DNA from: Flavobacteriales bacterium
GTDB lineage: Bacteria > Bacteroidota > Bacteroidia > Flavobacteriales_F > PHOS-HE28
Direction: 5' to 3'
NCBI GenBank assembly: GCA_016788405.1
Contig: JAEUSX010000253.1
Location: 1-36,348 of the forward strand
Length of the DNA: 36,348 nt
This document shows positions 1 to 36,348 of the stretch, one piece after another. The notes beneath the pieces are model-generated. The model was not told where the DNA came from, made no database searches, and worked only from the letters and a program-made list of their open reading frames with translations. The number at the start of each line of letters is the position of its first letter. Within the stretch, counting starts at the first letter, position 1. Both the position numbers and the translations under genes were made by a program.

Positions 1-1151
1 GTGGTCTCGGTATCGAAACAGAAGCGCGGCTGCTTCTTCAGCTGAGCCGCGAGCATGTACATCTTCTCGTCGGTGTCCTCGAGCAAATAGCGGTGCGCCA
101 CGGTATCGATGTTGGCGAACTCCCGCATCTCCACGTTGCCGTCGGCATCCACGGTGGTGCCGAAGAGATCCACCTGCGCGGTGGGCGCGACCGCCTTGCC
201 TGTCGTTCTGCTCGGCGCAGCAGGCCTCGCGCCATTGCTGCCTGCGCCACCGGGATCCGCTGGCGCGAGCACACGCGCGGCCAGCGTCTTGAATTCGAGC
301 TCGCTGAACACCTCCATCACCTTGTCCTTGTCGGGCGGGTCCAGGTGCAGCGCATCGTGGTCGAGCTCCACGGGCGCATTGATGTTGATGGTCGCGAGCG
401 CCTTGCTCATGCGGCCCTGTTCGGCGAACTGGAGCACATTCTCCTTCTGCTTGCCCTTGAGCTGATCGGCGCCTTCGATCACCCCCTCCAACGAGCCGAA
501 TTGCTGCACGAGCTTCATGGCGGTCTTCTCCCCGATGCCGGGTATGCCCGGGATGTTGTCCACCGCATCGCCCATGAGCCCGAGGATGTCCTTCACCTGC
601 TCCGGGCTGTTCAGTCCGCCCCAGCGCTCGCAGATCTCCTTGGGCCCGAGTTTCTCCGGCGGGTCGCCGCCGCGGCCAGGCTTGTACATGAGGATGCGGT
701 CGCTGACCAGTTGCCCGAAGTCCTTGTCCGGAGTCACCATGTAGGTGGTGTAGCCTTCCCCTTCGGCTTTCTTGGCGAGCGTGCCGATCACATCGTCCGC
801 CTCGTAGCCATCACTCTCCAGGATCGGGATGCGCAGGGCCTCGATGATCCGCCGGATGTAAGGGAGGTTGCTGCGGATATCGTCGGGCATCTCCTCCCGG
901 TTGGCCTTGTAGTCGAGCAGGGTCTCGTGGCGCTCGGTGGGCGCGGCCGTGTCGAAGACCACGGCGATGTGGGTGGGCTTCTCGCGCTTGATGAGATCCA
1001 GCAGGGTGGTGGTGAAGCCGAAGGCGGCGCTGGTATTGAATCCTTTGCTGTTGATCCGGGGCGTGCGGATGAAGCTGAAGTAGGCGCGGTAGATGAGCGC
1101 GAAGGCGTCCAGGAGGAAGAGGCGCTTGTCTTCGGCGTGGGAATCGGACAT
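1..1151 (-). CDS. polA: DNA polymerase I, N-terminal part (cut by window edge)
   Basis: Replicative and repair DNA polymerase; only the first 383 codons lie in the window and the gene runs off the left edge. The protein starts MSDSHAEDKRLFLLDAFALI, the start of the 5'-3' exonuclease (FEN-like) domain. Acidic metal-binding motifs are visible in order: YEADDVIGTLA, TPDKDFGQLVSD, and GLMGDAVDNIPG with the helix-hairpin-helix GIGEKTA. A Pro/Ala/Gly-rich linker follows. The last visible residues, FCFDTETT, carry the DxE motif I that opens the 3'-5' exonuclease domain, so proofreading residues appear to be retained. The start ATG at 1151 is 4 bases downstream of a TACCTTGC box and no Shine-Dalgarno is seen. 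It is divergent from the cytochrome gene at 1239. Confidence 0.95.
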   Translation of the reverse strand, partial: MSDSHAEDKRLFLLDAFALIYRAYFSFIRTPRINSKGFNTSAAFGFTTTLLDLIKREKPTHIAVVFDTAAPTERHETLLDYKANREEMPDDIRSNLPYIRRIIEALRIPILESDGYEADDVIGTLAKKAEGEGYTTYMVTPDKDFGQLVSDRILMYKPGRGGDPPEKLGPKEICERWGGLNSPEQVKDILGLMGDAVDNIPGIPGIGEKTAMKLVQQFGSLEGVIEGADQLKGKQKENVLQFAEQGRMSKALATININAPVELDHDALHLDPPDKDKVMEVFSELEFKTLAARVLAPADPGGAGSNGARPAAPSRTTGKAVAPTAQVDLFGTTVDADGNVEMREFANIDTVAHRYLLEDTDEKMYMLAAQLKKQPRFCFDTET

Positions 1152-1155
1152 GGGG

Positions 1156-1163
1156 GCAAGGTA
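1156..1163 (-). promoter_or_regulatory. Candidate -7 box of polA (TACCTTGC)
   Basis: On the minus strand TACCTTGC resembles the Bacteroidetes -7 consensus TAnnTTTG and ends 4 bases before the polA ATG. No clear TTTG -33 element is visible. Such a position would place transcription start at or near the ATG (inference). Confidence 0.4.
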
Positions 1164-1225
1164 GCGGCGTCTGGGAAGCCCATCGGAGCGTGAGCAACGG
1201 CACAGAAGGGCGCCCCGTCACCCCC

Positions 1226-1233
1226 TAGATTCG
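1226..1233 (+). promoter_or_regulatory. Candidate -7 box of the di-haem cytochrome gene (TAGATTCG)
   Basis: TAGATTCG matches TAnnTTTG except for C in place of the last T. It lies 5 bases before the ATG at 1239 and no Shine-Dalgarno is visible in between. The divergent polA box is about 60 bases to the left. Confidence 0.4.
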
Positions 1234-1238
1234 GCCCC

Positions 1239-2339
1239 ATGCTCCGACGCACCTGGATCGTGCTTCTTGGGATTGCTCTGGCCGTGCTCGCCTGCCGGAA
1301 TGATCCGGAAGAGACGGCCGTGCCCGTCGATCCCACGGCTCCCGGCGAACCCGTGAGCATGGATCTGGATCAGGTGCCATACCCCGTGCTGTCGCAATAC
1401 AACTTCTTCACGGGCAGCATGGCCGCGCAACAGCCCAATACGGGCGTGCTGCCCTATGAGGTCATCACCCCGCTCTTCAGCGACTACGCGCACAAGTTCC
1501 GCTTCGTCTGGATGCCTGCCGGAACGCGCGCTACCCATGCGGGCGATGACGTGCCGCTCGAATTCCCCGACGGCACCGCATTGATCAAGACCTTCTACTT
1601 CGATAATGTTCAGCCAGCGGGCACGCGCCGCATCGTGGAGACGCGGCTCATGATCAAACGGGCCGGGCAATGGCTCTTCGCCGATTACGTGTGGAATACG
1701 GACCAGACCGAGGCGCACCTGGACCTGAACGGGAGCTTCACGCCCATCACATGGCGCGATGATGCCGGTACCGACCATGTGCAGAACTACCGCATACCGG
1801 CCTGGGCCGAATGCTTCACCTGCCATAAGATGAACAACGAGGCCATGCCCATCGGCCCGAAGCTGCGCAACTTGGCGCGCATGGTCGATTATCCGGAGGG
1901 TTCGCGCGACCAGATCGGGAAATGGGTGGAGATTGGCTACCTGCAGAGTGGGTTCCCCACGCCCGTGGCGGTGACGAGATGGAACGACCCGTCCGCCTCG
2001 CTCAACGACCGCGTTCGCGCGTACGTGGACATGAACTGCGCCCATTGCCATGCCGACCAGAAGCATTGCGACTACCGCCCCATGCGCTTCGCCTGGCAGG
2101 AGACCAGCGATCCGGTGAACCTGGGGGTGTGCGTCGAACCGGAGGACCCGCTGCCCGGCGAGCCGCAGCTCACCTACATCGTGGCCGCTTCCAACACTTA
2201 CCGAAGCATGCTGCTGCACCGCATCTCCAGCACCGAGGAGGCCGTCAGGATGCCTCTCCTGGGCCGCACCGTGGTGCACCAGGAAGCGGTGCAACTGTTC
2301 ACGGATTGGATAAACTCGCTGCCCGGACCCTGCAATTGA
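1239..2339 (+). CDS. SO2930-type di-haem c-type cytochrome lipoprotein
   Basis: A 366-residue exported protein. The N-terminus is a lipoprotein signal with the lipobox VLAC and Cys19 as the expected lipidated residue. Two CxxCH haem-attachment sites are present: C192-F-T-C195-H196 and C267-A-H-C270-H271. The stretch LPYEVITPLFSDYAHKFRF and the following WMPAGT are typical of the conserved family I know as TIGR03806 (HNE_0200/SO2930 family). The substrate and redox partner of this family are not established. The protein is probably anchored in a membrane and faces the periplasm or outside. The gene for a secreted FG-GAP protein begins 23 bases after the stop codon, so the two are probably co-transcribed and share the terminator at 4371-4415. 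Family assignment is from memory of its motifs; haem binding follows from the CxxCH sites. Confidence 0.8.
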   Translation: MLRRTWIVLLGIALAVLACRNDPEETAVPVDPTAPGEPVSMDLDQVPYPVLSQYNFFTGSMAAQQPNTGVLPYEVITPLFSDYAHKFRFVWMPAGTRATHAGDDVPLEFPDGTALIKTFYFDNVQPAGTRRIVETRLMIKRAGQWLFADYVWNTDQTEAHLDLNGSFTPITWRDDAGTDHVQNYRIPAWAECFTCHKMNNEAMPIGPKLRNLARMVDYPEGSRDQIGKWVEIGYLQSGFPTPVAVTRWNDPSASLNDRVRAYVDMNCAHCHADQKHCDYRPMRFAWQETSDPVNLGVCVEPEDPLPGEPQLTYIVAASNTYRSMLLHRISSTEEAVRMPLLGRTVVHQEAVQLFTDWINSLPGPCN

Positions 2340-2362
2340 ACCAGAACCCCCAACTTGCCCGC

Positions 2363-4357
2363 ATGAAGCACTTCAACGCCCTCGTCCTCCTGGCCTGTCT
2401 TCCTTTCGCCCAATCCCAGGCGCAGAATACTTGCGCCTCCCCCTTGGCCGTCACTGCGGGTGTCCTTTACACGGTGGATACCGTGGACGGCCCCGATGTG
2501 CCCCTGCCAGTGTGCAGTGCCGGTAGCACCGGCGCCACGGCTGGTGAATGGTACCTGTACACCGCCACCGACTACGTCACCGTGATCGTGAGCAGTGACT
2601 TGGTGCAGAATGGCAACACCGACACCCGCGTGCAGGTCTACACCGGCACCTGCGGCAACCTCACCTGCATCATGGGCGATGACGATGGCGGCGCCGGCCT
2701 GCTCACCTTGGGCCTCTTCAACGCCTATCCCGGCCAGAGCTACCTGATCGCCTGGGACAACCGGTACTCGAGCGTCGGCTTCGACTTCCAGATCAGCGAG
2801 CAGCCGTGGGACCCCTCGGCCATCGGCTTCACCAGCCAGACCATCGCCACGAACGGCAGCGCCTATGCCGCGGTGGACATGACCAACGACGGCTACGATG
2901 ACGTGGTCTCGGTGACCGCCACCACCATCCGCATCCACCATCAGCAGAGCGACGCGAGCTTCGTGCAGACGGAGCACGTGACCACCAGCGCTGACTTCAC
3001 GCCGAGCTGGAGCATGGCGGCGGGTGATATCGATGCCAACGGCTACCTCGATCTGCTCTATGGCGGCGGCAGCGGCGTCACCTTCATGTACGCCAGCGAT
3101 GATGGCACGGCATTCACCGAGGTGAGCGGCCCGCAATACGTCTTCTCGCAGCGCAGCAACATGGTGGACATCAACAACGATGGCAATCTGGACGCCTTCG
3201 TGTGCCACGATGTGCAGCCCAATGTGTACTACCTCAACAACGGGCTTGGCGACCTCACATTCTATCAGGGCGGCTTGGGCGATACCCCGGACGGCGGCAA
3301 CTACGGCAGCATCTGGGTCGATTTCAATAATGACCATGCCATCGACATGTTCATCGCCAAGTGCCGCGGTGGTTCGCAGGTGCCGGCCTCGGTGGATCAG
3401 ATGCACCGCAACAACGGCAATGGGACGTACACGGAGACGGCGCTCTCGCTGGGTCTTGCTGATTACCAGCAGAGCTGGAGCAGCGCCTGGGCCGACTACG
3501 ACCTCGATGGGGACATGGATGTTCTGATCGGCGCGAGCTCCTTCGCCCAGGGCGGACACAAGCTCATGCGCAACGATGGCAGCAACTTCACCAACATCAC
3601 GGTGGGCTCGGGCTTCGATGTGTTCGGCGGAACCAGCATCGAGTGGGTGGCGCACGACTTCAACAACGATGGCTGGGTCGATATCCTCGGGGCCAGCAAC
3701 ACCATCCACTTCAACAACGGAGACTGGACCTTCACGCCGATCGCCACCACGGCCAGCAGCGGGCCCATCGCCGACCTGAACCACGACGGCTTCCTGGATG
3801 TGGTGAATGGCGGCACCCTGCGCATGAACACCGCCAACAGCAACAACTGGCTGCGCGTGAACCTGCACGGCACCTTGAGCAACATCAACGGCATCGGCGC
3901 GCGGGTGGAGATCACGAGCGCGCTCGGCACGCAGATCCGAGACATCAAGAGCGGCGATGGCTTCCGCTACATGAGCTTCCTCGGTGCGCACTTCGGCCTG
4001 GGCGAAGATGAGCAGGTGGAGCAGGTCACGGTGTACTGGCCCAGTGGCACGGTGGATGTGTTGAAGGGCGTGGTCGCGAACCAGGTGCTCGAGGTCACCG
4101 AAAGCCTTGGCACCGGCCTCACCGAACTGCCCAGCGATTCGTTCACGGCGAGCCCCAACCCGGCGCGCGACCAGGTCACGATCACCGGGAACCTGAGCGG
4201 TGCCACCGCCCTTGTGCTCGACGGCGCTGGCCGCGTGGCGCTGCGCCAGAATGTGGCCAGCGGCCGCCTCGATGTGAGCGCGTTGACTCCGGGCGCCTAC
4301 GTCCTGCAGGTGCTCACTCCGACAGGCACCTGGAAAGAACGCTTGGTGAAGCTCTGA
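2363..4357 (+). CDS. Secreted FG-GAP/VCBS repeat protein with ASPIC/UnbV domain and T9SS sorting domain
   Basis: I use the ATG at 2363 (664 residues) because MKHFNALVLLACLPFAQSQA is a clear signal peptide; the upstream part of the open frame overlaps the cytochrome gene. Next comes a Cys-containing domain of about 125 residues, seen in many Bacteroidetes secreted proteins. A series of FG-GAP-like calcium loops of the D-x-[DN]-x-[DN] type follows, for example DIDANGYLD, DINNDGNLD, DYDLDGDMD, DFNNDGWVD and DLNHDGFLD, indicating a beta-propeller. Then there is an ASPIC/UnbV-like segment (NWLRVNLHG, GIGARVEI, VYWPSGTVDVL). The last ~75 residues form a type IX sorting domain with SPNPARDQVTI near its start and GAYVLQVLTPTG near its end. 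It is predicted to be exported by T9SS and retained at the cell surface or released. Its ligand is unknown. Confidence 0.85.
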   Translation: MKHFNALVLLACLPFAQSQAQNTCASPLAVTAGVLYTVDTVDGPDVPLPVCSAGSTGATAGEWYLYTATDYVTVIVSSDLVQNGNTDTRVQVYTGTCGNLTCIMGDDDGGAGLLTLGLFNAYPGQSYLIAWDNRYSSVGFDFQISEQPWDPSAIGFTSQTIATNGSAYAAVDMTNDGYDDVVSVTATTIRIHHQQSDASFVQTEHVTTSADFTPSWSMAAGDIDANGYLDLLYGGGSGVTFMYASDDGTAFTEVSGPQYVFSQRSNMVDINNDGNLDAFVCHDVQPNVYYLNNGLGDLTFYQGGLGDTPDGGNYGSIWVDFNNDHAIDMFIAKCRGGSQVPASVDQMHRNNGNGTYTETALSLGLADYQQSWSSAWADYDLDGDMDVLIGASSFAQGGHKLMRNDGSNFTNITVGSGFDVFGGTSIEWVAHDFNNDGWVDILGASNTIHFNNGDWTFTPIATTASSGPIADLNHDGFLDVVNGGTLRMNTANSNNWLRVNLHGTLSNINGIGARVEITSALGTQIRDIKSGDGFRYMSFLGAHFGLGEDEQVEQVTVYWPSGTVDVLKGVVANQVLEVTESLGTGLTELPSDSFTASPNPARDQVTITGNLSGATALVLDGAGRVALRQNVASGRLDVSALTPGAYVLQVLTPTGTWKERLVKL

Positions 4358-4370
4358 GTTGGAATGCTTG

Positions 4371-4415
4371 AGCCGAGGGGCCCTCTGCCATCCGGCGGGA
4401 GGCCCCTCGGCTTTT
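4371..4415 (+). terminator. Rho-independent terminator after the cytochrome/FG-GAP pair
   Basis: The 12-base arm AGCCGAGGGGCC (4371-4382) is perfectly complementary to GGCCCCTCGGCT (4401-4412). The loop is 18 bases and the right arm runs into TTTT (4412-4415). It lies 13 bases after the stop codon of the FG-GAP gene. The T-run is short but the stem is very GC-rich. Confidence 0.8.
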
Positions 4416-4532
4416 ACCGGACGACCGAAGCCCCTCCATAACCTTCCAAGCGCTGATCAAGGGTTGGGTGTAGGAGGGCGCGGTTATATTTACTCATGCT
4501 AAGGCCTTGCATAGGCACGCCGCCAAAGGCGC
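4416..4532 (+). other. Intergenic region upstream of the secreted Cys-rich protein
   Basis: A mostly GC-rich spacer with one AT-rich patch (GGTTATATTTACTCATG, near 4482-4498) that may belong to a promoter. I cannot fit a clean TTTG/TAnnTTTG pair here and see no open reading frame of note. Confidence 0.3.
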
Positions 4533-6242
4533 ATGAACTCCGCCACCCGCATTGCACTGTCCTTGTCCGTGACCTGCTTGGTCGGTGGTGCGCGTGCCGA
4601 CCATTTCTCCGGGGCCACGATCAGCTATGAGTGCCTCGGTGGCAACCAGTACCGCGTGAGCCTCGATCTATTCCTCGACTGCGCGGGGTCGCCCATCACT
4701 CCGCACACCCTCAGCTTCAGCAACAATTGCGGCGTTTCCTTCACGCTGGCCAATCTCGATCCCATCTCCGAGACCGAGGTATCGCCGTTGTGCCCAAGCC
4801 AGCTGGCTAACAGCACCTGCAACGGAGGCACGCAGCCCAGCTTCAAGAAGTACAGGTTCCAGTCGACGCTCTTTCTCTCTCCATGCAACAAGTGGACGAT
4901 CAGCTGGTACACCTGCTGCCGCAACACCACGCAGAACGTGCAGTTCGCGCCCGGCATGTACGCGGAGGCGACGCTGAACAACGCCGGCGGCTTATGCGAC
5001 AATTCACCGGTGTTCAACGATGTTGGCATCCCGTACGTCTGCGTGAACCAGCCGGTGAGCTACAGCCTTGGGGCGGTGGACCCCGATGGGAATCAGATGA
5101 GCTTCAGCCTGATTTCCGCACGCTACGCTTCGCCGGTGCCCACGCCGGTGAGCTATCAGAGCGGATTCACGGCAGCGCAGCCGATCCCCGGGGTCACCAT
5201 CAACCCCATCACCGGCCAGATCAACTTCTTCCCGACGGTCACCGGCTATTATGTGGTGGTGGTGGAGGCGCGCTCTTTCACAAGCGGCGGCACGCTCATC
5301 GGCGCCGTGATGCGCGACCTGATGTTCGCTGTGATAACATGCGACGGCACGCCGCCGCAGACCTCCGGTCTCGTATCCGGAACCAACGGGATCTCCTTCT
5401 CAGCGGTGCAGTTCATTGCCTGTGAAGGCAGCAACTTCTGCCTGACCATGAACTTCTCGGATGCCAATCCCGCGCAGAGCATCACCGTGAGCTCGAACGC
5501 GGCCACGATGCTGCCCGGGTCCGCACTCTCGCTGAGCGGCACCAACCCAGTCACCGCAACGCTCTGCTGGACCGCCACCGCCGCCAGTTATCCGTTGGGC
5601 GTCACGTTCCAGGCCACGGACAACGCCTGCCCGATCGCGAACTCCAGCTCCTTCGCCATCACCGCGATGGATTGCGCCTATCTGCCCGTCGAGCTGCTCG
5701 CCTTCGAGGCCAAGGCCGGTGCGGAAGGCGTGATGGTGATCTGGAGAACGGGATCGGAGGCAGGTGCCCGTGCGTTCGTGGTGGAACGCGGACGTGAAGT
5801 GGACGCGTTCACCACGGTCGGCGAGATTCCAGCGGATGGCCATGATGCAGGTCCGCACGATTACCGCTTCATCGATCCCGAGCCGTTGGAAGGCCTGAGC
5901 TACTACCGCCTGCGCATGATTGACGATGACGGAAGCGACGAACTAGGCCCGGTAGCACCGACGTGGCGCCCCAGCGGCGTTGCCCCGTTCGCCTTACTGG
6001 AGGCTCCTGATCGTTGGGTGGTGCACGGCACCGGGCCAGGAGCATCCTGGCAAGCATTGCGGCCGGATGGCGCGATCATGGTCGCCGGCCTCGCGGATCA
6101 ACGCGGTGCATTCGCGCTGAGTGGAGCTGCCGAGAGCGGGCCTGTGCTTCTGTTCGTGGATGGGGCCTCGGGGCCCTCCCGTTTGATGCTTCCGCCTGCT
6201 TGGATGGCGGAGCCTGGCATGCAGGTGCGCGCGCGCCGCTAG
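4533..6242 (+). CDS. Secreted Cys-rich Bacteroidetes surface protein, T9SS-like C-terminal region without a clear sorting motif
   Basis: A 569-residue protein with a signal peptide ending near GGARA-DH. The N-terminal domain, starting HFSGATISYECLGGNQYRVS and continuing through DLFLDCAGSP, is a recurrent type in Bacteroidetes surface proteins, where 'SYECLGGNxYxVxLxLYRDC' is common. It contains many cysteines, probably disulfide-bonded. Ig/cadherin-like stretches follow (VDPDGNQMSFSLISA; ITGQINFFPTVTGYYVVVV). From PVELLAFEAKAG to YYRLRMIDDDG the sequence matches the fibronectin-like module that normally precedes a T9SS sorting domain. The final ~90 residues lack the expected PNP motif and GxY ending, so secretion by T9SS is uncertain. 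Its stop codon overlaps that of the convergent M28 gene within a shared CTAG. Function is unknown. Confidence 0.75.
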   Translation: MNSATRIALSLSVTCLVGGARADHFSGATISYECLGGNQYRVSLDLFLDCAGSPITPHTLSFSNNCGVSFTLANLDPISETEVSPLCPSQLANSTCNGGTQPSFKKYRFQSTLFLSPCNKWTISWYTCCRNTTQNVQFAPGMYAEATLNNAGGLCDNSPVFNDVGIPYVCVNQPVSYSLGAVDPDGNQMSFSLISARYASPVPTPVSYQSGFTAAQPIPGVTINPITGQINFFPTVTGYYVVVVEARSFTSGGTLIGAVMRDLMFAVITCDGTPPQTSGLVSGTNGISFSAVQFIACEGSNFCLTMNFSDANPAQSITVSSNAATMLPGSALSLSGTNPVTATLCWTATAASYPLGVTFQATDNACPIANSSSFAITAMDCAYLPVELLAFEAKAGAEGVMVIWRTGSEAGARAFVVERGREVDAFTTVGEIPADGHDAGPHDYRFIDPEPLEGLSYYRLRMIDDDGSDELGPVAPTWRPSGVAPFALLEAPDRWVVHGTGPGASWQALRPDGAIMVAGLADQRGAFALSGAAESGPVLLFVDGASGPSRLMLPPAWMAEPGMQVRARR

Positions 6243-7252
6243 CGCTCTTTCCAGACCGATTCGAGCACCGTCTGCCCCACGGCCTTCAAGGTGGAAGGGT
6301 CGATCACGTCCATGTTGTCGGCATGCGTGTGCCAACTGGGATGGAAGCCGTTCGTGGGCTCGTGGAATTCGATGATGTCGATGGTGGGGATGCGCAGCCG
6401 CTCGTTGATCGGCAGGTGGTCATCGGTCCCGACGAAGTACTTGCTCTCCTGTACGAAGCGGTCGCCGTAGCCGATGGCCGCAGCCGTCCGCCACACCTTG
6501 TTCACGATGGCCGGTGCGAAGCGCATGCTGATGGCCTCGCGGTAGAAGCGGGCGTCGCGCGCGCCGCACATGTCGAGCAGGATGCCGAAACGCGCCGTGT
6601 AGCCTGCCACGTGCGGGTTCTTCGCGAAGTATTGCGAGCCCAGCGCCCAGGTCTCGATGCTCTTCTCGTCCATGGTGATGGCGCCGCTGGGCTGGCCGTA
6701 ATCCTCCACGTCGGTGAAGAGCAGATCGATTCCGGGACCGTGCTTCTTCCCGCCGAGCTGCCGCGCGATCTCCAGCAGGATGCCCACGCCGCTACCGCCG
6801 TCGTTGGCGCCGAGGATCGGCTCGCTCGGGCGCTCTTTGTCCTTATCGGCGAAGGGCCTCGTGTCGTAATGCGCGAGCAGCAGGAGGCGCTCCTTCGAGG
6901 ACGTGTCGAAGCGCGCGATGATGTTGCGCAAGGGAAGCTCCTTGCCGTTGAAGGCCTTCACCGTGGCGCGCTGCTCGATCACTTGCGCGCCGTAGCCCTT
7001 GAGCTTCGCCACCATCCAATCGGCGCAGGCCGTATGCGGCGGAGTTCCGGGCACGCGCGGCCCGAAGCTCACTTGCTTCGCCACGAAGGCGTACGCGCTA
7101 TCCGGGTTGAACAACGGGGTCGGCGGCAGCGCGGGGAGCGCAGGCGCATCCGCCGGGGGATCCGTGACGGGACCCTCCGAATTGCACGCGGAGAGGAGCG
7201 CGAGCAGCAGCACCGTCATGGATGCCTGCCACCATCGGGCAGCCTTTAGCAT
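6239..7252 (-). CDS. M28-family zinc peptidase / glutaminyl-cyclase-like lipoprotein
   Basis: I choose the ATG at 7252 (337 residues), which gives a lipoprotein signal with lipobox LSAC and Cys23; an in-frame ATG at 7285 would overlap cysS by 16 bases. The M28 metal-site motifs are all visible: AHYDTR (H128), GANDGGSG (D151), TDVEDYG (E183), GTDDHLP (D277/D278) and WHTHADN (H310). M28 covers aminopeptidases and glutaminyl-peptide cyclotransferases; the overall layout, including IDIIEFH before the last His, resembles the cyclotransferase branch common in Bacteroidetes, but I cannot separate the two by eye. It probably acts in the periplasm or on the outer membrane. It lies 17 bases downstream of cysS and is probably co-transcribed with it. 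Confidence 0.85.
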   Translation of the reverse strand: MLKAARWWQASMTVLLLALLSACNSEGPVTDPPADAPALPALPPTPLFNPDSAYAFVAKQVSFGPRVPGTPPHTACADWMVAKLKGYGAQVIEQRATVKAFNGKELPLRNIIARFDTSSKERLLLLAHYDTRPFADKDKERPSEPILGANDGGSGVGILLEIARQLGGKKHGPGIDLLFTDVEDYGQPSGAITMDEKSIETWALGSQYFAKNPHVAGYTARFGILLDMCGARDARFYREAISMRFAPAIVNKVWRTAAAIGYGDRFVQESKYFVGTDDHLPINERLRIPTIDIIEFHEPTNGFHPSWHTHADNMDVIDPSTLKAVGQTVLESVWKER

Positions 7253-7269
7253 CCGGCCTTCAACGGTTC

Positions 7270-8745
<1,476 letters not shown>

Positions 8746-8752
8746 GAGCGGC

Positions 8753-8760
8753 CGAAGGTA
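8753..8760 (-). promoter_or_regulatory. Candidate -7 box of cysS (TACCTTCG)
   Basis: On the minus strand TACCTTCG lies 7 bases before the chosen ATG of cysS. It matches the recurrent TAnnTTCG version of the Bacteroidetes -7 element in this window. Its position supports the shorter start. Confidence 0.45.
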
Positions 8761-8799
8761 GAAGCGCGGGCATGCAGCCGCCACCGGCGTGACTCCTTG

Positions 8800-11205
8800 C
8801 TACTCCCACACCGGCTTCCCGTTCGTGCCGCCCTTCGCCTTGCGGCAATCGAGCTCCACGCCCAGGTCGCCTTCGGGCCGCTCGAAATCGCCGGTGCTGA
8901 TCTCGATGGTGGGGTCGGCGTACACCCTGTTCATATAGTAGCCGTAGATGGGCAGCGCGCTGTTGGCGCCCTGGCCCTTGTCGGTGGTGCTGAAGCGCAC
9001 GCTACGGTCCTCGGCGCCGGTCCAAACGCCGGTCACCAGGTCGGGGGTGATGCCGATGAACCAGCCGTCGCTGTTGTTCTGCGTGGTGCCCGTCTTGCCC
9101 GCCGTGGGGAACTTGATGTTCGCGTACTTCTGGCGGTTGCCCCAGCTGGTGCGCAGCCGCATGCCGGTGCCCACCACCTTGCCGGTGCTGGGGTTGTACG
9201 CGCCATCGGTGACGCCCTTGAGCATCTTCAGCATGATGTAAGCCGTACGCTCATCGAGGGCCTCGTAAGTCTTGGGCGTGATGTCCACGATGGTGTTGCC
9301 GTTCTTGTCCTCGATGCGCGTGAAGACGATGGGCTCGATGTACACGCCCTTGTTGGCGAAGGAGCTGAAGGCGCCGGTGATCTCCGAGAGTTTCAGGTCG
9401 GCCACGCCCAGGCAGAGCGAGGGCACGGGGTCCAGCGGGCTCTGCACGCCCATGTGGCGCGCCAGCACCGTGACGCTCTCCGGTCCGTACTGCTTCATGA
9501 GCCACGCCGTGATGGTGTTGAGCGAGTTGGCCAGCGCGTATTCCACGGTGACCATGCCACCGTACTCGCCATCGCTGTTCTCCGGGCACCAATCGGGCTG
9601 CCCTTCGGGCATATCGAAGCAGATCTTCTGGTTGGGCAGTTCGCGGCAGGGGTCCATGCCCTCGCGGATGGCGGTGGCGTAAACGAAGGGCTTGAAGGTG
9701 CTGCCCACCTGGCGGCGCGCCTTGTCCACATGGTCGAACTGGAAGTGCTTGAAATCGGGGCCGCCCACCCAGGCTTTCACGAAGCCGGTGCGCGGATCCA
9801 TGCTGAGCAGGCCGCTGCGCAGGAAGCTCTTGTAGTAGCGGATCGAATCCATCGGGCTGAGCAGCGTGTCGATCTCGCCCTTCCAGCTGAACACCCGCAT
9901 CTTCACAGGGGTGTCGAAGATCTTCGGGATCTCCGCCTCCTTAACCACGGGCCACCAGGCATCGCAGCCGCCCTTGTCGGGATCGCAGTGGTAATGCAAG
10001 GAGCCTTCGTGCTGCGCCTTGGTGATGTAGGCGGCTGGCCGCTCGCAGCTGCCGCATTGCTTGCCCACGAGCACTTTGTAGCGCGTGCTGCGTTTCATCG
10101 CGGTGGTGAGGATGGCCTGGATCTCGTCCTTGCTCACGCGGCTATCGAAGGGCCGATTCTTCTTTCGGGCGATGTCCTTGAAGAAGTCGGCTTGCAGCTC
10201 GTTGGCCAGGTGCTCGCGCACGCCCCATTCGGCGTAAGCCTGCATGCGCCGATCCAGGGTGGTGTAGATGCGCAGGCCGTCGGTGTACAGGTCGTACGGC
10301 TTGCCGTCGGCGCGCGGGTAGCGGAGCTTGCCATCCTCATCGGTGCTGCTCAGCAATTCCTGCACCTTCTCGCGCAACGTCTCCCTGAAGTAGGGCGCAG
10401 GTCCTTCGGTGTGGCTCACGCTCTGAAAGCGCAGGCCCAACGGCAGGGCCTTGAGCGAATCGTACTGGGCATCGGTGAGGTAGCCGTTGCGCCGCATCTG
10501 GTCCATCACCACCATGCGGCGGTGCAGCACGGTATCCACGCGGTAGGCCTTGTTCGGGTTGAAGAGCGCGGGGTTCTTGCACATGCCCACGAGCATGGCG
10601 GCCTCTTCGATGCGGAGCGAATCGGGCGTGGTGTTGAAGTAGACGCGCGCGGCGCTGTGGATCCCGACGGCCTGATTCACCCAATCGAAGCGATTGAGGT
10701 ACATGGCGATGATCTCGTCCTTGGTGTACATGCGCTCCAGCCGCGCGCTGATGATCCACTCCTGGAACTTCTGGAAAACGCGCCCGATCACATTGCTGCT
10801 GCGGTCGTGGAAGAGCATCTTGGCCAGCTGCTGGGTGAGCGTGCTGGCGCCGCCGCGTCCTCCAAGGAACACGGCCGCGCGCAAGGTGCCTCGCAGGTCC
10901 ACGCCGGCGTGCTCGCGGAAGCGTTCGTCCTCGGTGGCGATCAGCGCGTTGACCACGTTGGGGCTGATGCGGTCGTAATCCACCGGGATGCGGTTCTCCC
11001 GGTAGTACTGGCCCATCTGGGTGCCATCGCTGAAGAGCACGGCCGTGGCCAGGTCGCTGCGCGGGTTCTCCAGGTCCTCCACGCTGGGCAGGTCGCTGAG
11101 CGAAGCAGCCAGCAGCATGAGGTAGATGCCGAGCACCGGCGAGAGCACCAGTCCCCACCAGAGCAGGCGGCGCCTCTTCTTGCTGTTGGCCGTGCTTTTC
11201 TTCAT
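8800..11205 (-). CDS. mrcA: Penicillin-binding protein 1A, bifunctional, with a Cys4 insertion
   Basis: A bifunctional peptidoglycan glycosyltransferase/transpeptidase of 801 residues. A basic cytoplasmic N-terminus and one membrane anchor (about 14-36) are followed by the GT51 domain, with ATEDERFREHAG (catalytic Glu92) and GGASTLTQQLAK. The transpeptidase domain has SxxK (S502-T-F-K505), SLN in ANSLNT, and KTGT (K704) in AGKTGTTQNN. All three penicillin-binding motifs are intact. Residues 384-414 hold an unusual four-cysteine insertion (C384, C387, C407, C414) just before the conserved FDTPVKMRVFSW; see the finding. The gene follows gldH in the same direction with 94 bases between and has its own promoter-like box at 11213-11220. 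It is separated from cysS by 54 bases. Confidence 0.96.
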   Translation of the reverse strand: MKKSTANSKKRRRLLWWGLVLSPVLGIYLMLLAASLSDLPSVEDLENPRSDLATAVLFSDGTQMGQYYRENRIPVDYDRISPNVVNALIATEDERFREHAGVDLRGTLRAAVFLGGRGGASTLTQQLAKMLFHDRSSNVIGRVFQKFQEWIISARLERMYTKDEIIAMYLNRFDWVNQAVGIHSAARVYFNTTPDSLRIEEAAMLVGMCKNPALFNPNKAYRVDTVLHRRMVVMDQMRRNGYLTDAQYDSLKALPLGLRFQSVSHTEGPAPYFRETLREKVQELLSSTDEDGKLRYPRADGKPYDLYTDGLRIYTTLDRRMQAYAEWGVREHLANELQADFFKDIARKKNRPFDSRVSKDEIQAILTTAMKRSTRYKVLVGKQCGSCERPAAYITKAQHEGSLHYHCDPDKGGCDAWWPVVKEAEIPKIFDTPVKMRVFSWKGEIDTLLSPMDSIRYYKSFLRSGLLSMDPRTGFVKAWVGGPDFKHFQFDHVDKARRQVGSTFKPFVYATAIREGMDPCRELPNQKICFDMPEGQPDWCPENSDGEYGGMVTVEYALANSLNTITAWLMKQYGPESVTVLARHMGVQSPLDPVPSLCLGVADLKLSEITGAFSSFANKGVYIEPIVFTRIEDKNGNTIVDITPKTYEALDERTAYIMLKMLKGVTDGAYNPSTGKVVGTGMRLRTSWGNRQKYANIKFPTAGKTGTTQNNSDGWFIGITPDLVTGVWTGAEDRSVRFSTTDKGQGANSALPIYGYYMNRVYADPTIEISTGDFERPEGDLGVELDCRKAKGGTNGKPVWE

Positions 11206-11212
11206 CGCGGGG

Positions 11213-11220
11213 CGAAATTA
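11213..11220 (-). promoter_or_regulatory. Candidate -7 box of mrcA (TAATTTCG)
   Basis: On the minus strand TAATTTCG lies 7 bases before the mrcA ATG at 11205. It matches TAnnTTTG with one change. The 94-base spacer between gldH and mrcA shows no terminator. Confidence 0.45.
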
Positions 11221-11299
11221 CCCGTGTCCAATGGCGTGACCGGACAGGTGGTACTGAGCTATCAACGACAGGACGGTGCGGAGCGTGCGGCTCACGACC

Positions 11300-11779
11300 T
11301 CAGGGCTGGGCGCTCCGCTCAATGCTCACCCCCACGTCGATGATGCCGGGCAGCGGGTTGTCGCGCATGGCCTGTTCCAGCCGGATGGTGTATTGACCGG
11401 GTGCCGGGAATCGGTTGCCGAGCTTGTAGAGCACCTTGGCGTCGCGCGTGCGGCTCGCCACGATGAAGCCCGTTCCCTTTCCCAGCCAGCGGCCCATGGG
11501 GTCGGCCAGCAAGCACTCCACCGTATCGCGCTTGCTGCGGCCACCGGGGCCTTCAAGGTCCACGAATAGGTAGAGGTTGCTGTAAGCGTATTCCGTGGTG
11601 TGGCGCACATCGATGTACACATCATGTGTGTTCACCGTATCGGTGATGGCGAAGGTGAAGGCGGGCTTCAGCGCATTGCTCCAGGCGCCATCGGGGATGG
11701 GCGCGTCGCTCTGGAACACGACGTTCTCCGCGCAGCCGCACAACAGCACCGATGCCGTGATCAACCAAGCACCCTTCAA
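11300..11779 (-). CDS. gldH: Gliding motility / T9SS lipoprotein GldH
   Basis: A 159-residue lipoprotein with signal MKGAWLITASVLLCGC; Cys16 is the expected lipidated residue, with an unusual Cys at position -2 of the lipobox. The body (VYIDVRHTTEYAYSNLYLFV, then GRWLGKGTGFI) matches GldH, which in Flavobacterium is required for gliding and supports the type IX secretion/gliding machinery. Presence of gldH together with T9SS cargo genes in this window indicates a working T9SS, though gliding itself cannot be inferred. The start codon overlaps the ricT stop by four bases (ATGA), so translation is probably coupled. The order ricT-gldH-mrcA is one I recall from other Flavobacteriales. Confidence 0.88.
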   Translation of the reverse strand: MKGAWLITASVLLCGCAENVVFQSDAPIPDGAWSNALKPAFTFAITDTVNTHDVYIDVRHTTEYAYSNLYLFVDLEGPGGRSKRDTVECLLADPMGRWLGKGTGFIVASRTRDAKVLYKLGNRFPAPGQYTIRLEQAMRDNPLPGIIDVGVSIERSAQP

Positions 11780-13113
11780 GCCGCTGGTGGTGTTGCGCCC
11801 CCGCCTTGCGGACGGTCACCACGTCCACGTCCGCGACGGCGCCGGTCGTTGCGGCCACCCGGCTGCCCCTCGGGGCGTGGGCCTTGCTGCGGGCGCTGGC
11901 CGCCTTGTGCGCGCTGCTGTCCGCCTTGTGCACCAGGCTGTCCGGAGGAAGCCGGCCTGCGGTCCCGGTCCCGGTTGCGCTTGCCGCCTCGGCCGCCGCC
12001 GCGCGATTTGATCTTGTTGTCGAAGCGTGTAAGCTCGTCCTGACCGGTCACGTTCTCGTAATCGGGCTGCTTCGTTTCGGGCGCCGGCTCATCGGTCATT
12101 TGGAGGTCCACTTCGGGGATCTCGCCCTCCTTGTTCTTCGCGAGGATCTCGCGCACCACATCGATGGGGAAGCCGGCCATGATCATGGGCTCGCCGGGCT
12201 TCTTGAAGCCGTACCACATCTTGCCCGTGAAGATGTCGGTCTTGATGTGCATGCCGGTGCCTTGCTGGGTCTTGAGCTTGGCGTTCTGCGAAGGGTAGCT
12301 CTTCACCGCCTCGATGTACATGTCCAGCTCGTAGTTGAGGCAGCATTTCAGCTTGCCGCACTGGCCGGCCAGCTTCTGCGGATTGAGGGCGAGCTGCTGG
12401 TAACGCGCCGCGCTGGTGGTGACACTCCGGAAATCGGTGAGCCAGCTGCTGCAGCACAGCTCGCGCCCGCAGCTGCCGATGCCGCCGATGCGCCCGGTCT
12501 CCTGCCGCGCGCCGATCTGCTTCATCTCCACGCGCGTCTTGAAGCGGTCGGCGATGTCGCGCACGATGCCGCGGAAATCGATGCGCTCCTCGGCGGTGTA
12601 GTACACGATGGCCTTGGTGCCGTCGCCCTGCATCTCCACATCGGTCACCTTCATGTCCAGCCGAGCGCCGCGCACCATCTCGCGCGCCACCAGCATCAAT
12701 TCATCCTCGCGCTTGCGGGCCTCGTGCCAGCGGTCGATGTCTTCCTGTGTGCTCTTGCGCAGCACCTTGCGCAGCTCGTAGGTGTCCACCGTGACGTTGC
12801 GGCGCGCCATCTGCGTGCGTACCAGCTCGCCGCTGAGGCTCACCATGCCCACGTCGTGGCCGGGGGCAGCGTCCACCGTGATCAGGTCGCCCGGCGAAAG
12901 CAGGATGCCGGTGGTGTTGCGGAAGAAGGCCTTGCGCGTGTTCTTGAAGCGCACCTCCACCCCATCGAAGGCCTGCTGCCCGTGTGGCAGGGGCACGCCT
13001 GTGAGCCAGTCGAAGACCCCGAGCTTGTTGCACCCGCTGCTGCTGCAATAGCCGTTGCTCTTGCACCCGGCCGGCTTGCCATCCGCGCCCACACCGCAAT
13101 TCCCGCATGCCAT
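11776..13113 (-). CDS. ricT: PSP1-domain protein RicT (YaaT-like) with RG-rich tail
   Basis: A 445-residue PSP1-domain protein. The N-terminus carries clustered cysteines (MACGNCGVG, GCKSNGYCSSSGCNK), and the core has the Cys motifs GSCGRELCCSSWL and GQCGKLKCCLNYEL typical of RicT/YaaT. In Bacillus RicT is part of the Y-complex that modulates RNA processing through RNase Y and binds an iron-sulfur cluster; whether that holds in Bacteroidota is not known. The last ~79 residues (from about 367) are a low-complexity Arg/Gly/Gln/Pro tail suggestive of RNA binding. The ATG at 13113 is 5 bases after a TATCTTCG box. The gene overlaps gldH by four bases. Core function is assigned by motif; the tail's role is inference. 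Confidence 0.88.
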   Translation of the reverse strand: MACGNCGVGADGKPAGCKSNGYCSSSGCNKLGVFDWLTGVPLPHGQQAFDGVEVRFKNTRKAFFRNTTGILLSPGDLITVDAAPGHDVGMVSLSGELVRTQMARRNVTVDTYELRKVLRKSTQEDIDRWHEARKREDELMLVAREMVRGARLDMKVTDVEMQGDGTKAIVYYTAEERIDFRGIVRDIADRFKTRVEMKQIGARQETGRIGGIGSCGRELCCSSWLTDFRSVTTSAARYQQLALNPQKLAGQCGKLKCCLNYELDMYIEAVKSYPSQNAKLKTQQGTGMHIKTDIFTGKMWYGFKKPGEPMIMAGFPIDVVREILAKNKEGEIPEVDLQMTDEPAPETKQPDYENVTGQDELTRFDNKIKSRGGGRGGKRNRDRDRRPASSGQPGAQGGQQRAQGGQRPQQGPRPEGQPGGRNDRRRRGRGRGDRPQGGGATPPAA

Positions 13114-13118
13114 GGGGG

Positions 13119-13126
13119 CGAAGATA
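13119..13126 (-). promoter_or_regulatory. Candidate -7 box of ricT-gldH (TATCTTCG)
   Basis: On the minus strand TATCTTCG ends 5 bases before the ricT ATG. It fits the TAnnTTCG pattern seen at many starts here. The 124-base gap between holB and ricT (13114-13237) holds nothing else that I can recognise. Confidence 0.45.
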
Positions 13127-13237
13127 GAAGGGGGTCATTGCGGTTGATGGTGGCGGCCAACGCGCGGGCCACAGCCCGATGTTGAGAGCTGGAGCCTGAG
13201 CGCAACCCTCAGCCCGCCGAGCCGCCAGCCTTCAGCC

Positions 13238-14353
13238 CTACCCCCTCAACAACCCCATCAACCTATAGCTCATGTCCATGAAGAGCACCTTGGGGTTGGC
13301 GTTGCGCTCGATGTGCGTGTGGGCGGTCTCCAATTCGCGACGGATGCCTTCGGCGCTGCGCTCATTGAGCAACTTGCTGAAGTTGCCCACGAATTCGAGC
13401 TCCTGCCCGGCCACGCGCACCAGCGGGCCCGCCTGCATCCATTGCAGCGCGCATTGGCGCATGATGAAGAGGCCGTAGCGCACCAAGGCCTTCTGCCATT
13501 CGCGGCCGAGCTTCGCGAAGCCCTCGGCGAGTTCGGTGGCCGTGGCCACCTCGCGCTTGTAGCAGGCGCGCAGCCAGTCGCGGAAGAAGATGAAGTGCTC
13601 CTCCTCGCCCTTGCCGGCCATGTCGATGGCTTCCAGGAAGTCGCCCTCGCTGCGGTTGGCCACGGCCACCGCCTCCGCCTCGCCGAGCTCTGGGAACCGT
13701 TCGCGCAGCGCATCGGCCAGATCAGGCGCGGCTAGGGCGGGCACCTTCACCAACTGGGCCCGGCTCAGGATGGTGGCGAGCAATTGCTCCGCGTCGGTGG
13801 CCACCAGCAGGAACACGGTATTGGGCTCCGGCTCTTCAAGCACTTTCAGCAGCTTGTTCGCAGCGGGTGGATCCATCATTTCGGGCATCCACACCAGCAG
13901 CACCTTGTGGCCACCGCGGAAGCTCTTGAGGCTGAGCCGGCGCTGGATTTCCTGCGCGATGTCCACGCCCATGCGCAACTGCTTGTTCTCGCTCTCCAAG
14001 CGTTCGCGCCAGTGCTCGAGGTCGAGGTAGGGCTCCGCCAGCACGGTGGCGCGCCAGTCGCCCACGAAGGGCTCGCACACCTTCAGCTTGTCGGAGAAGA
14101 AGATCGGAAAGGCCAGGTGCAGGTCGGGATGCTCGAGCTTGGCCATCTGTAAGCAAGAAGGGCAGGAGCCGCAAGCATCGGCGGCATCGGGCTTCTCGCA
14201 GAGCAGGTATTGCGCGTAGGCCAGTGCCAGAGGCAGGTTTCCGCTACCGCGCGGTCCGACGAAGAGCTGCGCATGCGGCACGCGTCCCTCCCGGATGTTG
14301 CCGATCAGCTTCGCCTTCAGCGCCGCGTGGCCGATGATTCTTGAGAACAACAC
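13238..14353 (-). CDS. holB: DNA polymerase III delta-prime subunit
   Basis: A 371-residue clamp-loader subunit. The start MLFSRIIGHAALKAKL, then VPHAQLFVGPRGSGNLPLAL (a P-loop-like AAA+ segment, degenerate as in delta-prime) and the zinc-binding CGSCPSC are diagnostic; so is DLHLAFPIFF, usual in Bacteroidetes HolB. The region VLLVWMPEMM, KLLKVLEEPEPNT, LSRAQ matches the AAA+ Walker B/sensor 1 area. The start codon is GTG at 14353 (next codon TTG, which could also serve); a TACTTTCG box lies 4 bases upstream. It diverges from pgk across a 130-base region holding a large hairpin. Confidence 0.92.
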   Translation of the reverse strand: MLFSRIIGHAALKAKLIGNIREGRVPHAQLFVGPRGSGNLPLALAYAQYLLCEKPDAADACGSCPSCLQMAKLEHPDLHLAFPIFFSDKLKVCEPFVGDWRATVLAEPYLDLEHWRERLESENKQLRMGVDIAQEIQRRLSLKSFRGGHKVLLVWMPEMMDPPAANKLLKVLEEPEPNTVFLLVATDAEQLLATILSRAQLVKVPALAAPDLADALRERFPELGEAEAVAVANRSEGDFLEAIDMAGKGEEEHFIFFRDWLRACYKREVATATELAEGFAKLGREWQKALVRYGLFIMRQCALQWMQAGPLVRVAGQELEFVGNFSKLLNERSAEGIRRELETAHTHIERNANPKVLFMDMSYRLMGLLRG

Positions 14354-14357
14354 AGGG

Positions 14358-14365
14358 CGAAAGTA
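14358..14365 (-). promoter_or_regulatory. Candidate -7 box of holB (TACTTTCG)
   Basis: On the minus strand TACTTTCG ends 4 bases before the GTG start of holB. It directly abuts the left arm of the hairpin at 14370-14447. Confidence 0.45.
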
Positions 14366-14369
14366 GCGA

Positions 14370-14447
14370 GCGCGTTACGGGTTGATGGGTTACGCGTTGC
14401 GTGTTCCTGTCGGCATGGATCACGCAACCCGTCAACCCGTAACGCGC
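14370..14447. repeat. Long imperfect inverted repeat (hairpin) between holB and pgk
   Basis: The left arm at 14370-14391 (starting GCGCGTTACGGGTTGA) pairs with the right arm at 14426-14447 over 22 positions, with only one non-Watson-Crick pair (T14386 with G14431, a wobble). GCGTG (14399-14403) then pairs with CACGC (14421-14425), leaving a 7-base bulge at 14392-14398 and a 17-base loop. The arms are built from GTTACG/GGGTT/GCGTTGCG-like words. No T-run follows on either side, so it does not look like a normal terminator. It may be a palindromic intergenic repeat or a regulatory site shared by the divergent promoters. Confidence 0.75.
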
Positions 14448-14470
14448 AACGCATTTGCATCGGAGGCTTC

Positions 14471-14478
14471 TATTTTCG
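14471..14478 (+). promoter_or_regulatory. Candidate -7 box of pgk (TATTTTCG)
   Basis: TATTTTCG ends 5 bases before the ATG at 14484 and matches TAnnTTTG with one change. A TTTG at 14454-14457 lies 13 bases upstream, shorter than the usual spacing of about 20, so the -33 assignment is doubtful. Confidence 0.45.
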
Positions 14479-14483
14479 CGGCC

Positions 14484-15674
14484 ATGCTCACAATGGATTC
14501 CTTCTCATTCAGTGGTACGAAAGCACTGGTCCGTGTTGACCTCAATGTGCCGCAGGACGCCAACTGTAAAGTGACAGACGACACGCGTGCGCGCGCGATC
14601 ATCCCGACCGTGAACAAGATCCTGAAGGACGGCGGCAGCGCCATCCTCATGAGCCACCTCGGAAGGCCGAAAGGCAAGGTGAATCCGGCCATGAGCCTGA
14701 AGCCGGTCGCGGAGCACTTGAGCAAGTTGCTCGGCAAACCGGTGCTCTTCGCGACCGATTGCGTGGGCCCTGATGCGCGGGCGAAATCCGCTGCGCTGAA
14801 GCCTGGCGAGGTGCTGGTGCTGGAGAACCTGCGCTTCCATCCGGAAGAAGAGGGCGGCGACGAGGCTTTCAGCAAGGCGCTGAGCGAGCTTGGCGATGTG
14901 TACGTGAACGACGCCTTTGGCACGGCGCACCGCGCGCATGCCAGCACCACCATCGTCGCCAAGTTCTTCCCTCAAGCGAAGCTCTTCGGCTACCTGATGC
15001 AAGCGGAGATCGACAGCGTCGGCAAAGTGCTGGGCAATCCGCAGCGCCCGATGACCGCCATTGTGGGCGGAAGCAAAGTGAGCAGCAAGATCGAGGTGCT
15101 GCAGAACCTGATCGGCAAATGCGATGAGCTGATCATCGGCGGCGGCATGGCCAACACCTTCGTGAAGGCCATGGGCGGGCAGACCGGCGCTTCGCTGGTT
15201 GAAGAGGATCTGCTCGACACAGCGCGCGGCATCATCGCGGAAGCGAAGTCGAAGGGCGTGCAGTTGCACATCCCCACCGATGCCGTGGTGGCCGATGCCT
15301 TCGCCGAGTCCGCGAACACCGATCAGTGCGCCTCCGATGCCGTGCCCGATGGCTGGATGGCGCTCGACATCGGGCCGAAGAGCGTGGAGACCTTCCGTGC
15401 CGCCGTGCTGCGCAGCAAGACGCTGCTGTGGAACGGTCCCATGGGCGTGTTCGAGATGAAGCCCTTCCAGCAAGGCACGGTGGCCATCGCGCAAGCGGTC
15501 GCCGAAGCCACGGGCAAGGGCGCGTTCTCGCTCGTGGGCGGTGGCGACAGCGTGGCTGCCGTGAATCAGTTCGGCCTGGCCGACAAGATCAGCTACGTGA
15601 GCACGGGCGGCGGCGCCATGCTGGAATACCTGGAAGGCAAAGTGCTGCCAGGGATCGCAGCGGTGCAGGGATGA
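14484..15674 (+). CDS. pgk: Phosphoglycerate kinase
   Basis: Glycolytic enzyme that transfers phosphate from 1,3-bisphosphoglycerate to ADP. At 396 residues from the ATG at 14484 it has the normal family length. Signatures are [65 protein letters not shown] and the nucleotide-binding GGGDSVAAV. The ATG at 14484 (MLTMDSFSF) is favoured because it sits 5 bases after the TATTTTCG box; the ATG at 14493 (MDSFSF) is an alternative that fits other PGK N-termini equally well. It converges with cvpA, one base separating the stops. Confidence 0.97.
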
Positions 15675-15675
15675 G

Positions 15676-16191
15676 TCAATTCACTTCCTGCGCGTCTTCG
15701 ACTTCATTCTTCAGCTTCTCCATCCACTTCGCATCACTCAGCGCGGGCACCACCAGCGGAGCAAACGCGCACATCGGCTGATGCAGGCTGGACCCCACGC
15801 GCGATCCTTCCGGCGGTAATCGCCCCTCGGTGAAGCCTTGAAGCAGATTCAGCGCGATGCTGAGCGTGAAGGCTGAGCGCAGCACGCCGAAGCCCACGCC
15901 GGCAATCTTGTTGGGCAGGCTGAGGTCGGCCAGGTCGATGAGCTTGGTCAAGCCATGGCCGATGAGCACCACGAGGGCGATCACCAGCCCGAAAGTGATG
16001 AGGAAGGCAACGGCGGCACTGTTCACCTCGAGCTCAAGAGCGGAGATGGCGCGCTCGCTGAGGTGGATGCCGGCCCAGATGCCAAGCACGAGCCCGGCCA
16101 GGGAGGCCAGTTCGACGATGAAGCCCCGACGGAAGCCCTTCCAAGCAGCGACCGCAAGGATGAGCAGGAGGACCAGGTCGAGCCAGTTCAT
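15676..16191 (-). CDS. cvpA: CvpA family inner-membrane protein
   Basis: About 171 residues from the ATG at 16191 (MNWLDLVLLLILAVAAWKGF); an adjacent ATG at 16194 is equally possible. Four hydrophobic segments are visible: DLVLLLILAVA, LASLAGLVLGIWAGI, AVAFLITFGLVIALVVLIG and GVLRSAFTLSIALNL. The early GFRRGF and the later LPNKIAGVGFG are typical of CvpA/colicin V production proteins. The family is linked to envelope stress and biofilm phenotypes in other bacteria, but the molecular role is not settled. A CATCTTCG box ends 3-6 bases before the start. It diverges from the small gene at 16236. Confidence 0.88.
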   Translation of the reverse strand: MNWLDLVLLLILAVAAWKGFRRGFIVELASLAGLVLGIWAGIHLSERAISALELEVNSAAVAFLITFGLVIALVVLIGHGLTKLIDLADLSLPNKIAGVGFGVLRSAFTLSIALNLLQGFTEGRLPPEGSRVGSSLHQPMCAFAPLVVPALSDAKWMEKLKNEVEDAQEVN

Positions 16192-16197
16192 CATCGG

Positions 16198-16205
16198 CGA
16201 AGATG
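16198..16205 (-). promoter_or_regulatory. Candidate -7 box of cvpA (CATCTTCG)
   Basis: On the minus strand CATCTTCG lies just before the cvpA start. The same octamer occurs on the plus strand at 16222-16229 before the divergent gene, so the two starts share one compact promoter region. Confidence 0.35.
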
Positions 16206-16221
16206 GGGAGCGTGCGCGCTT

Positions 16222-16229
16222 CATCTTCG
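16222..16229 (+). promoter_or_regulatory. Candidate -7 box of the 111-residue gene (CATCTTCG)
   Basis: CATCTTCG ends 6 bases before the ATG at 16236 and is identical to the opposing box of cvpA 17 bases away. Confidence 0.35.
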
Positions 16230-16235
16230 CGGCCC

Positions 16236-16571
16236 ATGGACCTCACCTTCGAGAAACGCTGGCGCGACCTGGTGGCCTCCATTTCGCAGCGCTTCGACGC
16301 CGGCACGCCGGACCTGAACAGCATCATCTTCCTGATCGGCGTGCAGGAGCTGGGGCAGGGCGCCCGCGAGTTCAAGAAGGATGAGAAGGTGAACCTGATG
16401 CACATCGGCATCTGCGTGCTGCTGCTGCCTTACGGGTACTACAAGGAATTGGGCCGCGATGCCGACGGTTGGCCGCACTTCGAGCGCGTGCGGGAACTGC
16501 CGCCCTTGGGAGCGAACGAGCAGGAGCGTCTGATGAAGGAAGCGGTACTGGCCTACTTCGAGCGGGCGTGA
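16236..16571 (+). CDS. Small conserved cytoplasmic protein of unknown function
   Basis: A 111-residue protein, MDLTFEKRWRDLVASISQRF onward, with no signal peptide or transmembrane segment. Features are a hydrophobic segment SIIFLIGVQELGQG, the charged FKKDEKVNLMHIGICVLL, the YGYYKELGRDADGWPHFERV stretch and a C-terminus LMKEAVLAYFERA. It looks like a well-folded alpha-helical protein and I believe similar proteins occur in other Bacteroidetes, but I recognise no named domain. It diverges from cvpA, with which it seems to share a promoter region, and converges with the lipoprotein gene at 16578 (6-base gap). Confidence 0.7.
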   Translation: MDLTFEKRWRDLVASISQRFDAGTPDLNSIIFLIGVQELGQGAREFKKDEKVNLMHIGICVLLLPYGYYKELGRDADGWPHFERVRELPPLGANEQERLMKEAVLAYFERA

Positions 16572-16577
16572 GGGCCT

Positions 16578-16970
16578 TTACTCGGCGGGGAGCAGCGTGA
16601 TGGTCTCGCTGTTCTCCTGCTCCTCCTCGATCTTGATGATGCCCTCACCGACGAGCGTGTCCCACGTGCAGAGCACATCGAGCACCGCGAATCCGCTTTG
16701 TCCTTTCTTATAGAACTCCGAATAGTCGAAGACGGCGAGGCCGCCGCCATCGGTGGTGAGCTCTTTGTTCAAACGACTGGGGTCGCCCAAGGGGTATGCG
16801 GGATCGGCGTAGAGTTGCACGAGGGCATCGCCCACCTTGGTTCCGTCCTCGAGCTGAACGGTGATGAGGGCTTTGGTGGGCTTCTGCTTGTTGCAGGCAG
16901 GCAGCACGACGGCCACCAAGGTCAGCACCAGCGCGGCGGTAAGGACGCGAAAGGGGTTGAGCTGGGTCAT
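16578..16970 (-). CDS. Small lipoprotein of unknown function
   Basis: A 130-residue lipoprotein from the ATG at 16970. MTQLNPFRVLTAALVLTLVA leads to lipobox LPAC with Cys26, followed by NKQKPTK. The mature part (ALITVQLEDGTKVGDALVQL, then DGGGLAVFDY and GQSGFAVLDVLC) looks like a single beta-sandwich resembling carboxypeptidase-regulatory or transthyretin-like folds, but this is only a fold impression. Upstream, a perfect TACATTTG box at 17012-17019 lies within the start of the divergent cyclophilin gene, giving a leader of about 36 bases that contains a 14-base palindrome. Confidence 0.72.
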   Translation of the reverse strand: MTQLNPFRVLTAALVLTLVAVVLPACNKQKPTKALITVQLEDGTKVGDALVQLYADPAYPLGDPSRLNKELTTDGGGLAVFDYSEFYKKGQSGFAVLDVLCTWDTLVGEGIIKIEEEQENSETITLLPAE

Positions 16971-16975
16971 TGGTC

Positions 16976-16983
16976 TAGTTTTG
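16976..16983 (+). promoter_or_regulatory. Perfect -7 box of the cyclophilin-pheS operon (TAGTTTTG)
   Basis: TAGTTTTG is a perfect match to TAnnTTTG and would start transcription near 16988-16992, giving the cyclophilin gene (ATG 17008) a leader of about 18 bases. It points towards the opposing box at 17012-17019. No good TTTG -33 is visible. Confidence 0.5.
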
Positions 16984-16986
16984 AGC

Positions 16987-17000
16987 GCCTTCGCGAAGGC
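16987..17000. repeat. 14-base perfect palindrome between two facing promoters
   Basis: GCCTTCGCGAAGGC at 16987-17000 is its own reverse complement. It falls between the two facing -7 boxes at 16976-16983 and 17012-17019, close to where both transcripts would begin. It could be an operator or a 5'-end hairpin in either RNA. Confidence 0.7.
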
Positions 17001-17007
17001 TTGAAGG

Positions 17008-17718
17008 ATGTCAAATGTAAGGCAGGGCTCTTTTAGGTGGCGGCAGGACGGCCTGACTGCGCTGTTCCTCTGCGCCAGCATATGGACGTGGGCCCAGGGC
17101 CCGGCGACGCCTACCCGCCCCTTGGTGGAAATCCGCTCCTCCATGGGAACCATGATCGTGGCCTTGTACAACGAGACTCCTGTCCATCGGGACAACTTCC
17201 TGAAGCTGGCCCGGGAAGGGGCCTACGACAGCCTGCTGTTCCACCGGGTGGTTCCCGGTTTCATGGCGCAGAGCGGCGACCCGGAAAGCAAGCGCGCGCG
17301 CTTGGAAACACCGCTTGGCACGGGAGGGCCGGGCTACACCCTGCCCGCCGAGATCATTCCGGAACTGGCCCATTTCCGGGGCGCCTTGGCTGCTGCGCGA
17401 CTGCCCGATGAGGTGAACCCTGATCGGCGCAGCAACGGCAGCCAATTCTACCTGGTGCAGGGCCAGGCGCAGACCTCCGAGGACCTGTCGCGTGTGATCG
17501 AGCGGAATGCCCGATTCGGAACCCCTGTGACGTACACCGATGAGCAACGCCGACGGTACATCGGACAGGGCGGCTCGCCACATTTGGATGGTGCCTATAC
17601 CGTCTTCGGCGAGGTCGTGGAGGGCCTGGATGTGCTCGACGCCATCTGCTCGGCGCCGTGCAACAGCCACGATCGTCCATTGACGGACATCCGCATCTTC
17701 GTGCGCCCTTTGCCATGA
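17008..17718 (+). CDS. Exported cyclophilin-type peptidyl-prolyl cis-trans isomerase
   Basis: A 236-residue protein with a signal-peptide-like N-terminus (GLTALFLCASIWTWAQ). The cyclophilin core is recognisable: VEIRSSMGTMIVALYNETP, NFLKLAREGAYDSLLFHRVV, GFMAQSGDP, then SNGSQFYLVQGQ and GAYTVFGEVVEGLDVLDAI. FHRV and GSQFYLVQG hold catalytic-site residues of the family (Arg and Gln). It has the extra loops common in Bacteroidetes periplasmic cyclophilins. It is expected to assist folding in the periplasm. Its TGA overlaps the pheS ATG (ATGA, 17715-17718), so an export-pathway chaperone is translationally coupled to a tRNA synthetase gene. Start ATG at 17008 is preceded by TTGAAGG. Confidence 0.88.
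   Translation: MSNVRQGSFRWRQDGLTALFLCASIWTWAQGPATPTRPLVEIRSSMGTMIVALYNETPVHRDNFLKLAREGAYDSLLFHRVVPGFMAQSGDPESKRARLETPLGTGGPGYTLPAEIIPELAHFRGALAAARLPDEVNPDRRSNGSQFYLVQGQAQTSEDLSRVIERNARFGTPVTYTDEQRRRYIGQGGSPHLDGAYTVFGEVVEGLDVLDAICSAPCNSHDRPLTDIRIFVRPLP
17012..17019 (-). promoter_or_regulatory. Perfect -7 box of the small lipoprotein gene (TACATTTG)
   Basis: On the minus strand TACATTTG matches TAnnTTTG perfectly and overlaps codons 2-4 of the divergent cyclophilin gene. Transcription would begin near 17003-17007. The two promoters face each other, so the 5' ends of the two RNAs would overlap. Confidence 0.5.
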
Positions 17719-18752
17719 GCCTGACCGAACGCATCGCCCGCCTCGAGGAAGAACTCGCCAACGCCGAAGCCCGCACAGCCGATGAAGTGGAGCGCTTCCG
17801 TGTGGCCATGCTGGGCCGCAACGGCGCGGTCACCGAGCTATTCGAAGCGTTCAAGTCGGTGGCGGCCGAAGAGAAGCGCGCCTTGGGCCAGCGCATGAAC
17901 CAGCTGAAGCAGCGAGCGCAAGGGCGATGGGAGGAGCTCAAAGCCAAGGTGGGCGGGGAACAGGAAAGCGACGGCCTCCGGATCGACACTTCGGCACCAG
18001 CGCTCACGGAGCCCATTGGCTCGTTGCACCCGATCACCATCGTCCGGCAGCGCATCGTGGACGTCTTCGCGCGCATCGGCTTCACCGTGAGCCAGGGCCC
18101 TGAAGTGGAGGATGATCACCACAACTTCAGCGCGCTCAACTTCCCGCCGGACCACCCTGCACGTGACATGCAGGACACCTTCTTCGTGCAGGGACCCGGC
18201 GGAATGGCGCTTCGCACGCACACCAGCAGCGTGCAGGTGCGCGTGATGGAAGGGCAGAAGCCCCCGATTCGCACCATTTCACCGGGTCGCGTCTATCGCA
18301 ATGAGGCCATCAGCGCGCGCGCGCATTGCATGTTCCATCAAGTCGAAGCGCTGTACGTGGACAAAGGGGTGAGCTTCGCCGAGCTGAAGGGCACGCTCGA
18401 CTACTTCGCCAAGAGCATGTTCGGCCCGGAGGTGTCCATCCGCTTGCGGCCGAGCTATTTCCCATTCACTGAGCCCAGCGCTGAGGTGGACATGAGCTGC
18501 ACCATCTGCGGAGGGCCCGGTTGCAACGTGTGCAAGCACAGCGGCTGGGTGGAGATCATGGGCTGCGGCATGGTCGATCCCGCAGTGCTCTCCAACTGCG
18601 GCATCAATCCCGAGGAGTTCAGCGGCTTCGCGCTCGGCATGGGCGTGGAGCGCATCGCGCAGCTCGTCTATCGCGTGCCCGACCTTCGCCTGTACTGGGA
18701 GAACGACGTGCGCTTCCTCGATCAATTCGCAGCGGCCGCGTCGCGCAGCTGA
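17715..18752 (+). CDS. pheS: Phenylalanyl-tRNA synthetase alpha subunit
   Basis: The alpha subunit of the (alpha-beta)2 enzyme charging tRNA-Phe; 345 residues from the ATG at 17715 (MSLTERIARLEEEL). An N-terminal coiled coil (about 1-85) is followed by the class II catalytic core. Motif 2 lies in GRVYRNEAISARAHCMFHQVE and motif 3 in GFALGMGVERIAQLVYR. The Cys-rich CTICGGPGCNVCKHSGW and GCGMVDPAVL are characteristic of bacterial PheS. The chosen start overlaps the cyclophilin stop by four bases and gives the normal N-terminus. pheT is not in the window. The flavoprotein gene follows 6 bases downstream. Confidence 0.96.
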   Translation: MSLTERIARLEEELANAEARTADEVERFRVAMLGRNGAVTELFEAFKSVAAEEKRALGQRMNQLKQRAQGRWEELKAKVGGEQESDGLRIDTSAPALTEPIGSLHPITIVRQRIVDVFARIGFTVSQGPEVEDDHHNFSALNFPPDHPARDMQDTFFVQGPGGMALRTHTSSVQVRVMEGQKPPIRTISPGRVYRNEAISARAHCMFHQVEALYVDKGVSFAELKGTLDYFAKSMFGPEVSIRLRPSYFPFTEPSAEVDMSCTICGGPGCNVCKHSGWVEIMGCGMVDPAVLSNCGINPEEFSGFALGMGVERIAQLVYRVPDLRLYWENDVRFLDQFAAAASRS

Positions 18753-18758
18753 TCCGCG

Positions 18759-20006
18759 ATGCGAGCGGAGGTCTGCATCATCGGCGGGGGTCCCGGCGGC
18801 TGCTCGGCGGCGCTGCAGCTTTCGAAGTATGGAGTTGAAACGGTGCTGCTGGAGAAAGCGCGCTTCCCGCGCGACAAGGTGTGCGGCGATGCGCTCAGCG
18901 GGAAGGTGATGCGCGTTCTGGAGCGATTGGACCCCGACCTCGCCGCGCGCGTGCGGACCGATTCCAACTCCCAGCCTAGCTGGGGTGTCACCTTCGTTGC
19001 ACCCAGCGGGCGCTCGCTCCGCGTGCCCTTCTCCCGCGATACGGGGATCGGAGAAGCGCCCGGTGCCATACTGCCGCGCCTCTGCTTCGATGACCTGCTG
19101 TTTCGGCGTGTGAAGCAGGCGCCAGGCATCACCGTGATGGAAGGAGCGAGGGCGGAGGGCTTCCACCGCGCGGAAGGAGGCTGGCGAATCGATGTCGAAG
19201 GCTCTGCGAAGGTGGAGGTCGAGTGCCGGTTCCTCTTGGATGCCTCCGGGGCCAATTCGCGATTCGCGCGGAATATCGCCGGCCTGGCCATGGAGCCGCG
19301 TCACCACGCGGCCGGGGTGCGCGCCTATTTCAGTGGCGTGAAGGGGCTCGACCCGCAGGGCTTCATCGAGCTCCTCTTCCTCAAGCAGCTCTTGCCGGGC
19401 TACCTCTGGATCTTCCCGCTGCCAGGCGGCAGGGCCAACGTAGGCCTCGGCCTTCGCAGCGACGTGGTGAGCAAGCGGCATGTGGACCTGAAGACCACGC
19501 TCCAGGACCTCATTGCCACGCACCCGCAGCTGCGCGTGCGTTTCGCTGACGCACGGATCGAAGGCGGCATACAGGGCATGGGTCTGCCGCTGGCGAGCAA
19601 ACGCTTCGCGCTCAGTGGCGACGGTTTCCTCCTGGTGGGTGATGCCGGGCATTTGATCGACCCCTTCACCGGCGAAGGCATCAGCCATGCGATGATCAGC
19701 GGGATGCACGCTGCGGATGTCGCGTGCGAAGCCATTGCCGCGCGCGACTTCAGCGCGGCGCGTTTACGCGCGTACGATGGGCGCGTTTGGAAGCGATTGG
19801 GCAAGGAGCTGGCCATCAGCACGCGCTTGCAGCAGCTCGCTGACAAGGCCTGGCTCTTCGATTTCGTGGTGGACCGCGCGAACCGCAATCCGGCGCTCGC
19901 TGACACCATCAGCAGCATGTTCAATGACCTCGACCTCCGCGAGCGATTGCGGAAGCCGGGCTTCTACATGGATCTGCTGCTGGGGCGGGCGTCGAAGCGC
20001 GCCTGA
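18759..20006 (+). CDS. Geranylgeranyl-reductase-like FAD-dependent oxidoreductase
   Basis: A 415-residue flavoprotein. The N-terminal dinucleotide-binding motif is EVCIIGGGPGGCSAAL, followed by LLEKARFPRDKVCGDALSGK, whose xCGxxL pattern is typical of geranylgeranyl reductase-family proteins. The second FAD motif is GFLLVGDAGHLIDPFTGEGI. The family reduces isoprenoid chains or acts on related lipids and quinones; the actual substrate cannot be read from the sequence. Some relatives act as halogenases or hydroxylases, but I see no tryptophan-halogenase WxWxIP signature. It is probably cytoplasmic or membrane-peripheral. It lies 6 bases after pheS and is probably part of the cyclophilin-pheS transcript. 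Confidence 0.85.
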   Translation: MRAEVCIIGGGPGGCSAALQLSKYGVETVLLEKARFPRDKVCGDALSGKVMRVLERLDPDLAARVRTDSNSQPSWGVTFVAPSGRSLRVPFSRDTGIGEAPGAILPRLCFDDLLFRRVKQAPGITVMEGARAEGFHRAEGGWRIDVEGSAKVEVECRFLLDASGANSRFARNIAGLAMEPRHHAAGVRAYFSGVKGLDPQGFIELLFLKQLLPGYLWIFPLPGGRANVGLGLRSDVVSKRHVDLKTTLQDLIATHPQLRVRFADARIEGGIQGMGLPLASKRFALSGDGFLLVGDAGHLIDPFTGEGISHAMISGMHAADVACEAIAARDFSAARLRAYDGRVWKRLGKELAISTRLQQLADKAWLFDFVVDRANRNPALADTISSMFNDLDLRERLRKPGFYMDLLLGRASKRA

Positions 20007-20022
20007 TTAGAAGCAGAATTCC

Positions 20023-20030
20023 TAAACTTG
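20023..20030 (+). promoter_or_regulatory. Candidate -7 box of the M48 gene (TAAACTTG)
   Basis: TAAACTTG lies 3 bases before the ATG at 20034 and matches TAnnTTTG with one change. It suggests that the M48 gene has its own transcript even though it follows the flavoprotein gene by only 27 bases. Confidence 0.35.
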
Positions 20031-20033
20031 GCT

Positions 20034-22073
20034 ATGCTATCCAGGAAAGAGATCAGTCAGGCCCTGTTGCTCCTGGCGCTCTTGCCGGAGTGCCTTAGCG
20101 CCCAGCGCCTGCCGCCAGAAAGGGTGAGGGCGGGTGAACTTCCGAGACGTTTCATACTGGACGTTCCGAAACTAAGAAGCGACATACTCGCATCCCTTCC
20201 AGAGCGCCCTACGCTCAATAAGAGGATGCCGATTAGAAAACTCTGGTTTGCTGATTACACCGCCTTCAACATCAGCGACAGATTGACAAGGGGCTATGTC
20301 TATTCTGACTGGCCGGATCTTGAGGCCTACGTGAATGCCGTGCTCCAGCGCGTAATGCCGAAGGACTATCCGGGCCGAGAATCGACCCATGCCTACATCG
20401 TTCGAGACGGGGAATTCAACGCTGAGATGAGCGGGGCGGGTTTCATGTTTATCAATGTCGGTTTGTTTTCGGAGCTTCGGGATGAAGCTTCCTTAGCGGC
20501 GGTTCTCTGCCATGAACTGGCCCATCATCACCTAGACCATGCGTTTGATCGGTTCTATCAGCAAGTTGTGCTCAAAGAGGGAGAAGGGGTGCTCGGAGAT
20601 TTTCGCACTTCCTCAGAGTCAGTGCGTAGGGAGGTACAGGCTGATTCACTTGCAATGGTTTGGATGCTGGCCTCCGAATATGATTTGGCCGCCATGCACG
20701 ACGTATTACGCGCGATTGAACGTATAGAGAGACAGGACGGGCGTCGGCGTCGGTACCGATTCCATAGGCAGAGCGATGATTCACGCACACATCCAGGCGC
20801 TGTAGAACGAGTCGCGGCTTTTGGCGAGTTCTACGCCTTGCACAAGGAGGATTCAGGAGGGAGATTCCTTGAAAGTGAGGGCTTGTTCACTGGATTCAAG
20901 GAGGCTTGCAAGTCTGAGACCCTTGCAGCGCTACTCGACGACATGAACTATGGGCGGTGCATCCGTTTGGCATTCACGTACCACTTGTTCGACCCAGAGG
21001 AGGCTGCCTACATGTGGTATTTGATGGAAGCCGTACGACGCCGGTGCTACTTGGATAGTGAAAGGTGGGACGAGTTCTTCATCATGGGGGACTATACCGA
21101 TCAGGTTCGCTCCCCGACGAGTGATGGAGACGAAGCGCCAAAGCACCACCTCTTTTCCTCCTTCGATGTAGACGTGATGGCTATCGACCCGGTCTTGTTG
21201 CCCCGAATCCAAGCCCGATTCTATTGGCAGGGCGAGGTAAAGTTCATCACCAATCGGGAAGCGTTCAGCTTTTTCAGTCAGCTTGCAGAGCTTCTCGGTT
21301 GCAACGAGTGCTTGTTGTCGGCTGCGCTGGAATGTCGGAATGATAGCGCCAGAAGCGACTCTCTCCTGACGAGGTATCTCAGTCATAATGGGCGGTATCG
21401 TGCGTATGCCGGAGACCTGCTCAAAGATGACTCGCTCCATTCCCAGCCTTCAAATAAGCTATTGGTCTTTACGGGTCTTAGAGCAACGATAAAGCAAGGA
21501 TCAGAGCTGATTCCCGCAGGTGCAGGTGTAGGAGAAGATGCGGAACAGCTCCAGAGGTTGGTGGATTCATTGGCTGCGCTGCTGCCCGGGCGGAGGGTGA
21601 TATCGTTGGCGGCGGAGAAATACCAATCTCTTGAGCGAAACATGCTCCTTCGTGAGCTTTGGGCGTTCTCTTCTTTTTCGACACTTGCTAAAGGAGAGCG
21701 AACCCAGCTTCGCATCCTCGATCCACGCCTCCACGAGCTGTTCGTGAAGGAGGGTGTGAACGAGATTGAGTTTGTTTCCTGCGATTACACAGAACTGCGA
21801 GGCAAGACGGCTTCACTGGACGGCTACGAGCTAGCCGCCGAGATGGACTATAACGCAGTGTTCAACCAGACCAGCGGGAATCGGTACCTGTATACCACCG
21901 TTAGTTGCGCAAGGGAGGTTGCGCCATCACCAATCAAGTACAGGCACAGAGGCGATGAGCATGTCCTCAAGAATGGCCGACGTGGCTTAACAGAAATAGC
22001 CTACAACGTCAAGCATATCATCGAAGAGAAGGATGAACGTTTGCGCGCTGCTGTGCTCAATTGGAAGAAATAG
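20034..22073 (+). CDS. Secreted M48-family metallopeptidase with a large unrecognised C-terminal region; lower GC than neighbours
   Basis: A 679-residue protein from the ATG at 20034, with a signal peptide ending near PECLSAQ. The catalytic zinc motif HELAHHHLDH has H160-E161 and H164; the third ligand is probably E200 in EVQADSLAMVW (ExxxD). MSGAGFMFINVGLF just before the zinc motif is also M48-like. The M48 domain covers roughly residues 90-270. The remaining ~400 residues have no domain I can name; they contain Cys, Tyr and charged residues and no T9SS sorting motif. Codon use differs from all neighbours: the gene is visibly richer in A/T in third positions, suggesting recent acquisition or relaxed constraint. 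An in-frame TTG six bases upstream is a poorer start. Probable periplasmic or surface protease; substrate unknown. Confidence 0.8.
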   Translation: MLSRKEISQALLLLALLPECLSAQRLPPERVRAGELPRRFILDVPKLRSDILASLPERPTLNKRMPIRKLWFADYTAFNISDRLTRGYVYSDWPDLEAYVNAVLQRVMPKDYPGRESTHAYIVRDGEFNAEMSGAGFMFINVGLFSELRDEASLAAVLCHELAHHHLDHAFDRFYQQVVLKEGEGVLGDFRTSSESVRREVQADSLAMVWMLASEYDLAAMHDVLRAIERIERQDGRRRRYRFHRQSDDSRTHPGAVERVAAFGEFYALHKEDSGGRFLESEGLFTGFKEACKSETLAALLDDMNYGRCIRLAFTYHLFDPEEAAYMWYLMEAVRRRCYLDSERWDEFFIMGDYTDQVRSPTSDGDEAPKHHLFSSFDVDVMAIDPVLLPRIQARFYWQGEVKFITNREAFSFFSQLAELLGCNECLLSAALECRNDSARSDSLLTRYLSHNGRYRAYAGDLLKDDSLHSQPSNKLLVFTGLRATIKQGSELIPAGAGVGEDAEQLQRLVDSLAALLPGRRVISLAAEKYQSLERNMLLRELWAFSSFSTLAKGERTQLRILDPRLHELFVKEGVNEIEFVSCDYTELRGKTASLDGYELAAEMDYNAVFNQTSGNRYLYTTVSCAREVAPSPIKYRHRGDEHVLKNGRRGLTEIAYNVKHIIEEKDERLRAAVLNWKK

Positions 22074-22141
22074 GTGCCCAGATGGAGTCACGTCGTCCTG
22101 AGGTAACAGAGCTCAACGGATGCGCTTACGGTCGTGCATTC

Positions 22142-22156
22142 GTGAGCCGTGCTCAC
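22142..22156. repeat. Short inverted repeat between the M48 and methyltransferase genes
   Basis: GTGAGC-CGT-GCTCAC forms a perfect 6-base-arm hairpin at the convergent end of the two genes, overlapping the last codons of the methyltransferase gene. There is no T-run, so terminator function is doubtful. Confidence 0.3.
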
Positions 22157-22899
22157 CGTGCCCGCCGCGCAGCCACGAACCAATCCCACGGATAGGGCGC
22201 CTTCATCCACTTGGGCGGCGCGTCGAATTCCGTGGTCCACGGGTACTCGATCTTCTCGATGTCGAGCACTTGGAAGCCGCGATCGGTGAGCAGCGCTTCC
22301 AGCTCTTCGCGGAGGTAGTGCTTCGTCGGCACGTCGTCGATGCGCACGATGCCGTGCTCGAGCCCCTTGCTGTTCAGCGCTGCCGCCTTCTGCGCTTCCT
22401 GGGGGTCCATGCCGTCGCGCAGGTTCCACTGCAGGTGCCGGTACGCGGTGAGCAAGGTGCTGTTGAGCGAGGGCACCACCAGCAGCAGGTGCCCGCCTTT
22501 CTTCACGCCCTTGCAGGTGCGGTCAATGAGGCCCTCGCGGATCTCGATTGACGCATTGAGCCAGGTGTTGATGCAGAGCACGACATCCGTGGCCGGATAG
22601 CCGTTCTTGTCGGCGCTCACATCGGCATGCACATACGTGATGTTGCGGCGCCCAGGGTTGGCCTTCTCCGCCACCTCGAGGCATTGGCTGCTCACATCCA
22701 CGGCGTACACCTGCGCGTACCGATCGGCCAGCATGGGCAATGTCCTGCCAACGCCGCAACCGAGGTCGGTGGCCTCGGCGCCAGGCACCGCAAGGCTGTC
22801 CACCCAATTGCGGATGATGCCTTTGGTGTCGTTCTCCGGCACATTGAAGATCTCCTGCTCGAAACTGTCCGCCACCTTGTCCCAATCGCGCTCATTCAT
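22153..22899 (-). CDS. SAM-dependent methyltransferase (class I)
   Basis: 248 residues from the ATG at 22899 (MNERDWDKVADSFEQEIFNV). Motif I is ATDLGCGVGRTLP, followed by the acidic motif II YAVDVSSQCLEVAEKA, then HADVSA and DVVLCINTWLN (motif IV-like), and GGHLLLVVPS (motif V). This is the Methyltransf_11/25 fold. The substrate cannot be told; the C-terminal region (KHYLREELEALLTDRGFQVLDIEKIEYPW) resembles small-molecule methyltransferases rather than rRNA enzymes. The gene converges with M48 (79-base gap) and diverges from the YCF48-like gene. I see no -7-like box near this start. Confidence 0.85.
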   Translation of the reverse strand: MNERDWDKVADSFEQEIFNVPENDTKGIIRNWVDSLAVPGAEATDLGCGVGRTLPMLADRYAQVYAVDVSSQCLEVAEKANPGRRNITYVHADVSADKNGYPATDVVLCINTWLNASIEIREGLIDRTCKGVKKGGHLLLVVPSLNSTLLTAYRHLQWNLRDGMDPQEAQKAAALNSKGLEHGIVRIDDVPTKHYLREELEALLTDRGFQVLDIEKIEYPWTTEFDAPPKWMKAPYPWDWFVAARRAR

Positions 22900-23057
22900 G
22901 CGTGAAGCGTGTTGTGTCCGCCGGGCGGCAGACGGGGTTCGAAGTCGAGGCCGATGCAATGTACCCGGGCCTTGATGCGCGATCGGCCGCCGCCTGTATC
23001 ATGTTTCCACGATCGAACGTTAGCCGAGGTAGCTTGCGCTGGCAATCACAACATGCC
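22900..23057. other. Divergent intergenic region upstream of the methyltransferase and YCF48-like genes
   Basis: 158 bases. A TAGCTTGC box at 23030-23037, 20 bases before the YCF48-like ATG, is the only promoter-like element I can see. I found no small gene, hairpin or repeat of note. Confidence 0.35.
23030..23037 (+). promoter_or_regulatory. Candidate -7 box of the YCF48-like gene (TAGCTTGC)
   Basis: TAGCTTGC resembles the TACCTTGC-type box of polA. It lies 20 bases before the ATG at 23058, so this gene would have a short leader, unlike most genes here. Confidence 0.3.
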
Positions 23058-24326
23058 ATGAAGACAGCGATCTGCGCGCTCAGGATGTTGCTCCTGCAAG
23101 CCGCGGCGATGGCCCAGACCGGCTGGTCGGTGCTCAGCATCCCGAACTCCGGCCGCTACGATGATGTCTTCTTCATCAATGCCGATACCGGCTGGGCGGC
23201 GGGCGGACCGAATGGATGGATCCGCAAGACCGTGAATGGCGGGCAGGATTGGACGCTGCAATACACATCGCCGCAGTACTTGCGCAGCATCGAGTTCATG
23301 AACGCGGACACGGGGTTCGCAGGCTCGTTGAACGGCCAGCTCTATCGCACGACGAATGGCGGAGGGAACTGGACCGACATCGCCGCGAACATGATGCCGC
23401 CTCCGCAAGGCATCTGCGGCCTCTCGGCTGCAGGCAGCGATGTGATCTACGCCTGCGGCCTGTGGGCGGCGCCGGCGTACATCTACAAGAGCACCAACGC
23501 GGGCAACGCCTGGACCTACACCAACATGAGCGGACTGGCCACGCGATTGGTAGACATCCATTTCACGCATCCGGACACCGGCTTCGCGACGGGCACGGCC
23601 GATCCTGCCAGCGCGGGCGGTGTGATCCTGCGCACCACGGATGGCGGCGCAAACTGGAGCACGGTGCACACCACCAATACGCTCACCGATATCGTCTGGA
23701 AGATTCAGCGGCTCGATGCGCAGCGCTGGTTCGCGAGCATTTACAGCGAGCCTACGAATGACGATACGCGCATGCTCCGCAGCATGGATGGCGGGTTGAC
23801 CTGGGAGCAGATCACCGTGAGCGAGGACTACACGTATGTGGAGGCCATCGGCTTCATCGATGCGCTGCACGGATGGACCGGCGGCGAGGACCGCCTATGG
23901 GAAACGATCGATGGAGGCGCCTCGTGGCAGGAGATCGCACTGGGCTACAACTACAACCGCTTCTTCAAGGTGAACGACAGCACAGCCTACCTGAGCGGGC
24001 AGCGGATCTACAAGTACCAGGACGACCTCTCCACGCGCGCTCCCGCCGATGAACCGCACGCGAAATGGCATCGGTTGCGCGTTGCCCCGAACCCTTCCGA
24101 TGGGCGAGTCACCATCCAACTCACCCTGGAGCGCAATACAATCGCGGACCTGCGCATCGTATCGGCGAGCGGCTCAACGGTGCAGCAGATCATGCGCAGC
24201 AACGCCGCTGCGGCGGGGGATTATTCCTTCCCCGTGGACTTGGAGGGCAGTGCCGGCGCCTCGTACCTCGTGGTGCTGAAGACCAATGAAGGCATGCGCT
24301 GGGAGGAGGTGGTGCTGGCGAGATAG
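23058..24326 (+). CDS. Secreted YCF48/BNR-type beta-propeller protein with T9SS sorting domain
   Basis: 422 residues from the ATG at 23058 with signal peptide MKTAICALRMLLLQAAAMAQ. Repeats of the form 'F.(N/D)ADTGWA.G......(K/R)T.(N/D)GG..W' recur, for example DTGWAAGGPNGWIRKT, DTGFAGSLNGQLYRTTNGG, DTGFATGTADP and LHGWTGGEDRLWETIDGG. This is the YCF48/photosystem-assembly-like or sialidase-like beta-propeller common in Bacteroidetes. The C-terminal ~85 residues carry a type IX sorting domain with VAPNPSDGRVTIQ near its start and a final ASYLVVLKTNEG. Likely a surface or secreted binding protein; no enzyme motif is seen. It converges with pyk, one base between the stops. Confidence 0.85.
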   Translation: MKTAICALRMLLLQAAAMAQTGWSVLSIPNSGRYDDVFFINADTGWAAGGPNGWIRKTVNGGQDWTLQYTSPQYLRSIEFMNADTGFAGSLNGQLYRTTNGGGNWTDIAANMMPPPQGICGLSAAGSDVIYACGLWAAPAYIYKSTNAGNAWTYTNMSGLATRLVDIHFTHPDTGFATGTADPASAGGVILRTTDGGANWSTVHTTNTLTDIVWKIQRLDAQRWFASIYSEPTNDDTRMLRSMDGGLTWEQITVSEDYTYVEAIGFIDALHGWTGGEDRLWETIDGGASWQEIALGYNYNRFFKVNDSTAYLSGQRIYKYQDDLSTRAPADEPHAKWHRLRVAPNPSDGRVTIQLTLERNTIADLRIVSASGSTVQQIMRSNAAAAGDYSFPVDLEGSAGASYLVVLKTNEGMRWEEVVLAR

Positions 24327-24327
24327 C

Positions 24328-25749
24328 CTACGCCGGGCTCAGCTTCAGCATGTTCGCCATGCCCTGCTCGGCGATGGGCATGCTGGCGATGTTGATCACC
24401 AGGTCGCCTTTCTGCACGAATCTCCGGCTGCGCAGGATGTGCTTGATGTCGGCGATGGTGTGATCGGTGCTCACCGTCTTGTCGTAGTACTGCGCGCGCA
24501 CGCCCCACACCAGGTTCACCTGGTTGAGGATGCGCCGGTTGCTGGTGAAGGCGTAGATGTTCGCCTTCGGGCGCATGCTGCTGATCTTATAGGCCGTATA
24601 GCCGCTGTGGGTCATGGTCACGATGGCCTTGATGTCGATGGCGGCTGCCATGCGCACGGCGGCCATGCAGATGGTGTCCGTGACCATGCGCTCATCGTGC
24701 TCCAGACCCGGCTGCTCCACGTTGAACATGGCCTCGCTGCTCTCCATCTCCTGCAGGATGCGGTTCATCGCCTTCACCACCTCCACCGGATGCCTGCCAA
24801 CGCTGGTCTCCGCGCTCAGCATCACGGCGTCGGCGTGATCGAGCACGGCATTCGCCACGTCGTTCACTTCGGCGCGCGTCGGCGTGATGCTGGTGATCAT
24901 GCTCTCCATCATCTGCGTGGCCACGATCACCGGACGGTGCTGCGCGAGGCACCGCTTGATGATGTCCTTCTGCACCAAGGGCACCTTCTCCATGGGGATC
25001 TCCACGCCCAGGTCGCCGCGGGCCACCATGAGGGCATCGGCCTCGTGGATGATCTCGTCGATCTCCTTCAGCGCCTCGGGCTTCTCGATCTTGGCCACCA
25101 CGCGCGCATGCTTCTCGCGCTGCCGGATGAGGCCTTTGAGCTCGATGATGTCGCGCGCGCTGCGCACGAAGCTCAGGCCCACCCAGTCCACATCGTGCAT
25201 CAGGGCGAATTCCAGGTCGGCGCGGTCCTTCTCGGTCAGGCAGGGCAGGCTCACGCGGGTATTGGGGAGGTTGATCCCCTTGTTGGCGCTGAGCGTGCCG
25301 CCATGGATCACGCGGGTGGTCACCTCGGTGCGGCCGTCGGTGCCCACCACTTCCAGGCGCAGTTTGCCGTCGTCCAGGAGCACGAGCTCTCCTTTCTTCA
25401 CATCCTGCGGGAATTGCCGGTAGCTGGTGCTCACCAGTCCAGGCCTGCCGGCCATTTCTTCCGTGGTGATGGTGAGCAGGTCGCCCGCATTGAGCTCGAT
25501 GGCGCCATTGGCCATGGCACCTACGCGGAGCTTCGGTCCCTGAAGATCGGCGAGTATGGCCGTGAAGGTGCCGAGCTCCTCGTTCAAGGAGCGGATGGTG
25601 GCGATCACGTCAGCATAGAAATCGTAGCTGCCATGGCTGAAATTCAGGCGGCACACATCCATGCCGCTCAGCATCATGTCGCGGAGCACCTCGCGCGAAG
25701 AGCTCGCAGGGCCGAGTGTGGCGACGATCTTGGTCTTCGGTTCGTTCAT
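24328..25749 (-). CDS. pyk: Pyruvate kinase
   Basis: Last step of glycolysis, phosphoenolpyruvate plus ADP to pyruvate plus ATP. 473 residues from the ATG at 25749 (MNEPKTKIVATLGPASSSRE). Signatures are CRLNFSHGSYDF, ADLQGPKLRVG, KGINLPNTRVSLPCLTEKD, the active-site MVARGDLGVEIP, and QMMESMI followed by PTRAEVNDVANAVLDHADAVMLSAETS. The C-terminal allosteric domain (AIVTMTHSGYTAYKISSMRP) is complete. It lies 33 bases after the IPExxxVDY-family gene, in the same order as I recall for other Flavobacteriia, and is probably transcribed with it from the box at 26208-26215. Confidence 0.97.
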   Translation of the reverse strand: MNEPKTKIVATLGPASSSREVLRDMMLSGMDVCRLNFSHGSYDFYADVIATIRSLNEELGTFTAILADLQGPKLRVGAMANGAIELNAGDLLTITTEEMAGRPGLVSTSYRQFPQDVKKGELVLLDDGKLRLEVVGTDGRTEVTTRVIHGGTLSANKGINLPNTRVSLPCLTEKDRADLEFALMHDVDWVGLSFVRSARDIIELKGLIRQREKHARVVAKIEKPEALKEIDEIIHEADALMVARGDLGVEIPMEKVPLVQKDIIKRCLAQHRPVIVATQMMESMITSITPTRAEVNDVANAVLDHADAVMLSAETSVGRHPVEVVKAMNRILQEMESSEAMFNVEQPGLEHDERMVTDTICMAAVRMAAAIDIKAIVTMTHSGYTAYKISSMRPKANIYAFTSNRRILNQVNLVWGVRAQYYDKTVSTDHTIADIKHILRSRRFVQKGDLVINIASMPIAEQGMANMLKLSPA

Positions 25750-25782
25750 CGGTCTGGTCCGCATCCGGGCAGGCGCGGGGCG

Positions 25783-26199
25783 TCAAAGCAACAACTTGTG
25801 GCCATTGCGCAGGCTCGCCATCTCGATCGCGAAGGCCAGCAGCACGAATTCGGCCGAGCGCACACGGGGCAGCAGGTCGCCTTCGCGCTCGGCGGTCTCC
25901 TGATCGATCACGAGGAACAGGTCCGCCTCCTTCTGGTCGGGCACCAGCCGCCGCTTCCCGCAGGTATTGCACACCAATGCCCAGGAGATGATGCCTTCCT
26001 CACCGCTCTGCTGAAATACCGGATAGTGCAGCTCCTTGCCGCGAACGCGCTCCACGATGTCCTCACGCCGGCGCTCCAGTTCCAGCCCCAAGGTCTTGTT
26101 CAGCGACCAGCATAGGCGGTAGTCGGGCACATGGCAGCTGATCCCGATCACCGTCACATCCGGCGCGGCGGCCTCATCCGATAGCTTGTGCTTGGGCAT
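25783..26199 (-). CDS. IPExxxVDY family protein
   Basis: A 138-residue small cytoplasmic protein of unknown function. VPDYRLCWSLNKTLGLELER matches the N-terminal signature of the Bacteroidetes family usually found between rnc and pyk. In this copy the segment corresponding to the name-giving motif appears to have drifted. The middle (ELHYPVFQQ, LVCNTCGKR) carries a CxxC pair that may bind a metal, and the C-terminus ends FAIEMASLRNGHKLLL. The identification rests on the conserved position and the N-terminal signature. Confidence 0.75.
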   Translation of the reverse strand: MPKHKLSDEAAAPDVTVIGISCHVPDYRLCWSLNKTLGLELERRREDIVERVRGKELHYPVFQQSGEEGIISWALVCNTCGKRRLVPDQKEADLFLVIDQETAEREGDLLPRVRSAEFVLLAFAIEMASLRNGHKLLL

Positions 26200-26207
26200 C
26201 GCGGTGG

Positions 26208-26215
26208 CGAAGGTA
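26208..26215 (-). promoter_or_regulatory. Candidate -7 box of IPExxxVDY-pyk (TACCTTCG)
   Basis: On the minus strand TACCTTCG ends 8 bases before the ATG at 26199 and lies in the 35-base gap after rnc. It would give pyk a promoter independent of the acpP-fabF-rnc transcript. Confidence 0.45.
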
Positions 26216-26234
26216 CCCTGACCGGTCAGCGGCG

Positions 26235-27029
26235 TCAGTCGCGGCGCTCGCGCGCGGGATCCGAATGGCCGGCGCTCGCATGCGGACCGGCCTTTTGCTC
26301 ATCCTTCGCTTTGTGCGGCTTGCGCGAGCGCATGCTGCGAAAGGCGCTCTGCGCGGCATCCTGCTCAGCGATCTTCTTGCTGCCGCCCTTCCCGTTGCCC
26401 TTCACCTCGCCGTTGATCCGCACTTCGGCCACGTAATGCCTGCCGCGTCCACCACCGCCTTCGCGCACCACGAATTCCACCTTTTTCCGGCGCTTCTGCC
26501 CCCATTCCAGCAGGCGGCTCTTGCCATCCCGATCCTCCTTCTCGATCTCCTTCAGATCGAAGTGCTGATGGATGAGGCCAACCACCACCTTGCGCGTGCG
26601 GTCGAAGCCCTTGTCCAGGAAGATCGCGCCGATGAGGGCCTCCAGCGCGTTGCCGGGCACGCTGCTCTCATGCGCCCTGGCCACCGTGGTCTCGATCACG
26701 CGTTCGATGCCGATGCGCTTGGCAAGCAGATTCAGCTGCGTCCGGCTCACGAGCTTGCTGCGCATGCGCGTGAGGAAGCCCTCGCCCTGGTCAGGATAGC
26801 CTTGGAACAGCAGGTTGCCGATCACGGCGTCGAGAACGGCGTCGCCGAGGAATTCAAGCCGCTCATTGTCCGGAAGGTCGGGCCGTTCATCCGTGACAGC
26901 GCTCACGTGGCGCAGCGCCTGCCGGTACAGCGGCAGATCACCCGGCGTGATGCCGAGGGTCTGGCGGCACCACGCCCTCACCCGTCGCTCTTCGGGGTTG
27001 CGGGCGCGGCTGAAGAGGCGTGCGATCAC
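26235..27029 (-). CDS. rnc: Ribonuclease III with basic C-terminal tail
   Basis: Double-strand-specific endoribonuclease acting in rRNA processing and RNA turnover; 264 residues. The catalytic signature NERLEFLGDAVLD (55-67) and the second acidic helix GNALEALIGAIFLDKG are present, followed by a double-stranded RNA-binding domain (KSRLLEWGQKRRKKVEFVV, GKGGSKKIAEQDAAQSAF). A charged tail (KPHKAKDEQKAGPHASAGHS) extends past the RNA-binding domain and varies between species. The start is GTG at 27029, two bases from the fabF stop, so the genes are tightly coupled (acpP-fabF-rnc). Confidence 0.95.
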   Translation of the reverse strand: MIARLFSRARNPEERRVRAWCRQTLGITPGDLPLYRQALRHVSAVTDERPDLPDNERLEFLGDAVLDAVIGNLLFQGYPDQGEGFLTRMRSKLVSRTQLNLLAKRIGIERVIETTVARAHESSVPGNALEALIGAIFLDKGFDRTRKVVVGLIHQHFDLKEIEKEDRDGKSRLLEWGQKRRKKVEFVVREGGGGRGRHYVAEVRINGEVKGNGKGGSKKIAEQDAAQSAFRSMRSRKPHKAKDEQKAGPHASAGHSDPARERRD

Positions 27030-27030
27030 G

Positions 27031-28281
27031 CTAACTGTGCTTGCGGAAGATCACCGAGGTGTTGTGCCCGCCGAAGCCGAAGGTGTTGCTCAGCGCGGCG
27101 TTCACGGTGCGCTGCTGCGCCTTGTTGAAGGTGAAGTTCAGCTCCGGGTCGATCTCGGGATCGTCAGTGAAATGATTGATCGTCGGGGGCACTGTGCCGG
27201 TGTGGATGGCCATGATCGCGGCAACCCCCTCGATGGCGCCCGCGCCGCCCAGCAGGTGGCCGGTCATGCTCTTTGTGGCGCTGATGTTGATCTTGTAGCT
27301 GTGCTCGCCGAAGAGGCGCTGGATGGCCTTGACTTCCTGCGGGTCGCCGATGGGCGTGCTGGTGCCGTGGGTGTTCACGTAATCGATCTCCTCGGGTCGC
27401 ATGCCCGCATCCTTCATCGCGGCCTTCATGCAAAGCTCGGCGCCCAGTCCTTCGGGGTGCGGCGCGGTGATGTGGTAGGCATCGCTGCTCATGCCGCCGC
27501 CCACCACCTCGCAATAGATCTTGGCGCCCCGCGCGATGGCGTGCTCCAGGTCCTCCAGCACGATGGCCGCTCCACCCTCGCCGAGCACGAAGCCGTCGCG
27601 GTCCTTGTCATATGGGCGCGATGCCGTGGCAGGGTCGTCGTTGCGGGTGCTCATGGCATGCAGGGCGTTGAAGCCACCCACTCCCGCTTCATAGATCGCC
27701 GCTTCGCTGCCGCCGGTCACGCATGCCACGCAGGTGCCGAGCCGGATGTAGTTGTAGGCATCGATCATCGAGTTGTTGCTCGATGCGCAGGCGCTCACCG
27801 TGACATAGCTGGGGCCGCGCAAGGTGTGGCGCATGCTGATGAGGCCCGCCGCGCTGTCAGCGATCATCTTCGGGATGAAGAACGGATTGAAGCGGGGGGT
27901 GCCTTCGCCCTTGCCGAAGGCGATGCATTCATCCTGGAAGGTCTTCAGGCCGCCGATGCCGCTTCCCCAGATCACGCCCACTTGGTCCCGGTCCACGCCG
28001 CTTTCCAGAAGGCCGCTGTCCTTCAGCGCTTCGTCGGAGCACACCAGCGCGTACTGCGCGAAGGGGTCCATCTTGCGGGCCTCCTTGCGGTCCAGGAAAT
28101 CCTCCGGATTGAACCCCTTCACCTCGCAAGCGAAGCGCGTCTTGAACTTGCTCGCGTCGAACCGGGTGATGGGTGCAGCACCGCTTCGGCCGCTCACCAG
28201 GCCCTTCCAATACTCCTGGAGGGTGTTCCCAATGGGTGTGAGCGCGCCCAGACCGGTGACGACCACACGCCTGAGCTGCAT
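27031..28281 (-). CDS. fabF: Beta-ketoacyl-ACP synthase II
   Basis: Condenses malonyl-ACP with acyl-ACP in fatty-acid elongation; 416 residues. The start MQLRRVVVTGLGALTPIG and the Cys-His-His triad are visible: C165 in TVSACASSN, H305 in NTHGTSTP and H342 in KSMTGHLLGGAGAIEG. This pattern and length match FabF rather than FabB or FabH. The gene starts 9 bases after acpP, its acyl-carrier partner, and is followed by rnc after 1 base. Confidence 0.97.
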   Translation of the reverse strand: MQLRRVVVTGLGALTPIGNTLQEYWKGLVSGRSGAAPITRFDASKFKTRFACEVKGFNPEDFLDRKEARKMDPFAQYALVCSDEALKDSGLLESGVDRDQVGVIWGSGIGGLKTFQDECIAFGKGEGTPRFNPFFIPKMIADSAAGLISMRHTLRGPSYVTVSACASSNNSMIDAYNYIRLGTCVACVTGGSEAAIYEAGVGGFNALHAMSTRNDDPATASRPYDKDRDGFVLGEGGAAIVLEDLEHAIARGAKIYCEVVGGGMSSDAYHITAPHPEGLGAELCMKAAMKDAGMRPEEIDYVNTHGTSTPIGDPQEVKAIQRLFGEHSYKINISATKSMTGHLLGGAGAIEGVAAIMAIHTGTVPPTINHFTDDPEIDPELNFTFNKAQQRTVNAALSNTFGFGGHNTSVIFRKHS

Positions 28282-28290
28282 GCGGCGGGA

Positions 28291-28527
28291 TTACTTCGCG
28301 TTCTTCTCCACGTACTCCACGGCTTGACCCACGGTCTGGATCTTCTCGGCCTGGTCATCCGGGATGGCGATGTTGAACTCCTTCTCGAACTCCATGATGA
28401 GCTCGACGGTATCGAGGCTGTCAGCGCCCAGGTCGTTCGTGAAGCTGGCTTCCATGGTGACCTCGTTCTGGTCCACGCCCAGCTTATCAACGATGATCGC
28501 GATTACCCTCGACTTGATGTCCGACAT
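28291..28527 (-). CDS. acpP: Acyl carrier protein
   Basis: 78 residues, [20 protein letters not shown] onward. The phosphopantetheine attachment site is Ser37 in [10 protein letters not shown], and the protein is strongly acidic as expected. I take the ATG at 28527; an in-frame ATG at 28575 would add 16 residues unlike any ACP. First gene of acpP-fabF-rnc. A TTCCTTTG box at 28555-28562 lies 27 bases upstream, giving one of the few recognisable leaders in the window. Confidence 0.97.
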
Positions 28528-28554
28528 GTCGGTGCGGTTTTTTTGATGAGGCCC

Positions 28555-28562
28555 CAAAGGAA
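28555..28562 (-). promoter_or_regulatory. Candidate -7 box of acpP-fabF-rnc (TTCCTTTG)
   Basis: On the minus strand TTCCTTTG matches TAnnTTTG except at position 2. A TTGG about 17 bases upstream may be the -33 element. The leader includes a run of seven A residues on the minus strand just before the coding region, an A-rich context typical of Bacteroidetes translation starts. Confidence 0.45.
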
Positions 28563-28600
28563 AGACATTTTCCAATCGGCCAATTCCGGCGTGCCCACGT

Positions 28601-29272
28601 CTACTTATGCACCACGAGCACCTGATCCAACGGCTTCCTTGCGATATCCGGCACCGTACACCGTGCTTCCGGGAAGCCCATGGGTATCAAGAGGTAAGGT
28701 CGCTCGTTGGACGGCCGCCCGAGCACCTCGGCCAGGAAATTCATGGGGCTGGGCGTGTGCGTGAGGGCAACCAGCCCGGCATGGTGCGCGGCTGTTAGTA
28801 GCATGCCCGTGGCGATGCCCACGCTCTCATTCACGTAGTAGTTCTGCCGCTTGCGCCCAGTTGCGTCCACCTCATACGCACGCTTGAACACCACCACTAT
28901 CCATGGCGCGACCTCCAGAAAAGGCTTGCTCGCATCGGTTCCGAGTGGCTTCAGGTCCTCGATCCACTCCGCGTCCATGCGACCATTGTAATTGATGCGC
29001 TCTTCTTCCTCAGCGGCCTCCCGGATGCGTCGCTTCAAGGCCGGTTCGCTCACCGCCACGAAGGTCCAAGGCTGCTTGTTCGCGCCGCTGGGCGCGGTGC
29101 TCGCCGTTCGTACGACCTCCTCGATCACGACCTCAGGAACCGATTCATCGCTGAAGTGGCGCACGCTCCGGCGGCGCTCGAGTTCCATTCGGAAGGCTTG
29201 CGCCCGTTCAAGCATTTCTTCTGGAGCGCGCCTCGTGTAGGCGAGCGGGATGAATCCGGTCTGATGGTCCAT
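28601..29272 (-). CDS. Nitroreductase-fold flavoprotein, iodotyrosine-deiodinase-like
   Basis: 223 residues from the ATG at 29272 ([20 protein letters not shown]). The core [15 protein letters not shown], then [17 protein letters not shown], is the FMN-binding nitroreductase signature. [19 protein letters not shown] followed by [14 protein letters not shown] resembles the active-site lid of iodotyrosine deiodinase and its bacterial homologues, where the E-x3-Y-x3-K set contacts the zwitterionic substrate. In this group the enzyme can reductively dehalogenate halotyrosines in vitro; the natural role in bacteria is unclear. The gene lies between acpP and purN and diverges from purN at a palindromic promoter (29277-29293). 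Confidence 0.85.
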
Positions 29273-29276
29273 GCCC

Positions 29277-29293
29277 CGAAGGTCGCACCTTCG
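29277..29293. promoter_or_regulatory. Palindromic divergent promoter of the deiodinase-like gene and purN
   Basis: CGAAGGT-CGC-ACCTTCG has perfect 7-base arms and a 3-base centre. Each arm is also a -7-type box: GACCTTCG on the minus strand (29277-29284), 4 bases before the flavoprotein ATG, and CACCTTCG on the plus strand (29286-29293), 38 bases before purN. The palindrome could therefore be an operator or simply two back-to-back promoters. Confidence 0.45.
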
Positions 29294-29331
29294 CGATCTC
29301 GCTTGCGCCATGGGCCAAAGGCGGGTCGTGC

Positions 29332-29910
29332 ATGAGACGCATCGCTGTACTCGCTTCCGGATCGGGGACCAACGCCCAGCGTCTCATCGAGCACTTCGCG
29401 CTCCATGCCTCGGCACAAGTGGTCCTTGTGGGATGCGACCAGCCTGAGGCCGGAGTGCTTCAGCGCGCATGGGATCACAATGTGCCCAGTTATCTATTCA
29501 ACGGAAGGGAGCTGCGGGAAGGAACGGTCTTGAGCGAATTGAAGGGACAGCGGATCGATTTGGTGGTGCTTGCGGGCTTCATGCGCTTGATCCCGGCGGA
29601 GATGGTGCGGGCGTTCTCCGGCCGGATGGTGAACATCCACCCCTCCTTGCTCCCCAAGCATGGCGGGAAGGGCATGTTCGGTCATCATGTGCATGAAGCC
29701 GTGATCGCGGCAGGGGAGGTCGAGAGCGGCATCACCATCCATCTGGTGACTGAGCACTATGACGAGGGTCGCATCCTGTTCCAAGCGCGCTGCCCTGTTC
29801 TTCCGAACGACACACCCGCCATGCTGGCCGAACGAGTGCATGCGTTGGAGCACGCCCACTACCCGCACATCGTCGAGCAGCTTGTGAAACCAGCAGCCAA
29901 GCAGGGCTAG
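29332..29910 (+). CDS. purN: Phosphoribosylglycinamide formyltransferase
   Basis: Third step of purine synthesis, using 10-formyl-THF to formylate GAR; 192 residues. It starts MRRIAVLASGSGTNAQRLIE with the phosphate-binding glycine motif. Catalytic residues sit in NIHPSLLPKH (N101, H103) and HYDEGRI (D144), the same trio as in the E. coli enzyme. GGKGMFG after the active site is the usual Bacteroidetes variant. Its TAG overlaps the stop of the convergent 557-residue gene in a shared CTAG. Confidence 0.96.
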   Translation: MRRIAVLASGSGTNAQRLIEHFALHASAQVVLVGCDQPEAGVLQRAWDHNVPSYLFNGRELREGTVLSELKGQRIDLVVLAGFMRLIPAEMVRAFSGRMVNIHPSLLPKHGGKGMFGHHVHEAVIAAGEVESGITIHLVTEHYDEGRILFQARCPVLPNDTPAMLAERVHALEHAHYPHIVEQLVKPAAKQG

Positions 29911-31580
29911 GCCACGCGCTCTGCCAAGGCGGCCCACGCGCTGAGGAGCCGGGGGCATCTCCGGAGCAAGGCCTGATGCGCCTGCTCATCGCCCGTGGCC
30001 CGCGCGCGCAAGGCGCTGGCCATGCGACGACGCTCCTGTTGAGGCCAGGAATGCAGATCGGCGATCATGTCGCATAGGGGAGCCCATGCATCGAGGGCGA
30101 GTCGCAATTCCAGCGAGTGCATCTCCGCCGGCTCCATCCCGAGCGCGCCGCAAAGACGGGAGCGCATCGCTTCGACGGTTCGGCGTCGTCCCTCCGTTCC
30201 CTGCAGCACCAAGTGCTCTTGCGCCCTGTTGAGCAAGACGCTCGTCTCGATCAATGGAGCGGGGTCGTCCGCGAGGCGCAGCACAAGACCATCGGCCACG
30301 AGGCGCTTCAATGTGGCGATCGGCACTGGCTCGCCTGCTCGCATGCGGTCGAGCTCGCGCTCCGCGATGCGCGCCAGTGGCTCGTTCCATGGGCGGAAGC
30401 CGAGACGGTAATAGAACCAGTAAGCACCGCTGCGAAGGCCGTCGGCATTGCCATGTCCCAGTTGATAGTTCTCGGCCTCGAATACCCGGACATCGAATCG
30501 CTGGCGATAAAGGCGCATCAATTGAGCGAAGAACCAGGCCGACTCGCCGCCGCGCAGGGCGGGAAACACATTGATCCCCACTTTGCTCCTTCCGGGGAAG
30601 AGCCACGCACCGCCATAGGCCATGGGCACTCCGTTCTTGAATGCCATGAAGCCCACGTATCCTTCCAACGCCAGCCTGTGCCGCGCATCCAGATGGTACA
30701 AGGCGATCATCAAGCCCCGACCCATGTCGAATGCTTCGGCGCTCCCGGCGTAGGTGATCGGGTCCGTCTCACGCTGCATCAGCGCCAGCACCATGCGTCC
30801 CATGTCGATGAGTTCGCGGCGTTTGGCGCGGGTGAGGGGCAGTGCGCCAGCGATCGGTTGAGCGATGATGCGCACTGCATCCGTTGTGCGTTCGAGCGCG
30901 CCTTCGTGATGGAACGGCTCCAAGAGGCTCATGCGTAGACCGGTGAGCGAAGGCGTGCGCTCGTCACCGACCATCCGCAGGTAGGGTTGGAGGTTGGAGA
31001 ACAACGCCTCCCTGAGACCGTCGTCCATCGGGTGTTCCGCAAGGGTGCGGATCAAGCCGTGGAAGCGAGCACCCGCATCCTTGCCGAAAGCGGAACGAAG
31101 GAACTGTTCGGTGTCGCCGTCCAATTGCTCCAGGACCTCGCGCTCGGCCATGGTGAGCATAGGCAGCAGGCTGGTCTCGGCCACCTGGCGCTCGGCGTCG
31201 GCGCTGTGCAGCTCGATCCGGCCAGGCCAACGCCGCAGAAGCCAATGCGCGAGCCCGAAGGAGTAGAGCCCGACCATGTCGCATCCTTGCATACCGGTGT
31301 CGCGCAACTGCTCGCGCAGGCGGCGATCATCCTTCAGCCGAGCGCCAAGTGCGCGGCGGAACCCTTTCACGTTCCTCACCGCCGACCTGTATTGCGCCAT
31401 GCTAGCCGGATACGCCTCAACGAATAACAGCAGATCGTGCAGCTCGTGAATGGACGCCGCCGAGCCCAGGGGTCTGCGAAGCGCCCTTTCCATGAGATCA
31501 TCCGCACCCGCCGACCTTGTCACAACCGCTTTGCGCAGCTGCAGCACGGCATCGCGGCTCAGCGGCTTTCGATTGCTCAT
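29907..31580 (-). CDS. Unrecognised 557-residue cytoplasmic protein with GNAT-like segment
   Basis: I start at the ATG at 31580 (MSNRKPLSRDAVLQLRKAVV), whose ATGA overlaps the stop of the upstream glycosyltransferase gene by four bases; the open frame continues upstream but only as antisense-quality sequence overlapping that gene. The protein is rich in Arg, Leu, Ala and Glu and mostly alpha-helical, with no signal peptide. Around residues 305-395, VGFMAFKNGVPMAYGGAWLF, KVGINVFPALRGGESAWFF and QLGHGNADGLRSGAYWFYYR followed by LGFRP suggest a GNAT-like acyltransferase fold. I cannot name the family. Tight coupling to a GT87-like gene suggests that both act on the same envelope glycan or lipid, which is inference. 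Confidence 0.6.
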   Translation of the reverse strand: MSNRKPLSRDAVLQLRKAVVTRSAGADDLMERALRRPLGSAASIHELHDLLLFVEAYPASMAQYRSAVRNVKGFRRALGARLKDDRRLREQLRDTGMQGCDMVGLYSFGLAHWLLRRWPGRIELHSADAERQVAETSLLPMLTMAEREVLEQLDGDTEQFLRSAFGKDAGARFHGLIRTLAEHPMDDGLREALFSNLQPYLRMVGDERTPSLTGLRMSLLEPFHHEGALERTTDAVRIIAQPIAGALPLTRAKRRELIDMGRMVLALMQRETDPITYAGSAEAFDMGRGLMIALYHLDARHRLALEGYVGFMAFKNGVPMAYGGAWLFPGRSKVGINVFPALRGGESAWFFAQLMRLYRQRFDVRVFEAENYQLGHGNADGLRSGAYWFYYRLGFRPWNEPLARIAERELDRMRAGEPVPIATLKRLVADGLVLRLADDPAPLIETSVLLNRAQEHLVLQGTEGRRRTVEAMRSRLCGALGMEPAEMHSLELRLALDAWAPLCDMIADLHSWPQQERRRMASALRARATGDEQAHQALLRRCPRLLSAWAALAERVA

Positions 31581-32842
31581 CGCGATGCCGGCTCGTCGGT
31601 CAAGCGTGTCTGCAGCAGCGCCCATCCGCACGCAGCGATGAGCAGCGCCTCGGCGATCAGGATGTTGACCGGCAGAATGCCCCAGGCTCCCACCACGAGC
31701 ATCGCGGCAAGCCCGAATAGCACGTTGTTGCCGAATGTCCGTTCGCGCTCGCCGAGGAGGACGAAGAGCACAGGCCCGATCCAATGCACCAGCTGATAAT
31801 CGAAGCGAGGTGTGGGAAGAATCATCATGAGCACCGTCCATGCGAGGAAACCAAGCAGCAGAAGGCGTGTGCCCTGCACGCCAGGCAATTCCCTCCGAAG
31901 CATGTAGGCCGATAAAACGAGGATGAGCCCGTAGGCCGCCCACGGCGCCCAACCGGGAAGCGCGATGCCGCCGACCGCCAGGAGAACAGCACCGATGGAG
32001 CCGTTCTCGAATTCCATCTTGTGGTGGTCACGCAGGTTGCTCAGACCTTCGATGGTGGCCGGGTATTCAAAGGCACCTGGATCCACGCTCGGTGGAGCAC
32101 CAAGGCCGGGCATCGCGCTCCACGCGCGCATGGCGTCGAGATACTCAATCCAGGACGCCAGCCCGTTGGGGATCACCGCGAAAACCGCTGCCGCGACGGC
32201 GATCAATCCTGCGCCGCCCAAGAGCATGCGGAGCTTCACGCGCACCAGGAGCGGCAGCAACAAGAACGCATAGGTGGGCTTGAAGAGCATGAGCGATGCG
32301 GCGATCGCGCCGGCAAGAAGGTGTCGCTCTTTCTTCAGACTCCAGAAAAGCGCCGCTAAAAGGGCCCCGAAGAGGATGTACACCTGTCCGCGCTCTACGT
32401 GAAGGCGCCATGAGGTAGAGACGAGCAAGACCACCAGCGCCGTCGCCGCGATCAAGTGGCTTCGCTCATCCCCCTCGCCGAAACCGCGGAGCATGAATAA
32501 GAACGCGGCCAAGAGCAGTGCGTATTGCATGACCAGCCACATCAGCCGTGCATTCCCGAATGAGAGCATGCCGAGCGGGGCCAGCACGAGCGATTGGAAA
32601 GGCGTGCCGGTGTAACGCGTCATCTCGGCGCCCGGGGGCACCATGGGGTCCGCAAGGCGCTCCGGTTCACCGGGCCGCCATGGGTTCCGGTACATCGTAC
32701 GGCCCTCGAGCAGGCTGCGGGCACCGACCACCTTGTCGCGCAGATCCACGCCGCCGTACTTGCGCGTGAGCGAGAGGTCGATGGCGAAGCTGAAGAGCAG
32801 CGCCAAGGCTGCGATGAGCGTTACGATGGAGCGTCGAGTCAT
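31577..32842 (-). CDS. GT87-like (DUF2029) multi-pass glycosyltransferase
   Basis: 421 residues with about ten hydrophobic segments, starting IVTLIAALALLFSFAIDLSL. The first extracellular region (GGVDLRDKVVGARSLLEG) and later WRLHVERGQVYILFGALLAA, followed by KKERHLLAGAIAASLMLFKP, match the GT-C glycosyltransferase 87/DUF2029 pattern, with RGQ-V after an Arg-rich loop and K-P ending the fifth or sixth helix. Known members are polyprenyl-phosphate mannose-dependent mannosyltransferases in actinobacteria; sugar and acceptor here are unknown. The ATG at 32842 lies 10 bases after a CATCTTTG box. Translationally coupled to the 557-residue gene. Confidence 0.75.
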   Translation of the reverse strand: MTRRSIVTLIAALALLFSFAIDLSLTRKYGGVDLRDKVVGARSLLEGRTMYRNPWRPGEPERLADPMVPPGAEMTRYTGTPFQSLVLAPLGMLSFGNARLMWLVMQYALLLAAFLFMLRGFGEGDERSHLIAATALVVLLVSTSWRLHVERGQVYILFGALLAALFWSLKKERHLLAGAIAASLMLFKPTYAFLLLPLLVRVKLRMLLGGAGLIAVAAAVFAVIPNGLASWIEYLDAMRAWSAMPGLGAPPSVDPGAFEYPATIEGLSNLRDHHKMEFENGSIGAVLLAVGGIALPGWAPWAAYGLILVLSAYMLRRELPGVQGTRLLLLGFLAWTVLMMILPTPRFDYQLVHWIGPVLFVLLGERERTFGNNVLFGLAAMLVVGAWGILPVNILIAEALLIAACGWALLQTRLTDEPASR

Positions 32843-32852
32843 GGCTGCCCGC

Positions 32853-32860
32853 CAAAGATG
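32853..32860 (-). promoter_or_regulatory. Candidate -7 box of the GT87-like operon (CATCTTTG)
   Basis: On the minus strand CATCTTTG matches TAnnTTTG except at position 1 and ends 10 bases before the ATG at 32842. Confidence 0.4.
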
Positions 32861-32897
32861 AGCGGGTTGATGGAACGCGTGCTTAGGGATGAAAGGT

Positions 32898-32905
32898 TAG
32901 TTTCA
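32898..32905 (+). promoter_or_regulatory. Weak -7-like box of the T9SS cargo gene (TAGTTTCA)
   Basis: TAGTTTCA resembles TAnnTTTG with two changes and lies 20 bases before the ATG at 32926. An A/C-rich stretch (GCTAAAAACCCCAACC) separates it from the start codon. Confidence 0.25.
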
Positions 32906-32925
32906 CCACGCTAAAAACCCCAACC

Positions 32926-33879
32926 ATGAGGAAAGCACTACTCCCCATCACGGCTGTCATCATCAGCGCTTCGGCCATGAGCCAGACGGTTCTGATCACG
33001 CAGGACTTCGAGTCCTTCGACCCCGGCGATCCGCTCGCTCAATCAGCCGGGCTTCCCTGGACCACCTGGTCCAATGCCCCGGGTGGCGTGGAGGATACCG
33101 AAGTGACTGATACGCTGGCCCATGGCGGCAACATGAGCGCTGTCTTCGAATCCACAGCGGCCAATGGAGGCCCCACTGATGTGATCCTGCAGCTTGGCAA
33201 TCGCACCGCAGGACAATACCTGCTGGGCTGGTGGATGCGCATACCCGCCGGCAAGGGCGGTTATTTCAACATCCAGAAGAGCATCACTCCTGGGCAGAGC
33301 TGGAGCATCGATGTGATCTTCCGAGCGAGCGGGGCCATTGAACTCTCCACCAATGCTTCCGCAGGCGCCACCACCTCCTATCCGGTCGACCAGTGGTTCC
33401 TGGTCGGCATGTCCTTCGACCTGGATGCCAGCGCCGCAACGCTCACCATAGATGGCAATACGGCCGCGACTTGGGTGACCACCACGGCGGTGGGCACCGG
33501 CGGCGTGGGGCTGAATCAGATCGGCGCGGTGAATTTCTACGGGTATTCAGGCGGCGACCAGAGCGAGTACTACATCGACGATTTGAGTTTCGTGGACATC
33601 AGTGGTGTTGGCGTGTCCGACTTGGGGGCGCTGGAGGCCACGGCCTTCCCGAATCCGACCACGGGCGCTTTCGTTGTGGATGCGGCCGGCATATCGAGTT
33701 CAGCGGTGATGAGCGTGGTGGATCTCACCGGCCGGCAGGTCATCGCTCCGCGTGCCTTGCTGCGCCGCGGGGCTTTGTCCCGCGCCGAGGTCGACCTTGG
33801 CGGGCATCCGCAGGGCATCTACTTCGTGCGCGTCACCGATGGGGATCATGAGTTGGTGCGCCGAGTGACGAAGCACTGA
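32926..33879 (+). CDS. Secreted T9SS cargo with lectin-like (MAM/LamG-type) domain
   Basis: A 317-residue protein with signal peptide MRKALLPITAVIISASAMSQ. The mature part begins TVLITQDFESF, a typical start of MAM/jelly-roll domains in Bacteroidetes. YLLGWWMRIPAGKGGYFNIQ, WFLVGMSFDLDASAATLTID and YYIDDLSFVDIS also fit a concanavalin-like fold. The C-terminal ~80 residues form a type IX sorting domain with ATAFPNPTTGAFVV near its start and GIYFVRVTDGDHELVRRV near its end. No enzymatic residues are recognisable; a carbohydrate- or surface-binding role is possible. A strong terminator follows 20 bases after the stop codon. Confidence 0.85.
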   Translation: MRKALLPITAVIISASAMSQTVLITQDFESFDPGDPLAQSAGLPWTTWSNAPGGVEDTEVTDTLAHGGNMSAVFESTAANGGPTDVILQLGNRTAGQYLLGWWMRIPAGKGGYFNIQKSITPGQSWSIDVIFRASGAIELSTNASAGATTSYPVDQWFLVGMSFDLDASAATLTIDGNTAATWVTTTAVGTGGVGLNQIGAVNFYGYSGGDQSEYYIDDLSFVDISGVGVSDLGALEATAFPNPTTGAFVVDAAGISSSAVMSVVDLTGRQVIAPRALLRRGALSRAEVDLGGHPQGIYFVRVTDGDHELVRRVTKH

Positions 33880-33898
33880 GCGGTCATCCGGGAACTGA

Positions 33899-33945
33899 AG
33901 GGCCCTGGCTTCGTGCCAGGGCCCTCGGCCTTTCATTCCTTTTTT
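33899..33945 (+). terminator. Rho-independent terminator after the T9SS cargo gene
   Basis: AGGGCCCTGGC (33899-33909) pairs perfectly with GCCAGGGCCCT (33915-33925) around a 5-base loop TTCGT. T-rich sequence follows, ending in TTTTTT at 33940-33945. It lies between convergent genes; the minus-strand side has no T-run, so it acts mainly for the plus strand. Confidence 0.85.
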
Positions 33946-33948
33946 GCC

Positions 33949-34494
33949 TCAGCCCTGCACAGCCAGTTGCACCTCACAGACGATGCGAACCTCATCGCTC
34001 ACGAGCAGACCGCCTGTTTCAAGCGCCGCGTTCCAGTTCAGCCCCCATTGCTTGCGATCGATCCTGCCGCTGAGCTGAAGGCCCGCCTTGGTGTTCCCCC
34101 AAGGGTCCTTCGCCATGCCGCTCCACTCCACATCGAGCATTACGGGCTTGGTGATGTCCTTGATGGTGAGGTCGCCGGTCACCTTCCACTTGCTGCCACT
34201 GCCTTCGATTCGAGTACTGGTGAAGGTGAGCTTCGGGAAACGCTCGCTATCGAAGAAGTCGGCGCTGCGCAGGTGTCCGTCGCGCTTCTCATCGTTGGTG
34301 AAGATGCTGGCGGTGCTGGCCCAGAAGCGCACGCTGGCGTTGGTGAGGTCATCGCCCTCCAGTTCGGCGTCGGCGCCGAATTCCTTGAAACTGCCTGTGA
34401 CGGTGCTGATCATGAGGTGCTTCACCTTGAAGAGCACTTCGCTGTGAGAGGCATCGATGCCCCATTTCGTGGTGGTTACGGTCGAGGTTCCCAT
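33949..34494 (-). CDS. YceI-family lipocalin-like protein, cytoplasmic form
   Basis: 181 residues, MGTSTVTTTKWGIDASHSEV onward, without a signal peptide. WGIDASHSEVLFKVKHLMIS followed by TVTGSFKEF is the canonical YceI start; later motifs are NDEKRDGHLRSADFFDSERF and GDLTIKDITKPVMLDVEW. YceI proteins bind polyisoprenoid-like lipids in a beta-barrel, and many are periplasmic; this one appears cytoplasmic. It lies 54 bases after the nitroreductase gene and is probably the third gene of the pirin operon. No promoter-like box is visible immediately upstream. Confidence 0.92.
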   Translation of the reverse strand: MGTSTVTTTKWGIDASHSEVLFKVKHLMISTVTGSFKEFGADAELEGDDLTNASVRFWASTASIFTNDEKRDGHLRSADFFDSERFPKLTFTSTRIEGSGSKWKVTGDLTIKDITKPVMLDVEWSGMAKDPWGNTKAGLQLSGRIDRKQWGLNWNAALETGGLLVSDEVRIVCEVQLAVQG

Positions 34495-34548
34495 GTGTTG
34501 GTTGTGTTTGACGGTTGATTGGAGCGCTTCGTATCGCGCTCTGATGGT

Positions 34549-35142
34549 TCAGGTATTCAATCGTGCAGCGACCTCGCTGAGCGGTTTGCGGGTGCGGGGC
34601 GTGCGCTCACGAGTGATGTACGGCTCGCTCAATGTTCCTGCATCGCCCAAGCGCCCGAGCACCAGCAGGCAGATGAGTTCCTCTTCTGTTTCGACCAGGC
34701 CAAGCCGCGAGGTCGCTTGCGCATGTTCGAAGCCGCCGAGGATGTGGCCATAGATGCCCATGCTCGTGGCCTGCGCGAGCAGATTCCCCACAGCCATGCC
34801 AGTGTCGAAGGCCCATGTTGCATTCAGCGCGCGGTTGCGGGCGTGGTGCTTCATGCCGCTGATGGCCACGATGGCGGCCGCGTTCGGCGCCCACGGCTGG
34901 TTGCCGCCGGAGAGCGTGTCTCGCAAGGCATCAAATGCCGCGTCGCCGCGAAGCGCATAACGGAAGCGCCAAGGCTGCTCGTTCATGCTGCTTGGCGCCC
35001 AATGCGCCGCTTCCATGAGCGTTAGGAGCTCCTCCTCGGAAACGGGCTCAGCCGTGAATGCGCGTGGACTGAATCGTTGGCGGATGAGCGGATGCACATT
35101 GCGCTCGGTGCGCGCTTCCTTGATGGCGATGGTCGGATTCAT
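34549..35142 (-). CDS. Nitroreductase-family FMN oxidoreductase
   Basis: 197 residues. IRQRFSPRAFTAEPVSEEEL followed by AHWAPSSMNEQPWRFRYAL is the FMN-binding signature of the NfsA/NfsB-type family; SMGIYGHILGGFEHAQ and ELICLLVLGRLGD are the C-terminal FMN/dimer elements. It probably reduces nitro compounds, quinones or related acceptors with NAD(P)H. It follows the pirin gene after 3 bases and precedes YceI. It is a different subfamily from the deiodinase-like flavoprotein at 28601. Confidence 0.9.
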   Translation of the reverse strand: MNPTIAIKEARTERNVHPLIRQRFSPRAFTAEPVSEEELLTLMEAAHWAPSSMNEQPWRFRYALRGDAAFDALRDTLSGGNQPWAPNAAAIVAISGMKHHARNRALNATWAFDTGMAVGNLLAQATSMGIYGHILGGFEHAQATSRLGLVETEEELICLLVLGRLGDAGTLSEPYITRERTPRTRKPLSEVAARLNT

Positions 35143-35145
35143 GGC

Positions 35146-36024
35146 TCAGTTCAGTTGCATGGGAACCTCCATCATGAGCACCTCGGCCCCTTCGTTCCCA
35201 GCGGTCAATTCCAGGTGATCGACGTCCCAGATGCCCAGCCCATCGCGGCGCTCCAGCAACTGGTCATTCACCACCGCGCTCCCTTCCAGCATGAAGACGT
35301 AAACGCCGTTGCCTTTTCGCTTCAGGTCGTATGCCGCGTTCTTGCCCGCATCGAAGCTGCCCAGGTGGAACCATGCGTCCTGGTGGATCCATACGCCGTC
35401 GTCGTGCGGGTCCGGGGACAGCACTTGCTGAAGGCGATTGCGGCGCTCCGTGGGATTCAATGTGAGTTGATCGTAGCGCGGCGCCACATTGCGCTTGTTG
35501 GGGAACACCCAGATCTGCAGGAAGCGCGTGAGCTGGTCCGCGTTAAGATTGCTCTCGCTGTGCGTGATGCCGCTGCCGGCGCTCAGCACCTGGATGTCGC
35601 CGCGGCGGATCATCTGCGTATTGCCCATGCTATCCTTATGCTCCAGGTCGCCTTCGAGCGGAATGGAGATGATCTCCATATTGTCGTGCGGGTGCGTCCC
35701 GAATCCGCGTCCGGCCGCCACCGTGTCGTCATTGAGCACACGCAGCGCACCGAAGTGCATGCGCTCGGGGTCGTAGTAGTTCGCGAAGCTGAAGGTGTGG
35801 TGGGTGTCCAACCAGCCGTGGTTGGCATGTCCGCGAGTGGCCGCCTTGTGCAGGACCATGTTGCTCATGATGCGGGGTGTTACAGATGGGAGGTGGTTGA
35901 AGCCAATGGGTTCGAGCGGCTGCAGCTCGTCGATGCCGTTCTGAATCAATCGTGCCGCTGCGCTGCCGCCAACCAGCATGCCCGTGCCCAGCAGGCTATT
36001 GCGGATGAACTGCTTTCTGTCCAT
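35146..36024 (-). CDS. Pirin-family cupin protein with an N-terminal signal-like extension
   Basis: 292 residues. After an extension of about 52 residues the normal pirin start appears (MSNMVLHKAATRGHANHGWL). Motif THHTFSFANYYDPERMHFG and the metal site GFGTHPHDNMEIISIPLEG (two His and a Glu) are intact, with SAGSGITHSESN. Pirins are quercetin 2,3-dioxygenase-like or transcription co-regulators. The extension MDRKQFIRNSLLGTGMLVGG resembles an export signal, possibly twin-arginine-like but with Arg-Lys in place of Arg-Arg. The longer start is supported by the promoter at 36081-36113, which gives a leader of about 50 bases. First gene of the pirin-nitroreductase-YceI operon. Confidence 0.88.
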   Translation of the reverse strand: MDRKQFIRNSLLGTGMLVGGSAAARLIQNGIDELQPLEPIGFNHLPSVTPRIMSNMVLHKAATRGHANHGWLDTHHTFSFANYYDPERMHFGALRVLNDDTVAAGRGFGTHPHDNMEIISIPLEGDLEHKDSMGNTQMIRRGDIQVLSAGSGITHSESNLNADQLTRFLQIWVFPNKRNVAPRYDQLTLNPTERRNRLQQVLSPDPHDDGVWIHQDAWFHLGSFDAGKNAAYDLKRKGNGVYVFMLEGSAVVNDQLLERRDGLGIWDVDHLELTAGNEGAEVLMMEVPMQLN

Positions 36025-36080
36025 TAGCGTCGGGTCTCAGTCGTCGAACAACACTGACAGGTCTTTATTCGTTGGCGGGT

Positions 36081-36113
36081 CAAATATATTTACCTAGGAA
36101 AATAAAATACAAA
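36081..36113 (-). promoter_or_regulatory. Textbook Bacteroidetes promoter of the pirin operon
   Basis: On the minus strand TTTG (36110-36113) and TATATTTG (36081-36088) are separated by 21 bases and both match the -33/-7 consensus perfectly. The region is AT-rich and contains CCTAGG. Transcription start is expected near 36072-36077. It is the only clean two-part promoter in the window. Confidence 0.75.
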
Positions 36114-36180
36114 TCTGAACTGTGAACAATGCTGAACACGCGCACTCGAATGCGGCAGGACCGCTTCCGGACGCGCCGCT

Positions 36181-36188
36181 TACTTTGC
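36181..36188 (+). promoter_or_regulatory. Candidate -7 box of the Lys/Arg-rich gene (TACTTTGC)
   Basis: TACTTTGC (with the preceding T, TTACTTTGC) resembles TAnnTTTG and lies 19 bases before the ATG at 36208. Confidence 0.45.
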
Positions 36189-36207
36189 TCGCATCACTCC
36201 ATACGAT

Positions 36208-36348
36208 ATGGCCAGGAAGTCCACCAAGAACCGGAAGCGCGTGACGAAAGCCGCGCGGCGAACAGCGGCGCGCGATTCAAGACCTAAGTCCAAGACCCTG
36301 GTGCGCAAGCGAGGCAGCGCAGCAGTGACCAAGAACACATCAAAGAAG
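36208..36348 (+). CDS. Lys/Arg-rich basic protein, partial at the window end
   Basis: 47 codons from the ATG at 36208 to the window edge with no stop. The sequence begins MARKSTKNRKRVTKAARRTA and continues with Lys, Arg, Ala, Ser and Thr almost exclusively. It resembles the basic tails of histone H1-like nucleoid proteins, a type common in Bacteroidota. The full length and any folded domain are outside the window. The promoter box at 36181-36188 and the clean start support a real gene. Confidence 0.6.
   Translation, partial: MARKSTKNRKRVTKAARRTAARDSRPKSKTLVRKRGSAAVTKNTSKK

Follow-up and report, generated by a model that had tools for sequence, protein, structure and literature searches.

A putative zinc-ribbon module between the catalytic domains of PBP1A-type cell-wall synthases in a group of Bacteroidota lineages

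A PBP1A-type cell-wall synthase encoded in the 36,348-nucleotide stretch of Flavobacteriales DNA analysed here (hereafter referred to as the window) carries a block of four cysteines, raising the questions of what this block is, whether it is confined to one lineage and what it might contribute to the enzyme. The open reading frame (8800..11205, minus strand) is open throughout and encodes 801 aa. Pfam Transgly (PF00912) matches residues 61–237 with 169.2 bits (cut-off 27), and Pfam Transpeptidase (PF00905) has its best stretch at residues 469–586 with 60.3 bits (cut-off 22.1); glycosyltransferase and transpeptidase domains on a single chain identify the product as a class A penicillin-binding protein (PBP). 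The NCBIfam model PBP_1a_fam (TIGR02074) ranks first among the 14 families listed for the synthase, and we use the label "PBP1A-type" because its score of 466 bits lies under the curated cut-off of 508.75. Residues S502 and K505, S561 and N563, and K704, T705 and G706, which we take to be the SxxK, SxN and KTG motifs, are invariant across 37 aligned proteins, in agreement with a first-pass annotation of the window that had reported an intact frame and intact catalytic motifs. The 50 matches listed in a fold comparison of the whole synthase model are class A PBPs, transpeptidases and glycosyltransferases. Upstream of the gene lie gldH, ricT and a holB-like gene, and downstream lies cysS; the next gene upstream, gldH (11300..11779, minus strand), encodes a gliding motility lipoprotein recognised by Pfam GldH_lipo (7e-34) and, over its cut-off, by NCBIfam TIGR03511.

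Four of the ten cysteines of the synthase form the block C384-x2-C387-x19-C407-x6-C414 (residues 384–414; 9964..10056, minus strand), with codons at 10054–10056, 10045–10047, 9985–9987 and 9964–9966, respectively. The pattern, together with the HYHC and CDPDKGGC strings, reads in translation exactly as first annotated. That annotation had also placed the block, as an insertion, in the transpeptidase half of the protein; it is indeed an insertion in a PBP1A-type protein, but it falls between the Transgly and Transpeptidase stretches, in an inter-domain segment outside the transpeptidase domain. Residues 384–414 thereby occupy the position, between the catalytic domains, of an ODD-like docking domain.

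From 196 loci, removal of four off-target loci and of duplicates left 123 non-redundant class A PBP sequences for comparison. The element is present in 88 of them, of which 84 have exactly four cysteines in the segment, three have four plus one, and one has a cysteine masked by N. The other 35 have none, eight of these being in our reading non-orthologous second class A PBPs, and a partial cysteine set occurs in none of the 123. The first pair is always CxxC in the 84 sequences with exactly four cysteines, and the second is CX4C in 42, CX6C in 41 and CX2C in one, with 15–20 residues between the pairs; two knuckle-type pairs, as in a zinc ribbon, are therefore found in all 84. Across 33 diverse inserts the mean column identity is 50%, and the invariant columns are G12, C15, C18, R20, C38, C45 and F61. 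Constant cysteines with sliding loop lengths fit a four-ligand site. Such a site, with its CxxC knuckle, might hold iron in a rubredoxin-like manner, with a part in electron transfer or in the sensing of iron. In rubredoxin, however, both pairs are CxxC, whereas here the second pair is CX2C in just one of the 84 sequences, and we consider an iron site scarcely credible.

Bacteroidota PBP1A-type proteins without the element have the same domain order and the same flanks (RY ... F-x-x-P-x-x-M-x-V-F-S-W type). The expectation from the first annotation that other PBP1A proteins would have a short stretch without cysteines at this place was borne out in 33 of the 35 cysteine-less sequences, but not in the remaining two (L042, family f9; L049, family f11), which have long, charged, cysteine-less inserts exactly at the place of the element. 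These two inserts make the site look like a hot spot for insertion that accepts differing modules.

Structure prediction with AlphaFold2 was carried out on 37 sequences. The synthase model is mediocre overall (mean pLDDT 65.6, pTM 0.48), and residues 381–430 rank among its better-modelled parts (pLDDT 82–90). The predicted order is the CxxC knuckle, a strand at 394–399, a turn, a strand at 402–407 ending on C407, the second (CX6C) pair and a strand at 417–419. Judging from the strand limits, residue 407 would pair near residue 394, adjoining the first knuckle; this would bring C387 and C407 to one end of the hairpin, a partial answer to the concern that the cysteines might lie far apart in a model. 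The Cryomorpha ignava protein (L102), which carries the element in its CX4C form, has predicted strands at 394–399, 402–409 and 412–417 with pLDDT 72–81 in an overall poor model (46.6). Both proteins are thus predicted to share with zinc ribbons a hairpin between the cysteine pairs plus another strand.

Searches of the 33 inserts against Pfam at E up to 10 matched 49 families, including zf_CopZ in 14 of the 33, although the inserts are homologous and member counts per family are consequently inflated and not independent. The best match was to Zn_ribbon_IS1595 (E 1.4e-4), and of the 25 families listed out of the 49, 15 bind zinc or metal according to their names or descriptions. No Pfam family, zinc ribbon or other, reached its curated cut-off with the 33 inserts, the listed matches of eight members all staying below theirs, and the insert of the window itself had no Pfam match even at E 10. 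A control in which the cysteines were fixed and the remaining residues shuffled matched 11 families, with one member each. Since these shuffled inserts also hit zinc-named families (zf-C17orf113, E 0.0034; Zn_ribbon_15, E 0.012), the cysteine pattern alone accounts for part of the zinc-family signal.

The element shares its CxxC, hairpin and second cysteine pair with the Pfam families Zn_ribbon_recom, Zn_ribbon_GRF, Zn_ribbon_TFIIS, Zn_ribbon_Top1 and zf_CopZ, and some inserts align over both cysteine pairs, that of L169 for example with the recom, GRF and TFIIS models, below curated cut-offs. Zinc beta-ribbon families are mostly intracellular, in contrast to an element that resides in a periplasmic enzyme. 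A sequence comparison of the insert profile with solved structures returned nothing significant; the best match (E 0.051) was ribosomal protein uS14, over one knuckle only, followed by zinc fingers and others. With an insert-only profile, 39 relatives yielded 22 matches whose E values were no higher than 4.9e-15, lying at PBP1A places within frames of 489–1051 aa; the eight other matches listed had E 0.017–0.093, and no donor ribbon was found in these relatives. A topoisomerase-type ribbon was considered as a source and the comparison dropped, PF01396 being present in two of 20 relatives and over its cut-off in one. Conservation of the cysteines, the predicted hairpin and the sub-threshold lean towards zinc ribbons support the original description of a zinc-ribbon-like insertion, and on the strength of sequence and models the element is probably a zinc ribbon.

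The four cysteines could instead pair up as two disulfides, bracing a small beta-hairpin without metal. The layout of the protein would place the segment in the periplasm, and 41 of the 58 relatives searched gave a DSBA-domain match, including 28 of 35 carriers (32 of the window's genus plus G045, G056 and G057). Elsewhere in the synthase, Cys529 and Cys540 (9586–9621) occur together in 50 of the 123 sequences and are both absent from 73, neither ever occurring singly, and this perfect co-occurrence suggests that disulfides may form in the protein. All 50 of these sequences also have Cys598 (9412–9414), and the three residues are likely to represent a disulfide or a second cysteine cluster in the transpeptidase domain. 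Against disulfides in the element, DsbB was found in none of the 58 relatives by a search that, as a control, detected it in E. coli and five other genomes, and VKOR was found in two relatives (G039 and G054), neither a carrier. The absence of both DsbB and VKOR from the 35 carriers favours metal over disulfides. Furthermore, seven carriers have no DSBA match, namely the three outside the genus and four within it (G005, G014, G028 and G031), although some of the genomes searched are incomplete. Independent disulfides should also vanish singly, whereas sequences with one pair number zero in 123, and the knuckle-type spacing and weak zinc-ribbon matches likewise speak for metal. We regard the disulfide reading as unlikely; in our weighing, zinc outweighs it between threefold and fourfold.

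Two further cysteines of the synthase are widespread with or without the element, Cys520 (9646–9648) in 120 and Cys787 (8845–8847) in 116 of the 123 sequences. The 58 relatives, with DsbB in none and VKOR in two, yet have proteins that hold disulfide-like cysteine pairs.

To describe the distribution of the element we used profile searches in which, for many genomes, only the first 14 candidates were scored (15 in the phylum search), so that the counts are minima. The order search comprised 45 genomes, all of the window's genus, and the element profile matched in 41. Of the four genomes without a match (G011, G019, G030 and G062), the first three are not counted as having insert-less genes, there being no full-length PBP1A match in them. 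The best PBP1A matches in these three genus-mates reach only E 2.7e-53, 1.2e-55 and 1.2e-17, respectively, and two of the three genomes are 95–97% complete, leaving synthase loss or an assembly gap. In the class sample, at least 68 of 395 genomes match the profile at E <= 0.001, and at least 56 of 395 match nearly the whole of it, at E 3.6e-19 or better. Of these 56 whole-element carriers, 16 belong to the window's genus, and the remaining 40 are spread over ten further families (10 in f5, 1 in f12, 7 in f23, 1 in f24, 14 in f33, 1 in f46, 2 in f52, 1 in f55, 2 in f65 and 1 in f75). All 40 were read and each has the four-cysteine block, with one cysteine masked by N in G176 (L178). The 12 weak matches (E 2.2e-4 to 9.2e-4) are of a different kind: ten cover just the last 21–22 of the 82 profile positions, one just the first 20, and one is a 59-aa frame with a stop; the block is absent from all eight of the 12 that were inspected (L189–L196). 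In the phylum sample, at least two of 395 genomes, the window's own among them, match at E <= 1e-6. The element is consequently no quirk of one genus, being shared by at least 11 families, and it is a minority trait in the class and phylum samples, far from the presence in most Bacteroidetes PBP1A proteins that would have spoken against a special insertion. On sequence and predicted structure, it is best described as a class A PBP accessory module that is group-specific and probably of zinc-ribbon type.

Phylogenetic trees were inferred with the insert columns left out, using 90 of the 123 sequences, with those of the window's own genus reduced to eight. A 48-sequence tree was hand-picked from the 90, and the set for the AU test comprised 82 sequences after exclusion of eight paralogue or long-branch sequences. 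The four-cysteine state needs four changes on the trees, three of them forced by well-supported branches, versus mean values of 28.2 (90 sequences) and 16.0 (48 sequences) when states are shuffled. Most carriers group together, with the cysteine-less L040 (G038) and L055 and L192 (both f19) among them, and f23 stands apart. A single clade of all 55 four-cysteine sequences was rejected (p-AU 5.1e-75, 82 sequences). A clade of these 55 plus the three nested cysteine-less sequences gave a borderline p-AU of 0.0437. These results may be compatible with a single gain followed by losses, with two gains or with a transfer to f23; we favour a single origin because the inserts resemble one another.

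These data also bear on whether the element does anything at all, since a near-neutral insertion, tolerated and self-folding, might have no role beyond leaving the enzyme undisturbed. The site takes other inserts, as in f9 and f11, most cysteine-less sequences have none, and three of the latter are nested among carriers in the trees. We nevertheless find this reading quite improbable: the four cysteines are kept in 88 sequences from 11 families while the remainder of the insert varies.

The best explanation as a whole, to which we give an even chance of being correct, is that the inter-domain segment contains a structural zinc ribbon, which would also provide a lineage-specific contact site. 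Under this model, a group of Bacteroidota lineages would carry a small zinc ribbon, inserted after the glycosyltransferase domain and before the transpeptidase domain, whose four cysteines would hold one Zn2+. The metal, presumably structural rather than catalytic, would lock the CxxC knuckle, the beta-hairpin, the second knuckle (CX2C, CX4C or CX6C) and the predicted third strand into a rigid periplasmic knob, which might offer a contact surface through which an envelope protein would position or activate the enzyme, as with ODD and UB2H in gamma-proteobacteria. According to PMC4632607, Lpo lipoproteins dock on these two class A PBP domains, LpoA on ODD of gamma-proteobacterial PBP1A and LpoB on UB2H of PBP1B; like the element, they are lineage-limited non-catalytic modules. 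No sequence relation between them and the element was found, and the element is far smaller. In an alignment with the solved PBP1a structure 4oon, the unaligned stretch (query 281–462 versus chain 245–394) contains the place of the element; this lends support to docking, as does the proposal that regulators dock on group-specific regions of class A PBPs (PMC4632607). By analogy of place and distribution, docking is the likeliest role for the element, but as a suggestion it is tentative and falls short of being probable.

The element might alternatively act as a reversible sensor of metal limitation or oxidative stress, the synthase being switched by zinc loss or thiol oxidation. Redox switching can occur at exposed zinc sites of the CxxC type, and an inter-domain place could influence both catalytic domains; strict retention of four cysteines, however, fits a structural site equally well, and the analysis gave no sign of switching, so that we regard a sensor as very unlikely. 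A metal-braced docking site, if that is what the element proves to be, would be uncommon as a periplasmic design and would suggest that Bacteroidota have a regulator of wall synthesis not yet known; metal bracing could also make wall synthesis in Bacteroidota dependent on envelope zinc. No description of the element was found in the literature searched, which included few subscription journals and gives weak evidence of its being unpublished.

A candidate partner, by position only, is GldH. In named records gldH lies directly upstream in 42 of 46 four-cysteine loci, and in the remaining four the sequence ends within 160 bases of the match start, so that the upstream side is not covered. A survey of further genomes, covering about 2–3 kb each (0.6 kb in one), found gldH upstream in five of six four-cysteine genomes versus three of 14 genomes without the block, counts that ignore kinship and were obtained with the window's own GldH as probe, which may miss remote homologues. 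That the periplasmic zinc ribbon docks GldH as an activator, in an Lpo-like Bacteroidota system in which a metal-braced contact ties wall synthesis to the gliding apparatus, is a long shot. The arrangement of gldH and ricT (11300–13113) upstream of the synthase gene recurs in most four-cysteine loci and in few of the surveyed genomes without the block.
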